A stretch of 57,892 bases of DNA, taken from NCBI GenBank assembly GCA_003565295.1, contig PXCO01000178.1, positions 1-57,892 on the forward strand, written 5' to 3'. Made by a program: the position numbers and the translations under genes. Shown in pieces: positions 1 to 57,892 of this stretch. This DNA comes from Cyclobacteriaceae bacterium (GTDB taxonomy: Bacteria; Bacteroidota; Bacteroidia; Cytophagales; Cyclobacteriaceae). The notes under the pieces were generated by a model. The model was not told the origin of the DNA and made no database searches. It saw nothing but the letters and a program-made list of their open reading frames with translations. Positions within the stretch are counted from its first letter, which is position 1, and each line of letters begins with the position of its first letter.

Positions 1-1916
1 GAGCTGATTTGGTGATGAGGAAAAACCAATGGATCATAGATATACAGCGGGTGAGTGCACATCAGGAGGACACCTTAACTTTTCAAAAGGTAAGCGGATA
101 TGCACCCTCACCAAAATTCGGCTATTTTATCCAAAACCACATTGCCACTTTGGACAAGGAAGGAGAGTGGTATTACGATCCAGCAAAGCGACAGCTTTTC
201 ATGTTTTTTGGGGATAAACATCCTGATGATTTTCACATCGAGGTAAGCCAAATAGACCATCTTTTAAAAACCACCCTAGTTGCCAGGCATTTGATCATAG
301 ATGGATTAGCCTTTGAAGGGGCTAATGGAGACGGAGTGCATATCTCGGGAAATACGCAGGTGAAGTTCCTTAACAATGAAGTCCGATACTCCGGGTCTAA
401 TGGGATATTTGCACGGGACGTATTTTCACTTTCCATTGTGGGATGTTCCGTTGACCATTCCTATAATAGTGGGATATATCTTCCTTCTGGTAATAAAAGG
501 GTGGAAATATCCTCTAACCTCGTAAACCACACCTACCTTATGGAAGGTATGGGTAAGAGTGGTGACAATAATGGTTTTGGTATTTTCTCAATTTCTGATG
601 GGGATCTTATTTCCCGCAACCGTGTATTGAATAGTGGATACACAGGTATAAGTTTCAGAGGTAACTTGACCAGGGTGGAGGAAAATCTTGTTGATACATT
701 TTGTCTGGTGAAGAACGACGGTGCGGGAATTTATTCCTATACAGGAGGAAGGGGGACGGTCTTTCAAGGCCGGGTGGTGAGCAATAATATAGTGAGAAAC
801 GGGGTGGGTGCGGAATTTGGATTTGATCTTTCGAGTACATACGTCCCACCTCCGGTAGAGGGTATTTACCTGGATGACAATGCTACAGGGGTTCATCTTC
901 TAAGCAATCAAGTTTTTGATGTACATAGCCGGGGAATTTTTATACATAATGCCAGGGATATTGTGATCGAAAAAAATTTAGTGTTCAATGCAAAATACCT
1001 CTTGTATTTGGCCAATGATGGAAGGGGAGGGGATCTGTCTAATCTTCAAATTAAGGAAAATCATTTGGTGTCCAAATACCCGGATCAGGCTCACTTTTGG
1101 ATAAGAGACAAAAAAAGCAATATTTTCAAATTAGGACAAATTAATAGAAATCACTTTATTCATCCATTAGGGTCCACTGTTATTTTTCATGTCCAAGACA
1201 CTGAAAGTGGGAATTTCCAGGGATTTAGTCTGCAAGGATGGCAAGACGAGTTTTCCCATGACCGGGAATCCCATAGTCTTACCCAGCTATTCCCGATTGA
1301 AAAATTTGTTACGACAATTGGAAGTAATCTTTATAAAGACGGAGAATTCAAAACATCAATTGACGGGGTTTCTTCCGCTGCTGGTTGTATAGTGAAATGG
1401 GTGGAGGATGTCGGTACAGGTGAAGGGTTTGTGGAAGTCACCCCTCAACGAGTCCCTTTTGCGTTCAAAGTGGGGGTTGGTGAGATCAAGTCAGATAACG
1501 CATACTTACTTGAAATTGGATTCAGGCCTACCAAAGAAATAACAAGGTTAAATGCATTTTTGCGAAAAGAGGCCGCTCCATATACACGTTTATCCTCCAC
1601 ATCCTCAATTTCTGTTTCCAAGGACAAATTTTTGATTAAAGCCATTTTTAATAACCCTACCAATGAAGAAGACGCTGTGGTATTACTGGAAGGTTTTGAT
1701 CAATCACCGATTCGTTTTGATTTTTTTAAATTACAGGAAATAAACCTAGATGCGGAAAAAATATCTAAGGTCTTTGAGGTCTATCACAATTTTTCGTCTG
1801 ACCCAAAAAACATAAACTTGCCTTATGGCTTGATTACCCTGAAGGGAGATCATGCTGGTGAGAAGGTTTCGATTCCCCCCTTTTCATCCATGATGTTTCT
1901 CCGAAAACAACCCTAG
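1..1916 (+). CDS. Right-handed beta-helix repeat protein, 5' end cut by window
   Basis: This is a secreted-type parallel beta-helix protein of the pectate-lyase/polysaccharide-lyase fold family; its substrate is unknown. The frame is open to base 3 with no stop. The residues before the first TTG/GTG/ATG (A-D-L-V-M-R-K) align with A-E-A-V-I-R-K inside the next gene, so the true start lies upstream and the listed start is only the window edge. About 630 residues are visible. They match residues of roughly 190-820 of the neighbouring 1626-residue protein, including the shared F-F-I-Q-N-H, E-G-I/V-Y-L-D-D-N and terminal I-P-P-F-S-S motifs. Unlike the neighbour, it stops right after the I-P-P-F-S-S segment and lacks Ig, malectin and T9SS tail domains. 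The repeats N-x-V/I-x-x-x-G are typical beta-helix coils. The paralogy is seen directly; enzymatic activity is inference. Confidence 0.85.
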   Translation, partial: ADLVMRKNQWIIDIQRVSAHQEDTLTFQKVSGYAPSPKFGYFIQNHIATLDKEGEWYYDPAKRQLFMFFGDKHPDDFHIEVSQIDHLLKTTLVARHLIIDGLAFEGANGDGVHISGNTQVKFLNNEVRYSGSNGIFARDVFSLSIVGCSVDHSYNSGIYLPSGNKRVEISSNLVNHTYLMEGMGKSGDNNGFGIFSISDGDLISRNRVLNSGYTGISFRGNLTRVEENLVDTFCLVKNDGAGIYSYTGGRGTVFQGRVVSNNIVRNGVGAEFGFDLSSTYVPPPVEGIYLDDNATGVHLLSNQVFDVHSRGIFIHNARDIVIEKNLVFNAKYLLYLANDGRGGDLSNLQIKENHLVSKYPDQAHFWIRDKKSNIFKLGQINRNHFIHPLGSTVIFHVQDTESGNFQGFSLQGWQDEFSHDRESHSLTQLFPIEKFVTTIGSNLYKDGEFKTSIDGVSSAAGCIVKWVEDVGTGEGFVEVTPQRVPFAFKVGVGEIKSDNAYLLEIGFRPTKEITRLNAFLRKEAAPYTRLSSTSSISVSKDKFLIKAIFNNPTNEEDAVVLLEGFDQSPIRFDFFKLQEINLDAEKISKVFEVYHNFSSDPKNINLPYGLITLKGDHAGEKVSIPPFSSMMFLRKQP

Positions 1917-2316
1917 AACTTATTTCAATCTGGAACGGACCGGGCATGTACTTTAACCATCTAAAACATTAGGTGATTTATTTTTTCCCTTCCCACATTC
2001 GTGTGTAAAATGGTTACCATCAATTTATTTCATACAAAAAACATATTTAATATAATCAATTTTCGATTGTAATATTTTTATAAATAATTCTCATAATTAA
2101 TCTCCCTTTCACTTGTAATTAAGAATTTTTGGCTATTTATTACCCAAACAAACAATATGAAATGGTATTTCATTTTGATTAATACAAATATCAAAAAATA
2201 ATATTTGTAAAACTGAAATACGGATTATTTCTTATAAAAATCAAAAATATCGGGATTAAATGATGTCCTGAATCATGATTAAGGGAAGGATCAGTGCATT
2301 AGGAAAAATTTAAATT
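1917..2316. other. AT-rich intergenic region upstream of the large beta-helix gene
   Basis: These 400 bases carry no credible gene. They hold two perfect inverted repeats: ATGAAAT-GGT-ATTTCAT (about 2157-2173) and TACAAATAT-N9-ATATTTGTA (2183-2209). The second overlaps the candidate -7 promoter element. The rest is AT-rich without clear signals. Confidence 0.5.
2173..2207 (+). promoter_or_regulatory. Candidate Bacteroidota promoter with overlapping palindrome
   Basis: TTTTG (2173-2177) is followed after 22 bases by AATATTTG (2200-2207), one mismatch from the Bacteroidota -7 consensus TAnnTTTG. The -7 box lies in the right arm of a 9-base inverted repeat (2183-2191 and 2201-2209), so a repressor or activator site is possible. 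The predicted leader is about 105 bases. Confidence 0.4.
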
Positions 2317-5300
2317 ATGAGAAGGATGGAAAAAGTTTTTATGAAAATCATTTTTGGAGTAGGGATGATTTTTTTGCTTGGCGAAGCAATGGCTGCAGAT
2401 TATTATTTTTCTACAGCTATAGGAGATGACAACAGGAGCGCCACTCAAGCGCAAAATCCAAGCACCCCATGGAGATCGGTGGAAAAGTTGAACCAGGTTT
2501 TCAGTTCTCTTCAACCAGGGGATGCGGTGTATTTTAGAAGAGGAGAGATTTATTATGGGGAAATTAGGCTTTCCAGATCGGGTACCAGAAGCAATCCAAT
2601 TAAGATTGGAGCATATGGAAGTGGGGCAAAGCCAGTTATTTCAGCCTTGGTTCCCCTGTCCAATTGGAGATCCGTTGGGAACGGTATTTTTGAGTCATCT
2701 AATGGCCAATTGACGGGTAGTAATGTGAACGTGGTTTTATTGAATGAAGCTCCCCAGGAAATGGGAAGATACCCGAACAGTGACAGCGAAAATAGGGGTT
2801 ATCTTACCTATGAGTCTTCCACTACTTCATCTCTTACCAGTTCAAGCCTTCCCGGCTCACCTAACTGGACGGGGGCAGAAGCTGTGATAAGAAAAATATA
2901 CTGGATTATTGACAGGCAGACCATTACTTCCCATAGCGGCAATACCATAAATCTTGCAGCTGCGGAAGGAAGCAGTTACCGACCACGAAACAATTTTGGG
3001 TTTTTTATTCAAAACCATATTAACACCTTGGACAAATTTGGGGAATGGTATTATGATCCTGAGGCAAAGAAAATGTTCATGTATTTTGGTAACCAAACCC
3101 CCTCAGCTTCCAATGTTGAAGTAAGTGCGAGGGATCATGTTGTCTCAGGAGTGGGAAGTGTGAGCCACATTGTCTTTGAGGATTTACAGTTGAAAGGATC
3201 CAATTCCCATGCGGTATCTTTAGTGGGTGGTATGAACGTACAGATAAAAAATTGTAAAATCAGCAATAGTGGCCATACAGGTGTATATATTTCAGGTACA
3301 CGGGAAATGCTCATAGAGAACAATGAAATTACGGACGCTAATGTGAATGGGATTTTACTCGGAGGGTCTGACAATACCGTTATTAGGGGAAACAAAGTTA
3401 AAAGAACCTATCTTTTTCCTGGTTTTGGTGGAAATGGTGATAATAGTGGTGCTGGTATTTTTACCACCTCAGATAATAATTTGATTGAAAACAATGAGGT
3501 GGTGGAATCAGGCTATATTGGGATTCGATTTGGTGGTGAAAATACCCTGGTTCAACAGAATTTGGTGAATTATTTCTGCATGACCAAAAATGATGGCGGG
3601 GGAATTTACGCCTACACCGGTGGAAGAAACACCAATTACACCAACAGGAAGGTATTAAATAATATAGTGCTTAATGGACAGGGGGTAAGAGAAGGCACCA
3701 ATATGACCTCCCTACTCTCAATGCCACAGGCTGAGGGAGTTTACCTGGATGATAATACCTCGGGAGTGGAGGTGAGAGGAAACACCATTGCGAACATTTC
3801 AAGTAAGGGGATTTATCTCCACAATGCGAGAGACATAAAAATCCTGGATAATATCATTTATAACAACAATCTCCAAATGTATTTCAAAAATGATGACATG
3901 GGGGATGATATCAAAGGAATTGAGGTAAGAGGAAACACATTTTTTTCTACCAAAACCTCACAGAATAATGTAAGTATCTGGACGAAAAACAACGACATTA
4001 GAAATATGGGGGTATTTCAAAACAACTATTATGGGAGCCCCTTTACAGATAATTTCAGGTTTAGGACCTTGGAGAATGCGGGTAAATCCAATCAAGTATC
4101 CTCCTCTTATGACCTTCCTGGTTGGCAGTCTTCTTATTCCTTTGATTCCCAGTCTAATATTCATCCTATAACCTTTCCTGCATATGAGATAAATGAGCTT
4201 ATAGGTGAGAATAGGATAGAAAACAGCACCTTTGACAGTAATGTTCATACCGTAAATTGTGTCGGATGTTCAGGGACTTGGGAACCAAACTCAAAATTGG
4301 ACGGTGGGGCCCTAAAAGTAAGTGGTTCCGGGTCTTTCAACACCACCTTCAATGTGGGGGAAATCAAAGAAGGACAGGATTATATCCTTAAATTTTCCGC
4401 GATAAGCAAAAATGAGATGCCCTTGATCGTGTACATGCAGGAAAGGAGCTCCCCTTGGCGAAGAGGAGCTGCAAATTCTACCTTGGAGCTAACGAGGGAA
4501 AGGCAAGAATTTGAGTTGCTAATCAAAGGAGCAAATAATTTGAGTAGTACCAGTTTACTTTTCCGTTTGGAAAACGTGAGTAATGCAGAGTATTGGGTGG
4601 ATAATGTGGAATTTTATGAGGCAGATATTAGGCCTACCGAAGTTGATTCAAAGCTTCATTTTGAATTTAACCATTCTAAAAATCAAATCACGAGTCCTTT
4701 ATCTGGGGAGTTTATAAATATGTCTCAACATCCGGTTGCTGGAAATGTAAACATACCTCCATTTTCCTCTGTATTGCTGCTAAGGGTCTCCGGTGAACAT
4801 TTACAAGCTGTACCTCAGTTGAGATTCGTAAACCCTACCCATGAATCCCAGATGATCACTGAAAACCTTAAGATGGAATTGGCAGTGATTGGGGATGAAG
4901 ATTGGGTATATGAAACCTCTTTTTATTGTGGTGAGAAGTTAGTCGGGCAACAAAATTCCGGCAACCTGACCTACACTTGGAAAGATGTACCCGAAGGGAA
5001 ACACGATATTCATGCAATCGGTAAGAACAAATCTGGACAAACCTGTTATTCAGATACTGTTTCAGTCAACATAGAACGTGAAAATATTCCCCCAGTGATT
5101 AATCTGGATCAACCTGACCGATCGCAAACGCTGGAAGAAGGCCAGACTTTATCAATGGCTGCCACCGCGTTTGATGCCGACGGTGAGATTGAGAAGGTAC
5201 AATTTTTCGCCAATAATAATACACTGGCCACTTTGGACAAAGCACCATATAACTTTGAGTGGAGAAATTTGCAAGTTGGTGAATATAAGGTATTTACTAT

Positions 5301-7197
5301 GGCAAAGGATAACCGGTCGGCTGAAGTTTATTCCGATACTGTCATCATTACTGTCGTTCCTAAATCCATAGAAGAGTCTCCAATAATTAGTGATCCGGTC
5401 AAGCCAGGCGGTGGATATAATCTATTCTTAAACACGGGAAGTAGGAATAACACTACCTATGAAGGGGTGGAATTTGAAGGGGATCAAGGAATACCGAACA
5501 TTTTCTTCAATTCCCACACCTATCATTTCGGAGGGGCTAGCGATGTAACCCTATTCAAGTCCGAACGGAATGGGGGCAGTATGAGGTATGAAATTCCTGT
5601 CCCCAACGGTAAATATAGGGTGACTACCTATCATCATGAATTGTGGTTTGGGCTGTCTGGCCCAACCGCTCAAGCAGGTCAAAGAGTGTTTGATATCTCT
5701 ATAGAAGGTGAGTTGGTAAAGAAAGGGTTAGATCTATTTGTGGAATCTCGAAATAACCCCTTACAATTAAATTTTGAAGAAATAGAGGTTACTGATGGTG
5801 TTTTGAACATTGATTTTAGTGCCTCACAAAACCGGGCCACTATAAGCGGACTTGCCATCACACAACTTCTTTCTGGAGGGGATCAAATTGAGGATGGGAC
5901 TAATGATATACAGATTCATTTGAATGCTGGAGAAAGCCTTGATTTGGAATATAATGGTAAGGCCTTCATGGGCGAGTCGTCCAATAACCATTTTTTTGGC
6001 AGTTCATCTACATTCAAAAACTCAGGTGCTGGTAGTGAGCCATTTTTTCATGCCGAAAGGAATGCCGTGAACTTGGAATACGCTATCCCTGTGCCAAATG
6101 GATCCTATACTGTAGTTACTTACCATAATGAATTGTGGTTTGGACATGCGGGACCTTCGGCAGAGGAGGGAAGAAGAGTGTTTGATATTTCTCTTGAGGG
6201 TATCTTGGTGAAGGAAAACGTGGATCTGTTTGTGGAGAACAGAAACAACCCCACCTCATTTGTGTTCCAAAATATTGATGTGACCGACGGAATGCTGAAT
6301 CTCAATATGAATGCTACAAGCAACCGCGCAACCCTAAGTGGTATAAGCATAATGGGACAATCCAGTAGCAAGTCTATCAATGATTTTGCCTTGTTCCTTA
6401 ATGCGGGAGGCAACACCGAGGAAACCTTTGAAAACATGGTTTTCCAATCGGAGTCTTCTTTGGATCAGTTCCATAACGATAACTCTTACAGGTTTTCCAA
6501 TTTTAATGCTTCAAAAGAACGATTGTTCAATACCGAAAGAAATGGAGGATTGGTGTTGTATCAAGTACCGGTTCCCAATGGGAAATATACTGTTTACACC
6601 TACCATAAAGAACTTTGGTTTGGCTATTCCGGTCCCTCAGCAAGGGCAGGTCAAAGAGTTTTTGATATTAGCTTACAGGGTGAAGAAAAAATCCAGAACT
6701 TCGACATGTTCGTTCATAACGGCAACAAGGAAGTAGTATTCACTTTTGAGGAAATCGAAGTTAAAGACGGTGTATTGGTATTAGAAATGCGGGCAACTTC
6801 AAACCGCGCTACCATAGGTGGTTTAGCAATAGTGGGAGAGGACTACGTAGGGGAAATGAATGGTGCGAACCTTAGAGGCTATAGGGAAATGAATGTAGAG
6901 GGCATGGATGAATTATTCGGCCCAGAAGCAAGAGGCAAGGAAGAAAATTCCATTAAAATCTATCCTAATCCGGCAAAAGACCACGTGAACATAAGCTTGG
7001 GTATGGAAGCCAAAGTCACCAATATCACCATTCATGATTTGAGCGGACAATTGGTGCAGAGGGTAGACCCCTATCTGGCAAGAGATGGGGAAACCTTCAG
7101 CTTTAACCTTCAACATATGGCTCAGGGGGTTTACCTTGTGAGTGTATGGAGCTTTGATGAGGTGATCAATAAACAAAGGTTGGTGGTGAAACCTTAA
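2317..7197 (+). CDS. Secreted beta-helix/Ig/malectin protein with T9SS sorting domain
   Basis: A very large (1626 aa) extracellular protein, probably polysaccharide-binding or -degrading. The N-terminus carries a signal peptide; the ATG at 2341 (M-K-I-I-F-G) gives the more typical one, so the start could be 8 codons later. Domains in order, approximate residues: beta-helix catalytic-type region 25-640; a carbohydrate-binding-like jelly-roll 640-820; Ig-like 828-925; second Ig-like (P-P-V-I-N-L then D-A-D-G-E-I) 928-1018; three malectin-like domains 1030-1185, 1195-1345 and 1355-1505, each with V-P-N-G-x-Y and E-L-W-F-G; and a T9SS type-A tail from I-Y-P-N-P-A (about 1548) to the end. The tail implies export through the outer membrane by T9SS and surface attachment or release. 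It is a paralogue of the preceding gene with extra C-terminal domains. The hairpin after the stop ends the unit. Domain family calls are from motif recognition; substrate is unknown. Confidence 0.88.
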   Translation: MRRMEKVFMKIIFGVGMIFLLGEAMAADYYFSTAIGDDNRSATQAQNPSTPWRSVEKLNQVFSSLQPGDAVYFRRGEIYYGEIRLSRSGTRSNPIKIGAYGSGAKPVISALVPLSNWRSVGNGIFESSNGQLTGSNVNVVLLNEAPQEMGRYPNSDSENRGYLTYESSTTSSLTSSSLPGSPNWTGAEAVIRKIYWIIDRQTITSHSGNTINLAAAEGSSYRPRNNFGFFIQNHINTLDKFGEWYYDPEAKKMFMYFGNQTPSASNVEVSARDHVVSGVGSVSHIVFEDLQLKGSNSHAVSLVGGMNVQIKNCKISNSGHTGVYISGTREMLIENNEITDANVNGILLGGSDNTVIRGNKVKRTYLFPGFGGNGDNSGAGIFTTSDNNLIENNEVVESGYIGIRFGGENTLVQQNLVNYFCMTKNDGGGIYAYTGGRNTNYTNRKVLNNIVLNGQGVREGTNMTSLLSMPQAEGVYLDDNTSGVEVRGNTIANISSKGIYLHNARDIKILDNIIYNNNLQMYFKNDDMGDDIKGIEVRGNTFFSTKTSQNNVSIWTKNNDIRNMGVFQNNYYGSPFTDNFRFRTLENAGKSNQVSSSYDLPGWQSSYSFDSQSNIHPITFPAYEINELIGENRIENSTFDSNVHTVNCVGCSGTWEPNSKLDGGALKVSGSGSFNTTFNVGEIKEGQDYILKFSAISKNEMPLIVYMQERSSPWRRGAANSTLELTRERQEFELLIKGANNLSSTSLLFRLENVSNAEYWVDNVEFYEADIRPTEVDSKLHFEFNHSKNQITSPLSGEFINMSQHPVAGNVNIPPFSSVLLLRVSGEHLQAVPQLRFVNPTHESQMITENLKMELAVIGDEDWVYETSFYCGEKLVGQQNSGNLTYTWKDVPEGKHDIHAIGKNKSGQTCYSDTVSVNIERENIPPVINLDQPDRSQTLEEGQTLSMAATAFDADGEIEKVQFFANNNTLATLDKAPYNFEWRNLQVGEYKVFTMAKDNRSAEVYSDTVIITVVPKSIEESPIISDPVKPGGGYNLFLNTGSRNNTTYEGVEFEGDQGIPNIFFNSHTYHFGGASDVTLFKSERNGGSMRYEIPVPNGKYRVTTYHHELWFGLSGPTAQAGQRVFDISIEGELVKKGLDLFVESRNNPLQLNFEEIEVTDGVLNIDFSASQNRATISGLAITQLLSGGDQIEDGTNDIQIHLNAGESLDLEYNGKAFMGESSNNHFFGSSSTFKNSGAGSEPFFHAERNAVNLEYAIPVPNGSYTVVTYHNELWFGHAGPSAEEGRRVFDISLEGILVKENVDLFVENRNNPTSFVFQNIDVTDGMLNLNMNATSNRATLSGISIMGQSSSKSINDFALFLNAGGNTEETFENMVFQSESSLDQFHNDNSYRFSNFNASKERLFNTERNGGLVLYQVPVPNGKYTVYTYHKELWFGYSGPSARAGQRVFDISLQGEEKIQNFDMFVHNGNKEVVFTFEEIEVKDGVLVLEMRATSNRATIGGLAIVGEDYVGEMNGANLRGYREMNVEGMDELFGPEARGKEENSIKIYPNPAKDHVNISLGMEAKVTNITIHDLSGQLVQRVDPYLARDGETFSFNLQHMAQGVYLVSVWSFDEVINKQRLVVKP
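5415..6840 (+). repeat. Three tandem malectin-like domain units within the coding sequence
   Basis: Three diverged coding units of about 470 bases begin near 5415, 5905 and 6380. Each encodes an L-N-x-G start, a central V-P-N-G-x-Y-x-V, the E-L-W-F-G stretch, Q/R-R-V-F-D-I-S and a final N-R-A-T-I/L-x-G. The DNA of the E-L-W-F-G segments is still visibly similar, so they arose by internal duplication. Confidence 0.8.
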
Positions 7198-7203
7198 TAG
7201 ATA

Positions 7204-7236
7204 AAAAAAGGCTGTCCATTTAGGACAGCCTTTTTT
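7204..7236. terminator. Rho-independent terminator between convergent genes
   Basis: GGCTGTCC (7210-7217), loop ATTTA, GGACAGCC (7223-7230), flanked by an A-run and followed by six T. It serves the upstream plus-strand gene and, because of the A-run on the other side, can also stop the convergent glycosyltransferase transcript. Confidence 0.92.
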
Positions 7237-7371
7237 ATAATTTTTGATTTAATCTAGTGTTATGTAAACCAAACAATGGACAAATATCTCCCGCAGATAT
7301 TCGCAGTGGACCTCGGCAGTAAACAAGTTACTCTGCTGGTATCTGACCGTCAATTTATTCCTAACCTGACA

Positions 7372-8271
7372 CTAGTCATATTCGTTGAATGTAAGGTCAA
7401 AAACACCCGCGAAATGTCCAGAATAGGCAATGACCTTCAAAAACCATTTTATCCTTTTCTTTTTTGACCCCAGAAAGAAAAGTGTGGTCAACGTGGAAAA
7501 GAAAATGAAAAGAATGGATCTGGTGAAATAATACAACCTGGCAACTAGTTTATACTTTGACCGATGGATTGAATTTTTCACGAATGTGGTACCGTTTCTA
7601 AATCTTCTTTTCATTAACCAATTTAAATTTGCCCTTTCTAATGGCACATAATCATATACTATCCCTTCTTTGCAGAAGACGAACTTTGCGCCCTTACTTT
7701 TTAATTTCCCAAATAAATTGGAATCTTCCCCACCCGATAGACCGAATTTAGGGTCAAAAGGGCCTTCCACAGATTTTAGTAGCGAAGCTTTAATCAGGCA
7801 GTTGCCGGTTCTCATGAACCTTGTGGGTTCTCCTGACGCTTGTATTAATCTATCGAAAAAATCGCCACTTTTAATCCATTCTGGACACTCTTCATGATAA
7901 TAGGGCAATACCGTTCCGAAAACCCCGTCAGCCTCATATTTAATAAGACTAGAAACCATGTGCTGTACCCAGTTTTGGTCGGCGACACCATCATCATCAA
8001 TAAAAAGAATCAGCTCTCCTGAGGCCTCCTTGACAGCCTTGTTTCTCGTCATGCTGATGTTTTTAATAGGTTGGGTAAAATACTTGAGGTCAAGATTGGT
8101 CTGCAGTTTTGCTTTTTCAATGGACGCCTTTCCAGTTGTTTGTGGGTCATTATCTACTACTATCACCTCCAAATGGTACCCGACTGGAATATTTTGTTTT
8201 TCTAAGGAGTGAAGTAAATTAAGTAAAAATTCAGGTCTTTTGAAGGTGTTGACGCAACAAGAAATGAGCAT
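7372..8271 (-). CDS. Family 2 glycosyltransferase
   Basis: A GT-A fold inverting glycosyltransferase of the GT2 class, adding a sugar to a lipid-linked oligosaccharide at the cytoplasmic face. Seen: the N-terminal nucleotide-sugar strand with V-V-D-N-D (38-42), a D-D-D metal-binding triplet (92-94, the DxD motif), and G-G-E-D at 180-183, which fits the catalytic-base position of the family. A hydrophobic C-terminal segment (about 244-268) suggests membrane association. It is the distal member of the polysaccharide locus. The plus-strand asparagine-synthase-like gene and an intergenic region of 301 bases separate it from the main run, so it probably has its own promoter. Donor and acceptor sugars cannot be told. 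Confidence 0.88.
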   Translation of the reverse strand: MLISCCVNTFKRPEFLLNLLHSLEKQNIPVGYHLEVIVVDNDPQTTGKASIEKAKLQTNLDLKYFTQPIKNISMTRNKAVKEASGELILFIDDDGVADQNWVQHMVSSLIKYEADGVFGTVLPYYHEECPEWIKSGDFFDRLIQASGEPTRFMRTGNCLIKASLLKSVEGPFDPKFGLSGGEDSNLFGKLKSKGAKFVFCKEGIVYDYVPLERANLNWLMKRRFRNGTTFVKNSIHRSKYKLVARLYYFTRSILFIFFSTLTTLFFLGSKKKRIKWFLKVIAYSGHFAGVFDLTFNEYD

Positions 8272-8572
8272 GGTGATTTTAGTATATATTAAGTGTATCG
8301 GATAGCTTAAATAAAAACCTGCACAACCAGATGTTATTCAAAAGAATTATTTCGCAAAATTAAGGCAAAGAATTTTGAACGCTAACATTTCTTAAAGCGA
8401 ATTGAAGGTTTTTTCTGCTTAGAGTATATATTTGCGTATATTTGATTTCGTTCCCTCCAGGTAATTTGTGATAGTTATTCACTTTGAGTTTTTAATTATG
8501 GGGTGGTATCCATTCGCCTTTGGTCTGGGAAAGAACGTGTCGTTAGAGTAAATTAAAGTTATTTTTAGAAAA
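8272..8572. other. Divergent intergenic region
   Basis: This stretch of 301 bases separates divergent genes and contains no credible reading frame. It holds two copies of TATATTTG (8427-8434 and 8437-8444), which match the Bacteroidota -7 box on the plus strand. No convincing minus-strand promoter was found. Confidence 0.45.
8427..8444 (+). promoter_or_regulatory. Possible -7 boxes for the asparagine-synthase-like gene
   Basis: Two overlapping-phase TATATTTG boxes lie 130-145 bases upstream of the start. A TTG at 8402-8404 stands 22 bases before the first box. The long leader makes the assignment uncertain. Confidence 0.3.
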
Positions 8573-10057
8573 ATGTTTAGAGGTCATTATTTATTGTCTA
8601 CCCAAGAGGCGCCCAGTATTCCGGCAAATTTTGAACAATCCACATTCGAGAATTGGAATTTATATGCTGAAAAGGACTTGGAAGTTTTCAGTCTTTCTCA
8701 AAACAAGTCATCACTGCTAATATTGGGGATTTTTTTTGATCCTATCCGACCGGATCTGGGCCCTGGGGAAATTGCGGCAGAAATACTTGGAGCATGTCAA
8801 AATGTGGAAGAGCTTTTTAGACGTGTTCAAGACCTTTCAGGGAGGTTTACACTCTTTGTAATTACTCCGGAGTTTCAAGTCTGCATTGGTGATGCTTCCA
8901 ACCTGAAGGAAATAATTTATGGGAAATTTGGGAAAGTATCTTTTATTACGTCCTCTCTGAAATTTGGGCTTAATTCATTTGAGGAAAGTCTACAAATTTC
9001 CGATGAAAAGAAAATTATCGTGGAAGACCCCGTTTTTGCTGAAAAAGAAAGCATGTGGTATGGGGCGAGAACCGTGGATGACAGGTGTCATAAAGTGATG
9101 ACCAATCATTACTTAGATTTAAAGACATGGGGAGTTAGCCGGAAGCCCCTATTCAAAAGGACTTTTAAGGATGAAAATGAAATAATGGAATTTGTTTCTT
9201 CCATTCTTAAAAACACATTCAAAATATTGACCCAAAAATTTAAGGTTCTGCTTCCAGTTACAGGTGGGTGGGATTCCAGGATTCTACTTGCAGCAAGCAA
9301 GGCCTATCAGGATAAAATCAGCTATTACGTTTTTCAAAGTAGTGATAAAGTCACCTCGGATATCTGGATACCCCAAAAGTTGAGTGAAAGTTTAGGTTTT
9401 GAATTCAGGGTACTCAGAACTTATCCGTTAAAAAAAGAGCTAAAGGACATCATGAATAGAGAATATCTATACCCTAGGTTCTTAAAAAAGACCGAACAAA
9501 TCCAGTATCACTATGACCACCATTATGGAAAAGGTATCATCAATATCAACGGGAATGGTTCAGAGGTGTTTAGGTATGCTTACGGATACTCTACCGGTAA
9601 TGTTAGTTTTGATATGCTCATGGTTCATTGCAAGTACTGGTATAGATTTCCGTTTTTTGTTAAGGAGCTAAAAAATTGGTATAAGGAGTCTAAGGGCTAT
9701 GCCAAAAATCATGGTTTCTATTTACTTGATTTATATTATTGGGAACACAGGGTAGGTAACTGGGTTTCAAATTGGCAAACAGAACAATCCATGGGCATTG
9801 AAGAAATAACGCCTTTCAATAATGTCTCTTTGATTACAGCGATGCTACAAGTGGCTCCTGCCCGAAGGCGGGGCTTTAAATATACCTTTATAAGGGACAT
9901 GATTGAAAAAATGTGGCCTGAAACTCTACAACAACCCTTTAACCCGGGTACACCGTTCCATAAGAGGATTCTAAACAAACATGGAAGGATAAATTATTTT
10001 GTGAAAAAGTTGAGGCAATTAATGGACATACAAGACAGAAAAGTGGTTAAGTCGTAG
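8573..10057 (+). CDS. Asparagine-synthase-like protein
   Basis: A protein of the asparagine synthetase B type: an N-terminal Ntn-hydrolase-like half and a C-terminal PP-loop ATP-pyrophosphatase half. Seen: L-S-G-R-F-T-L-F (88-95), matching the glutaminase-domain core, and P-V-T-G-G-W-D-S-R (228-236), matching the S-G-G-x-D-S PP-loop. The second residue is Phe, not the Cys nucleophile of true glutamine-dependent enzymes, so glutamine hydrolysis is not expected. Such homologues recur in polysaccharide and secondary-metabolite loci, where they are thought to amidate or ligate an amino group onto a carboxylated sugar. That role is inference here. It is the only plus-strand gene in the locus, and its 3' end overlaps the convergent gene by 11 bases. 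Confidence 0.78.
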   Translation: MFRGHYLLSTQEAPSIPANFEQSTFENWNLYAEKDLEVFSLSQNKSSLLILGIFFDPIRPDLGPGEIAAEILGACQNVEELFRRVQDLSGRFTLFVITPEFQVCIGDASNLKEIIYGKFGKVSFITSSLKFGLNSFEESLQISDEKKIIVEDPVFAEKESMWYGARTVDDRCHKVMTNHYLDLKTWGVSRKPLFKRTFKDENEIMEFVSSILKNTFKILTQKFKVLLPVTGGWDSRILLAASKAYQDKISYYVFQSSDKVTSDIWIPQKLSESLGFEFRVLRTYPLKKELKDIMNREYLYPRFLKKTEQIQYHYDHHYGKGIININGNGSEVFRYAYGYSTGNVSFDMLMVHCKYWYRFPFFVKELKNWYKESKGYAKNHGFYLLDLYYWEHRVGNWVSNWQTEQSMGIEEITPFNNVSLITAMLQVAPARRRGFKYTFIRDMIEKMWPETLQQPFNPGTPFHKRILNKHGRINYFVKKLRQLMDIQDRKVVKS

Positions 10058-10994
10058 GAGCCAGATGTAATGAATTGATTTTATTCATGATATAATTTGC
10101 ACTTGCCTCTTCGGAGCATTTATTTTCCCACCAGTTTACAGTATCCTCGTGAATTTGCTGCAGACGAAATGGGTCTTTTATGAGGGACTTAGCCAAGCTT
10201 AAACCCTCCTTCCAATTATCTACTTCCAAGATAGGGGAGCCTTTGTAAAATTCAATTTCTGGTAATTTCTCCGAAATTAGCACACAGCCTGCCCTCATGG
10301 CTTCAAAATGTCTAAAACACTCTGTTCTGTCAAAACCTTTGGGGCAAAGTACTATTTTGCTCTCAGAAAGGATTTCCCCATATTTTTGCAAAGAGAAGCC
10401 GGACTTAAAAGAATTGTTAAAGATAACAATGGAATTCGGGAAAAAATCACTGAAATCATTTCCTAACCTAAGCAAAACCTTTCTATATGTAACCCCCTTC
10501 CATGTGGATGACTTTGGAAGGAAAAGCTTAAATTTTGAAAAACTTCTATAAAAATCTATCCGGTTATTATTAATGTTTCCCCTAAAAAAAACATTAATGT
10601 TTCTTTCTGATGGTTCCTTAACTTCAAGTTGAGGAACCCCTTTTACATATCCCAGTGGGAATGGGAAAATATTATTTGCACAGGTCGATTGATCACCAAT
10701 ATAACTTTTAAATATAGCAAAATAATGTGCGGATAAATCTTCCGGAACCTCACCCGATTCGTCGGATAAATATATCAATACTTTATTTCTTGAACTTTCC
10801 GTTGAGATACTTGAAGGTTTCCTCTTTTCTTTATGCGAAGAGTAAACATAAAAGTCCAAACTAGTAAAATCATTCTGCCATAATTCGTTAAGGTTTTCAA
10901 AAATCCTTTGCACAAAAAGTGATTCGTTTAATATGCTAAATTCATATTCAGAATGAAGATCATATTTGACATTTTGATATCCAAAAAGTTCCAT
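10047..10994 (-). CDS. Exostosin-like glycosyltransferase
   Basis: Probable GT-B glycosyltransferase, 315 aa. The best evidence is the C-terminal third: S-K-I-V-L-C-P-K-G followed by R-T-E-C-F-R-H-F-E-A-M-R-A-G-C-V-L-I. This matches the exostosin/GT47-like nucleotide-sugar binding signature (E-A-M-x-x-G-C-x-P-V). The N-terminal half is not recognisable, and no signal peptide is present, so the enzyme is cytoplasmic. The 3' end overlaps the asparagine-synthase-like gene tail to tail. It lies 51 bases downstream of the next glycosyltransferase and is likely cotranscribed with it. Acceptor and donor are unknown; a general glycosyltransferase family 1 label is the alternative. Confidence 0.72.
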   Translation of the reverse strand: MELFGYQNVKYDLHSEYEFSILNESLFVQRIFENLNELWQNDFTSLDFYVYSSHKEKRKPSSISTESSRNKVLIYLSDESGEVPEDLSAHYFAIFKSYIGDQSTCANNIFPFPLGYVKGVPQLEVKEPSERNINVFFRGNINNNRIDFYRSFSKFKLFLPKSSTWKGVTYRKVLLRLGNDFSDFFPNSIVIFNNSFKSGFSLQKYGEILSESKIVLCPKGFDRTECFRHFEAMRAGCVLISEKLPEIEFYKGSPILEVDNWKEGLSLAKSLIKDPFRLQQIHEDTVNWWENKCSEEASANYIMNKINSLHLAPTT

Positions 10995-11045
10995 ATCCGC
11001 CTCTCAATCAGTTTTTATTGTCATTATTAAAATTATTTTTTTATT

Positions 11046-12146
11046 TCAGTCTCCGGTATGTCTGTTATAAACCGATCTGAACACCCTCATTAACTTGTTA
11101 CTAAATAAAACTGAATTATATTTTTGCCGATAAACGTTAAGGGCATTTATTCTCATTTTTTCCAACCTATCTAAATCAAATAATAGGTCGTTAAGAGAAT
11201 TCTTCCAATCTTCTACTGAACCTTTACTTACCATTACGCCAAATCCTTCCTTTTCCACATCTATGTTGAGCATAGGGTTTTTAGTGATAATGGTGGGCTT
11301 ACCTAAAGCCACTACATCTTGAATACTGGTCATTCCTTGACACCCTTCTTTTTCTTCGGGGTAGCTTAGAGGAATTAATATCATTCTTGCCCTTGTATAA
11401 TGTTTCATCAGTTCTATATAAGGGATAAACTCCGAATGCACCTCTACATTATCAGGGACTTCCACATTTTTAGGCATTGACCTAGGGGTACAAAAAATTT
11501 TGAGTTTAAACTTCACATCTTTAAATGCCTTGATGAGGGTTTCGTAATCCCTGTCCGTATGACCCGCGCTGATCACATACTTACAATCTGCAAGAGGAAT
11601 ATCAGTATCGAAGTTTTTATAAAACTCCGTATCTGGCCCCCATTGGGCCGTTGTGAATTTCTTTCTCGCCTCATCTTGTGGAATTCCCAATTGATCAATG
11701 GTCTTTTCCTTTAGTTTATCGCTCAGGAATATTGTTTTGTCGTAAAGCAATATGGAATTTTTACTCACTCTTTTTACGATGGCATTTTGAGAAGTTGAAC
11801 CCAGGAATGGCTGATGCATGGTCGCCACTATAGGTTTCCTGAATATTCCCAGCCATTTGAGAAATAAAAGGAATCTGGTATTGGCAGTGGAATAGGGGGC
11901 GTAAAGTATATCAAAGTTATTCAGGTGCTTTAACATTCTCAATTGCTGATCCAGGTTACTGATTTTTAATAGGTTCCCCATTTTGTTTAAGAACCTATAT
12001 TTTTCATGGGGGAATAGTATAACTTTGATATCACTGTTTTTTTCTAATTCTACCTTTCCCCAAACATGATGGCTTCCACTTGTGCCCTTTCTCCAAAGCT
12101 CATAAGCATTTTCCATTGAGTAGGCATTCACCAATAGTATCCTCAT
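11046..12146 (-). CDS. Glycosyltransferase, GT4-like
   Basis: A GT-B fold glycosyltransferase of 366 aa. The N-terminus M-R-I-L-L-V-N-A-Y begins a Rossmann-like acceptor domain. The C-terminal domain has an S-A-G-x-T-x-R-D-Y-E-T-L-I-K-A-F segment and an E-x-E-G-x-Q-G-M-T-S-I-Q-D-V-V-A-L-G-K-P stretch, the position of the E-x7-E donor-binding motif of GT4 enzymes, here degenerate. It is cytoplasmic, with no membrane segment. It lies 16 bases downstream of the aldo-keto-reductase-like gene on the same strand, so it is in the same transcript. Specificity is unknown. Confidence 0.82.
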   Translation of the reverse strand: MRILLVNAYSMENAYELWRKGTSGSHHVWGKVELEKNSDIKVILFPHEKYRFLNKMGNLLKISNLDQQLRMLKHLNNFDILYAPYSTANTRFLLFLKWLGIFRKPIVATMHQPFLGSTSQNAIVKRVSKNSILLYDKTIFLSDKLKEKTIDQLGIPQDEARKKFTTAQWGPDTEFYKNFDTDIPLADCKYVISAGHTDRDYETLIKAFKDVKFKLKIFCTPRSMPKNVEVPDNVEVHSEFIPYIELMKHYTRARMILIPLSYPEEKEGCQGMTSIQDVVALGKPTIITKNPMLNIDVEKEGFGVMVSKGSVEDWKNSLNDLLFDLDRLEKMRINALNVYRQKYNSVLFSNKLMRVFRSVYNRHTGD

Positions 12147-12162
12147 TTGTTACGCTAAATAG

Positions 12163-13026
12163 TTAAATAGGCTGTTTGCTGTATTGATCAATAAGATTTT
12201 TAGAATGTGAAATATTTCCCCTCGATGAGGCACCGAATAATATAGAATCAATCCCATCCTGCTTACAGACATATTCAAATGCCTCGCTTGCGGGAAGAGC
12301 TCCTGCGGCTAGTACCTGCATAGCAACCAAATTGCACCTTTTTTGTCGAATGGTTTTTTCGTATAATTCCACCCCACCAGACATTCTAAAGCCTATTTTG
12401 TTAATAGACGCGCAAATAGTAGGCTGTTTTATCCCGGCACCTTCCAAAGTTTCTAATAAGTAGGGGAGATTCATAGTAATGAACCCCGGTTCTGCATTGT
12501 GTTTTGTTTTCACATGGTCATGGAATTTCACAAGGAAATCGGTCATTCCAAGACCCAGAAGTAAATCAGTGATTACATTTTGCATCCAAATTACCGGAGT
12601 ATTGATGCCTCGAAACATTTTAAGTTCAGCATCAATCATCAGTTCCGCCAAGGTGGCAAAATCTTTTTTCATGAAGGCAACCCCCCCCTTTGCAAAGGTG
12701 TTGAATATGTTGCCAGGAACAAATTGTTTTATGGTACCTAATACCCCCAGCTCGGTTAATGCATTAGCATACTTATGCGCATAGGGCATACAGGGATAAA
12801 TAGTAAAGTCTTGATACCTGGGATTGTCCCTTATGATGTCACAAATTTGCCCAATCCTGTCATGAGTGGTACACATAAAGGTATTTATTCCCTCATCCCT
12901 TGCAATATCCAGGACGTTTAAAATAGCTGCATTGGTTTGAAACCTTATGGTCTGTGCCCTTGATTTTTCGTCTGAACTATGGTTTACTCCAAAAAACTGA
13001 TTATCTCCAAATAATACTCTATCCAT
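12163..13026 (-). CDS. Aldo-keto-reductase-like TIM-barrel protein of unknown function
   Basis: A 287-residue protein without a firm family. Visible features suggest a TIM-barrel related to aldo/keto reductases: an early F-G-D-N-Q-F-F-G, a helix-strand stretch I-A-R-D-E-G-I-N-T-F-M (about 42-52) like the A-x-x-x-G-I-N-F-F of that family, and a late S-I-L-F-G-A-S-S-R-G-N-I (about 265-276) like the C-terminal G-A-S-S cofactor loop. The classic Asp-Tyr-Lys-His tetrad is not clearly seen, so catalysis is doubtful. It lies 4 bases after the Gfo/Idh/MocA gene and upstream of a glycosyltransferase, so a role in making or modifying a sugar precursor is plausible (inference). Confidence 0.5.
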   Translation of the reverse strand: MDRVLFGDNQFFGVNHSSDEKSRAQTIRFQTNAAILNVLDIARDEGINTFMCTTHDRIGQICDIIRDNPRYQDFTIYPCMPYAHKYANALTELGVLGTIKQFVPGNIFNTFAKGGVAFMKKDFATLAELMIDAELKMFRGINTPVIWMQNVITDLLLGLGMTDFLVKFHDHVKTKHNAEPGFITMNLPYLLETLEGAGIKQPTICASINKIGFRMSGGVELYEKTIRQKRCNLVAMQVLAAGALPASEAFEYVCKQDGIDSILFGASSRGNISHSKNLIDQYSKQPI

Positions 13027-13030
13027 GATT

Positions 13031-14041
13031 TTAATTGTTTTGATCTTGTAGCAGCATTGAAATTACATTGTCGGTTAGCAAAGCACTAGAGAAGGTACTT
13101 TTGTTTTTCTGGTTTTTGTTCAAAACACATTCGATGAAATGGTCAATTTGGCTGCTGTATTCCTCACCCCTTAAATAATAGTTTACTCCTTCAGTCAAGT
13201 CAGTAAGGTAGCGTACATTCCACCCCTTTTCCAGTCCTAATTTATTATTAGACTCTTTTAAGAATATTTTTACTTCAGTTGCATCTGCAATGATTTTCCC
13301 TTTCTTGCCCAGGAGAGTGATTTGGGTATTCATTTTCCTGTGGGTCTCATCACTCCAATTGACTGAAAGCTGTCCGCTGATGTTGTTTTCTAATTCCAAA
13401 CTTGAATAAACTGCATCTTCTACATGTTTAGAAAAGACGCTCTTTAGCTGAGTGCCGCTTACTTTTTTGGTGTTACCAAGGATAAAGTGAATTAAGTCAA
13501 TGGTATGGGAGGCATAATCATACAGGCATCCTCCACCTTGGCCTTTTTCCGATCTCCAGGTTCCCCCTTTTTCTTTCAGTACTACTGGCCCGTAGGATTC
13601 TGCTAAAAAATGGTAAACATCGCCCAACAGGTCTTGGTCTATCAACCTTTTCACCTCGTTAAAAGTGCCTAAAAAACGGTTATGGTATCCGACCTGGTTA
13701 ATCAAACCTTTTGAGGCTGCTTTTTCAGCAAGTTTTCTCCCATCTTCAGGGTGCAAAGAAAAAGGTTTTTCACAAAATACATGAATATTGTTTTCCAGGG
13801 CATAGTCTACCATTTCTGCATGAAATTTCGTGGGGGAAGCTATTACTATACAATCCAACTCACTGTCCTGGATCATTTTTTTGTAATCATTGAAAACCTG
13901 AAACTTCGAATGTTTCTTAAATCCTTCCAATACAATTGCAGATGTATCGCATACTGATTGTAAATCTACCTTGGGGTGGGCTCCTAAAATAGCACAATGT
14001 GAAAGGCCCATTTTACCTAATCCTATTATTCCTGCTTTCAT
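13031..14041 (-). CDS. Gfo/Idh/MocA family oxidoreductase
   Basis: An NAD(P)-dependent sugar or cyclitol dehydrogenase, 336 aa, cytoplasmic. Seen: G-x-G-x-x-G dinucleotide fold (G-I-I-G-L-G-K-M-G, residues 4-12), the E-K-P signature (91-93), Y-H-N-R-F (119-123), and the catalytic-region G-G-G-C-L-Y-D-Y-A-S-H (169-179) with Asp175 and His179. In polysaccharide loci such enzymes oxidise UDP-sugars at C3 or act on their intermediates; the substrate here is unknown. Its ATG is overlapped 4 bases (ATGA) by a small frame that ends in the repeat just upstream, so translation could be coupled to read-through of that repeat. Confidence 0.87.
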   Translation of the reverse strand: MKAGIIGLGKMGLSHCAILGAHPKVDLQSVCDTSAIVLEGFKKHSKFQVFNDYKKMIQDSELDCIVIASPTKFHAEMVDYALENNIHVFCEKPFSLHPEDGRKLAEKAASKGLINQVGYHNRFLGTFNEVKRLIDQDLLGDVYHFLAESYGPVVLKEKGGTWRSEKGQGGGCLYDYASHTIDLIHFILGNTKKVSGTQLKSVFSKHVEDAVYSSLELENNISGQLSVNWSDETHRKMNTQITLLGKKGKIIADATEVKIFLKESNNKLGLEKGWNVRYLTDLTEGVNYYLRGEEYSSQIDHFIECVLNKNQKNKSTFSSALLTDNVISMLLQDQNN

Positions 14042-14154
14042 ATGATTTTAATTTGCTTTTCAATGGCCATAACCTGCGCCGTACCGCAGGTCGGGGTGGA
14101 ATCTCGCATGATTATTATCATCCCTCCGTGTGAGGTTTTCCTCATGCTCGATTT
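14042..14154 (-). repeat. Dispersed ~110-base leader repeat, copy A
   Basis: Read on the minus strand, this copy starts AAATCGAGC and ends with the AT-rich AAGCAAATTAAAATCAT directly before the ATG of the Gfo/Idh/MocA gene. It carries a near-palindrome ATGAT-N4-ATCAT, the conserved core ATCATGCGAGATTCC, and a hairpin ACCTGCG-N6-CGCAGGT (plus-strand 14072-14091). A frame of 39 codons with ATG at 14157 reads through the whole copy and stops at 14038, overlapping the downstream ATG as ATGA. Related copies lie at 14155-14261, 46352-46460 and 57815-57892. Confidence 0.85.
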
Positions 14155-14261
14155 CATCCGTTTATAATTTGTCTTTCAATGGTTATCCCGATGGCTACCG
14201 GGAGGAACCTCGCATGATTGATGATCATCTCTCTGTTTGTCCTTCGCATCATGCTCGATTT
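14155..14261 (-). repeat. Dispersed ~110-base leader repeat, copy B
   Basis: This is a tandem partner of copy A, in the same orientation. It shares AAATCGAGCATGA at its start, the ATCATGCGAGGTTCC core, and CCATTGAAAGACAAATTATAAAC at its end (written here only as a landmark in two parts: CCATTGAAAGA and CAAATTATAAAC). Its hairpin is TCCCG-N8-CGGGA (14186-14203). A 32-codon frame from 14252 stops at 14154 and overlaps the ATG of the copy A frame as ATGA. The DUF354 gene ends 11 bases upstream. Confidence 0.83.
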
Positions 14262-14271
14262 GATATCATCA

Positions 14272-15297
14272 TTATTTTAAATTCAACAATTCAGTTTTTA
14301 AAATATCATATGCCAATTTGCCTTTATCTATCAATTCGGTATTCTCCTGTTTTCCATTATCCTTTCCAGACAACAACTCTTCTATATACTCTTTACTGAG
14401 CTCGGGTTGATGTTTCAGGTACCCTTCTTTGATTAAGAAGTTGTCTACTGCCAATAACTCTCCCTGATACACCGAAATGGTGGGGATTCCCATGATGCTC
14501 ATTTCTCTTGTCATCGACCCTCCTGCTCCTATAAAAAGCAGACAATTAATGGCCACTTCATTAAAGGGCAAAGGTTTCTCCGGTACGTATAAACCGGAAA
14601 ATTTGGTCTGAGAATAGTGTTTTCTTTGGGCTTCATCCCTGACCAAGACGGATACCTCAAATTCATCTTTAAGTTGTATCAATATATTATCTAGAAAATT
14701 CTGTTTGCCTTTGTAATATTGGGCCGTTTGGGGCTCGGGTCTCACATATATTTTTCTAGTACTCTCCGGTACACTTTTTCTGGCTTGAATGATTTCGCAA
14801 CCTTTGGTCCAAAGGTATATTCCTTCCTTAATGCCTGGATAATGCCTCGTCTTTTTGGGGCTTGCTCCCTGCCGCTTTACATTGGATAAGCTTAGGTTTT
14901 CAGGCACAAAAATCTTGTTGGCAAAAAGAAAACTTGGGATATTACCCATGGCATGTTCATTGTCATTGGTATATATAGAAGGTATTTTCAAAAGCCAAGC
15001 CGTGAGGGGTAAATAGAATGAACTCTGACAAATCGCCGAATCCACATTTTTATCCTTTAAAAAATTCCTCAGATTATTTATCCTTCTGGGAAATGAAAAG
15101 GCCTTTTTTGCCAATGTTTTTTCCACCCTTTCCCCGATAATTTCGTATTTCCAACCACGCTGCTGAAGTAATTGTACTGTGTTTGCAGAGTCGCGGCAGG
15201 TGAATGTGAATCGGTGCCCCAACTTAGTGAGTTCTTCCACGAGTGGGTCAAAAAAACTTACCTGCGGAGAGTTGATGAAATCAATCCAAATGTTCAT
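14272..15297 (-). CDS. DUF354 family protein
   Basis: A 341-residue cytoplasmic protein of the DUF354 family, which has a GT-B-like fold related to UDP-GlcNAc 2-epimerase and surface-polysaccharide glycosyltransferases. Seen: the diagnostic N-terminus M-N-I-W-I-D-F-I-N-S-P-Q-V, an internal I-Y-T-N-D-N-E-H-A, Y-P-G-I-K-E, and the late G-A-G-G-S-M-T-R-E-M-S-I-M-G-I-P-T-I-S-V, which fits the nucleotide-binding turn and Glu of GT-B enzymes. The biochemical role of the family is not settled. Its start overlaps the preceding toroid-protein gene by 17 bases, pointing to coupled translation. Confidence 0.82.
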   Translation of the reverse strand: MNIWIDFINSPQVSFFDPLVEELTKLGHRFTFTCRDSANTVQLLQQRGWKYEIIGERVEKTLAKKAFSFPRRINNLRNFLKDKNVDSAICQSSFYLPLTAWLLKIPSIYTNDNEHAMGNIPSFLFANKIFVPENLSLSNVKRQGASPKKTRHYPGIKEGIYLWTKGCEIIQARKSVPESTRKIYVRPEPQTAQYYKGKQNFLDNILIQLKDEFEVSVLVRDEAQRKHYSQTKFSGLYVPEKPLPFNEVAINCLLFIGAGGSMTREMSIMGIPTISVYQGELLAVDNFLIKEGYLKHQPELSKEYIEELLSGKDNGKQENTELIDKGKLAYDILKTELLNLK

Positions 15298-16477
15298 GCG
15301 TAATTAATTTAAGGCAATTTACTTCTTTAAGGTATATGGTGAAGGCTAAAAACATCCAGGCTTGTGCCCATCGCATATAGGGGATCTTGGAAGTGAAATA
15401 TTTATTGATCTGGTAATAAAAATATCCCTCATCATCCTGCATGTGATCAATGGTCCAGGATAGCACTTTCTCCGCTAGTTCTTGATGCTTATGGAATTTC
15501 CCCAACTTATTAAGCGTGATGATCAACTGGGTAGGGGCATGTACGTCAATGGGGTAAATACTGTTATTGTAATATTTGGCTATTCCATCCTCCGTAAAAA
15601 AGGTGTTGATATAGTATTCAAACCCTTTGTTTAAATGTTTTTCAAAACCCCTATCTCCGCTATACTTCATGTAATCGGAAATGCATTCCAAGTTGTACCC
15701 GGTGTGAAAATTGTCTACCCATTGGTGGAAATCGTAGGTTCCATATCCCCAAGAACCATTTTCTCTTTGATGATTGCAGGCAAACGCCACCGATTTTCTT
15801 GCTTCCTCCAGCAGTTTTTCTTCTCGGGTCAGACTATATACCCTTGCCAGAAGCCGCGAACCAAGTAGGGAAGCGTTGAACACCACACTTCTATCCAAGG
15901 GGGAATAAGAGAATGAAAAGTTGCCATTCTCGTCATAGGTGCGATTGAGGTCTTTCAGGAAAAACTCACAGCAACTGCGGGCGGTGTCCAGAAACCTTTG
16001 ATCCTGCGTAAGGTCGTAGGCATCTAAAATGGCACTTCCTATGAAAGTGGTTGCCACCACTGTAGGTGTGTTTTTGGGCTGAAAGAATGCCCTGGATTGC
16101 CAATCAAAATTGTATCCCCAACAGATGCCATTCCAATTTGGGTTTTGCAACCTGAGCAATTCATCATAAAAAAAGTAGATTTTCTCTAAATATTCTTTTT
16201 TGGGGTCCTCCTCATAAAGATGACAGAAGCTAGAAAGGAATAATCCTAATGCCTTGGGGTTGTATTCCTTATCTATTCCCACATAAGGCCTTAGATTTAT
16301 GGGGGCTCTCTTAAAAAACTGTGTCCATGCCAGCTTCACTATGGAATTTTTCGACAATACCGGGATCTTGTTGAAAAAACGACTGTTGAGGCTGTCATAA
16401 GGATCGTATCCTTTATAAGCTTCCTTTTCACAATAATTGCTTAGCCGACGAAAGGATTCAATGATCTTTTCTTGCAT
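15281..16477 (-). CDS. Alpha/alpha-toroid (six-hairpin-like) protein
   Basis: A 398-residue protein built from repeated helical hairpins of the six-hairpin glycosidase/uronyl-hydrolase type. Seen: regularly spaced aromatic-rich loops (N-G-I-C-W-G-Y-N-F-D-W-Q, E-N-G-S-W-G-Y-G-T-Y-D, D-N-F-H-T-G-Y-N-L-E) and a terminal M-R-W-A-Q-A-W-M-F. Relatives occur in polysaccharide loci and are sometimes labelled delta-aminolevulinic acid dehydratase, which the sequence does not support. No signal peptide is visible, so a cytoplasmic or membrane-peripheral place is likely. It overlaps its upstream neighbour by 20 bases and its downstream neighbour by 17. Whether it acts as a lyase, an epimerase or only binds sugar is unknown. 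Confidence 0.62.
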   Translation of the reverse strand: MQEKIIESFRRLSNYCEKEAYKGYDPYDSLNSRFFNKIPVLSKNSIVKLAWTQFFKRAPINLRPYVGIDKEYNPKALGLFLSSFCHLYEEDPKKEYLEKIYFFYDELLRLQNPNWNGICWGYNFDWQSRAFFQPKNTPTVVATTFIGSAILDAYDLTQDQRFLDTARSCCEFFLKDLNRTYDENGNFSFSYSPLDRSVVFNASLLGSRLLARVYSLTREEKLLEEARKSVAFACNHQRENGSWGYGTYDFHQWVDNFHTGYNLECISDYMKYSGDRGFEKHLNKGFEYYINTFFTEDGIAKYYNNSIYPIDVHAPTQLIITLNKLGKFHKHQELAEKVLSWTIDHMQDDEGYFYYQINKYFTSKIPYMRWAQAWMFLAFTIYLKEVNCLKLITHEHLD

Positions 16478-17588
16478 GTTGATTTAAATTTATTGCCTCT
16501 AAGGGGTCCTTAATGCATTGAACCAATTCAGAGAGGGTATAAAAGTTAATGTTTTCAAGGTGATGTTCAATAAAAGCCTTAAAGCTTTTGGGGTGAAGAA
16601 ATTCTTTTGAGTGTCCTAAAAGTATGACTGGATACAAGCTTTCTTTACTGTTCTTCCTTCTATTGAAAGCTTCGGTGAAATAGGCATTCATTTTATGACT
16701 CGAAAATAAACAAAAATCCCAACATAACATTTCTTTTTCGAAGAAATATTTTATTTTCCCGAGAAAAGTCGACTCTTTTCCTACTTTTCCCTTGATTTTG
16801 TTTAGGTTTGTTGACTTATTTTTTGAAGCCACTTTTATTCGTTGAAGATCATATTTTGTAATGCGGCGCTTGTTTAAAGCATACACAGGAAACTCAATCA
16901 GTCCGGATTGTTCAGGGTTTTCAATATGTAATTCTTGATTGGTAAACCAATAAGGCTTGTCTATACGGCAACTTCTGAAATCGTAATAGAAATATTCATT
17001 ATTGAGATACCCTCCAGGAATGACTGATGAGTCTGCAATAAACCCCAATTTTATCAAAACCTTAGTTATTTCTGTGGAAGGGGTAACGCTGAATCCTCCT
17101 GCCCTAAAGATATTGCAGGAATAGCTCGGATCCACCTCTTGGATGATTTTTTCTATTTCCTCCTTACAGCGTTTTATCAGGGCTTCTAGCCCAAGCGGAT
17201 AATTTCCAGTAGGTTCAAGAGGCACATTAGTAAGCTTCCAATAATAAGAATCTAAATCCCATGCCCTGTCTTTATATTTACCTGTAAGCCAATGGGGATG
17301 GATATGTAGCTGAACATCATGCCCGGCCAAATAGGCCCCCTTTAATTGAGCGCTAATTGCCTGTAAAGGATCAGCATCATATCCCATTTTGTTACCCTTC
17401 TGCCATTCTTCTTTTATTCTAATGAATTCTAGCACCTCAAAAAAAATGGTCAGTTTTGCTCCATATTTTTCACATATGCTTAATAGTTCATTCGTAGGGC
17501 GAATCATTGTTTGGAAAATATCTCCCCCTCCGTCGCCATAAACTTCATAATCCAAGGTAAGCGCAATGTCAAGTTTTTGATTCGTCAT
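16458..17588 (-). CDS. NodB-like polysaccharide deacetylase family protein
   Basis: A 376-residue protein with a carbohydrate-esterase-4-like fold. Seen: L-T-L-D-Y-E (11-15) in the place of the catalytic Asp motif, H-I-H-P-H-W (95-100) for the metal-binding histidines, and F-R-A-G-G-F (161-166) for the conserved Arg motif, followed by I-A-D-S-S. These are the expected elements for a metal-dependent N-deacetylase acting on an N-acetylated sugar. No signal peptide is present, so it would act on a cytoplasmic lipid-linked intermediate rather than the finished polymer (inference). It overlaps the glycosyltransferase upstream by ATGA and the toroid gene downstream by 20 bases. Confidence 0.75.
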   Translation of the reverse strand: MTNQKLDIALTLDYEVYGDGGGDIFQTMIRPTNELLSICEKYGAKLTIFFEVLEFIRIKEEWQKGNKMGYDADPLQAISAQLKGAYLAGHDVQLHIHPHWLTGKYKDRAWDLDSYYWKLTNVPLEPTGNYPLGLEALIKRCKEEIEKIIQEVDPSYSCNIFRAGGFSVTPSTEITKVLIKLGFIADSSVIPGGYLNNEYFYYDFRSCRIDKPYWFTNQELHIENPEQSGLIEFPVYALNKRRITKYDLQRIKVASKNKSTNLNKIKGKVGKESTFLGKIKYFFEKEMLCWDFCLFSSHKMNAYFTEAFNRRKNSKESLYPVILLGHSKEFLHPKSFKAFIEHHLENINFYTLSELVQCIKDPLEAINLNQHARKDH

Positions 17589-18685
17589 TTTGATTGCATG
17601 GTTTCACGGATTAACTCCACTAGCCTTGAAGCCCTGTTGTTCCAAGAGTTTTCTTTGGCGATTTTTTTTCTTTCCTCCTTGAGTTCTTTGGTGTCTCCAT
17701 CGGCTGCTTGTATTACCATTTCTAAAAACTCCCTGTCATCATTGGCCTTAAACACCGTACCTTTTGGAAAATCCCAGTGTTGAATGTTGGGGAGGTTTGT
17801 GACTACAGCAGGTAAGCCTACCGAAAGGTATTGCCACATTTTATTTGGGGTCCTTCCGGTATTGCTGTCTTCCATGTAGTAAGGGGCTATGGCCACATCC
17901 ATTTCCAGCAGGGTGTCCATCAAGTCTTTGCCAGTCTTCACCCCCAAGCTATGTACTTTACTTTTTGGGATGAGAAAATCTAGAATATCATCCAATATTG
18001 GACCAACCAAATAAAGCTCAAAGCCTTCTTTTTCTAATATGGAATTGAGTAGGGAGACGGGTGTTTTTTTCTTTCCAATGAAACCGAGTAATACGATCTT
18101 CTTATTTCCCCCTGGCTCTGGTAGGCCCTTCTGCTCCCTTGACGGATGGTCAAAGTCAGGAGCTCCCAATGGAAGTTCATAGGTGTTTTTGTTTATGGCT
18201 TTAAAGTCCTCCACCAATTTTATTGCAGTGGCCACCACCATTTTAGCGGTTTTTAACAGACGATCTTGCGTAAAGATCGTATACCTTTTAATTAAATAGG
18301 GAACCTTTACGTTGGACACAAAATCGTCTGAAGCGTAATAAATGAAATTTGGGAAGTATTTGGATATTTTGTACGCGCCAAAATCGGTGCAAATAACAAC
18401 CACTTCCTTGTTTTCCTTAAACAAATCCTTAAGCCTCGGGAAAATCCAGGATTGGAAGGCCTCATTAAGAATAGGCGTCCTGTACCTCAGCCTTCTATCC
18501 ACTGGGAAACTAGGCACAATTACCCCCATGTTTTCATTCACCTCGAATCGATTAAGGGAAGGGCGCCCGAAGGTGTTGGAAGCCACGAAAGTGACTTTAT
18601 GATCCTTGGCCAAGGCCTGAGACAATTGGTGTCGGGATCTCGGTGGAGCATCCCAAGGGGTATTGGTGAAAATAATGAACTCCAT
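17585..18685 (-). CDS. Glycosyltransferase, GT4-like
   Basis: A 366-residue GT-B glycosyltransferase. Seen: an N-terminal acceptor domain with P-P-R-S-R-H-Q-L-S, a central linker with K-K-I-V-L-L-G-F-I-G-K-K, and a C-terminal donor domain with H-S-L-G-V-K-T-G and I-A-P-Y then G-R-T-P-N-K-M-W-Q-Y-L-S-V-G-L-P, matching the W/F-E-Y-L-A-x-G-x-P type motif of capsule glycosyltransferases. Cytoplasmic. The start is 2 bases from the AAC(3)-like gene upstream and its stop overlaps the deacetylase start by 4 bases, a tight operon arrangement. Linkage specificity is unknown. Confidence 0.83.
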   Translation of the reverse strand: MEFIIFTNTPWDAPPRSRHQLSQALAKDHKVTFVASNTFGRPSLNRFEVNENMGVIVPSFPVDRRLRYRTPILNEAFQSWIFPRLKDLFKENKEVVVICTDFGAYKISKYFPNFIYYASDDFVSNVKVPYLIKRYTIFTQDRLLKTAKMVVATAIKLVEDFKAINKNTYELPLGAPDFDHPSREQKGLPEPGGNKKIVLLGFIGKKKTPVSLLNSILEKEGFELYLVGPILDDILDFLIPKSKVHSLGVKTGKDLMDTLLEMDVAIAPYYMEDSNTGRTPNKMWQYLSVGLPAVVTNLPNIQHWDFPKGTVFKANDDREFLEMVIQAADGDTKELKEERKKIAKENSWNNRASRLVELIRETMQSK

Positions 18686-18687
18686 AA

Positions 18688-19584
18688 TTAATTTTTTGAA
18701 AAACTGCTTCTTGTAATGCCTTTTGGCAAAAGTTTGCTTAAAAACTCCAATTCATCATTATTATCACATACATAGAAAGGGGCGTCTTTTTTCTTGATAA
18801 GTTTGTAGGTAGGAAAACGGTGAGCCTTTAGAAAATCACAAGCCGAAATGATGGAATTGACTTTGCTGGGTTCATGCAAGAAAGTTTCCATTGTCATTTT
18901 TTTATCTCCGTAGTAATTGATGGCTCCCGGGAATTTTTTCTCACTGTAAATCTCCAATTTGTCTTTTAGGAATCTATCCTCGCATGCATGGAAAAACGAG
19001 TTAATCTCTACTCCCAACCCTAAAGATTTGCTCTTTGGCAATGTTCCTGCCCTCATATAAGGACTGTGTTCATCGTAGGGGTATTTGGATTTATGATGAT
19101 CAGAAACTAACCAGTCACGGTCTCTTCCCCATACAGCCATGGCTTTTACCGGGTGAGGGCTTAACAGTACCCCTTCTGATTCCTTAAAAGCCTGGGTGAG
19201 AACGCCCATAACGGACCTTGAAGTATTCACGTCAAATTCATGATTTTGAATCCAGAACACGGCATGCCCTGAGGGATAAAAGGGCATTAATAGATTGCCC
19301 TCTATTCCCACGGCTTCTTTAAGACAACCCACTAATTCAGCAGGTGAAAAGGCCGCATTTATATTACCAAAACTGGAATGGATAATTAGCGTGTCTCCTT
19401 TTTGAACCCCAAGCTCTTTTATCAAGAAGACCCTGAATTCATCAAGTTGAAAAGGCTTTCTATCTTGTTCGGATAGGAGTAATTTCCTCCTAACTTTCCT
19501 CTTCATGCTCCGAACGCTATTTTTCACAGGTTGGGGCACGAGATATTTCACGATTTTAGAGATGCGGTCAATTATTGATCCCAT
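18688..19584 (-). CDS. AAC(3)-family N-acetyltransferase
   Basis: A 298-residue protein of the aminoglycoside 3-N-acetyltransferase fold, which uses acetyl-CoA. Seen: L-I-I-H-S-S-F-G (67-74), the family signature near the CoA site; G-N-L-L-M-P-F-Y, in place of the usual G-T-L-L-M-P-T; S-x-M-G-V-L-T; H-P-V-K-A-M-A-V-W-G; and Y-D-E-H-S-P-Y. A basic, K/R-rich N-terminal extension of about 45 residues precedes the domain. Placement between two sugar genes suggests acetylation of an amino sugar in the polymer rather than drug resistance. Known resistance enzymes share the fold, but resistance is not claimed. It lies 18 bases after the fused oxidoreductase gene. Confidence 0.82.
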   Translation of the reverse strand: MGSIIDRISKIVKYLVPQPVKNSVRSMKRKVRRKLLLSEQDRKPFQLDEFRVFLIKELGVQKGDTLIIHSSFGNINAAFSPAELVGCLKEAVGIEGNLLMPFYPSGHAVFWIQNHEFDVNTSRSVMGVLTQAFKESEGVLLSPHPVKAMAVWGRDRDWLVSDHHKSKYPYDEHSPYMRAGTLPKSKSLGLGVEINSFFHACEDRFLKDKLEIYSEKKFPGAINYYGDKKMTMETFLHEPSKVNSIISACDFLKAHRFPTYKLIKKKDAPFYVCDNNDELEFLSKLLPKGITRSSFSKN

Positions 19585-19602
19585 GATTTAGGTAAAAATG
19601 GA

Positions 19603-21753
19603 TTATATCATTTCTACTTCTTGAGGTAAACCCGTAGCTAGACTGTCTAGTATCTTAAAGGTAGTCAAAGTGGTGAGACAAATTGACCTGAAACTTATTG
19701 GACTGTCCTTGCCCTCTTTTAAGTGATTTAGAAAGCGCTCAACTTCCTCCTTGTGTCCTTTGCCTTTGGATTTTAGTTTTTTTATGCTGTTGTTTTTATG
19801 AATCGCTCCACTTCTGAAGTCATGCACCACACCTATTTTTTCGGCGGAAAACACTTCGATGTTTTCTTTTGGCATGGACTTGTCCCCATTTGCCAAATAG
19901 ACAATGGTGCCAACCGAACCATTTTTCATGCGCAATGTGATGCTGATATTGTCGTTGGCAGTTAATGCCTGGTTGCTTGTTTTCAGTGCTTCAGCATAAA
20001 CTTTTACAGGCTCCGAATCCGTGAAATATTGAATTAAGTCCACAAAGTGACATACTTCACCGATGATTCGTCCTCCGCCAATTTCGGGTATTTGTGTCCA
20101 ATGGTCTTTTGGGATAAATCCTGCATTTACACGGATATTCACTACCATGGGCTCTCCAGTATTGTGGAATTCCTCTTTTATCGTCTCACAGACGGGTGCA
20201 AATCTACGGTTAAAACCTACCATTACGGGCAAATTGGATTCCTCCTTGGCCGCAATTACCTCCCTGAGTTGGTCTTCGTTGATTGCCAGAGGCTTTTCCA
20301 CGAAAACACTTTTCCCTTTTTGCAGGGACTGGACCACTTGATCTGCATGGGCAGCATGTGGAGAGGCAATAAAAACTGTATTTATCGACGTATTGGTAAG
20401 TACATCATCGGCTTTTGTGGAGCAAAAATTAAACCCGAATTTGTCCTTTACGTTTTTTGCAGTGATACCTTTAGAGGTAACGACTCCGTCCACCCCTGCT
20501 CCCCAGGCTTTCACGTTGGGAATCAGATAGCTTTGTGCAAAACTACCCGCACCAATAAATCCAGTGTTGATACTGTTGAGGGGGGACTTTGATTCGCCAG
20601 TCAAAGACGCAAACTTTTCTTCCCCCTCATTATATTTTAACAATATGCCGATATGTGGTTCCTTAATTTTACCCAGTACGATGTCGTAAGCCTGTTCAGC
20701 TTCCTGAATATCAAAAACATGGGTAATTAGAGGCTTGACGTTTATCCTTTTTTGGGCAATCAATTCCAGGAAAGCCTCCATATTTCTTTGCTCTGTCCAC
20801 CTTACATATGCATATGGGTAATCCTTTCCAAGCTCCTCATATTCCACATCGTACCTGCCAGGGCCATATGAGCAGGAGATTTTCAGTTCAAGCTCATTCT
20901 TATAAAAGTAAGGTTCTCTAGGGATGTCCATTTTCACTGCCCCTACCACTACGATTTTACCTTTTTTACGGGCAATTTCTGTGGATAAAACGATAGGGTC
21001 ATTATTTGAGGTAGCAGCAGTGATGATGATAGAATCAAAACCGTGACCATTGGTAAAATTTTGACATGCAGCTATTAAATTTTTATCGTTCCTATGCATG
21101 GCCCTATCACCCCCAGACTCCAGCGCCAATTCGATGAGCTTTTCTGACATGTCGATTCCCAATACCGAACATCCATTAGCTTTTAACAATTGAACGGTCA
21201 GTTGACCAAGAAGCCCTAGCCCAATTACACACACCTTTTCTCCTAAAGTGGGCGAGGCTTGCCTTACGCCCTGAAGGGCAATTGCACCCAATGTGGTAAA
21301 TGCCGCTTCATCTGCGCCCACCCCTTCCGGAACCTTCGCTACTAGGTTTTGGGGCACCGACACTAACTCAGAATGTGTGGCATAATCCAAGCCAGCACAG
21401 GCAACCCTGTCGCCAACCTTGAATTTGTCATTTGTGTCCAAAGAACTAATTACCCTTCCGGAGCTACTGTAGCCCATTGCTTTCAGTGAATCCAATTTGG
21501 TTTTTACTTTGGCAAATGTGGCCCCCAATCCTTCCTTTTTTATATTTTGGATAACTTGGGCGACTAACTCCGGCCGCTGCTTGGCTTTACCAAGTAGGTT
21601 GGCTTTTGCCACTTTCACCGTGCTTCTTTCAGTACCTGCGCTTATAAGCGAATATTCATTTTCTACCAATACCATCCCCTTTGATAAAGAGGGGGCAGGA
21701 ACTTCGTCTACATACAGTTCCCCGCTTTTAAAATTTTGGATGACTTGTTTCAT
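19603..21753 (-). CDS. Bi-domain oxidoreductase (zinc-type MDR fused to Gfo/Idh/MocA)
   Basis: A 716-residue fusion of two dehydrogenase types. Residues 1 to about 370 form a medium-chain dehydrogenase: G-Y-S-S-S-G-R, G-D-R-V-A-C-A-G, and the nucleotide fold V-I-G-L-G-L-L-G-Q (177-184). Residues about 395-716 form a Gfo/Idh/MocA domain: G-F-I-G-A-G-S-F-A (about 397-405), V-E-K-P-L-A (about 484), V-G-F-N-R-R-F and G-R-I-I-G-E-V-C-H-F-V-D-L. The family is recurrent in surface-polysaccharide loci, where it probably carries out two redox steps, for example oxidation and re-reduction during epimerisation of a sugar or side group. The exact substrate is unknown. The structural Cys cluster of zinc MDRs is not evident. 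Confidence 0.85.
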   Translation of the reverse strand: MKQVIQNFKSGELYVDEVPAPSLSKGMVLVENEYSLISAGTERSTVKVAKANLLGKAKQRPELVAQVIQNIKKEGLGATFAKVKTKLDSLKAMGYSSSGRVISSLDTNDKFKVGDRVACAGLDYATHSELVSVPQNLVAKVPEGVGADEAAFTTLGAIALQGVRQASPTLGEKVCVIGLGLLGQLTVQLLKANGCSVLGIDMSEKLIELALESGGDRAMHRNDKNLIAACQNFTNGHGFDSIIITAATSNNDPIVLSTEIARKKGKIVVVGAVKMDIPREPYFYKNELELKISCSYGPGRYDVEYEELGKDYPYAYVRWTEQRNMEAFLELIAQKRINVKPLITHVFDIQEAEQAYDIVLGKIKEPHIGILLKYNEGEEKFASLTGESKSPLNSINTGFIGAGSFAQSYLIPNVKAWGAGVDGVVTSKGITAKNVKDKFGFNFCSTKADDVLTNTSINTVFIASPHAAHADQVVQSLQKGKSVFVEKPLAINEDQLREVIAAKEESNLPVMVGFNRRFAPVCETIKEEFHNTGEPMVVNIRVNAGFIPKDHWTQIPEIGGGRIIGEVCHFVDLIQYFTDSEPVKVYAEALKTSNQALTANDNISITLRMKNGSVGTIVYLANGDKSMPKENIEVFSAEKIGVVHDFRSGAIHKNNSIKKLKSKGKGHKEEVERFLNHLKEGKDSPISFRSICLTTLTTFKILDSLATGLPQEVEMI

Positions 21754-21775
21754 TTAAGTTGTTTGTTTTAAAAAT

Positions 21776-23140
21776 TTATTGGTGAATGGCTTCATTGCCT
21801 TTTAAGCTATACTCCGCTCCGTCTTTTTTGTTAAGTTCTATGATTAAATCCTGAAATTCCTTTCTGACTTTTTTGGAGTCATGTTTTGTCTCTGCAAGCC
21901 TTGTAGCTGCTTGAGCGATTTCTTCTCTTTTTGATTTGCTTTTTAATAAACCTAAAAGTCCTTTTTTCAATGCCTTACTGTCTTCCTCAGTGACTACTTC
22001 TGCCCAGTGATGGCTTTTGGCATATGCTACCACGGCTGTCTGCTCTGGGGAATAGATAAGGATTGGGGTGCCACTTGCCATATATTCCGAGGCTTTGGTA
22101 GGCATACTGTATTTGATGAATTTTATGGATTGTACGGAAAAGTCATAAGGAAGAAACAATATATCTGCTCCCCCAAATTTGTAAGGCAATTCTTCATAGG
22201 GAACGTATGGACGATGCTCCACACATTGGTATTTCGCCATCCAATCAGCTTTTTCACTTACTTGGATCACAAATTTGATCTTTTCTCCTCCTTTTCTGTT
22301 GAGTGATTCTATCACACCCGCCATGGTTTTGAGTGATTTCTGAATGCCTAGCCCCATTCTTCCTGCGTACAAAACGGTGGTAGTATCGCCTAAATCCCAA
22401 TTCTTCCGTTGGCCTTTTTTCCAGAATTGTACATCAATGGGGTTGTGAAAAGTGAGGAAGTCCCTCTGATACCTTTTTTTGTATTCTATTGCCATGGCAT
22501 CAGAAATGGCCAAAAAAAGGCTGCAATGACCCAACATGTCTTTTAACTCTTTATCGATTTTTTTTTGCCAAAACCCTCCAAACAAAGATCTTTCTTTAAT
22601 AAGCTCTGGCCAATCATCCATCATATGAAACACCATGGGTTTTCCCAAGTGCTTCTGAACTTTGGTACAAAATAAAGTTGTGGCTCTACCTTGCGATTGA
22701 GCATAAATGATATCAGGGTCAAACTCCTTAATCCAGTCCATGAAGGGAGTGGAAAGTTCGATGGAGGAGTTCATGTTGGCCAATCCTGTGAATCTAAGAA
22801 AGGGGTCAAAATAATTTTTAGAAAAATTGACTCTTTTCTTCGATTTTTTGCTAACAATCTGCGCCTCCCCTCTTTGAGAAAAATCCAAGGGGCCGGAGTA
22901 ATATTTTCTCCGTATGTGGTTCAAGGGAAACTTCCATTTCACTTCCTTTTCACCCAATTGATAATAGTTGTCGCAAATGTCGGTCTGAGTTTGGCGGTTG
23001 ATCACATATCCCCTACATGCCACTGCGATTTTATCCTTTGGCCAACCTCTAAACAAATTGGTCAAGGTAATTCCTCCACCAGAAATCATATTGAAGGGCT
23101 GGATGAGGATTAGTACTTTTGGAAAATGATTGCTTGCCAT
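21776..23140 (-). CDS. Glycosyltransferase family 4 protein
   Basis: A 454-residue GT-B enzyme. Seen: the glycine-rich acceptor-side loop M-I-S-G-G-G-I-T-L-T-N-L-F (18-30), D-I-I-Y-A-Q-S-Q-G in the first domain, V-L-Y-A-G-R-M-G-L-G-I-Q-K at the start of the donor domain, and a late P-T-K-A-S-E-Y-M-A-S-G-T-P-I-L-I in the position of the E-x7-E motif (Glu of S-E-Y-M). It is cytoplasmic. It stands 16 bases downstream of the polymerase-like gene. Sugar specificity cannot be read from the sequence. Confidence 0.87.
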   Translation of the reverse strand: MASNHFPKVLILIQPFNMISGGGITLTNLFRGWPKDKIAVACRGYVINRQTQTDICDNYYQLGEKEVKWKFPLNHIRRKYYSGPLDFSQRGEAQIVSKKSKKRVNFSKNYFDPFLRFTGLANMNSSIELSTPFMDWIKEFDPDIIYAQSQGRATTLFCTKVQKHLGKPMVFHMMDDWPELIKERSLFGGFWQKKIDKELKDMLGHCSLFLAISDAMAIEYKKRYQRDFLTFHNPIDVQFWKKGQRKNWDLGDTTTVLYAGRMGLGIQKSLKTMAGVIESLNRKGGEKIKFVIQVSEKADWMAKYQCVEHRPYVPYEELPYKFGGADILFLPYDFSVQSIKFIKYSMPTKASEYMASGTPILIYSPEQTAVVAYAKSHHWAEVVTEEDSKALKKGLLGLLKSKSKREEIAQAATRLAETKHDSKKVRKEFQDLIIELNKKDGAEYSLKGNEAIHQ

Positions 23141-23156
23141 AATTCGTTAAAAATTA

Positions 23157-24422
23157 TTAATCTTTCAATTTTAAAGAATATTCTTTCATGATTTTTTCAT
23201 CAGGTAACATCCTCAGATCTCTAGAGAACCCTATAGAAACGCACACCCAAAACAATATATAGTTGAGATCCATATTGTAGACATTTAATGGGTATAATGA
23301 AAGTATCCATAACACGATCCAGATACCAGCCACTTTGGAAAGTAGATTTCTAGAGAAAAACATTGCCTTAAAAGCAGCAACTAGCCCGATGATCACTATT
23401 AAGCCCAATTGGATGATCCCGCCTTTTAATATGATGTTTAAATAATCCGTTTCTATCATCCATCTATATCCAGTGGTGTTGCCCATGTCTATATTTGGGC
23501 ACCAATATTCACCATTAATTCCTCTTCCTATGACCCAATCTACAGTGTTAAAGTCCCTTTTGAAAGCCCTTTCTACTCCGGATCGAGTGTCTTCAGTGCC
23601 CCGTGTGGTGATTTGTTCAAAGAATGAAGCCCTATTTTGTAAATAAATTTTATCCCAATTAATGGCTGTTAAGACAGTAAATATCAAAACCATTAGGGCA
23701 ATAAGCACTTTATGATTGGTATAGATATAGAATATGACCATGAAGATCAACATGTACACCATAGATAAGGCCATGATCCCCCTTCTTGCTTTGTAAGTTG
23801 CTACTGCAATTATAAAGGTCAACACTACAAAGGCGATAATGTTTTTATATTTACTATGATAAATAAAGGTCAATAAAACAAATGGAGCAGTTATACCCAA
23901 ATTTTGAGTAAATCCTTCGAACGTGAATTTTTGGTTTACATTTTGGTCATAATGTGTAAAAATAATATCATAGTACAACAAATTCATTAGGATAAATACT
24001 ACTCCTAATATTGTAATAATATTAGATATATCTTTATAAAATTTTATATTCTTAGGTATGAATACTATTATGCCTAAGAAATGCTTAAAAATACTACGAA
24101 AAAATTCTCTTTTGGTGGATTCATAGGTGTATTCATATCCATGAAATACTACGAACAAGCTCCAGCTAAAATAAAAGAACATTGCAATTTTTAGAAAATC
24201 ATTGCTTGCTTTAAATTGAACCAAATTCACGGTGGCGTAAGCAAAAGATAACAATCCTATAGCTTGAAATAATTGAATGACTTTAATCATTCCCGTGGAA
24301 TAGGTAGAAGTGAGTGCTGCGCCCACCGCATATAATCCTATGCCAGTCCAAAGGATTAGCTGGTTTTTTTTATATTCAGCTAGGTATTCCTTGTAGATTG
24401 TTATTTGAGCCTGATCTTGCAT
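23157..24422 (-). CDS. Wzy-like O-antigen/exopolysaccharide polymerase, probable
   Basis: A polytopic membrane protein of 421 aa with about ten or eleven hydrophobic segments and a large loop near residues 265-325 (containing R-G-T-E-D-T-R-S-G-V-E-R and G-R-G-I-N-G-E-Y). That loop and the C-terminal run of membrane segments fit the O-antigen ligase/polymerase superfamily, in which Arg residues of periplasmic loops are important. In this locus it is the only candidate for polymerising lipid-linked repeat units. Its ATG overlaps the stop of the acetyltransferase gene by one base (TAATG), so translation is probably coupled. Sequence conservation in this family is low, so the call rests on topology and context. 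Confidence 0.72.
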   Translation of the reverse strand: MQDQAQITIYKEYLAEYKKNQLILWTGIGLYAVGAALTSTYSTGMIKVIQLFQAIGLLSFAYATVNLVQFKASNDFLKIAMFFYFSWSLFVVFHGYEYTYESTKREFFRSIFKHFLGIIVFIPKNIKFYKDISNIITILGVVFILMNLLYYDIIFTHYDQNVNQKFTFEGFTQNLGITAPFVLLTFIYHSKYKNIIAFVVLTFIIAVATYKARRGIMALSMVYMLIFMVIFYIYTNHKVLIALMVLIFTVLTAINWDKIYLQNRASFFEQITTRGTEDTRSGVERAFKRDFNTVDWVIGRGINGEYWCPNIDMGNTTGYRWMIETDYLNIILKGGIIQLGLIVIIGLVAAFKAMFFSRNLLSKVAGIWIVLWILSLYPLNVYNMDLNYILFWVCVSIGFSRDLRMLPDEKIMKEYSLKLKD

Positions 24423-25105
24423 TATCGGGTTTGTCCTGCTTTATGCGTTGACTGGAACTCTCTTTGAAGAAATGTCTCAACATCAAAAAAGTGCCTCTCT
24501 ACTTTTTTGAGTGTTTCCTCATCTGCATCCCACCATTTAAATTCTAATAATTGTTGAATCACATCGGGGGTAAAGCGGTATTTGGTGATCTTAATGGGAC
24601 AACCCACTGCCACGGCATATGGAGGGATATCTTTACTTACCACTGCTCCAGCGCCTATTACCGCTCCATCTCCTATCGATATACCATCCAAAATGGTGAC
24701 GTTGGCACCGATAAACACATCATTGCCAATGGAAATGGGTGATTTCTCCACCACTTTGTTTTCTTTACTATAGGTAAAACCCACTGGTTTGTGGGTGGAA
24801 TAAAACACAGGAGAAGTAGAAATCCCGTCAATTGGATGGATTCCCCAGCCGCATAAAAGGTTGGGTCCAATTGAGCAGAATTTTCCGATCCTGGTATTTG
24901 TAATCCTGGCATTTTGAGAAATATAAGTCCCTTTTCCAATGCTTGAATAGCTGATAGAATGAAACTTGTAGATCTTTGTTTTCTCGTGAATATCGCAATC
25001 CACTATGCTACTCCCTATATAGGACCAATAAACTTGCTCGTTTCTAGCAGCCGTTTTAACTAGAAAGTAGATGTTCCTTAATATGTTTTTAATTGCCCTC
25101 ACCAT
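24422..25105 (-). CDS. CatB-type hexapeptide O-acetyltransferase
   Basis: A 227-residue left-handed beta-helix acyltransferase. Seen: hexapeptide repeats from about residue 45 to 170 (I-G-K-G-T-Y-I, I-G-K-F-C-S-I-G-P-N, I-G-N-D-V-F-I-G-A-N-V-T-I-L, I-G-D-G-A-V-I-G-A-G-A-V-V), followed by V-A-V-G-C-P-I-K. The His of W-G-I-H-P fits the catalytic base of the CatB/VatD group. It most likely O-acetylates a sugar of the repeat unit. The downstream polymerase gene begins inside its stop codon; the flippase gene ends one base upstream. There is no signal peptide, so it is cytoplasmic. Confidence 0.87.
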   Translation of the reverse strand: MVRAIKNILRNIYFLVKTAARNEQVYWSYIGSSIVDCDIHEKTKIYKFHSISYSSIGKGTYISQNARITNTRIGKFCSIGPNLLCGWGIHPIDGISTSPVFYSTHKPVGFTYSKENKVVEKSPISIGNDVFIGANVTILDGISIGDGAVIGAGAVVSKDIPPYAVAVGCPIKITKYRFTPDVIQQLLEFKWWDADEETLKKVERHFFDVETFLQREFQSTHKAGQTR

Positions 25106-25106
25106 A

Positions 25107-26477
25107 TTATTTAAACCAAATTCCAGTTGCTTTCTTATTTAGAATTTTATGAGTTTGAATCGAAAAGATAATACCCATAAATGCAAATATAATGGTACTG
25201 GTCATGGTTATACCTACCAGTCCAAAAAGCTTGCCTAAAAAAATCGCAAGGGGAACATTTATAAGTGCTGTCGAAGTCACAAGGATTAATTGAAGCTTTA
25301 TCTTTCCTATCCCATTCAGGAAGAACACGTGTATGGTCTGCCAAATAGCTGCCATTATATAGATAGCCATAGCCGTGGATAGTTCAAAGGGGACTTTTAC
25401 CGCATCCCCTATCCAGAACTCGTATAAATACGGACTTGCAAATAAGACCAAAATGGAGACCAAACATGCTAGTATCCAAATTCTGCGCATTTTTGCAAGG
25501 GTGCTTTTTATCCAACCAAATTCTTCTTTTACATAGGCTTCAGTAAATGCACTCCAAAGAGGAGTAGCTATTATTCCAAAACCCATGTTTATGACTGAAA
25601 ACAACTTGTAGGAGATGTTGAATGGGGTTACTTCCGTGGGGCCAAAAAGTTGGGTAATGATTATGTTGTTTGTGGAGAATAAGACCAAGCCTCCTATTTG
25701 TATGATAAAGAATTTCACGCCTAAATTCATAAGGTCCCCTGCCAAGCTGAAATCCACTAATTTAATAGAGGGTGCGAACTTTTTATATTGATTGCTGTAA
25801 AACCATAATGAAGAGCTGCTGAGTACCAACACGGGAGTAAAGCCTAGTGCGGTTCCCAGATAAATCAGGTTGCCTTCAGTGGTTTTGGTTAAAATAAAAA
25901 TAACACACAAGGAAAATAGACTACCTAAAAAATTGAACAGCGATGCTTTTGCAGGTTCCTGATTTGCGGTAAGCACAGTAGTGATAAGCTTAAGTACGAA
26001 TTGCAAACAAAAAAAAGTAAAGACAATTAATGAAAGTATACTGAGCTCCCTTTCCATTTCTGGTGGTGAATTTAAGATAGCAGACCAACTCAAGAGTGGG
26101 CTTACCACATAGAATAACCCCAGAATGATAAGGACAATGATACTTAATATAGCATAAGTGGTGCTTACATACGCCCTTGAAAGTTGATACTCTCCTTTGG
26201 CCAAACTTTCGGCGAACTTATTTCTCAACCCATGTCCAAATCCTATATCAAAGAAACTGAACCACCCTACGATAGAGCTAAGAGTCAACCAAATCCCATA
26301 GCTTGTTGGATTCACATAATTTATGGTCAAGGGTACCAAAACTAAGCTTACCCCAATAGAACCACCCTTAATAACAAAGGAGGCGAGAATGTTCTTTTTA
26401 GCCTTTACACTCCTTCTATGCCCTCTATTTATCAGGTTTAACACATTCGTGTACAGACCTATGATATTCGCCTTCAT
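25107..26477 (-). CDS. Wzx-like polysaccharide flippase
   Basis: An integral membrane protein of 456 aa with about 12-14 membrane segments, of the MOP/PST (polysaccharide transport) exporter superfamily. It should flip the undecaprenyl-linked repeat unit across the inner membrane. Seen: the N-terminal F-V-I-K-G-G-S-I-G-V-S-L-V-L-V-P-L then N-P-T-S-Y-G-I-W-L-T-L-S-S typical of these flippases, and D-I-G-F-G-H-G-L-R-N. It sits 54 bases downstream of the BY-kinase gene and directly before the acetyltransferase and polymerase genes, which completes a Wzx/Wzy-type set. Confidence 0.87.
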   Translation of the reverse strand: MKANIIGLYTNVLNLINRGHRRSVKAKKNILASFVIKGGSIGVSLVLVPLTINYVNPTSYGIWLTLSSIVGWFSFFDIGFGHGLRNKFAESLAKGEYQLSRAYVSTTYAILSIIVLIILGLFYVVSPLLSWSAILNSPPEMERELSILSLIVFTFFCLQFVLKLITTVLTANQEPAKASLFNFLGSLFSLCVIFILTKTTEGNLIYLGTALGFTPVLVLSSSSLWFYSNQYKKFAPSIKLVDFSLAGDLMNLGVKFFIIQIGGLVLFSTNNIIITQLFGPTEVTPFNISYKLFSVINMGFGIIATPLWSAFTEAYVKEEFGWIKSTLAKMRRIWILACLVSILVLFASPYLYEFWIGDAVKVPFELSTAMAIYIMAAIWQTIHVFFLNGIGKIKLQLILVTSTALINVPLAIFLGKLFGLVGITMTSTIIFAFMGIIFSIQTHKILNKKATGIWFK

Positions 26478-26531
26478 GTATGAATAAAAAATATTAAAAA
26501 TGTTTTAAATTATATTATAAATTAAATAGAA

Positions 26532-28937
26532 TTATCTTTTGTTATTTCCACTTAAGGCATAGGAACCTTTTTTCTTGACCTTTTTTCTTTTACCAGTATT
26601 AGCCTGATAATATCCGTATTTATAACCATACCCATAGTTGGCCTGTAGTTTCACATCGTTAAGAACAAGGTATGGGTTTTTAAGTTTTCTGTCCCTATAA
26701 ACATCGTTTACGAAATCTACCATTCCAACGGGAGTGTAATTATTCCGCATTAGATAAATACTCATGTCCACAAACCTAGACAAGGCAAAGCTATCGGAAA
26801 CCTGCCCAATAGGTGCGGTGTCCAAAATAATCACATCATATTCTTCTTTTAAACGTTCCACAAAATAACCTACTTTTGGTTTGAGCATAAGTTCGGCGGG
26901 GTCTTCTGGGATCTCACCGCATCCCATAATGTGTAAACTGTCGGGCAGTAGCTCGTTTTTGTTGATCAAATCAGCGATTACCAACCCATCTTCCGAAAGA
27001 AAGTCGGTGATTCCAATTTCACAATCCATATTTAAATAATCTAATAGTGCAGGCTTCCTAAGGTCAAATTCGCACAAGGCCACTCTTTTGCCTGCCAATG
27101 CAAGACTTACAGCCAGGTTTAGGCTGAAAAAGGTCTTTCCTTCTCCTCCCATACTGGAAGTGACCATTAAGACCTTTTTGTCATGGGTGGGGAGTGCAAA
27201 TTGTATGTTAGTTCTAATAAGCCTAAACTGCTCGGCTAGGGCTTCTTTGATGCTTTTGGAGATGACCAATACACTTTTTTCTTTATTGTGAGAAATTTCC
27301 CCTAAAAAAGGGAGGGAAGTTCTCTCTGTAATGTCCTCTTTTGATATGATTTTGTCCGTGATCTTGTACCGGATAAACACAAAACCCAAAGGTCCAAAAA
27401 ACCCAAAAAACACAGCAAATCCTAGGATTAACATCTTATTCGGTTTTACTGGTTTTCCGCCGGCCATAGCTGGATCTATAGTCCTGGAATTGGAAACGGT
27501 GGTCGCGGCAAGTGACAATGCAGACTCTTCTCTTTTTTCCACCAAATAATTATAGTGAGCTTGTTTGGTTTCTTTCTCCCGTGTAATCTCAAGTAATTTC
27601 CTTTCGATTTCCGGGATCCTTCCTGATTTCCTTTCGGATTCCTCGGCTCGGGACACCATGTTTTGCCGTGATACTTCCAAGCTTTTAATGATGTTTCGGA
27701 TATTTTCTAAAAGGTTTCTTCTGGTACTGATGAGCTGTTGGGTGAGATCCTGAACCAGTGGGTTGTTTTGATTGGTTGTTCTGAGCATCCTTTCCCTGTC
27801 TTTTTGTAATTCATTAAAGCGTTGGACTAAAGACAGCAGGGTAGGGTCTTGAATATTGAGTGTGCTTGGAACCGCCTGATAATTGTCATCTTGCTCAATT
27901 AGGTATTCCTCAATGGATTTAAGGACTTCCAGCCTTATATTGTAGTCTGAAATTTGTTCTTGGATCGTTCTCGAAGTGGCGGAGTATTGTTGGGCATCCA
28001 TGGATATTTCCGTGATGCGGTTTTCCCTTTTATACCGTTCCACTTTTTCTTCTATTTCACTGATTTCATTTATTAGGACACTAAGCTGGCCTTCAACAAA
28101 ATCAAGCGTGTTAGCGGCTGTAGCATTTTTGTTTTTTATTGCCTCTCTATTGTATATTTCTATCAATTTGTTGATCACCAAAACACCTTTCTGTGGAACG
28201 GCATCGTTAAGACTTACCCGGAGTACAGAAGCTAGTTTGTTAACGATGAACACGTCCAATTTCCCTGCGTATTGACCTGGCAGGGAGTATGGGTTATTAA
28301 ATCTGATCGCGACATATTCAGGAAGCTGGTCAAGGTTGTTCAGTTGAACTTTAAAGTTTCCGAAAGGCTTTTCTATCTCCTCGCCAAAAGCGTGTCGGGT
28401 TTTATTTTCTAATTCATCCTCCAACATGAAATATTCCTTATTTAGAAAATGAACCACATAATTAGTTTCTAGGTCTTTATTAAAAAATGCAGTGGAGTCA
28501 TATTCACCTATAATTACCCTTATTGGCGATTGATCCACAAATATCTCCTTGTCCCTTAACGGGTTGTCTTTGACAAAGTAAGAAACATTGAAATCCAATT
28601 CTTTAATGGCAAGGCCCATTAAAGAAACTGACTTTAGCACTTCAGCCTCATTTTCCACCACCTTGGTGGATTGATAATTCTCCAGGTCGCTATATATGGC
28701 ATTTTGACTGAAATCCGAACCGGAACCATTATTAGTTGAATTGATAAGAATAGTACTCGAAACAGGATAAAGTTCGGTCGTAGTCTTTAGGTAATAAACA
28801 GCCAAAGCCACGCATACCATTAAACCCAAAAGATATAGGTACCAAAATTTGAGATATTTTAAAAAAATAAACTTATAGTTGATTTTCAACTGCTTTTTTG
28901 GCTCAAATTCATCTAGAAGTAAGTCTGAAACTTTCAT
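26532..28937 (-). CDS. Wzz/Wzc-type chain-length regulator fused to BY-kinase
   Basis: An 801-residue inner-membrane polysaccharide co-polymerase with a cytoplasmic tyrosine autokinase. Seen: TM1 about 30-51; a periplasmic Wzz domain with a long coiled coil (about 265-470); a Pro-rich TM2 region (K-P-V-K-P-N-K-M-L then hydrophobic, about 498-527); Walker A S-S-M-G-G-E-G-K-T (about 594-602); Walker A' C-E-F-D-L-R-K-P (about 623-630); Walker B V-I-I-L-D-T-A-P (about 699-706); and a C-terminal tail rich in Tyr (767-780) and Lys. The Tyr cluster is the expected autophosphorylation site that controls polymer length. It lies 2 bases after the Wza-like gene. No low-molecular-weight phosphatase gene is seen nearby. 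Confidence 0.93.
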   Translation of the reverse strand: MKVSDLLLDEFEPKKQLKINYKFIFLKYLKFWYLYLLGLMVCVALAVYYLKTTTELYPVSSTILINSTNNGSGSDFSQNAIYSDLENYQSTKVVENEAEVLKSVSLMGLAIKELDFNVSYFVKDNPLRDKEIFVDQSPIRVIIGEYDSTAFFNKDLETNYVVHFLNKEYFMLEDELENKTRHAFGEEIEKPFGNFKVQLNNLDQLPEYVAIRFNNPYSLPGQYAGKLDVFIVNKLASVLRVSLNDAVPQKGVLVINKLIEIYNREAIKNKNATAANTLDFVEGQLSVLINEISEIEEKVERYKRENRITEISMDAQQYSATSRTIQEQISDYNIRLEVLKSIEEYLIEQDDNYQAVPSTLNIQDPTLLSLVQRFNELQKDRERMLRTTNQNNPLVQDLTQQLISTRRNLLENIRNIIKSLEVSRQNMVSRAEESERKSGRIPEIERKLLEITREKETKQAHYNYLVEKREESALSLAATTVSNSRTIDPAMAGGKPVKPNKMLILGFAVFFGFFGPLGFVFIRYKITDKIISKEDITERTSLPFLGEISHNKEKSVLVISKSIKEALAEQFRLIRTNIQFALPTHDKKVLMVTSSMGGEGKTFFSLNLAVSLALAGKRVALCEFDLRKPALLDYLNMDCEIGITDFLSEDGLVIADLINKNELLPDSLHIMGCGEIPEDPAELMLKPKVGYFVERLKEEYDVIILDTAPIGQVSDSFALSRFVDMSIYLMRNNYTPVGMVDFVNDVYRDRKLKNPYLVLNDVKLQANYGYGYKYGYYQANTGKRKKVKKKGSYALSGNNKR

Positions 28938-28939
28938 AT

Positions 28940-29731
28940 TTAATCAAAGTAAAATCGTAGGTTGAATAAAAGCGATACTGTAAGGGTGGTTAGGATACCT
29001 AATACAGCAAATGTACGTTGGTTAGTACTGGCTTGTACAGCCTTTATTCTATCTGGTTCAACGTAAATCACGTCATTTTGGTGCAACATGTAGTAAGGAG
29101 AATTAAGGATTTCCTTATCATTGAGATTAATTCGTATGGCTCTCCTTTCCCCATCAACATCCCTGATTATCAAAACATTCTCTCTTTTTCCATACTCTGT
29201 CATATCCCCTGCAAGGCCAAAAGCCTCTAATAGAGTGATTCTGTCAGTCTCCAAAGTGAATGTACCAGGATTAGCCACTTCCCCAATCACCGTTATCTTA
29301 AAGTTTAAAAATGCTAAATTTACTATTGGGTCTTTTTCGTATTCTTTAAGTAAAAACACCATTTCTTCGGTTGCCTCTTCTTTCGTGAGCCCAGCAAGTT
29401 TGATTTTTCCAAGTACGGGAAAATTTATCTCCCCATTCTTGTCCACTAAATATCCCTGGTTCAACTGCGTCACATTGTTATTGAGGCGTTGTCCTTCCAT
29501 GCCGCTGGGAGTCATTATGCCTGAATTGAACAACAAATTCGATTCGGGATTTAGGCTGCTAACAGTAATCCTGAGCAGATCCCCACTTTGAATTTTTGGT
29601 TCAACTGTTCTGCTTATCTCCGTAATATACTCCTGGTTGGATCCTATGTCGCTAAAATAGACCAAGTTCCTCTTTGCGCAACTGCTTAATAAAATTACAA
29701 AAAATAGAAGAATTATAAAATAATTTTTCAT
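28940..29731 (-). CDS. Wza-like polysaccharide export lipoprotein
   Basis: An outer-membrane export protein (SLBB/PES family) that forms the exit channel together with the BY-kinase below. The chosen ATG at 29731 gives M-K-N-Y-F-I-I-L-L and a lipobox L-L-S-S-C with Cys at residue 18; an upstream ATG at 29785 would leave an unnatural 18-residue extension. Seen: the PES motif I-Q-S-G-D-L-L-R-I-T-V (about 52-62), a second strand block V-D-K-N-G-E-I-N-F-P-V-L-G-K-I, an SLBB-like G-E-V-A-N-P-G-T-F and a hydrophobic C-terminal stretch ending F-Y-F-D. The first gene of the main operon run, with a promoter about 65 bases upstream. Confidence 0.9.
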   Translation of the reverse strand: MKNYFIILLFFVILLSSCAKRNLVYFSDIGSNQEYITEISRTVEPKIQSGDLLRITVSSLNPESNLLFNSGIMTPSGMEGQRLNNNVTQLNQGYLVDKNGEINFPVLGKIKLAGLTKEEATEEMVFLLKEYEKDPIVNLAFLNFKITVIGEVANPGTFTLETDRITLLEAFGLAGDMTEYGKRENVLIIRDVDGERRAIRINLNDKEILNSPYYMLHQNDVIYVEPDRIKAVQASTNQRTFAVLGILTTLTVSLLFNLRFYFD

Positions 29732-30165
29732 GATGTTACCAATAGTTTTCATGTAAGAAAATGAACAGAACTGTTTAAATATCAAAGGATGGCAAATCTA
29801 TTTGAATTTTTGATCCGGACTTCAACAATAATACCAAGAAACGCAAAATTCGAAATTTTATTTTACTTAAACTATTTCAAAGCTTCGCCACCTCAGTCCC
29901 AATTTTTAAAATTAGGGCCAATTTAAGAATTTTATTAAGAGCTTTGCTATTATTTCAGAATAAATGTATTGAGAAACGAATATTAAATTATTAATATTTC
30001 GAATTTCAATGAGAAAGAACAATTTTCCTTCAATGAAGATCAATTTTAGGGGTACTTTCCCCTTAAGGTAAGGAAGCTGTTATGTGCCTTAAAAACCTCA
30101 TTTACATTTAAATTGACAGAATAGAACGGCATGGTGGTGACGCCAAGATCATTCTAACCTCTTCT
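29732..30165. other. Leader and spacer between the Wza-like and first sugar-transferase genes
   Basis: These 434 bases carry no credible gene. They hold the candidate promoter at 29793-29825 and weak imperfect dyads such as CCCAATTTT/AAAATTAGGG (about 29899) and CGAATATTAA/TTAATATTTCG (about 29977). A GGGG-N6-CCCC hairpin lies near 30050. None has a terminator-like U-run. Confidence 0.45.
29793..29825 (-). promoter_or_regulatory. Candidate promoter of the main polysaccharide operon
   Basis: On the minus strand, TTG (29823-29825), a 22-base spacer, and TAGATTTG (29793-29800), an exact match to TAnnTTTG. The predicted start of transcription is near 29788, about 57 bases before the chosen ATG at 29731. 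This supports that ATG over the longer form, whose start at 29785 would fall at about the transcription start. Confidence 0.5.
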
Positions 30166-30870
30166 TTAATATGCTTTTTGCCCTTTCAGCAGGCTGAAAA
30201 TTGTCGCTGTTATAATTCTAATGTCCAACATCAGACACCAATTTTTCACATAAAAGAGATCAAATTTGTATCTAGAATAGATGTCATAGAAACTTCTTAT
30301 TTCTCCTCTGTACCCTTTGCATTGCGCAAGCCCGGTAATTCCCGGCTTGACAGCATGCCTTAGCATAAAGCCTTCGATGGATTTGGAGAATTCCCAATTC
30401 ATAGGAATTGCGTGTGGCCTTGGGCCTACGATTGACATTTCCCCTGCCAATACATTGAATACCTGAGGTATTTCATCCAAACTGGTCTTTCTTAAAAACC
30501 GGCCAATCCTTGTAACCCTTTGATCATTTTGAGTAGCTTGTTTTGTGTCGGCTTCATTATTAATAACCATTGTCCTGAATTTATAACAAAGGAATGGCTT
30601 GTTGTGCAATCCATGTCTTTTTTGTTTAAAAATCACAGGGCCTTTTGAACTTAACTTTATTGCCATTGCAACAATTGGATACAGCCAGGACATTATAAAA
30701 ACTATGGTGAAAAAAGATATGATCAAGTCTGTTAACCTTTTCGACCAATTTTTCAATTCGTTTCCCCTGTAGCTTTCACCAAATTGGGACAGTCCCGACA
30801 AATTTTTAGTTCTGGAATAATTTTGGCTTACCTCTTCTTTAAATAAAATATTCTCCATCTCAATCGCCAT
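30166..30870 (-). CDS. Initiating sugar transferase (WbaP/WcaJ type), paralogue 1
   Basis: A 234-residue monotopic phosphoglycosyl transferase that moves a sugar phosphate onto undecaprenyl phosphate, the first step of repeat-unit synthesis. Seen: N-terminal W-S-K-R-L-T-D-L then one hydrophobic segment (about 48-72), K-Q-K-R-H-G-L-H-N, Y-K-F-R-T-M, R-K-T-S-L-D-E-I-P-Q-V-F-N-V (Asp-Glu catalytic pair), S-I-V-G-P-R-P-H-A and V-K-P-G-I-T-G-L-A-Q. It is clearly related to the next gene upstream (230 aa) over its full length and shares a promoter-proximal sequence with it. The N-terminal about 40 residues differ between the two. The nucleotide-sugar donor is unknown. Confidence 0.92.
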   Translation of the reverse strand: MAIEMENILFKEEVSQNYSRTKNLSGLSQFGESYRGNELKNWSKRLTDLIISFFTIVFIMSWLYPIVAMAIKLSSKGPVIFKQKRHGLHNKPFLCYKFRTMVINNEADTKQATQNDQRVTRIGRFLRKTSLDEIPQVFNVLAGEMSIVGPRPHAIPMNWEFSKSIEGFMLRHAVKPGITGLAQCKGYRGEIRSFYDIYSRYKFDLFYVKNWCLMLDIRIITATIFSLLKGQKAY

Positions 30871-30941
30871 TTTATAAAATAATCACACAATCCTTCTCTG
30901 TAGACTGAAAAACGTTTTTGTATATTTGAAATACATATTTA

Positions 30942-30972
30942 CAAATATAAAAACACATTCGATACAATACAA
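30942..30972 (-). promoter_or_regulatory. Promoter of sugar transferase 1, with conserved palindrome
   Basis: On the minus strand, TTG (30970-30972), 20 bases, TATATTTG (30942-30949). Immediately downstream is GTAAATATGTATTTCAAATA, containing the dyad TATTT-C-AAATA. The same arrangement with the same spacing is found upstream of the second sugar transferase (31900-31931). The leader is about 65 bases. Confidence 0.6.
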
Positions 30973-31144
30973 GTTTTTGAGGTGTTTTCAACAGCATTTT
31001 TTTGTCTTGGAAAGACAAAATAGGTGATTTTTTTAGACACCTTTACCCAAGGTCTCCATAAGCTGGGGGGTAAACACTTCCTCTCGGCTACCGGATGATC
31101 AACCAATCAGCGTGCCAAAAACCTATTTTAGCAAAAGATGTAAT

Positions 31145-31837
31145 TTAATAAGCTTTGTCACTACGTTTCACCAAGATGTTGAACGTCCAGACCAAGATTT
31201 TTAGATCCAGCATGAAACACCATTTTTTTATGTAAAAATGATCAAATCTTACCCTGTGGTAAATATCGTAAAAATGCTTGATCTCACCTCTATAACCTTT
31301 TGCCTGTGCCAAACCGGTGATTCCAGGCTTCACATTGTGCCTAAACTGATAGTTTAGGATCTCAGAGGAAAAGTGATCGTTCATTGGCACCGCATGTGGG
31401 CGGGGACCTACGATAGACATGTCCCCTTTAAGAACATTGAACAGCTGAGGAAGCTCATCCAAGCTAGTTTTGCGCAGGAACTTGCCAAACCTTGTGACCC
31501 TGGGATCGTTTGAAACGGCCTGTCTAAAAACCGACTGCTTGTTGTGACGCATGGTGCGAAACTTGTAGCAATTAAAAACAGTATTGTCTTTTCCATGCCT
31601 TTTTTGCACATATAAAACTGGTCCTGACGAGGATAACTTAATACCTAATGCGATGATTGGAAACAACCACCAAAGAACAAACAATGTGAAACCTAAACCC
31701 AACATGATGTCCATCGCCCTTTTAAAAGTAGATTTTAAAGGGTCTGTGATGAAAACCTCACCGGAAGGTGTGACAAATCCGCTTAGGTGCTTAAAATAAA
31801 AATTCTCATGCCTGGTTTTACTTAAAAACTTTTCCAT
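31145..31837 (-). CDS. Initiating sugar transferase (WbaP/WcaJ type), paralogue 2
   Basis: A 230-residue phosphoglycosyl transferase, homologous to the neighbouring 30166-30870 gene. Seen: F-K-R-A-M-D-I-M-L-G before a hydrophobic segment (about 46-70), Q-K-R-H-G-K-D-N, Y-K-F-R-T-M-R, L-R-K-T-S-L-D-E-L-P-Q-L-F-N-V, S-I-V-G-P-R-P-H-A-V-P-M-N and V-K-P-G-I-T-G-L-A-Q-A-K-G-Y-R-G-E-I. Both copies keep all catalytic motifs. It is 274 bases upstream of paralogue 1 and has its own promoter of the same design. Two intact initiating enzymes may use different first sugars or be expressed under different conditions (inference). Confidence 0.92.
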   Translation of the reverse strand: MEKFLSKTRHENFYFKHLSGFVTPSGEVFITDPLKSTFKRAMDIMLGLGFTLFVLWWLFPIIALGIKLSSSGPVLYVQKRHGKDNTVFNCYKFRTMRHNKQSVFRQAVSNDPRVTRFGKFLRKTSLDELPQLFNVLKGDMSIVGPRPHAVPMNDHFSSEILNYQFRHNVKPGITGLAQAKGYRGEIKHFYDIYHRVRFDHFYIKKWCFMLDLKILVWTFNILVKRSDKAY

Positions 31838-31899
31838 TATATTAAAAGTCTAGGGTGACTGCTCGTCTATCGTTTTTGTGTATTTGAAATACATTTTTA

Positions 31900-31931
31900 C
31901 AAATATATTCAGCAATTACGTGAAATACAAA
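31900..31931 (-). promoter_or_regulatory. Promoter of sugar transferase 2, with conserved palindrome
   Basis: On the minus strand, TTTG (31928-31931), 20 bases, TATATTTG (31900-31907), then the perfect dyad TGTATTT-C-AAATACA. The segment from the -7 box through ACAAAAACG is nearly identical to that upstream of paralogue 1. The rest of 31838-32135 is AT-rich without further signals. Confidence 0.62.
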
Positions 31932-32135
31932 TTTAATCTTTAAAGGACGTGGAAAAGTAAGAGGTGTTATACCTTCAATTTGTATTGAGAAAATAATATT
32001 TTATAGGTAAAATATAAAAAGTGATTAAAAAATAAACTTTAAAGATAAATAAATATTTAAAAATAAATAATTATTATAACCAAATTATTGGCCCTCACTG
32101 TGAAAAAAAACTTATAGGTTTTCTCTGTAAATCAT

Positions 32136-33161
32136 TTATTTAAAAGATTTTACGGCCTCTATGAACAATTTCACCTTTTCGGGATCTATGTCAGGATATA
32201 CACCATGGCCTAGATTCGCAACATGTTTGCAGCCTTTAAACTCTTTCATCATTTCATCCACACTGGATAGAATACTTTTTTCTGTGCCATAAAGGGCCGC
32301 GGGGTCCATGTTTCCCTGCAACGCCTTATCCGGCCCTATAAGGTTTCTTGACTCCGAAATGCTCATGTTCCAGTCCAGGCCTATGGTATCGCAGTTCATT
32401 TTACCAAGGGCTTCCCTGGCGAAATAAGCTCCCTTGGCAAAAACTGTGACCGGTACCTCAGTGATGGCATTGCAAATTTCCTCTATATATTTCAATGAAA
32501 ACTCAGCGTATTGAGTAGGGGGCAATATTCCGGCCCAACTGTCAAATAACTGGACTAGGTTTGCTCCAGCGGTGATTTGTGCCTTTAGATATTTGATGGT
32601 GCTCTTAGTGATCATCTCCAAAAGCTTATGAGAAAAGTCAGGGTCCAGGTAGAGAGCTGCCCTGGATTTGGAAAAGGTTTTGCTTCCGGATCCTTCCACC
32701 ATGTATGCAAATATAGTCCACGGCGCACCTGCAAACCCAATGATTGGGACCCGGCCATTGAGGGCTTTTTTGGTGATTTGGATGGCTTCCAGCACGTAAC
32801 CCAACTCCTCATTCGGATCCGCGACCCTTAATTTTTTCAGGTCTGAAGAACTTCGAATGGTATTGGGAAACCAAGGTCCCCTTTTTTCAACCATTTCGTA
32901 AGGTAGGCCCATCGCTTCTGGAATCACCAAAATATCTGAAAAAATTATTGCCGCGTCTACTCCTAATAGATCTACTGGCTGTATGGTTACTTCTGCTGCC
33001 AGTTCTGGTGTCTTGGCCAGTTCAATAAACCCACTCACACTATTTCTAACCGCCCTGTACTCGGGGAGTATTCTTCCGGCCTGGCGCATCAACCATACGG
33101 GAGTTCTTTCTACTTTTTCTCCCCGGATGGCCCTAAGCATAAGGTCATTTTTTATTTGCAT
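32136..33161 (-). CDS. hemE: Uroporphyrinogen decarboxylase
   Basis: Cytoplasmic haem-synthesis enzyme that removes four carboxyl groups from uroporphyrinogen III to give coproporphyrinogen III. Length 341 aa, normal for the family. Seen: the signature [18 protein letters not shown] (19-36), [10 protein letters not shown] with the catalytic Asp region, G-F-A-G-A-P-W-T-I, and the C-terminal [12 protein letters not shown] promoter -7 box stands only 4-5 bases before the ATG, which suggests a leaderless mRNA. hemC lies elsewhere in the window (50509), so the haem genes are not one operon. A weak AT-rich hairpin follows the stop. Confidence 0.97.
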
Positions 33162-33165
33162 GGCA

Positions 33166-33198
33166 CAAAGATAGAGGATGTATCCTTATTTGACACAA
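33166..33198 (-). promoter_or_regulatory. hemE promoter, apparently leaderless
   Basis: On the minus strand, TTG (33196-33198), 22 bases, TATCTTTG (33166-33173), then TGCC and the ATG. By consensus spacing, transcription would begin within about two bases of the start codon. The truA promoter has the same spacing and the same TATCTTTGTG box. Confidence 0.6.
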
Positions 33199-33214
33199 TT
33201 ATTAAAAAGTACAT

Positions 33215-33249
33215 AAAAAAACCTCTGAAATTCCCCTAATTTCAGAGGT
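33215..33249 (-). terminator. Rho-independent terminator of the collagen-like lipoprotein gene
   Basis: A 12-base perfect stem ACCTCTGAAATT / AATTTCAGAGGT (33221-33232 and 33238-33249) with loop CCCCT, followed on the minus strand by a T-run (33215-33220). It lies between the 33269 gene and the hemE promoter. Confidence 0.92.
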
Positions 33250-33268
33250 TTTGGCAACCCTCCCAGAC

Positions 33269-33832
33269 TTATCGGTCCAGAATATCCTCGAGTTCCACAA
33301 CATCTTCCTCGCTAAAATCAAGCATTTCCATCACGGCACTATAATTCTGGAAATCAACTCTTGAATTTTCTCCATTTCCCACAAAAAAAGATGGTACGTA
33401 AACAGCCCTAATACGCTGATTTGTGGTCCATTCTTCACTGAGCTCAGCCCTGGGAAAAGATGCTTCCATAAATACACTTAGTAATTGACTCGTGAATTGG
33501 TAATTGTAAAAAAGGATACCTTGCTCTAAAAGCTGAGACTGGGGCAAAGGCCTCCACAAGGGTTCACCTTCTATAACCGCCCACTCTATAAATACAAGCC
33601 ATATATCATCAGGGGAGATTGGTATTTCAAAAACATTATTGTAACCGTTGTCTTCGTTGAAATCAATGGTGGTTTCTATTACCAGATTAGGGAATTCCAG
33701 CCCATCTTCCCCATCCTCTCCGTCTCTTCCATCAAACCCGGGAGGGCCTTGTGGACCCTCTGGTCCTTCGCAAGCAGGCAGGAAGCAAATCAGCCCCATA
33801 GCCATTAACAGTAATAGTTTTTTCATGCTCAA
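33269..33832 (-). CDS. Collagen-like lipoprotein, paralogue 1
   Basis: A predicted lipoprotein of 187 aa. The signal peptide M-S-M-K-K-L-L-L-L-M-A-M-G-L ends at lipobox L-P-A-C (Cys about residue 21), followed by a short collagen-like Gly-X-Y run (G-P-E-G-P-Q-G-P-P-G-F-D-G then G-E-D-G-E-D-G). The remaining about 140 residues are an acidic beta-rich domain with W-R-P-L-P-Q-S near the middle. The next gene upstream has the same layout and the W-R-P-L-P-R-T motif, so the two are tandem paralogues. Function is unknown; a surface or periplasmic structural role is possible. It has its own terminator. Confidence 0.82.
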   Translation of the reverse strand: MSMKKLLLLMAMGLICFLPACEGPEGPQGPPGFDGRDGEDGEDGLEFPNLVIETTIDFNEDNGYNNVFEIPISPDDIWLVFIEWAVIEGEPLWRPLPQSQLLEQGILFYNYQFTSQLLSVFMEASFPRAELSEEWTTNQRIRAVYVPSFFVGNGENSRVDFQNYSAVMEMLDFSEEDVVELEDILDR

Positions 33833-33904
33833 TTTTTTGGTAAATAATCGTTTGTGGTCAATATAGATGGTAATTTTCTCAATTCCAACAGTTTTTATTT
33901 ATAT

Positions 33905-33935
33905 AAAAAAAAGCAACCCCATAGGTAGGGTTGCT
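33905..33935 (-). terminator. Rho-independent terminator of the second collagen-like lipoprotein gene
   Basis: Stem AGCAACCC / GGGTTGCT (33912-33919 and 33928-33935) with an 8-base loop, followed on the minus strand by a run of seven or eight T (33905-33911). It separates the two paralogous lipoprotein genes into independent transcripts or partial read-through units. Confidence 0.9.
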
Positions 33936-33969
33936 CAATAAAATATACCGGAATACTTTGTTTCAAGCT

Positions 33970-34521
33970 TTAATTCAAAGGTATCCTTTTGATCTCTTGC
34001 TCGTCCATATCCATCATTTCTAGCAGAGCTGCTTGGTCAGAAAAGTCCATCCGCCCATTGATAAACTCCCCGGGAAGAATAAAAATCCTAAATACCTGGT
34101 CATCTGTCCATTCTGAACCTAGCTGGTTAAGGTTAAAATTACCTCTCATAAAGATACTATAATCAAAGAAAGTAAAATCAAAACTGTAATTGAAAATCCC
34201 CACCCCATCAATGAACTCTGTCCTCGGCAATGGCCGCCATAAATCAACGTCTCCTTCAAATACAGCATCCAAGTGATAAATAAGTACCATGTCTGAATCA
34301 AAAATCTCAAACCCATAGTCGCCAGCTATCCCAAATTCTGTCTCTTCCGAAAACGTGCCTATGATTTCGAATACTTCTCCCACTATCACCTCCCCATCAA
34401 GCCCATCGGGGCCGGGGGGACCTGGCGGTCCTACAGGGCCTTCACAGCTACTCATAATCACAATGGAGAAAAGCAATATTCCCCAGGCAAATTGTTTGAA
34501 TGAATTTGTTGTTTTGCTCAT
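33970..34521 (-). CDS. Collagen-like lipoprotein, paralogue 2
   Basis: A 183-residue lipoprotein of the same design as its neighbour: hydrophobic signal peptide, lipobox M-S-S-C (Cys about residue 26), the Gly-X-Y run G-P-V-G-P-P-G-P-P-G-P-D-G-L-D-G, and an acidic C-terminal domain with W-R-P-L-P-R-T-E-F and N-Q-L-G-S-E-W-T-D-D-Q-V-F. Short Gly-X-Y stretches of this kind can trimerise when long enough, but this one has only about five triplets. Function unknown. No clear promoter was found. Confidence 0.82.
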   Translation of the reverse strand: MSKTTNSFKQFAWGILLFSIVIMSSCEGPVGPPGPPGPDGLDGEVIVGEVFEIIGTFSEETEFGIAGDYGFEIFDSDMVLIYHLDAVFEGDVDLWRPLPRTEFIDGVGIFNYSFDFTFFDYSIFMRGNFNLNQLGSEWTDDQVFRIFILPGEFINGRMDFSDQAALLEMMDMDEQEIKRIPLN

Positions 34522-34579
34522 ATATATAGTTTATTTGAATGCCTTTACCAAAATCATACCATAATCTACGGTAAAGTGG

Positions 34580-35107
34580 TTAATTGGTTGGTTGTACCGG
34601 GGCTAAAATCTCCACATTTCTGTCGTTGATAAGCTTTTCAATAAAATCTCCCTCCAAATCGAAATGATTATTTTTGGCAAAATTCACTATATTCGTCTTG
34701 ACCTTTTTTGGACTGGGCATCACCAACCTATGTGAAGAAACGCTTGCCAGAACAGCCTGATCACAAGGGATAGTTACTGTGATCCAATCTTGAGGTATAG
34801 GGTCACCTTTTTGGTGTTCCAAACCCACAAAAAGCTGAAGTGTATCTAGCTTTCCAGCAGGCTCAGTATCATATATGGTGAAAAGCTCACCTTTACCTTT
34901 TTCTTTTTTATACCCTTCCACTTCCTTAAATGTCTCCGGCAAATTACTGTCCTGGGGTGTGCCTCTGTACATTTTGCCCATTAGCTTGAAATCGGTACAA
35001 GTAACAAGGGAAGTTTCTATTGGGTTAAACCCACCTAAGCGCGCATAGAAGTAGACTAAAATGCCGGCGATAAGGACTATGATGACGGTGGTAATAACAA
35101 GCTTCAT
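34580..35107 (-). CDS. Membrane-anchored GyrI-like protein, hypothetical
   Basis: A 175-residue protein with one N-terminal membrane segment (about 3-20) and a soluble domain. The domain pattern, with F-K-L-M-G-K-M-Y-R-G-T, L-F-T-I-Y-D-T-E-P and D-T-L-Q-L-F-V-G-L, resembles GyrI/BacR-type small-molecule-binding (SOUL/GyrI) folds, without a DNA-binding part. The resemblance is tentative. It is 2 bases upstream-adjacent to, and probably cotranscribed after, the outer-membrane barrel gene at 35110. Role unknown. Confidence 0.55.
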   Translation of the reverse strand: MKLVITTVIIVLIAGILVYFYARLGGFNPIETSLVTCTDFKLMGKMYRGTPQDSNLPETFKEVEGYKKEKGKGELFTIYDTEPAGKLDTLQLFVGLEHQKGDPIPQDWITVTIPCDQAVLASVSSHRLVMPSPKKVKTNIVNFAKNNHFDLEGDFIEKLINDRNVEILAPVQPTN

Positions 35108-35109
35108 GA

Positions 35110-35697
35110 TTAAAACATGTATCTAGCTCCAATACCTCCCTGAAGTTTAAGGTGGCCAGGCCTATCCACTATTTCCATAAAAAGCCCTACCTCGGCAAAA
35201 ATTGAAATGGGGAGATCCTCTAAATAGTATTCCGAACCTATAAAACCTTCTACCCCAAAATCCACATTCCGCCTCCTGTCGTTTCTGAAAACGCTTGGCC
35301 CACTTGGGCTGGGGGTGGTCCATACATAATTTGCCCGAAGGGTCCTGAATTGACCGCCTGCACCCGCAAAAGCGTATAAGGCACCTTCGCTGATATTAAA
35401 CTCCCCACTGATGTCCTCATGGTAGGCCAACCTTAAATTGAGGGAAAATGCATCTCCCGTGGTATGGCTGGTGTATATTGCAGAAGAGACTGGGGGAGAA
35501 TTTTCGAACGCCCTCCTATAATATTGCGAACTATTGGGACTTGCCCGGCCTACCAACCCTTCTACTGAAATTTTTTCTTGGATAAAGGTTTTATAGCTTA
35601 AGCTAAAAGGTTCTCCAATTCTGACCCCTACTTGGTGTTCTTGCGCAGAAACTAACAAGGGTAAAAAAATGAGACAGGACAAAATGATTTTCTTCAT
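35110..35697 (-). CDS. Outer-membrane beta-barrel protein
   Basis: A 195-residue small outer-membrane barrel. Signal peptide M-K-K-I-I-L-S-C-L-I-F-L-P-L-L-V-S-A-Q is cleaved before E-H-Q. The mature part shows alternating hydrophobic strands and Gly-rich turns, ending in G-G-I-G-A-R-Y-M-F. A terminal Phe after alternating aromatic residues is the usual BAM recognition signal. No specific function is apparent. The 34580 gene follows after 2 bases. Confidence 0.75.
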   Translation of the reverse strand: MKKIILSCLIFLPLLVSAQEHQVGVRIGEPFSLSYKTFIQEKISVEGLVGRASPNSSQYYRRAFENSPPVSSAIYTSHTTGDAFSLNLRLAYHEDISGEFNISEGALYAFAGAGGQFRTLRANYVWTTPSPSGPSVFRNDRRRNVDFGVEGFIGSEYYLEDLPISIFAEVGLFMEIVDRPGHLKLQGGIGARYMF

Positions 35698-35783
35698 GTA
35701 GTTCTTATTTTTCGGTTTAAATTAGATGCTGAAACTCCAACGAATGCAACACTTGGCAAATTGTCGACCACTGTGCTGAAAAG

Positions 35784-37559
35784 TCAGTCAATAGCCATTG
35801 TCTTTAATTGCATCTGGTGCAACTGGGCATAATACTTTCCTCTTTCTAGCAGCTCATCATGAGTCCCGGATTCCTTGATCTCACCGTGATCCAAAACGAT
35901 GATTTTGTTGGCTTTCTGTATGGTGGAGAGCCTGTGTGCGATAACGATAGAGGTTCTACCTTTCATCATTTTTTCAATGGCGTTTTGAATCAGTTCCTCA
36001 GTTTCAGTATCCACAGAAGAAGTGGCCTCGTCTAGTATGAGGATCTCCGGGTCATATACCATGGCCCTCACAAAGGAAATCAACTGCCGTTGTCCTACCG
36101 ATAGGGTAGCTCCTCTTTCCTTCACATCATAAGAAAGCCCGCCGGGCAGCTTTTCTATAAATTTTTTTGCTCCTACCATCTCCGCGGCTTTCATCACCTG
36201 GTCTTCACTGATGGAAGGGTTGCCCAAAGTTATGTTGTAATAAATTGATTCAGAGAAAAGAAAGACATCTTGGAGAACCACCCCAATGTGTTTCCGAAGC
36301 GTCCCAAGTTCATATTCCCTGATATCCATTCCGTCTAAAAGTATCTGGCCCCGGTTGATTTCGTAAAACCTACTGATAAGGTTGATGATGGAGGATTTCC
36401 CTGCACCTGTTGCTCCTACGAGGGCCACGGTCTCTCCATGTTTGACATCAAAATTGATGTTTTTAAGCACCCATTCTTCATCATTGTAAGCAAACCACAC
36501 TTCCTTAAAACTCAGGTGTCCTTCAATTTTAGATGGGGCAAAATTACCTTCATTTGGGATTTGATCATCGTTTTCCAGCAACCTAAAAATTCTTGCGGAG
36601 CTTACCACCCCCATTTGTAGGGTGTTAAACCTGTCCGCAATCATCCTGATCGGCCTGAAAAAAAGCTGTAAATACATGATGAAAGAAATCAACACCCCCA
36701 CCTTTAGCTGCATATCGAAAACCCCTGTGGCACCATACCAGACCACCAAGCCTATGCCTATAGCCTGAATAATCTCTGAAACAGGATAGTAAACAGAGTA
36801 ATAAAGGACAGACCTGAGATGTGCTTTCCGGTGTTCCTTGTTGATGACCTTAAACTTCTCAAACTCCCTATCTTCCCTGTTGAAAATTTGAACGATACTC
36901 ATTCCCGTGATGTGTTCTTGCAGGAAAGAATTGAGATTTGAAACTGCATTTCGAACCTCGTTGAATGATTTCTTTACTTTTTCCTTAAAAATATAGGTGG
37001 AAATAATAAGAAGTGGAAGTGTGCATAAACTGACCAAGGTAAGCTTCCAGTCCACTATAAACATTACCGTGAGAATGGAAACCAATTGCAGAAGATCGCC
37101 TATAATGGAAGCCAGGCCTTGGCTAAATACATCGGATAAAGCCTCGATATCGTTCACATTTCTTGTCACCAACCTTCCTATAGGGGTGTTGTCAAAGAAT
37201 TTGAGCCTCATTTTCAGAAGGTGTTTGTAGAGGTTCACCCGAATATCTCTAATAATTACTTGACCAATCCACCCCGATAAATAAGTATGTGCAAATTGCA
37301 CCAAGGCATGCAGTAAAAGAAGTGCAATCAAAAGATAAGTCATGTTCAGTAGCCCTTTGGCATCACCTATGGCAACATGGTCATCTATCGCAATTTGAAT
37401 GAACAATGGACGGGTAGGAGCTAGCAGTGCCAAGGCAAGCGTAAGCAAAATCAGACTGTAAAATTTCCATTTGTAGGGTTGTACAAATTGATATAGTTTT
37501 CTCAGTACCTGCAGGTCCAGAATATCCCCACTTTTGATATTTTCATTTTCCAAACTCAA
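35784..37559 (-). CDS. MsbA-like ABC exporter
   Basis: A 591-residue half-transporter with an N-terminal six-helix membrane domain (to about residue 330) and a C-terminal nucleotide-binding domain. Seen: Walker A G-A-T-G-A-G-K-S-S (about 379-387), Q-loop V-V-L-Q-D-V-F-L-F, the signature L-S-V-G-Q-R-Q (about 482-488, variant of L-S-G-G-Q), Walker B I-L-I-L-D-E-A-T-S-S-V-D (about 503-514) and A-H-R-L-S-T. It should form a homodimer exporting lipids, drugs or peptides. It overlaps the truA start-side gene end by ATGA (37556-37559), so both are in one transcript. Substrate unknown. Confidence 0.9.
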   Translation of the reverse strand: MSLENENIKSGDILDLQVLRKLYQFVQPYKWKFYSLILLTLALALLAPTRPLFIQIAIDDHVAIGDAKGLLNMTYLLIALLLLHALVQFAHTYLSGWIGQVIIRDIRVNLYKHLLKMRLKFFDNTPIGRLVTRNVNDIEALSDVFSQGLASIIGDLLQLVSILTVMFIVDWKLTLVSLCTLPLLIISTYIFKEKVKKSFNEVRNAVSNLNSFLQEHITGMSIVQIFNREDREFEKFKVINKEHRKAHLRSVLYYSVYYPVSEIIQAIGIGLVVWYGATGVFDMQLKVGVLISFIMYLQLFFRPIRMIADRFNTLQMGVVSSARIFRLLENDDQIPNEGNFAPSKIEGHLSFKEVWFAYNDEEWVLKNINFDVKHGETVALVGATGAGKSSIINLISRFYEINRGQILLDGMDIREYELGTLRKHIGVVLQDVFLFSESIYYNITLGNPSISEDQVMKAAEMVGAKKFIEKLPGGLSYDVKERGATLSVGQRQLISFVRAMVYDPEILILDEATSSVDTETEELIQNAIEKMMKGRTSIVIAHRLSTIQKANKIIVLDHGEIKESGTHDELLERGKYYAQLHQMQLKTMAID

Positions 37560-38329
37560 TATATGTCAGTATTTATGTTAAAAATATGGGAAGGATAGCC
37601 CACTTTGGTCAAAAACAAACCATAGGGAGGGGCGGCAGCTCCGGCATTTTTTCTGTTTTTACCTTCAATAATAGCTCTAAAGCCCTCTTCATCCAACTTT
37701 CCCCGCCCCCCTAGTATTAAAGTTCCCACAATCGCCCTTACCATCCCTCTTAGAAATCTGTCAGCAACAATATGAAAAATCAATTGCTCACCTTTTTGTT
37801 CCCAACTGGCCTTTTTTATTTCACATCGGAAATGGTTAACATTAGTTTTTACCTTGCTGAAGCATTCAAAATCCGAATACTCCAGTAATACCTGTGAAAA
37901 GTGATTCATTCTTTGAACATTGATTTCATAGGGACAATACCAACTTCTGCCTTCTAAAAATGGGTCCTTCTGCAAATGGATAAAATAGTGATATTCCCTA
38001 CTCAGGGCATCAAACCGAGCATGAGCATTGTCCCTAACGGGACGGATCTTTCTTACGGCGATATCTTTTGGCAGAATACCGTTAAGTTTTTTCCTTAAAC
38101 CTGGCACATCCAAAACCTCAAAGGTTTCAAAATGCGCAAATTGTTGTAGTGCGTGTACACCGGTGTCTGTTCTTCCACTCCCCATTATCGCTATGCGTGA
38201 TTTCAGCAAGGTGGAAAGGGAATCTTCCAGAACCGATTGCACGGTGACCGCATTAGGTTGCGCTTGCCATCCGTGATAATGGGTGCCCAGGTATTGCAGT
38301 TCCAAGAAATAGTTGAAAGTGTTTTTCAT
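37556..38329 (-). CDS. truA: tRNA pseudouridine(38-40) synthase
   Basis: Converts uridines 38-40 of tRNA anticodon stems to pseudouridine. About 257 aa. Seen: F-L-E-L-Q-Y-L-G-T-H-Y-H-G-W-Q-A-Q, the catalytic G-S-G-R-T-D-T-G-V-H-A-L with Asp, R-F-D-A-L-S-R-E-Y, and F-L-R-G-M-V-R-A-I-V-G. A GTG at 38338 could extend it by three codons. However, that GTG lies inside the -7 promoter box, so the ATG at 38329 is the better start. It heads a two-gene unit with the ABC exporter (4-base overlap). Confidence 0.95.
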   Translation of the reverse strand: MKNTFNYFLELQYLGTHYHGWQAQPNAVTVQSVLEDSLSTLLKSRIAIMGSGRTDTGVHALQQFAHFETFEVLDVPGLRKKLNGILPKDIAVRKIRPVRDNAHARFDALSREYHYFIHLQKDPFLEGRSWYCPYEINVQRMNHFSQVLLEYSDFECFSKVKTNVNHFRCEIKKASWEQKGEQLIFHIVADRFLRGMVRAIVGTLILGGRGKLDEEGFRAIIEGKNRKNAGAAAPPYGLFLTKVGYPSHIFNINTDIY

Positions 38330-38337
38330 CTTGGCCA

Positions 38338-38370
38338 CAAAGATAGGATTTAAAGAAAATATTCCCCCAA
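38338..38370 (-). promoter_or_regulatory. truA promoter, nearly leaderless
   Basis: On the minus strand, TTG (38368-38370), 22 bases, TATCTTTG (38338-38345), then TGGCCAAG and the ATG at 38329. The predicted leader is only about 4 bases. The box, its trailing TG and the spacer equal those of hemE. Confidence 0.6.
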
Positions 38371-38382
38371 TTGCTATTTACC

Positions 38383-38413
38383 TTGCTAATAAATAAATTA
38401 CCTCTTTTATTTG
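38383..38413 (+). promoter_or_regulatory. Promoter of the DUF4293 gene
   Basis: TTG (38383-38385), 20 bases, TTTATTTG (38406-38413), one mismatch from TAnnTTTG. It would start transcription near 38418, about 13 bases before the ATG at 38431. It stands back to back with the truA promoter. Confidence 0.5.
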
Positions 38414-38430
38414 TTTTTAAATTTATAGCA

Positions 38431-38910
38431 ATGATTCAAAGAAAACAGTCCATCTTTTTATTTTTGGTAGCCGTCGGTATGGTGGCGGTCGCCTTTTTGC
38501 CCATCTGGTTTCAAGTTAATCAAGGACAAACCTTGCAATTAAAACTCACGGCATGGCAATTACTTACCACGGAAATCGAGACCGGTGAAATTCAGCACAG
38601 CACAAATACCATGTATATAGGGGTTTTAGCACTGACTTCTGCCGCTTTGGCAATTTATAGCTTGCTTCAATTTAAAAACAGGACCAAGCAGATGATGCTC
38701 AATATGATCAATAGCCTGCTTATGGGTATAAACCTGGGAGTGATCGTATTTGTGAGCTACCAGGCCAACCAAGAATTTAACCCTAATGTAACCGGAGCAT
38801 ATGTTATCGGTTTTTATGGTATTGTATTTGCCTTGATTATGAATATTGTCGCCAATCGGTTTATAAGAAAAGATGAATTATTGGTAAGGTCTGTGGACCG
38901 AATTCGGTGA
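38431..38910 (+). CDS. DUF4293 family membrane protein
   Basis: A 159-residue integral membrane protein with four hydrophobic segments. Its start M-I-Q-R-K-Q-S-I is characteristic of DUF4293, a family of unknown function common in Bacteroidota. The open frame reaches back to 38371, but those 20 residues would start upstream of the promoter and are not family-like, so the ATG at 38431 is chosen. It is divergent to truA and 44 bases before the ferric-reductase-like gene. Confidence 0.85.
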   Translation: MIQRKQSIFLFLVAVGMVAVAFLPIWFQVNQGQTLQLKLTAWQLLTTEIETGEIQHSTNTMYIGVLALTSAALAIYSLLQFKNRTKQMMLNMINSLLMGINLGVIVFVSYQANQEFNPNVTGAYVIGFYGIVFALIMNIVANRFIRKDELLVRSVDRIR

Positions 38911-38954
38911 AATAAACACACTCCACAAAGCCCCGCCAGCCTAATCCGCCAAAA

Positions 38955-40265
38955 ATGAAAAGATACAGCTTTAAAAACGGGATGCTTTGGCTCGCAATAT
39001 TTTTTTTGTTGGCGGTTTTACCCGTATGGGTATCCTATTCAGGGGAATTGCCTCCCTTCCGTGGTTTTCTAGAAGAATTAGGAGTAGCACTTGGGTTTAT
39101 AGGGCTCTCCCTATTTGGGCTTCAGTTTCTGTTTTCAGGTAGAATTGCACAAGTGGCTCCTGCATTTGGAGTGGATAATATTGTCCAATTCCACAAGGAA
39201 ATTGGCGTAATTGCCATTCTATTTGCATTGGCACATCCTGTATTCATGCTCATAGCGGATACTTCCTATATTTCTTTTTTCGACCCAGGAGAAAATTTAC
39301 CCAGAGCCATATCCTTAATCTTAGCTTCCATTGGGATGATAGGCTTATTGCTTACCAGCCTGTGGAGGCTGACTTTTGGCCTTAGCTATGAGGTGTGGAG
39401 ACTTCTGCACGGGGTGTTAGGAGGCCTGGTACTTTTCATTGGGGTGGCTCATAGCATACAGGTGGGGCATTACCTAAACCCACTCTGGAAAATCATCTTT
39501 TTGGCGGTTCTTTTTTTGGCCTATGGGTCCTTGCTAATTCACACTAGGTTGGTAAGACCGTTCAGAAACCGCAAAAATCCTTATGAGATTTCGGAAGTAA
39601 AACCAAAAAGAGACGATACCTACACTCTGGTAATGAAAGCGGTAAATGGTTCTAGGTTGGATTTTGAGCCGGGGCAATTCGTTTGGATTACCATCCATGA
39701 TCAACCCTTTTCCCTTCAGCAGCACCCCTTTTCCATATCCTCCAGTAAAATGGACACCAGTATTGCCATCACAGCAAAGCGATTGGGGGACTTTACCAAT
39801 ACATGGAAAAACCTTAAAACCGGTCAGCGGGCGTTTTTGGAAGGCCCTTTTGGTTCCTTCACCCTTAAGGACAAACCCTGTGTACTTATCATGGGCGGTA
39901 TTGGGATAACCCCCGCCATATCCATGCTGAGAACATTAGCGGACCAATTGGACCAACGGAAATGTATCCTTATCTATGGGAATGAGAATGAGCAGAAAAT
40001 CCCTTTCAAGGAAGATTTGGAGAAATTGAAAAATAAAATTAGCCTAGAAGTGATTCATGTCTTAGAAAAGCCTGGGGAAAATTGGAAAGGTGAGGAGGGA
40101 TTGATCGATGAAAGGTTGATTATATCAAAATTGCCTGAGGAGAAAAATGATTTTGACTATTTTATCTGCGGGCCTTCACCCATGATGGACGTAGCTGAGT
40201 TGACCCTCAGAAAGGCAGGGGTATCCTGGGAAAACATCTATGCTGAGCGGTTTGATTTGGCATAA
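38955..40265 (+). CDS. Ferric-reductase-like transmembrane flavocytochrome
   Basis: A 436-residue membrane oxidoreductase with an N-terminal six-helix haem-binding domain (about 1-200) and a C-terminal FAD/NAD(P)H reductase domain. Seen: paired His in membrane helices (F-H-K-E-I-G with A-L-A-H-P-V, and L-L-H-G-V with G-V-A-H-S-I), the FAD site H-P-F-S-I-S-S (about 257-263), the nucleotide site G-G-I-G-I-T-P-A-I (about 315-323) and C-G-P-S-P-M-M-D near the end. It should move electrons from NAD(P)H across the membrane, for example to ferric iron or oxygen; the acceptor is unknown. Its stop TAA shares an A with the ATG of a small membrane protein gene. Confidence 0.87.
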   Translation: MKRYSFKNGMLWLAIFFLLAVLPVWVSYSGELPPFRGFLEELGVALGFIGLSLFGLQFLFSGRIAQVAPAFGVDNIVQFHKEIGVIAILFALAHPVFMLIADTSYISFFDPGENLPRAISLILASIGMIGLLLTSLWRLTFGLSYEVWRLLHGVLGGLVLFIGVAHSIQVGHYLNPLWKIIFLAVLFLAYGSLLIHTRLVRPFRNRKNPYEISEVKPKRDDTYTLVMKAVNGSRLDFEPGQFVWITIHDQPFSLQQHPFSISSSKMDTSIAITAKRLGDFTNTWKNLKTGQRAFLEGPFGSFTLKDKPCVLIMGGIGITPAISMLRTLADQLDQRKCILIYGNENEQKIPFKEDLEKLKNKISLEVIHVLEKPGENWKGEEGLIDERLIISKLPEEKNDFDYFICGPSPMMDVAELTLRKAGVSWENIYAERFDLA

Positions 40266-40396
40266 TGATTAAATTAATGCACATGGAAAAGCACAGAAAA
40301 ATCCTCTATATTACCATAAAAAGATTGGCAGATCTTATAGGGTTGTTACTTTTGGCACTTGCAATGATGTTTGCCACCAGGATAATTCCCTGGTAG
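40265..40396 (+). CDS. 43-residue single-pass membrane miniprotein
   Basis: A small frame starting at the last base of the preceding stop codon (TAATG) and ending TAG at 40396. It encodes 43 residues: a basic N-terminal part (M-E-K-H-R-K then K-R) and one hydrophobic helix of about 17 residues (L-I-G-L-L-L-L-A-L-A-M-M-F-A), ending R-I-I-P-W. Two further in-frame ATGs (40277, 40283) could serve as starts. One-base overlap with the flavocytochrome gene, a plausible membrane topology (positive-inside) and no competing frame favour a real gene, perhaps a subunit or stabiliser of that enzyme. No homologue is recognised. Confidence 0.55.
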   Translation: MIKLMHMEKHRKILYITIKRLADLIGLLLLALAMMFATRIIPW

Positions 40397-40432
40397 CTTA
40401 ATATAACTTTACACTTATTCACATATGTGTTT

Positions 40433-41533
40433 ATGAAGCCTGAAACTATAGCCATACATCTCTCTAACAGGGTTAACGATACAGATAAGCCAGTAGTTCA
40501 GCCTATTTCATTGTCCACCACCTATGAACATGGTGATGATTCCCCTATTTATAGTAGAATAAGCAACCCCAATAGGACGTCTCTGGAGGCCGTAATGACG
40601 GCCCTTGAAGGGGGTGCGGATGCCGCTGCATTCGCTACCGGAAATGCCGCAGGAATGGCCGTTTTCCAGAGTTTACCAGCCCATTCCCGTATTTTGGCAC
40701 CAAGCGATATGTATCATGGGTTGAGAAGCCAATTGTTGAAAGTTTTTAAAGGCAAACTTGAAGTGGCTTTCGTAGATATGACAGACATTCAATCTGTTGC
40801 ATCAAATATCCACAAGGACACCTCTTTGATCTGGATGGAAACACCTTCCAATCCCCTGATCAGAGTAACCGATGTAGCTGCGATATGCCAGATAGCTAAA
40901 GACAAGGGAATTCGTACGGTCGTAGATAGCACATTTGCCACTCCCATTCTTCAAAACCCACTATTGCTAGGTGCAGACATGGTCATGCACAGCAACACCA
41001 AGTTTATTGGTGGGCATAGCGACGTGATGGGGGGAGTATTGATTACGGCTAAAATTGATGATTTTTGGGAAAACATCAGAAATGTGCAGGTATTAGGAGG
41101 AGCCTCTCCTTCTGCGTTTGACTGCTACTTACTGTGCAGGAGTGTTAAGACCCTAAGTTACAGGGTTAAGGCCCATTGTGAAAATGCAATGGCAGTAGCC
41201 AATTACTTGGAAAGGCACCCTTTGGTTGATCGTGTGTACTATCCTGGATTGCCAAATGATGAGGGAAATCTTTTGGCGTGTAAACAAATGAAAGGGTTTG
41301 GGGGTATGCTATCCTTCATTTATAAAGGAGATAGCAAGGCCACTGACAGAGCAATTGCCAAACTGAAATTGTTTAGTAATGCCACCAGCCTGGGTGGAGT
41401 GGAGAGTCTTATAGAAAGGAGGGCAAAAGTGGAGGGTGATGCGGGTAATTCACATCCCAGCTTGGTCCGGGTTTCAGTGGGAATTGAGCATGCTGGAGAT
41501 TTAATTGAAGATCTGGAACAAGCACTTGGTTAA
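40433..41533 (+). CDS. Trans-sulfuration family PLP enzyme (cystathionine gamma-synthase/lyase type)
   Basis: A 366-residue PLP-dependent Cys/Met-metabolism enzyme. The ATG at 40433 is preferred to the GTG two codons upstream. Seen, in numbering from the GTG: Y-S-R-I-S-N-P-N-R (42-50), A-A-A-F-A-T-G-N-A-A (66-75), W-M-E-T-P-S-N-P (136-143), V-V-D-S-T-F-A-T-P with PLP-binding Asp (167), S-N-T-K-F-I-G-G-H-S-D with the Schiff-base Lys (192), and S-L-G-G-V-E-S-L-I-E near the end. Whether it acts in methionine synthesis or cystathionine breakdown cannot be decided. There is no clear promoter; it follows the miniprotein by 36 bases. Confidence 0.9.
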   Translation: MKPETIAIHLSNRVNDTDKPVVQPISLSTTYEHGDDSPIYSRISNPNRTSLEAVMTALEGGADAAAFATGNAAGMAVFQSLPAHSRILAPSDMYHGLRSQLLKVFKGKLEVAFVDMTDIQSVASNIHKDTSLIWMETPSNPLIRVTDVAAICQIAKDKGIRTVVDSTFATPILQNPLLLGADMVMHSNTKFIGGHSDVMGGVLITAKIDDFWENIRNVQVLGGASPSAFDCYLLCRSVKTLSYRVKAHCENAMAVANYLERHPLVDRVYYPGLPNDEGNLLACKQMKGFGGMLSFIYKGDSKATDRAIAKLKLFSNATSLGGVESLIERRAKVEGDAGNSHPSLVRVSVGIEHAGDLIEDLEQALG

Positions 41534-41576
41534 ACATTTATACCCTAACCCTAAGGATATTTACAGTTTTACCCTC

Positions 41577-42026
41577 TTAAATTAGCTCCCTTTGAGGCTC
41601 ATTCTTTTTATTGAAGCTTAATAAATTGAGTGTGGAAGTTTTTTTGTGCTCAGTACCTTGTTGCTCCGGAATATACTTTTTAAGATTTACTTCCATATCT
41701 GCCCCTGCGTCAATGGCGATTCCTGTGGAATAAACAGTGCCCCTAACTTTTGCTGTTTCGGTAAATTTTGCCAAACCACCGATGAGCATATCGCCGGTTA
41801 CTTCACCCATTACACATAACTCTCCGGCAGAAATGTTACCTATTACTTTACCGGAAGTTCCTATGATCACTTTTTTTTTGGTGCTGACATTGCCCTGTAT
41901 GTCCCCCTCTATTCTTATGTCACTTTTGGCCTCTATGTCTCCCACCACATCCAAGCCTTTGGCGAAAACTGATGTAGCATGGGCGAGATTTATCTCTTCT
42001 TGAATCTTTTTTTCTTTGGACCACAT
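41577..42026 (-). CDS. Bactofilin
   Basis: A 149-residue polymer-forming cytoskeletal protein. Seen: the bactofilin beta-helix core of short repeats (K-S-D-I-R-I-E-G-D-I-Q-G-N-V, I-G-T-S-G-K-V-I-G-N-I, L-C-V-M-G-E-V-T-G-D-M) at about 28-110. An N-terminal tail and a charged C-terminal tail flank it. Bactofilins polymerise without nucleotide and scaffold cell-shape or wall enzymes. It lies convergent to the PLP enzyme gene and stands alone, unlike the second bactofilin at 54724, which is paired with an actin-like gene. Confidence 0.92.
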   Translation of the reverse strand: MWSKEKKIQEEINLAHATSVFAKGLDVVGDIEAKSDIRIEGDIQGNVSTKKKVIIGTSGKVIGNISAGELCVMGEVTGDMLIGGLAKFTETAKVRGTVYSTGIAIDAGADMEVNLKKYIPEQQGTEHKKTSTLNLLSFNKKNEPQRELI

Positions 42027-42240
42027 AATTTTTTCAATTTCAAGGTCGTACCACTTTGTGATAAAGTGAAGCCCCCATTATGTTTTTGATTGGATAACTT
42101 GGCTGGTATTACAAATACAAGAAATTGCAGATGATAATCCTTAGGTATTTGAATCGGCTATTTTGCTTCTAAGAAAGTCAATTTAGGTAATTTTTGCAAT
42201 AATTCTTCAAAAAAGTCCTCTCAATAAGCCTTGCCAAAAA

Positions 42241-43779
42241 TCAACCTGCCCAGCCTTCCCTGTCCAAACTTCTGTATTGAATGGCCTCCGCTAAATGTTC
42301 TACTTTGATATCATCATTTCCGGCTAAATCGGCTATGGTCCTTGAGACCTTTAGTATTCTATCATAAGCACGGGCAGATAGTCCAAGCCTTTCCATGGCG
42401 GTTTTTAGAAGGACCTTACCGGCTTCATTGATCTGGCAGATATCCTTCACCATGTGAGAAGGCATCATTGCGTTACAATAGACATCCTTGTGATCCACAA
42501 ACCGGTTCACTTGGATTTCCCGAGCCGCTGTGACTCTATCGCGGATAGACTTGCTTGGTTCCGATTTTCGATTGGAAGTCATTTCATCAAACTTCACCGG
42601 GGTAACCTCCACATGCAGATCGATGCGGTCCAAAAGCGGGCCACTTACTTTGTTTAAGTATTTTTGAACCACCCCCGGCCCACAAACACACTCCTTCTCC
42701 GGATGGTTATAATAGCCACATGGGCAGGGATTCATACTTGCAATTAACATGAAGTTTGCAGGGAAATCTACAGAAATCTTGGCCCTACTAATGGTAACTT
42801 TTCGTTCTTCCAAGGGTTGCCGCATCACTTCCAGGACTGCACGCTTAAATTCCGGAAGTTCGTCCAGAAATAAGACCCCATTGTGAGACAAAGAGATCTC
42901 CCCCGGCTGGGGGTTACCTCCACCACCCACCAAAGCCACATCGCTGATGGTATGATGAGGTGACCTAAAGGGTCTCCGGGCAATTAATGAGGCTTCAGTT
43001 CCCAGTTTTCCGGCAACGGAGTGGATTTTGGTGGTCTCTAGGGCCTCATGCAAGCTCAGTGGAGGCAATATAGAAGGTAGGCGTTTGGCCAACATGGTTT
43101 TTCCAGCACCCGGAGGGCCTATCATGATCACATTATGTCCCCCTGCAGCTGCTATTTCCATCGCCCTCTTGATGTTTTCTTGACCTTGAACGTCAGCAAA
43201 ATCCACAGAATAATCCTCCATGGAATGGTAAAAGATGTCCCGTGTATCTGTTACCATGGGGGAAATGTCCGTTTTCCCTTCGAGGAAATGAATCGCTTCC
43301 TCCACACTTTCCACACCAATTATATCCAGATTATTTACAATAGATGCTTCCTTTGCATTTACCTTTGGCAGGATAAAACCCCTGAAGCCTCTTTTTCTTG
43401 CTTCAATTGCAATGGGAAGCACCCCTTTGATAGGTCTCAGTTTACCGTCTAGGGATAGTTCTCCCATGATGATGTAATCCTCCAATGCAGGGAAATATAC
43501 CTGCTCCGATCCTTGTATAATACCTAGGGCAATCGGGAGATCGTAGGATGACCCTTCTTTTCGGATGTCAGCAGGAGCCAAATTCACCACTACTTTTTGC
43601 CTGGGCATGCGATACCCATAAAATTTCAATGCAGACTCAACCCTCTGTTGACTTTCTTTGACTGCACTATCCGGCAGTCCTACCATATAGAAATTGGTGC
43701 CCTGACCCACGTTTACCTCGATGGTGATCAGCTTAGCATCTACCCCGGATACCGCACTGCCAAAAGTTTTCGCAACCAT
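42241..43779 (-). CDS. yifB: YifB family Mg-chelatase-like AAA ATPase
   Basis: A 512-residue member of the YifB/ComM group. Seen: an N-terminal Lon-protease-like domain (about 1-170), Walker A G-P-P-G-A-G-K-T (about 220-227), Walker B-type V-L-F-L-D-E-L-P-E-F, a Cys cluster C-P-C-G-Y-Y-N-H-P-E-K-E-C-V-C, and a C-terminal Mg-chelatase domain with S-A-R-A-Y-D-R. ComM is a hexameric branch-migration helicase that helps integrate transforming DNA in some competent bacteria; that function is from relatives and not shown here. Confidence 0.95.
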   Translation of the reverse strand: MVAKTFGSAVSGVDAKLITIEVNVGQGTNFYMVGLPDSAVKESQQRVESALKFYGYRMPRQKVVVNLAPADIRKEGSSYDLPIALGIIQGSEQVYFPALEDYIIMGELSLDGKLRPIKGVLPIAIEARKRGFRGFILPKVNAKEASIVNNLDIIGVESVEEAIHFLEGKTDISPMVTDTRDIFYHSMEDYSVDFADVQGQENIKRAMEIAAAGGHNVIMIGPPGAGKTMLAKRLPSILPPLSLHEALETTKIHSVAGKLGTEASLIARRPFRSPHHTISDVALVGGGGNPQPGEISLSHNGVLFLDELPEFKRAVLEVMRQPLEERKVTISRAKISVDFPANFMLIASMNPCPCGYYNHPEKECVCGPGVVQKYLNKVSGPLLDRIDLHVEVTPVKFDEMTSNRKSEPSKSIRDRVTAAREIQVNRFVDHKDVYCNAMMPSHMVKDICQINEAGKVLLKTAMERLGLSARAYDRILKVSRTIADLAGNDDIKVEHLAEAIQYRSLDREGWAG

Positions 43780-43849
43780 ACATGGATTTTTAAAAGTTTA
43801 TAATGAATAAACTACCCTTCACTCCTCCTGATACCTCGATTTACATTTT

Positions 43850-44218
43850 TTATTTAATGTTTTTTCTGGGTTTGATGGAAGAACCTTCTTTGTCATCAGT
43901 ATCGGTAGTGTTGGGGTCTGCTTCAATTTGTTTTTCCATCTGCCCAATTTTCATCCCTCTTTCCATATCAAATACCATGGCTTTCAATTCCTTCTTATCC
44001 AATTCAAGTTTCTTTATACGGCCTTTCAGGCTACGGGCATACATCATGACAACCCCCCAAGAAATAATGAACAACATCAGTCCCACCAACAACCATATTA
44101 CAACTATTTCAGCTGTGATGTCATGGCTCCACATTCTGTCAAACGTCATAAAATACACCAAGGCAACACCAAAATAAAGGGCCACCAAAAGTTGAAAGAT
44201 ACTGTTTACTTTGTTCAT
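43850..44218 (-). CDS. Small two-helix membrane protein with coiled-coil tail
   Basis: A 122-residue protein of unknown function. Two hydrophobic segments (about 7-25 and 37-60) are followed by a charged, heptad-like stretch (about 62-90) and an acidic, disordered C-terminus ending in K-P-R-K-N-I-K. It sits between the yifB gene (70 bases downstream on the same strand) and the Wzi-like gene. No family was recognised. Confidence 0.68.
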   Translation of the reverse strand: MNKVNSIFQLLVALYFGVALVYFMTFDRMWSHDITAEIVVIWLLVGLMLFIISWGVVMMYARSLKGRIKKLELDKKELKAMVFDMERGMKIGQMEKQIEADPNTTDTDDKEGSSIKPRKNIK

Positions 44219-44475
44219 GGCTTTGGAGTTTTGGCTACTTTGTTACGAATATACTAATAAACTGGCAAGAATGCCGAAAGTTTTAGGCTCCCAAAAGGAT
44301 TTTTTCAGGGTAATCCACCTTAGTTTTACAGTTTACAATTGTCATGCCTAATTTTTGTAGAGGTAAAAGTGACGGATTTTCACTGCAATTATTCACAAGG
44401 GGGAAGGGTTCACATTATAGATATTATGCAGGTGGTTATCCCATTTTTGTTATCCTAAAATAGAGAGAGGCACTT

Positions 44476-46146
44476 TCAAAAAAAGTAATCAAAGTGTTGG
44501 AAGTTTACCCGTATCGCACCTTGCACCAATGAGGTGCGATTCGCCCTAGCATCTACAGGGGATTGCTGACGACGATAGGTGTAAGTCACATCAAAAAAGA
44601 CATTGTGTTTCCACATAAAACTTCCCCTAAATGCTCCTATCCAGGTCTTGTGGGTTTCACCTTGGCCTATGAAGTTTCCAAAAAGCCCGGTACTGGTGTT
44701 TGTCCTTCCCTTCAGCACATCCCCTCCGAAATTCTCTTCCTCACTGGGGTCTATGCCCTGGAGTTGAAACAAGGTATGGGCGTGAAGTTGAAGGCGGGGT
44801 ATGGGCTGATATCTCCAGATGGAGATTGCTTCCCTGAAATTGGCTCCCAGAGGATGGGTGAGAGGAGTCCTGTAATTGGAAAAGGACTGATGTTCAAATT
44901 TCTCCTGATAGGTGAAGGGGCGTACTTGATTGTATTCCAGCTGCCAGTCCAGATTGGCTACCCCACCCACATCTATATATTTATAACCTATCTGAACGCC
45001 GTGCTTGTTTCTGCTCGAATTCTTCCCATCAATCCCAAAAAACTCATTGAACACAAATTCATCCAAGACAAACTGTCCATAAAACTGCATCCCGGGGCTA
45101 AAGTTCCATTTAAAATCTGTACCTATCATTATTTTGTCCGGCGAACCAAGCTGATGCTCTACCCATCGGTAGAAAATCAAAGGGTTGAAGTAGTTCCAAT
45201 CAATTTGATTGGCCATAACTGATTCGAATACGCCTACATTTAACTTTTTCCCCAGGTTGATCCCCAGCCTATGATGTGAAAACCATTTTTGCGGGTACCG
45301 TCCATCTGTGGGGAAGCCCCTGTCGTAGTCAATGTCCGCATTCATCTGAGCCCATAGGTTGGTGAAGTTCAATTTCCAGATTTTGGTGTTCACTTTCACG
45401 AAAACGTAGGGATTCGAGAATTCAGAAAGTATCAGCGATCTGTAGCCTTCCCCCACAAATTGCCTGTCATGACCTGCCTGTATGGAGATGTGTGGAGTGG
45501 CCTGGAAAGAAAAGTGCCCCATGGCTGAAAAAAAACTATACCCCCCCTGGCCATATCTTTTCCAAAAGCCCTCGCCGGGTACAGCTCCATTGTGTTGAGC
45601 ATAATCTTTTACCCAGGAAGGAAAATATAAATCCGTAGTAGACAAATAGGTATAAAACCCCAACTTTCTGTCTATACTACCCCTTACTGCCAGCCCCCTG
45701 GTGTTCCGGAATCTGAAATCGTTGGAGCCATTTTCCAACCCTCCTTGGAAATAAATCACAGGGTCCAGGTGTACATCGAAGACACTGTCCCTATAGAAAA
45801 AAAAATCTGCGGGGGTGGTATATACCTGTCCCCAGTTTTTCTGCGACCTGGGAGCGGAATCCCCAAAAAACTCCCAATTATCCCGCTGCATATATTCCAG
45901 GTTGAATAGGTCGGATTTACTGGAGTAAAGGGAATCAGAAAAGATTTCATTTACATAGGTGGCCAGGTCATCTCTCCGATAGGGTTTGAAGCCGGTGTGA
46001 AAGGCTGTGGTGAAATTCCCCCTTTTGATTTCATACCTTTCCAGCAGATGATAAATGTCCCTGTCTACGGGAAGATAGGCCCCCTGTCCGTAAGCAAAAA
46101 TAAGGTTAACCCCCAAAAGGGAGAGTACGGATAAAAATTTTTTCAT
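44476..46146 (-). CDS. Capsule-assembly Wzi/RemB-like outer-membrane barrel
   Basis: A 556-residue outer-membrane protein. The ATG at 46146 is used, because it opens a good signal peptide (M-K-K-F-L-S-V-L-S-L-L-G ... A-Y-G-Q); the open frame extends 27 codons upstream without a signal-like sequence. The mature part begins G-A-Y-L-P-V-D-R-D-I-Y-H-L-L-E-R-Y-E-I, as in RemB/Wzi-type proteins of Bacteroidota. The rest is a large barrel of alternating strands, ending F-D-Y-F-F. Wzi anchors capsule at the cell surface, and RemB is linked to gliding motility; either role is possible. It lies 12 kb from the polysaccharide locus. Confidence 0.7.
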   Translation of the reverse strand: MKKFLSVLSLLGVNLIFAYGQGAYLPVDRDIYHLLERYEIKRGNFTTAFHTGFKPYRRDDLATYVNEIFSDSLYSSKSDLFNLEYMQRDNWEFFGDSAPRSQKNWGQVYTTPADFFFYRDSVFDVHLDPVIYFQGGLENGSNDFRFRNTRGLAVRGSIDRKLGFYTYLSTTDLYFPSWVKDYAQHNGAVPGEGFWKRYGQGGYSFFSAMGHFSFQATPHISIQAGHDRQFVGEGYRSLILSEFSNPYVFVKVNTKIWKLNFTNLWAQMNADIDYDRGFPTDGRYPQKWFSHHRLGINLGKKLNVGVFESVMANQIDWNYFNPLIFYRWVEHQLGSPDKIMIGTDFKWNFSPGMQFYGQFVLDEFVFNEFFGIDGKNSSRNKHGVQIGYKYIDVGGVANLDWQLEYNQVRPFTYQEKFEHQSFSNYRTPLTHPLGANFREAISIWRYQPIPRLQLHAHTLFQLQGIDPSEEENFGGDVLKGRTNTSTGLFGNFIGQGETHKTWIGAFRGSFMWKHNVFFDVTYTYRRQQSPVDARANRTSLVQGAIRVNFQHFDYFF

Positions 46147-46460
46147 GTCAAGCAACTCTACTACATTTGCCTTAATTAGTAGCCAAATATGCAAATTTGA
46201 ATGGTAAAATCCTTGAAACCTGGCCAATATTCTAATTTCTTTTGTTGACCTGGGGCTTTTTGTTTAGGAAAGGCTTGGAGGGTTGCTTAATAAGCAGTAA
46301 ATTTGTGCCTCGATTTCGGATATTGAATTTAAAGTTATCGTAATTATCATTAAATCGAGTAGGATTAGGTCATTACGTGGAGGAATGATTACAATCATGC
46401 GAGATACTCCCGAATCAAGTCCGGGAAAGGTTAGGGCCGCTAAAAGAAAATTAAAAGCAT
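46147..46460. other. Divergent intergenic region containing a leader repeat
   Basis: These 314 bases lie between the Wzi-like gene and rpmE2. The right third is the leader repeat copy D (46352-46460). In the left part no exact -7 box was found. Confidence 0.45.
46352..46460 (+). repeat. Dispersed ~110-base leader repeat, copy D
   Basis: In the orientation of rpmE2, this copy starts AAATCGAGT, carries the dyad ATGATT-AC-AATCAT, the core AATCATGCGAGAT, a hairpin TCCCG-N9-CGGGA (46408-46426), and ends AAAAGAAAATTAAAAGCAT directly before the rpmE2 ATG. The end is the same as that of copy A before the Gfo/Idh/MocA gene. An in-frame ORF of 34 codons from 46385 runs through it and 29 bases into rpmE2. 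Confidence 0.83.
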
Positions 46461-46706
46461 ATGAAAAAAGATATTCATCCCAATTATAGAGAGGTGGTTT
46501 TCTTGGACACGTCCAGCGACTACAAGTTCATCACCAAGTCTACCATTGAGACCCAGGATTCCATTACCTGGGAGGATGGTAAGGAGTACCCATTAGTAAA
46601 GGTAGAGGTAAGCTCTGCTTCACATCCCTTCTATACCGGCAAGAAAATGCTCTTGGATACCGCCGGAAGGGTGGAGAAATTCAACAGAAGGTACAAGAAA
46701 AAATAA
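46461..46706 (+). CDS. rpmE2: 50S ribosomal protein L31 type B
   Basis: An 81-residue large-subunit ribosomal protein. Seen: [28 protein letters not shown], and a basic F-N-R-R-Y-K-K-K end. It contains no Cys, so it is the zinc-independent (C-minus) form, which in other bacteria replaces the zinc form under zinc starvation. Its start is directly against leader repeat copy D, so the repeat makes up the leader. Confidence 0.96.
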
Positions 46707-46734
46707 ATTCCCTCTTCGGAATCACAGAGATTGG

Positions 46735-46768
46735 GTCTGCTGGAAGTACATTTCTGGCAGACTTTTTT
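46735..46768 (+). terminator. Terminator of rpmE2
   Basis: Stem GTCTGC / GCAGAC (46735-46740 and 46757-46762), extendable by inner pairs, followed by six T (46763-46768). The T-run touches the -7-like box of the next gene. Confidence 0.8.
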
Positions 46769-46775
46769 ATTTTTG
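46768..46775 (+). promoter_or_regulatory. Possible leaderless -7 box of the GlmU-family gene
   Basis: TATTTTTG matches TAnnTTTG exactly and ends 4 bases before the ATG, as in hemE. No TTG is found at the expected distance upstream, so the promoter is weak or the match is chance. Confidence 0.3.
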
Positions 46776-46779
46776 TGAA

Positions 46780-47979
46780 ATGGATCAGGTAGTTTTATTC
46801 GACGACCCAAAAATCAGGGGTAATTTATTGCCATTTACTTTTACTCGACCTATAGGTGAAATAAGGGTGGGCATTCTGAGAATATCGGAAAAATGGGAAA
46901 GGTATCTTTCCCTGCCTTCGGGGTTTTTGACTCAGCCCTATTTGCAGGATCGTTATATGCTTAAGGATGTACCAAGTCTGGTGGTCAATGGTGCGCTCTG
47001 CCCCTCACCTGAATTGGTGGAGGCCATTCAGGCATTGACTCAGGGGCAGTCTCTGTGGAAAAATGATCTTTTTTTGGCGGCTAATGTCCCTTCCCCCATG
47101 GACTTTAAGCCGGATTCACTTTCGAGAAAGCAGGTTTTACCTTTCGAAGGTGAGCATTCTATACTTTGGAGGTGTTGGCACATTTTCCAGCTTAATGGAA
47201 TAGAAATAAGGAAGGATTTTGAACTTCTGACGAGAAGAAGAATCTCCTCCGGGGTAAAAGATCCCTATACCAACATCTATCAGGAATCCAACACCTTTAT
47301 AGAAACCGGTGCCAAAATTAAATCTGCTACCATCAATGCAGAAAAGGGTCCAGTTTACATAGGTAAAAACGCAGAAATAGGAGAGGGAAGTGTGATCAGG
47401 GGGCCTTTTGCAATGTGTGATGGGGCTACCTTGAGTATGGGTGCAAAAATGAGGGGAGACATCACCATTGGCCCGAAATGCAAGGTAGGAGGAGAAGTCA
47501 GCAATTCGGTCTTTTTCGGTTACAGTAATAAATCGCATGACGGCTATCTCGGGAACTCGGTGGTAGGGGAGTGGTGCAACCTCGGGGCCAATACTAACGC
47601 CTCGAATTTAAAAAACAACCTTGGAGCCATAAGGGTATGGGACTACCTAAAAGGGGGCTTTGACAACACAGATTTGCAGTTTTGTGGTTCCTTCATCGGG
47701 GATCATGTCAAATTAGGCATCAGCACCATGTTGAATTCGGGCACTGTCATTGGTGTTGGAGCAAATGTATACGGCGAAGGTTTTCCCAGGAAATTCATTT
47801 CCTCCTTCGCTTGGGGTGGTGCAGCCGGATTTAGCACCTTTCAATTGAAAAAATTTGAAGAAACAGCGAAAAAGGCAATGGAATTGAAAGGGGAAGAGCT
47901 TGATGACCCCACAAGGCTTATTTTACAAAAAGTTTTCGAAATCACCCGTCCTTATCGAATTTGGGACAAGGGGTACTAA
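46780..47979 (+). CDS. GlmU-family protein (putative sugar nucleotidyltransferase)
   Basis: A 399-residue protein with an N-terminal nucleotidyltransferase-like part (about 1-150) and a C-terminal left-handed beta-helix (about 175-370). Seen: M-D-Q-V-V-L-F-D-D at the start and F-T-F-T-R-P-I-G-E-I-R in the first part; then hexapeptide units I-G-K-N-A-E-I-G-E-G-S-V-I-R-G-P and G-N-S-V-V-G-E-W-C-N-L-G-A-N-T-N-A-S-N-L-K-N, which is the GlmU acetyltransferase-like turn. Whether it makes UDP-GlcNAc or another nucleotide sugar is unknown. holB starts 16 bases later. Confidence 0.85.
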   Translation: MDQVVLFDDPKIRGNLLPFTFTRPIGEIRVGILRISEKWERYLSLPSGFLTQPYLQDRYMLKDVPSLVVNGALCPSPELVEAIQALTQGQSLWKNDLFLAANVPSPMDFKPDSLSRKQVLPFEGEHSILWRCWHIFQLNGIEIRKDFELLTRRRISSGVKDPYTNIYQESNTFIETGAKIKSATINAEKGPVYIGKNAEIGEGSVIRGPFAMCDGATLSMGAKMRGDITIGPKCKVGGEVSNSVFFGYSNKSHDGYLGNSVVGEWCNLGANTNASNLKNNLGAIRVWDYLKGGFDNTDLQFCGSFIGDHVKLGISTMLNSGTVIGVGANVYGEGFPRKFISSFAWGGAAGFSTFQLKKFEETAKKAMELKGEELDDPTRLILQKVFEITRPYRIWDKGY

Positions 47980-47995
47980 ACAGACAAGACCGTAT

Positions 47996-49165
47996 ATGTT
48001 GTTCGCCGAAATCCCAGGGCTGCAGGAGACCAAACAAAAACTCATACAAGGCATGCGCCAGAATCATTTGGCGCATGCCTTATTGTTCCATGGACAACAG
48101 GGTAGCGCAACCCTTCCAATGGCCCTTGCCTTGGCTACCTATATCAATTGTGAAACCCCTGGGGAAGAAGATGCCTGTGGTAAATGTGCGGCATGCCTTA
48201 AAATGAACAAATTTATTCACCCGGACTTGAATTTCACTTTTCCAGTCCCAGGTTCTGTGTTTTCCGCTAAGAAAAAGACAGATGAGGAAGAGGATGAGCC
48301 TAAGGTGGACATAAACAAGCCCTGGAGATCCTTTTTACAAGCTCAGCCCTATGGTAATTTGCAGGATTGGATTGACCTTGCCGGTTTTAGCGCAAAGGTG
48401 GCCATATCTGTAAAGATGAGTAGGCAAATCATTAAAACGCTTTCACTCAAATCCTTTGAAGGGGGGTATAAAACCGTGTTGATATGGTGTCCGGAGCTGA
48501 TGAACCTTCAGGCTGCCAATGCCATCCTAAAAATCCTCGAAGAACCTCCTGAAAAAACCTTATTCCTACTTGTAAGCACACAGCCAGAGCAATTACTCAC
48601 CACCATTTTGTCACGCACCCAAAAGGTGTCAATTAGAGGGTTCACTGATTTAGAAATTAAGGAACACCTGATAAAAAACGATAGGTGTAATCAGCAGGTG
48701 GCCGATCAATTGGCACCTTTAGCAGATGGCAACTTACGAGTGGCTTATAGGCTGGTTGAAGAAATAAAAGATGAAAGCACCACCTATTTCAGAGATTGGA
48801 TGAGGTCTTGTTATAATGCGAAATTGAATGAGATGCTAAACTTTTCCGAACAATTTGCCACCTTGGGAAAGGAAGGTCAAAAAAGCCTGTTGCTTACCGG
48901 GGTTAATATTCTCAGGGAGTGTCTGCTAGATAAAAACCAATTGGTAAAATTGATGCGTTCAACCCCGCATGACCGGGAGTTTATTGGTAATTTTGGAAAA
49001 AATGTCCTCAGTGAAAAAAAAATACTTGCAATGTATGACCTGCTCAACCGAACACATTATCACCTGGACCGTTTTGCCAATCCAAAGATCACCTTTCTTG
49101 ACTTGACCTTTTCTTTAGCAAGAATAATCCGAATGAAAGAAACCAATGAAGAAAACCATAGGTAG
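47996..49165 (+). CDS. holB: DNA polymerase III delta-prime subunit
   Basis: A 389-residue clamp-loader subunit. The frame is open from 47900, but the ATG at 47996 gives the usual M-L-F-A-E-I-P-G-L start, after the preceding stop. Seen: A-H-A-L-L-F-H-G-Q-Q-G (degenerate P-loop, as normal for delta-prime), the zinc-binding C-G-K-C-A-A-C (and an upstream Cys), A-N-A-I-L-K-I-L-E-E-P-P and a T-I-L-S-R-T (SRC-like) motif. The last 20 bases overlap the next gene. Confidence 0.93.
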   Translation: MLFAEIPGLQETKQKLIQGMRQNHLAHALLFHGQQGSATLPMALALATYINCETPGEEDACGKCAACLKMNKFIHPDLNFTFPVPGSVFSAKKKTDEEEDEPKVDINKPWRSFLQAQPYGNLQDWIDLAGFSAKVAISVKMSRQIIKTLSLKSFEGGYKTVLIWCPELMNLQAANAILKILEEPPEKTLFLLVSTQPEQLLTTILSRTQKVSIRGFTDLEIKEHLIKNDRCNQQVADQLAPLADGNLRVAYRLVEEIKDESTTYFRDWMRSCYNAKLNEMLNFSEQFATLGKEGQKSLLLTGVNILRECLLDKNQLVKLMRSTPHDREFIGNFGKNVLSEKKILAMYDLLNRTHYHLDRFANPKITFLDLTFSLARIIRMKETNEENHR

Positions 49166-49580
49166 AAAAACCAGAATTTCCCTTCCTGAATGGCATTTGA
49201 ATGCAATTGTGGCAAAGGTAGACACAGGAGCATACACCAGTGCCGTGCATGCTGAGCAGGTAAGGGAAGAAACAAATGGTGGTGAGCCAGTTCTTTTCTT
49301 TAGCTTACTTCCACCCCATCACCCAAAACACACAGGAAATCTGATCAAAACGAAAAGCTTCACCACAAAAAAGGTGAAGAACTCTTTTGGACAGGTAGAG
49401 CATCGCTACAAAGTGCGAACAAAAGTGGAAATTATGGGGGAACAGTTTGATGCAGAGTTCACCCTTTCTGATCGGAAAAAAATGAAAAATGCCTTACTCT
49501 TAGGAAGAAAACTATTAAAAGGCAGGTTTTTGGTCGATGTGGATCTTGCACCTGGGAAATCAAATAAACAAAACCGATAA
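49146..49580 (+). CDS. RimK-associated retropepsin-like protein
   Basis: A 144-residue protein of the RimK/LysX-like putative protease family (once called ATP-dependent zinc protease). Seen: V-D-T-G-A-Y-T-S-A (25-33), the D-T-G aspartyl-protease-like motif, and later L-G-R-K-L-L-K-G-R-F-L-V-D. It is directly followed by the RimK gene, the usual pairing, which suggests trimming or reversal of glutamate tails or regulation of RimK (inference). It starts inside the end of holB (20-base overlap). Confidence 0.88.
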   Translation: MKKTIGRKTRISLPEWHLNAIVAKVDTGAYTSAVHAEQVREETNGGEPVLFFSLLPPHHPKHTGNLIKTKSFTTKKVKNSFGQVEHRYKVRTKVEIMGEQFDAEFTLSDRKKMKNALLLGRKLLKGRFLVDVDLAPGKSNKQNR

Positions 49581-49600
49581 GCTTTTCTTAAACCGCCAAT

Positions 49601-50512
49601 ATGAAGATTGCCGTACTATCAAGAAACACCCACTTATATTCCACAAGACGCCTATTGGAAGCTGCCAGGAAAGCCGGACATGAGGCATTGGTGGTCGATC
49701 ATTCTGTTTGCGACTTGGTAATAGAACAGGATGGACCTTCAGTGATCTATAAGGGGGAAAAGTTAATGCATATTGACGCGATTATTCCACGTATTGGAGC
49801 TTCGGTGACATTTTATGGTACCGCAGTTGTCCGACAGTTTGAACTCATGGGAGTTTTTTCCGCAGTAGAGTCTCAAGCCATAGTGAGGAGTAGAGATAAA
49901 TTGAGGAGTCTCCAGATTTTGAGTAGGGAGGGATTAGGTATGCCAAAAACTGCCTTTACTAATTTCTCAAAAGGAGGTGAAAAACAACTTGTGGAGAGAG
50001 TAGGGGGCGCCCCCCTGATCATCAAATTGTTGGAGGGTACACAGGGTTTAGGTGTGGTGCTGGCAGAAACCAAAAAGGCCGGGCAGTCCGTGATTGAAGC
50101 GTTTCACGGGCTCAAGGCTAGAATTATTGTACAAGAATTTATAAAGGAAGCCAAAGGAGCAGATATTAGGGCCTTTGTCGTGAACAATAAGGTGGTAGGA
50201 GCGATGAAGCGTCAAGGTGAAGAAGGTGAGTTTAGGTCCAACCTGCATAGGGGTGGCAAGGCCACAGTGGTAAAACTAAGCAAGGAGGAAAGGATAGCGG
50301 CCTTAAATGCTGCTAAAGCACTGGGCCTATCCATTGCCGGAGTGGACCTATTGCAGTCGGCAAGAGGGCCCTTGATCATTGAGGTTAATAGTTCTCCTGG
50401 GCTGGAGGGCATAGAACGGGCGACGGGCGTAGATATCGCCTCAAAGATCATAGAGTTTGTGGAGAATTCCGTGAACAAGTCAAATCATCGAAGGAAAACC
50501 AATATTAAATGA
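49601..50512 (+). CDS. rimK: RimK family ATP-grasp alpha-L-glutamate ligase
   Basis: A 303-residue ligase that adds glutamate to the C-terminus of ribosomal protein S6 or to a related acceptor. Seen: M-K-I-A-V-L-S-R-N start, [27 protein letters not shown] (ATP-grasp loop), Q-E-F-I-K-E, D-I-R-A-F-V and the metal-binding [10 protein letters not shown]. Length fits the family. The stop overlaps the hemC ATG by four bases (ATGA). Confidence 0.93.
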
Positions 50513-51450
50513 AAACCATTAGAATAGGAACCAGGGGGAGCAAACTAGCTTTGTATCAGGCCCACCTCGTAGCCGACTTATTAAAAAAACAAGGGATTAA
50601 AACGGAAATCGTAATAATAGACACCAAGGGTGACAAGATCCTTGATGTGGCAATTTCCAAAATTGGCAGTAAAGGTGTATTCACAGAGGAAATTGAGCAG
50701 CAACTATTGGAAGGTCAAATTGATGTAGCTGTACACAGCGCCAAAGACATGCAGTCCAAATTGCCAGAAGGGTTTGAGCTAATTGCATTTACGGAGAGAG
50801 AAAAAGTAAATGATGTTATATTAAGTCATAAAAATGGTATAAATTACCAGAATCCAGGACAAAGTTTGGTATTAGGTACGTCTTCCACCAGGAGGGTGGC
50901 CACATTAAAACATTATCATCCACATGTTCGAACTGTGGAAATCAGGGGCAATTTGCAGACTAGAATCACAAAAATGGAGAATGGCCATTGTGATGCACTG
51001 CTTTTGGCCTATGCGGGTGCTTACCGAATGGGATATGACGAAATGATTCAGCATGAACTTTCCACCGATGAGTTTGTACCTGCTGTAGGGCAGGGCTCTA
51101 TTGCGGTGGAGGCGAACGTTAGCCTTTCCCCCAAAATAAAAGAGGCGATACGTTCCTCTGTAAACCACCCCGATACAGAAGATCGCTTAACTGCAGAAAG
51201 GGCCTATTTGAGGGTGATGGAAGGTGGGTGTAGCATACCTATTTTTGCCTTAGCAAGGCTTGAAGGAAAAGAAATAGCTATCCAAGGAGGAATTATAAGT
51301 TTGGACGGGAAAGAGAGAATTTGTGAAAAAATATCTGGCTCTCGTGCTAACCCTGAGGAACTGGGCAAGAAACTTGCACAAAAGGTAATCGTCGCTGGAG
51401 GTGCTGTCATTTTGGAAGAAATAAAGCGTAGTCAAAATAATGAAAAATAG
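50509..51450 (+). CDS. hemC: Hydroxymethylbilane synthase (porphobilinogen deaminase)
   Basis: Cytoplasmic enzyme that joins four porphobilinogen units into hydroxymethylbilane. 313 aa. Seen: [14 protein letters not shown] (4-17), [38 protein letters not shown], and the cofactor Cys in E-G-G-C-S-I-P. It overlaps rimK by 4 and the cyclophilin gene by 11 bases. Confidence 0.97.
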
Positions 51451-52282
51451 TTTATTGCTGATTTCTCTGGTTCTGGGAAACCTGTTGGCAGGCTGTAGTA
51501 CCGAAAAGGAGCACCTCATCACCATAGAAACCAGACATGGGACCATGTATGCCATACTTCATGATGAGGCACCAAAGCATAAGGAAAACTTCCTGAAGCT
51601 GGCTAAAGCAGGGAGGTACGACTCCACATCATTCCATAGGGTCATAGAAGACTTTATGGCACAAGGCGGAGATGTGTTTGGAAAAGAGAATTTACCAGAG
51701 GAAGAATGGTACACTATACCCAGTGAATTTAACCCTAACCTGATCCATAAGAAAGGGAGTATTGCCGCGGCCAGACAGGGGGATAACATTAATCCCGAGC
51801 GGAGGTCAAGTGGGTGCCAGTTTTATATCGTTCAGGGGAAGGTATATGATGAAATCACCTTGAATACGGATATGAGGAAATTACAGGATGCGTTCATGAA
51901 GTACATTCAGCTTGAAAGCAAGCGTAACTTAAAAGAAAAGTACAGCAATCTGTACAAAAGGGAAGAATATGACAGTTTGACCATAGTCATGCTCAATCAC
52001 AAGGAGGAAATTGAAGAGTTTCTAAATGTCAATCTGGAAAAGAGGAAAAGGCCTGAACAAATAAAAGCCTATACCACGGTGGGGGGCACCCCGCACCTGG
52101 ATGATACTTATACGGTTTTTGGCCAAGTGATAAAAGGTTTGGATGTCTTGGACAAAATCACTTCGGAAAAGACTGATCGTGCAGATAAACCTATTAATCC
52201 CGTTTTGATGAATGTAAATGTGGAGTTACTAGATAAAAAGAAAATAGCTAAGGAATATGGTTATGAGTTCCCTGAAAAATAA
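51440..52282 (+). CDS. Cyclophilin-type peptidyl-prolyl isomerase lipoprotein
   Basis: A 280-residue lipoprotein: signal peptide with lipobox L-A-G-C (Cys about residue 19). The cyclophilin domain shows S-F-H-R-V-I-E-D-F-M-A-Q-G-G-D, S-S-G-C-Q-F-Y-I-V-Q-G and Y-T-V-F-G-Q-V-I-K-G-L-D-V-L-D. A helical insert of about 70 residues (E-L-like, charged, about 140-210) lies between the two halves and is common in Bacteroidota homologues. It probably folds proteins in the periplasm. The rest of the operon is cytoplasmic, so the neighbourhood gives no functional clue. Confidence 0.92.
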   Translation: MKNSLLLISLVLGNLLAGCSTEKEHLITIETRHGTMYAILHDEAPKHKENFLKLAKAGRYDSTSFHRVIEDFMAQGGDVFGKENLPEEEWYTIPSEFNPNLIHKKGSIAAARQGDNINPERRSSGCQFYIVQGKVYDEITLNTDMRKLQDAFMKYIQLESKRNLKEKYSNLYKREEYDSLTIVMLNHKEEIEEFLNVNLEKRKRPEQIKAYTTVGGTPHLDDTYTVFGQVIKGLDVLDKITSEKTDRADKPINPVLMNVNVELLDKKKIAKEYGYEFPEK

Positions 52283-52286
52283 TCCC

Positions 52287-53204
52287 ATGAAAATATTGAT
52301 CACCGGTGCAAATGGCCTGCTAGGTCAAAAGTTAATCAAACATATTTTACCCAACCCACATCTGCATGCTGTAGCTACCAGTAAGTCTAAATGCCGCCTG
52401 CCTTTGGATTGGTCCGGTTTTATTTATGAGCCTATGGATGTATGTGATGCGAATCTAGCCAATAAGGTGATGCGTAAGTATAATCCGGATGTGGTGATTC
52501 ATGCAGCCTCAATGACGGATGTGGACAGGTGTGAGGTGAACCATGAAGAATGTTACCGGCAAAATGTAGTCGGCACACAAAACATACTAAAAGCCTGTGA
52601 AGATATTGGGGCACATTTAATTTTTATATCTACTGATTTTGTGTTTGATGGTAAAAATGGTCCTTATGAAGAAAATGCCTCTACAAATCCCATCAACTAT
52701 TATGGGAGGTCTAAGGAACAGGCAGAAGCAATTATTAAGTCGTCGAATGCGATTTGGTCCATCGTGAGGACGAATTTGGTCTATGGTACGGCTCATGACT
52801 TAAACAGGTCTAATCTGGTACTTTGGGTGAAACATGCCTTGGAATTGGGAAAAGAAATCCAATTGGTGGACGATCAGATCCGGACGCCTACTCTTGCTGA
52901 AGATTTGGCTAAAGGTTGCCTTTTAATTGCGGAGAGAAAGGCTACAGGGGTATTCAACATTTCAGGAAAAGATCTCTTGACCCCATATGATATGGCAGTA
53001 CTAACGGCAAGATATTTCGACCTTGATGAGGAGCTTATTCTCAAAACAGATTCCAAGCACTTTTCCCAAGTTGCACCTAGGCCACTTAGGACAGGGCTAA
53101 TAATTGACAAAGCCATTCAATATTTGGGTTATGACCCTAAATCTTTTGAAGATGGGATTGGTATTTTAACAAAACAATTTAACTTAGCCAGCCAGAAAAT
53201 TTGA
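52287..53204 (+). CDS. RmlD-like SDR family oxidoreductase
   Basis: A 305-residue extended short-chain dehydrogenase. The ATG at 52287 gives M-K-I-L-I-T-G-A-N-G-L-L-G-Q, the Rossmann loop at the very start. Seen: A-A-S-M-T-D-V-D-R-C-E, I-S-T-D-F-V-F-D-G (with catalytic Asp/Ser-Thr), and Y-Y-G-R-S-K (Tyr-x3-Lys). It resembles dTDP-4-dehydrorhamnose reductase, but no other rhamnose genes are nearby, so the substrate is unknown. Confidence 0.87.
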   Translation: MKILITGANGLLGQKLIKHILPNPHLHAVATSKSKCRLPLDWSGFIYEPMDVCDANLANKVMRKYNPDVVIHAASMTDVDRCEVNHEECYRQNVVGTQNILKACEDIGAHLIFISTDFVFDGKNGPYEENASTNPINYYGRSKEQAEAIIKSSNAIWSIVRTNLVYGTAHDLNRSNLVLWVKHALELGKEIQLVDDQIRTPTLAEDLAKGCLLIAERKATGVFNISGKDLLTPYDMAVLTARYFDLDEELILKTDSKHFSQVAPRPLRTGLIIDKAIQYLGYDPKSFEDGIGILTKQFNLASQKI

Positions 53205-53240
53205 TATTTTATTCCTAACGAACGGGCTAGAAGTTTTGTC

Positions 53241-54632
53241 ATGCAAAAAGGTTTGAAAAAGTCAAAAAGGGGACAATGGGGATCCACCTTTGGCTTTATT
53301 ATGGCCGCAGCAGGTTCCGCTGTGGGCTTGGGTAACATTTGGCGCTTTCCTTATATTACGGGTCAGAACGGAGGTGGAGCCTTTGTGTTTGTGTATGTCA
53401 TTTGTGTTTTATTAATAGGTCTTCCCTTGCTTCTCAATGAAATAGCAATTGGGAGGAAGTCAAGAAAAAACCCTGTAGGAGCGATCAAAGTTACGGGAGG
53501 TAACCGCTTTTGGCAAGGAGGAGGTGTCCTTTGCGTGGTGGTTTGTTTTGCCGTGTTGAGTTATTATTCAGTGATTGCGGGATGGACAATCGGATACATT
53601 TTTACAGAGTTGATTAATATTCCTGTCGATTTTGCGGTCTTTGTCCAGTCTCCTCACTATGTAATCCCACTTTGCATGATTTTTATCCTCATGACGATTG
53701 GAGTGGTTTTGGGAGGGGTTTCAGGGGGTATAGAGAAAGCGGCAAAGTTTCTGATGCCTATTCTTTTCCTCATCATTGTTTTGATTGCAGCCAGATCAGT
53801 CACCTTACCCGGTGCAAGTGCAGGTATAGAATACTACCTTTCCCCTGATTTTTCAAAAATTAATGGGAATGTAATATTATCAGCACTAGGACAGGCTTTT
53901 TTCAGCATGTCAGTGGGTTGGGGCTTGATGATCACCTTTGGAAGTTACCTGCCCAAGGAAGGCAATATCATACAGTCCTCCGGATGGATTGCAGGGATGG
54001 ACAGCATCGTTGCCCTTATGGGAGGGCTGATGATTTTTCCGGCATTGTTTGCGCTGTTGCCGGGCGAAAGTCCGGATGAAGGGCCTGCTTTGGTTTTTAA
54101 TGTGTTGCCCAGGGTTTTTGACCAAATAGACCCCTTTGGGAACATCATAGGGGCCATGTTCTTCCTATTGTTATTGGTGGCTGCATTGACATCCAGTATT
54201 TCTATGCTAGAGGTGCCTGTAGCTTACTTTATAGATGAGCGGAAATGGTCGAGGAGAAAGGCAGCTTGGATAATTGGGGCAAGTGCAATGGTTATGTCTA
54301 TTCCTTCTTCTTTGACAGCAGTTCAGGGGAATATTTTTAACCGATTAGGCTTCACATTTTTCGGAAGGCCGATTTCAGGTTTTTTCGATATGATGGATTT
54401 CTTTTTCGGCACTTTGGCAGTGGTAATTATTTGCCTTATGATGAGCCTTTATACCGGTTGGGTGAAAAAAGTAAAGGACTATGCTGATGAGTTGGCACTA
54501 GGGGCGCCTGGGTTTTCGGGGTTTCCGAAAACGGCATGGATGTTCTTCATCAAATGGATTTGTCCGGTTGTAATCATCTTGGTGTTATTGAATATGGTAG
54601 GTGTATTTGGAGATTATGGAGAAGGAGGGTAA
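53241..54632 (+). CDS. Sodium-dependent transporter, SNF family
   Basis: A 463-residue integral membrane symporter of the neurotransmitter:sodium symporter family (LeuT fold). Seen: W-G-S-T-F-G-F-I-M-A-A-A-G-S-A-V-G-L-G-N-I-W-R-F-P in the first helix (shown in parts: sodium-site G-S-A-V-G-L-G-N-I and W-R-F-P), P-L-L-L-N-E-I, and F-F-S-M-S-V-G-W-G in TM6. It takes up a small amino acid or similar with sodium. The terminator at 54662 ends the run. Confidence 0.92.
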   Translation: MQKGLKKSKRGQWGSTFGFIMAAAGSAVGLGNIWRFPYITGQNGGGAFVFVYVICVLLIGLPLLLNEIAIGRKSRKNPVGAIKVTGGNRFWQGGGVLCVVVCFAVLSYYSVIAGWTIGYIFTELINIPVDFAVFVQSPHYVIPLCMIFILMTIGVVLGGVSGGIEKAAKFLMPILFLIIVLIAARSVTLPGASAGIEYYLSPDFSKINGNVILSALGQAFFSMSVGWGLMITFGSYLPKEGNIIQSSGWIAGMDSIVALMGGLMIFPALFALLPGESPDEGPALVFNVLPRVFDQIDPFGNIIGAMFFLLLLVAALTSSISMLEVPVAYFIDERKWSRRKAAWIIGASAMVMSIPSSLTAVQGNIFNRLGFTFFGRPISGFFDMMDFFFGTLAVVIICLMMSLYTGWVKKVKDYADELALGAPGFSGFPKTAWMFFIKWICPVVIILVLLNMVGVFGDYGEGG

Positions 54633-54661
54633 CATCCTAACCTATGGACAAGCTGAAAAAT

Positions 54662-54698
54662 AAAATAAGGGAGCCGATTTAACCGGCTCCCTTATTTT
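54662..54698. terminator. Bidirectional terminator
   Basis: A 15-base perfect stem, AAAATAAGGGAGCCG / CGGCTCCCTTATTTT (54662-54676 and 54684-54698), loop of 7. The T/A-rich outer arms provide U-runs in both directions for the convergent symporter and bactofilin transcripts. Confidence 0.93.
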
Positions 54699-54723
54699 AC
54701 TAATGTTAGGGGAAAAGTAATAC

Positions 54724-55296
54724 TTACCAAGATCTGGGGAAGTTCTTGCTTAAATCGTCCGAATCGCCTTCAGAGGGAGTATTTGTGTAGGTTGACTCTT
54801 CTCTTTTCGGTTGAGATACAGGCTTAGGTTTATCTTCTAATTTATTTTTGGTCTTTTTCTCATCCAACATAGAGTAGATCTCTTCCCTGCTCACCGAATT
54901 TATTCTACTGGATTTTGACGCAGCCTTTATTGAGTCTGCATCTACTGTCTTGATCAAGCTGTTTAGCACGGCACCTTTGTGCACATAAATCTGGTTGGTG
55001 GTAATGTTGCCAGAAACCTTGGCACTGGCATATATGGTGGTTTCACCGCTAATGTAAAGGTCACCTACCACTTCCCCACTTATGCTGATTTCTTCTGCAA
55101 TGATATCGCCGGTGATGGAAGCCTGTTCTCCAACCACCACTTTCTTGTCCGTTCTGATACTGCCTACAAGGATGCCATCTGCCCGAATATCGCTCTTGGA
55201 TATAATGTCACCGGTTAGTTCAAATCCCAGTGAAAGTACAGTAACCTTACTGGCATTGGATGCATCTTCCTGCTGTTTGTTAGATCCAAATTTCAT
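54724..55296 (-). CDS. Bactofilin paired with an actin-like gene
   Basis: A 190-residue bactofilin. Residues about 20-120 form the beta-helix core (G-D-I-I-S-K-S-D-I-R-A-D-G, S-I-T-G-D-I-I-A-E-E-I, G-E-V-V-G-D-L-Y-I). It has a longer C-terminal tail than the 41577 paralogue: a helix-like S-R-E-E-I-Y-S-M-L-D-E-K and a Lys/Pro-rich, acidic tail. It starts 4 bases after the stop of the actin-like gene, so the two proteins are almost certainly coexpressed. It may be the static scaffold on which the nucleotide-dependent partner acts (inference). Confidence 0.9.
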   Translation of the reverse strand: MKFGSNKQQEDASNASKVTVLSLGFELTGDIISKSDIRADGILVGSIRTDKKVVVGEQASITGDIIAEEISISGEVVGDLYISGETTIYASAKVSGNITTNQIYVHKGAVLNSLIKTVDADSIKAASKSSRINSVSREEIYSMLDEKKTKNKLEDKPKPVSQPKREESTYTNTPSEGDSDDLSKNFPRSW

Positions 55297-55300
55297 AGGC

Positions 55301-56332
55301 CTATTCTTCTTCTTTCTCTTGTTTAAAAGTACTTATGATCGTGGAGCTGTTGCCAAGATCCAAACCAACTGCCTTGTCTTTAGCTCCGCCATTGATTGCA
55401 AGGCTGTTATAGGCATAGCCAATAGAGGCCAACTGTTCTGGGGAATCTGGCACGTGGATTTCTAAAAAACCATCAAACTCTTCCTTGAACATATTTACCA
55501 GGTCCACATAATTGGCTCCACCTCCTGCAAGGTAAAGGTCTGCCGACTTGGCGAAATCACTATCTGTAAAGGCTTTTCTTAATGAAGGGGATATGACGTC
55601 CTTGTAATATTGGGCGATCACTTGCTTCCTAAGATCTCTCAAATCTAAACGCTTCCTGTTTAGGATTATTGTTCCATCACTAAAATATTGGTCGATTTGG
55701 TGCTCTGTTTTCAGGTCCAAATAGTTGTCTTTCTGAAGCTCCCTAGTGATCAGGTTTATCGCATAGCGGATCCCAAACGTGGAAACACTGGATCTTTGGA
55801 CCAGACCACCCTCCGTACTCAAAATGGCCTCCATGGTGCCATACCCCAGACTCACCATAAAGAAGTTCTTGGGAGCATTTGGGGTCATCTGGCGAACAGC
55901 CATACTTGCACCAACTACCTCAGGGACGATGGCCACCCTGTCCACTTCTACAGCCATTTTCTTTCTTCCCCCTCCACCAAAGGTCTGAGTGTCGTATTCT
56001 ATGATATGCTCATTCTCTAATAGCCTGTATGCACTCTCTTTGAACACCTGAAAAGTGGAGAAGGGGAATCCAGTGGTAACTGTTATTGGACTGCCCAATT
56101 TTTGAGAAGCTAACAGCAGCCCTGATTTTAAAAATATCCGATAATCCACCTCATCTGGGGAACTGTTGATGTTGCGATGGGGTGAGGTTCCTTCAGAAAG
56201 GGCCAATTCACCCACTAAATACCCTACATTTTCGTGATAAATCTTCAAACCAGAGACGAGGTCCCTGGCCACATTTCTTAGTTCCAGATTGCTACTTTCC
56301 AAAACGCTGGGGTATTTTATTACTTCTATCAT
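55301..56332 (-). CDS. Actin-like ATPase (ParM/Alp type) with circularly permuted phosphate-1 motif
   Basis: A 343-residue protein of the ParM/archaeal-actin fold. Motifs in order: Y-P-S-V (7-10, normally just after the first hairpin), V-T-T-G-F-P-F (85-91), I-V-P-E-V-V-G-A (135-142), phosphate-2-like V-S-L-G-Y-G-T-M-E (160-168, Asp replaced by Ser), L-A-G-G-G-A (268-273, adenosine motif), V-P-D-S-P-E-Q (294-300), and finally A-V-G-L-D-L-G-N-S-S-T (321-331), which is the phosphate-1 motif that other actins have within the first 20 residues. An in-frame TAA five codons upstream of the ATG rules out a missed N-terminus. Thus strand order is permuted. It should bind ATP and perhaps polymerise. 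The bactofilin gene follows by 4 bases. Confidence 0.85.
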   Translation of the reverse strand: MIEVIKYPSVLESSNLELRNVARDLVSGLKIYHENVGYLVGELALSEGTSPHRNINSSPDEVDYRIFLKSGLLLASQKLGSPITVTTGFPFSTFQVFKESAYRLLENEHIIEYDTQTFGGGGRKKMAVEVDRVAIVPEVVGASMAVRQMTPNAPKNFFMVSLGYGTMEAILSTEGGLVQRSSVSTFGIRYAINLITRELQKDNYLDLKTEHQIDQYFSDGTIILNRKRLDLRDLRKQVIAQYYKDVISPSLRKAFTDSDFAKSADLYLAGGGANYVDLVNMFKEEFDGFLEIHVPDSPEQLASIGYAYNSLAINGGAKDKAVGLDLGNSSTIISTFKQEKEEE

Positions 56333-56659
56333 GGAGCTTTTTTGTTACAGATGATTTAAATTTAAAAACCTTAATCTAACTCAATACTTAAACTTACACA
56401 ACAAAATTTTTATGTTTTAAAGTATATTCCCGTTAACTCACAAAAATATACTTTTAATGTAAACTTTAATATTATTTTCAAGATTTATTGGCTGAAGGGG
56501 CAAATGATCAAATTTCTGGAGTAAGTGGTGGGTTTTGTACTATAGGCATAATAATTTTATAATAATTTAATTTTAATTTGGTCGAATCTTTGAAGAGCAC
56601 TTAATTTGTAAATTAAATCCAGGGAGGTTTCAATACGACCTCTAAATTGCATCCTAACT
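56333..56659. other. Divergent AT-rich intergenic region
   Basis: These 327 bases lie between the actin-like gene and the barrel gene. A CAAAAATA (56441-56448) is a -7 box on the minus strand for the actin-like gene, but no TTG is found at the usual distance. The plus-strand promoter lies at 56577-56608. Nothing else is seen. Confidence 0.45.
56577..56608 (+). promoter_or_regulatory. Promoter of the beta-barrel gene
   Basis: TTTG (56577-56580), 20 bases, TTAATTTG (56601-56608), one mismatch from TAnnTTTG. The spacing equals that of the DUF4293 and sugar-transferase promoters. The leader is about 46 bases. Confidence 0.5.
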
Positions 56660-57250
56660 ATGAAGAATTACCTAGCTATTGCTTTATTGATGATTACTGC
56701 TTTGCACAGCTCCGCCCAGGAGTTTTCCATAGGCCCTAAAGTGGGCATATCCCAGGGAAACCTAAGTGTAAGTGGCAATGACTTTTCTAGTACTGACAAT
56801 AAACTGGGATACCACTTGGGCCTGTTTGCCCGGTTGGGGGGGAATAGGATATTTCTCCAACCAGAAGTGTTATATACCAATACCGGAGGGGATTTCCAGC
56901 AGGACCAAGGTACTAATAATACGGTGCAATATTCCGCAAGTTTTGATAGAATTGATGTACCCCTGATCGTTGGATTAAAGTTTGCGCAATTTTTCAGGGT
57001 GATGGTTGGCCCCTCTTTAACGTTTTTGATTGATTCCTCTCTGGAAAGTGACGACCCTGCTTTTTCGGGACCCGATTACAATACCTCAACGGTGGGTTAT
57101 CAGGCAGGGATAGGTCTTGATATTGCCAATATGATATTGGATTTGAAGTATGAGGGGGCTCTGGGCAGACATGCGGAGAGTGTTGCGGGATTTCCCACCG
57201 ATCAGCGCCAAAACCAACTTATCTTATCGCTGGGTATCCGGCTTTTTTGA
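56660..57250 (+). CDS. Outer-membrane beta-barrel protein
   Basis: A 196-residue protein of the PorT-like outer-membrane barrel group. Signal peptide to A-Q-E (about residue 20). The mature part shows F-S-I-G-P-K-V-G-I-S, F-L-Q-P-E-V-L-Y-T-N-T-G, F-D-R-I-D-V-P-L-I-V-G-L-K, and ends I-L-S-L-G-I-R-L-F with the terminal Phe. Function is unknown. Its last 27 bases overlap the convergent AraC gene. Confidence 0.83.
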   Translation: MKNYLAIALLMITALHSSAQEFSIGPKVGISQGNLSVSGNDFSSTDNKLGYHLGLFARLGGNRIFLQPEVLYTNTGGDFQQDQGTNNTVQYSASFDRIDVPLIVGLKFAQFFRVMVGPSLTFLIDSSLESDDPAFSGPDYNTSTVGYQAGIGLDIANMILDLKYEGALGRHAESVAGFPTDQRQNQLILSLGIRLF

Positions 57251-57814
57251 GCCTATTTCATCGAGGTGATGCCTCGGTTTTAGGGCCAGTTTCTTATATT
57301 CGGTAGGGCTCATACCCGTGACTTTTTTGAATTGAGAGGAAAGATGCTGCACACTGCTGTATCCCAGCTTGTACGCTGATTCGCTTACGTTAAGTTCCCC
57401 GTAACTAAGCCATTCCTTTATTTTTTCCACCTTGAGACGTATGAAATATTGCTCTATGGTGATTCCCTCTACGCTGCTGAACATATGGCTCAGTTTGGAG
57501 TAATCTTCCCCCAATAAGTCCCTAACAAAAATGGATAATGAAAATTGGGCCTCAATGTCTTCCATTTGCACCTTTTCTACCAGTGCCGATTTTATTGCAG
57601 CAATTTTTTTTGATTCCTTGTCCTTGAGTATGGAAAATCCCAGCTTAAGGAGGTGCTCTTCCAACCTGTCACTTTCATCCTTGATCAACGGGTTTGTCAA
57701 AATCGCCTTTCCCAACACAACACTTTCAAAAGGTATACTGCACAGTTCCAAAATCTGCTCTACTGCCATGATGCACCTTGGGCATACCATATTCTTGATT
57801 TGCAGTTCTTTCAT
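57224..57814 (-). CDS. AraC-family regulator with HMA-like N-terminal domain
   Basis: A 196-residue protein. Residues 1-65 resemble a heavy-metal-associated domain, with M-V-C-P-R-C (C11 and C14). Residues about 100-185 form the two-helix-turn-helix AraC domain (L-S-H-M-F-S-S-V-E-G-I-T-I-E-Q-Y-F-I-R, A-Y-K-L-G-Y-S-S-V-Q-H-L-S-S-Q-F-K-K-V-T-G). It should bind DNA and respond to a metal or redox state through the Cys pair (inference). Leader repeat copy C lies directly upstream. No metal-transport gene is seen nearby within the window. Confidence 0.87.
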   Translation of the reverse strand: MKELQIKNMVCPRCIMAVEQILELCSIPFESVVLGKAILTNPLIKDESDRLEEHLLKLGFSILKDKESKKIAAIKSALVEKVQMEDIEAQFSLSIFVRDLLGEDYSKLSHMFSSVEGITIEQYFIRLKVEKIKEWLSYGELNVSESAYKLGYSSVQHLSSQFKKVTGMSPTEYKKLALKPRHHLDEIGSKKPDTQR

Positions 57815-57892
57815 CTGTTTATAATTGTCTTTTTATGGTCAGATGGAATCTCGCAACGATAATCATCCCCCCGTGTGTCGCTCTCGTCATGC
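57815..57892 (-). repeat. Dispersed leader repeat, copy C, cut by window end
   Basis: On the minus strand this copy reads GCATGACGAGAGCG at the cut edge, then GGGGGGATGATTATCG, TTGCGAGATTCC and AAAAAGACAATTATAAACAG, followed directly by the AraC ATG. It shares the core and AT-rich end with the other copies but lacks the Cys/Gly-coding hairpin. A 23-codon frame ends TAA 4 bases before the ATG. Confidence 0.75.

Follow-up and report, generated by a model that had tools for sequence, protein, structure and literature searches.

Can an actin fold be assembled from a chain that begins just after phosphate-1 and ends with the phosphate-1 loop, and what might such a protein do beside a bactofilin? 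The question is raised by two genes on the reverse strand of the window, by which we mean the whole stretch of 57,892 nucleotides analysed here (Cyclobacteriaceae bacterium, contig PXCO01000178.1). The first, at 55301..56332 (-, stop codon included), encodes an actin-like protein of 343 residues, and the second, at 54724..55296 (-), a protein of 190 residues in which the Pfam Bactofilin domain (PF04519) is recognized with an E-value of 1.1e-21 (77.3 bits; cut-off 27.9). The bactofilin ATG follows the actin stop codon after just 4 bases (55297-55300), so that the close, same-strand spacing reported by the first-pass annotation agrees with the coordinates. That annotation also held that an in-frame stop excludes a missed start, and rightly: the open frame reaches only 4 codons upstream of the ATG before it meets the stop, leaving no room for an overlooked N-terminal phosphate-1.

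The gene upstream of the actin-like gene is divergent and encodes an outer-membrane beta-barrel protein, while between the bactofilin gene and a convergent transporter gene lies a hairpin with a T-rich flank (54661..54699, not assigned to a strand) with an RNA folding energy of -28.6 kcal/mol and a z-score of -8.1. This hairpin is probably a terminator serving both sides, notwithstanding a consensus terminator scan that listed none in 54500-56800, and with the divergent neighbour it means that the two genes probably form an operon of their own. A Bacteroidota-type promoter pattern occurs 3 times in the window, against 4.0 expected, but never at this operon, and sigma-70 matches in the window were below chance. 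A second bactofilin gene of the window, at 41577-42026 (-; 149 residues), has no actin partner, and the genome holds four bactofilins in all, two of them on other contigs. In an AraC-type regulator at 57224-57814 (-), Pfam lists the helix-turn-helix (HTH_18) and nothing else; its N-terminus resembles a small heavy-metal-binding segment with a C-x-x-C motif.

Order of the nucleotide-binding motifs along the chain

The actin-like protein is predicted to adopt an actin fold with high confidence (AlphaFold2 from a 19-row alignment; pLDDT 90.7, pTM 0.90). Its chain starts with a strand at residues 2-8 (56309..56329, -) that in normal actins follows phosphate-1, and closes with a hairpin at residues 321-336 (55325..55372, -), whose strands 321-326 and 330-336 flank the loop D-L-G-N-S-S-T. 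The loop runs from D325 to T331, the place at the C-terminus where the first-pass annotation had put phosphate-1, and in the monomer model the hairpin closes in cis, with pLDDT blocks of 92 and 88 over residues 321-340.

Structural comparison places the missing piece at the other end of the reference chains. Foldseek gives Ta0583 as the top match of the model (E 9.6e-16), followed by CorM and ParMs, and VIA gives Z-scores of 26.6 to Dh-cParM1, 25.4 to CorM, 24.6 to Ta0583 and 22.5 to BeeR. In each of the 50 VIA matches listed of 986 chains, which include solved structures of actin, ParM, MamK and Hsp70, the match opens at residue 1 or 2 of the model and at residue 18-60 of the chain, so the N-terminal hairpin of the references has no counterpart at the model N-terminus; in these same 50 the match ends at model residue 313-319, leaving the model tail unmatched. 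In the actin fold the second of the two phosphate-1 hairpin strands is the partner of the edge strand that follows phosphate-1. When the structure was predicted a second time without residues 317-343, the sole strand to be lost was that at residues 2-8, whose pLDDT block fell from 92 to 79; such dependence is what one would expect of a hairpin that completes subdomain IA, and given the known pairing the C-terminal hairpin of the model most likely occupies the phosphate-1 place.

Profile searches give the same picture. The Pfam model ALP_N matches residues 5-141 to profile positions 19-148 of 148 (E 1.6e-9), and MreB-like_C matches residues 163-276 with an E-value of 2.9e-5, but at 25.1 bits, below its cut-off of 27.8. 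Rotating the C-terminal piece to the front raised the ALP_N score in all four proteins on which this was tried: from 38.6 to 46.0 bits for the window protein, with coverage extended to 1-148, from 34.5 to 39.6 for an Ignavibacteriales homologue (L099), from 42.8 to 49.4 for L049, and from unlisted to 32.9 for L088. The best phage-library match of the unrotated protein is PHROG 691, a "partition protein" (E 2.2e-17), and here rotation raised the score from 64.2 to 69.7 bits and moved the start of the match from profile position 51 to 6. Searches with the single protein returned nothing meaningful from the PDB by phmmer and no match in NCBIfam, so that comparison with the PDB needed a family profile. 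On BiP this profile matches out of order, in pieces that are singly weak: positions 314-337 fall on chain residues 17-40 (a weak 1.9 bits), 96-177 on 146-235 (10.7 bits) and 248-287 on 334-374 (4.5 bits). Through the predicted fold, the structural alignments, the truncated prediction and the rotated-sequence matches, the circular permutation first noticed in the letters alone is borne out, and it is near certain that the chain opens with the strand which normally follows phosphate-1 and has the phosphate-1 hairpin at its C-terminus.

Distribution of the family and its bactofilin neighbour

Counting the window's own genome, the permuted actin is carried by 5 of the 59 relatives sampled, by 48 of the 390 genomes in the taxonomic family and by 19 of the 296 in the phylum, where the single sequence and the family profile find the same 19. 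A scan of contigs, resting on two peptide patterns, found 98 relatives, of which the best 80 were analysed; by NCBI ranks these 80 comprise 64 Bacteroidota, 12 Balneolota, 2 Ignavibacteriota, 1 Rhodothermota and 1 unplaced. Conservation of the permutation among homologues is complete in this set: the permuted order is present in all 80 loci (best 80 of 98), as in all 19 aligned rows, each open frame holds exactly one strict phosphate-1 motif, and no D-x-G precedes the first conserved strand, where one locus (L105) is cut by its contig end. A looser phosphate-1 pattern adds one unrelated stretch, in L071. In 78 of these 80 loci the open frame closes 15-40 residues after the start of the motif. 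The other two have longer tails, which counted from the motif are 58 residues in L056 (9731-11122) and 139 in L103 (9977-11368), so the phosphate-1 hairpin is not always the chain end.

Close relatives of normal order were found in the phylum neither by the ALP_N model nor by the family profile. Across 247 genomes ALP_N matched 8, at 9 places, all of them at permuted genes and all starting at profile positions 16-21; at its threshold of E 0.001 this search missed the window's own gene, and weaker relatives of normal order might escape it likewise. Neither of the contrary outcomes named beforehand, a C-terminal motif misplaced in the predicted fold or homologues in normal order, appeared. Viral contigs, 72,556 plasmid records and 50,697 phage records likewise held no relative of the permuted actin. 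In a quick family tree, built from 47 rows after thinning at 90% identity, the branching agrees with the taxonomic orders (8 changes against a shuffled mean of 22.7), although neither Bacteroidales nor Balneolales forms a single group and two long branches come together; the agreement with the orders suggests mainly vertical inheritance and an old permutation event. Two genomes carry two permuted-actin copies each (G203, at L013 and L024; G250, at L014 and L025), and in G203 a bactofilin adjoins each copy.

Is the pairing with a bactofilin as constant as the permutation? The first-pass annotation had asked after its conservation, and the answer is divided. Downstream of the actin-like gene, 52 of the 80 loci (best 80 of 98), from five orders, have a bactofilin gene on the same strand, by a profile that was trained on those same loci; in 48 of them the distance is no more than 300 bases, in the other 4 it is 1.0-1.2 kb. 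Pairing is found in 16/16 Chitinophagales, 22/23 Cytophagales, 7/12 Balneolales, 1/1 Rhodothermales, 2/2 Ignavibacteriales and 4/7 loci without an order, and in neither the single Sphingobacteriales locus (0/1) nor that of one unclassified order (0/1). The other 28 loci have no bactofilin in the stretch covered, including all 17 Bacteroidales (0/17 within the locus stretches covered), which argues against a strict partnership, although some of these loci stop near the gene (for example L054, L062 and L105) and some of the missing bactofilins may therefore be false absences. Pfam's own bactofilin model, run on 18 of 23 carrier genomes, finds a same-strand bactofilin no more than 1.3 kb away in 14 of the 18, as counted by hand. 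Some bactofilin is present in all 18, which means little, since bactofilins occur in 100 of 148 genomes of the phylum anyway. In a tree of 58 bactofilin domains, paired (38) and unpaired (20) sequences are largely separate, with 5 changes against a shuffled mean of 16.8, in a tree with many long, weak branches.

The genes surrounding the pair vary between groups. In Ignavibacteriales (L099, by Pfam M23) an M23 peptidase gene comes first, followed by those of the permuted actin, a TPR protein and the bactofilin, and two further loci from this order or a related bin (L093 and L104) have, in the same order, an M23 gene of the BLAST cluster to which that of L099 belongs; the intervening TPR gene sets the bactofilin more than 1 kb from the actin in all three. 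No M23 gene stands beside the pair in the window. In Cecembia rubra (L047) a gene of the Ignavibacteriales M23 cluster lies just past the actin-bactofilin pair, on the opposite (-) strand.

Active site and possible roles

The phosphate-2 region reads S161-L-G-Y-G-T-M-E, its S-L-G-Y-G-T stretch (residues 161-166) lying at 55835..55852 (-), and retains the Gly-x-Gly-Thr part with Ser in place of Asp. That the Asp is absent, as proposed from the sequence, is confirmed by the family profile, in which Ser161 aligns to the Asp of D-V-G in pCBH ParM and to that of D-L-G-G-G-T in Hsp70; none of 19 diverse aligned rows has Asp here (17 Ser, 1 Asn, 1 Gly). A second alignment of 80 rows, made of 79 of the best 80 of 98 relatives (L089 being dropped by the gene caller) and the window, has Ser in all 80, partly forced by a scan pattern that demanded Ser or Asn. 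Invariant in all 80 rows are G323, D325, G327, N328, E138 (codon at 55919..55921, -) and the adenosine motif G270-272 (55517..55525, -). E138 lies where we take the catalytic Glu of bacterial actins to be, and the residue of ParM that corresponds to Ser161, the phosphate-2 Asp, is presumably D170. According to PMC5539076, ParM D170A and a mutant of AlfA lose their dynamics and still form static filaments, while Alp7A D212A and AlpC D301A, termed the corresponding mutants, form no filaments at all, so that loss of the active-site Asp can also abolish polymers. For the permuted actin a static or slow polymer would be our prediction.

Of the first-pass interpretation, the computations support the permutation, its conservation, the missing phosphate-2 Asp and the recurrent bactofilin pairing; contact between the two proteins, ATP binding, polymerization and a joint two-component cytoskeleton would be predictions. 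We lean, by a little more than an even judgement, towards a chromosomal family of permuted actins in Bacteroidota and allied phyla that is slow or static and works with its own bactofilin in patterning the cell wall. On this reading the protein would bind ATP-Mg and hydrolyse it slowly or not at all, and the resulting polymers would be stable rather than dynamic. The permuted actin may then work with the neighbouring bactofilin, distinct from the other bactofilins of the genome, and the two could serve as a scaffold on which enzymes of wall remodelling are positioned, cell shape being patterned in this way. It is the M23 gene in the Ignavibacteriales cluster, taken with the known bactofilin-M23 module, that favours the cell wall as the site of action.

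The protein might instead be a permuted ASKHA switch that does not polymerize, and that through a slow nucleotide cycle recruits, caps or remodels the bactofilin polymer in the manner of FtsA, PilM or an Hsp70-type ATPase. The lack of the phosphate-2 Asp throughout the 19 diverse rows, the Hsp70 chains among the structural matches and a partner polymer that needs no nucleotide all fit such a switch, which we regard as a possibility of some substance, though a doubtful one, as the nearest folds, Ta0583, ParM and CorM, are filament formers.

A more elaborate form of cytoskeleton is unlikely: two polymers in which a hydrolysis-impaired permuted actin, its free phosphate-1 tail gated by a dedicated bactofilin, would form a static co-scaffold that sets curvature, the tail docking in cis or into the next subunit. 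Belliella, Mongoliibacter, Chitinophaga, Salinibacter and Odoribacter, none of them known to be ring-shaped, are among the carriers (best 80 of 98 relatives), and with the unpaired Bacteroidales this indicates that curvature is not the whole story; as a general explanation it is weak. Cyclobacterium, which accounts for 10 of the best 80 of 98 loci, has an adjacent bactofilin in all 10 and the closest pairs; the cells of this genus are ring- or horseshoe-shaped (PMC7232363).

Segregation of DNA by a ParM/Alp-type filament with the bactofilin as its anchor would suit the PHROG 691 "partition protein" match (E 2.2e-17) and the ParM structures among the best matches, and bactofilins of Myxococcus take part in positioning a system for chromosome segregation. 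Set against this are the absence of matches from the plasmid records, phage records and viral contigs, the lack of centromere-like direct repeats in the flanks at 56330-56660 and 54630-54726, and the lack of an evident small ParR-like gene adjoining the actin-like gene in the window. Chromosomal ParMs exist (PMC12270681), so the absence from plasmids and phages lowers a ParMRC-type reading and does no more; on balance we consider segregation improbable.

It is very improbable that the phosphate-1 hairpin docks in trans into a neighbouring subunit, so that the active site would form only in the polymer: the hairpin does follow residues 314-320 at the free end of the chain, and a monomer model is blind to the choice between cis and trans, but that model closes in cis with pLDDT blocks of 92 and 88 for residues 321-340. 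An assembly error, frameshift or decayed gene can be dismissed almost entirely, given the stop before the 4 codons preceding the ATG and the absence of any D-x-G ahead of the first conserved strand, and a broken or rearranged gene is refuted by the order shared by all 80 loci (best 80 of 98).

Comparison with known systems

Should the fold be confirmed, the protein would represent the first reported natural circular permutation in the actin fold within the literature covered: among the matches listed from open-licence PMC literature, mostly titles and the opening lines of abstracts, neither a permuted actin nor an actin-bactofilin operon was found. A confirmed fold would mean that the nucleotide site tolerates chain ends moved from before phosphate-1 to after it, and, if the permuted actin polymerizes, filament contacts would tolerate them too. 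With an actin-like protein and a nucleotide-independent polymer in one recurrent operon, a link between two kinds of cytoskeleton becomes testable, and the pair supplies candidate shape genes for the ring-shaped Cyclobacterium as well as for Chitinophaga and Salinibacter.

The nearest systems are Ta0583 and the ParM/Alp proteins (Dh-cParM1, pCBH ParM, Alp7A; ALP_N; PHROG 691), which have the fold over residues 1-318 and the adenosine motif in common with the permuted actin, the whole ALP_N profile being matched once the protein is rotated. Unlike them, it carries phosphate-1 at the C-terminus, lacks the phosphate-2 Asp, is chromosomal and often stands beside a bactofilin. CorM and BeeR, recently solved bacterial actins, also share the fold, but there the match begins at chain residue 59-60, with their phosphate-1 segment ahead of it in the usual order. 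MreB has the actin fold and MreB-like motifs in common with the permuted protein; the window's genome nevertheless encodes a separate, full MreB (424 bits), and the permuted gene is not among its three MreB_Mbl matches, this model being unlisted for the native protein at E-values up to 10 and matched weakly, below cut-off, by two homologues. From the ASKHA superfamily as a whole the permuted actin departs in the order phosphate-1, phosphate-2, adenosine along the chain.

Two further systems resemble the locus in its design. Bactofilins cluster with M23 peptidases and, together with them, direct the growth of the wall and the curvature of the cell in Hyphomonas and Rhodospirillum (PMC10945521); in this bactofilin-M23 (LmdC) morphogenesis module, as in the Ignavibacteriales loci, bactofilin and peptidase are clustered, and the cluster described here includes a permuted actin in addition. 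Natural circular permutation of a nucleotide-switch fold, with its nucleotide motifs reordered, has a precedent in the cpRAS and YlqF-type GTPases (PMC2430557), to whose fold that of actin is unrelated.
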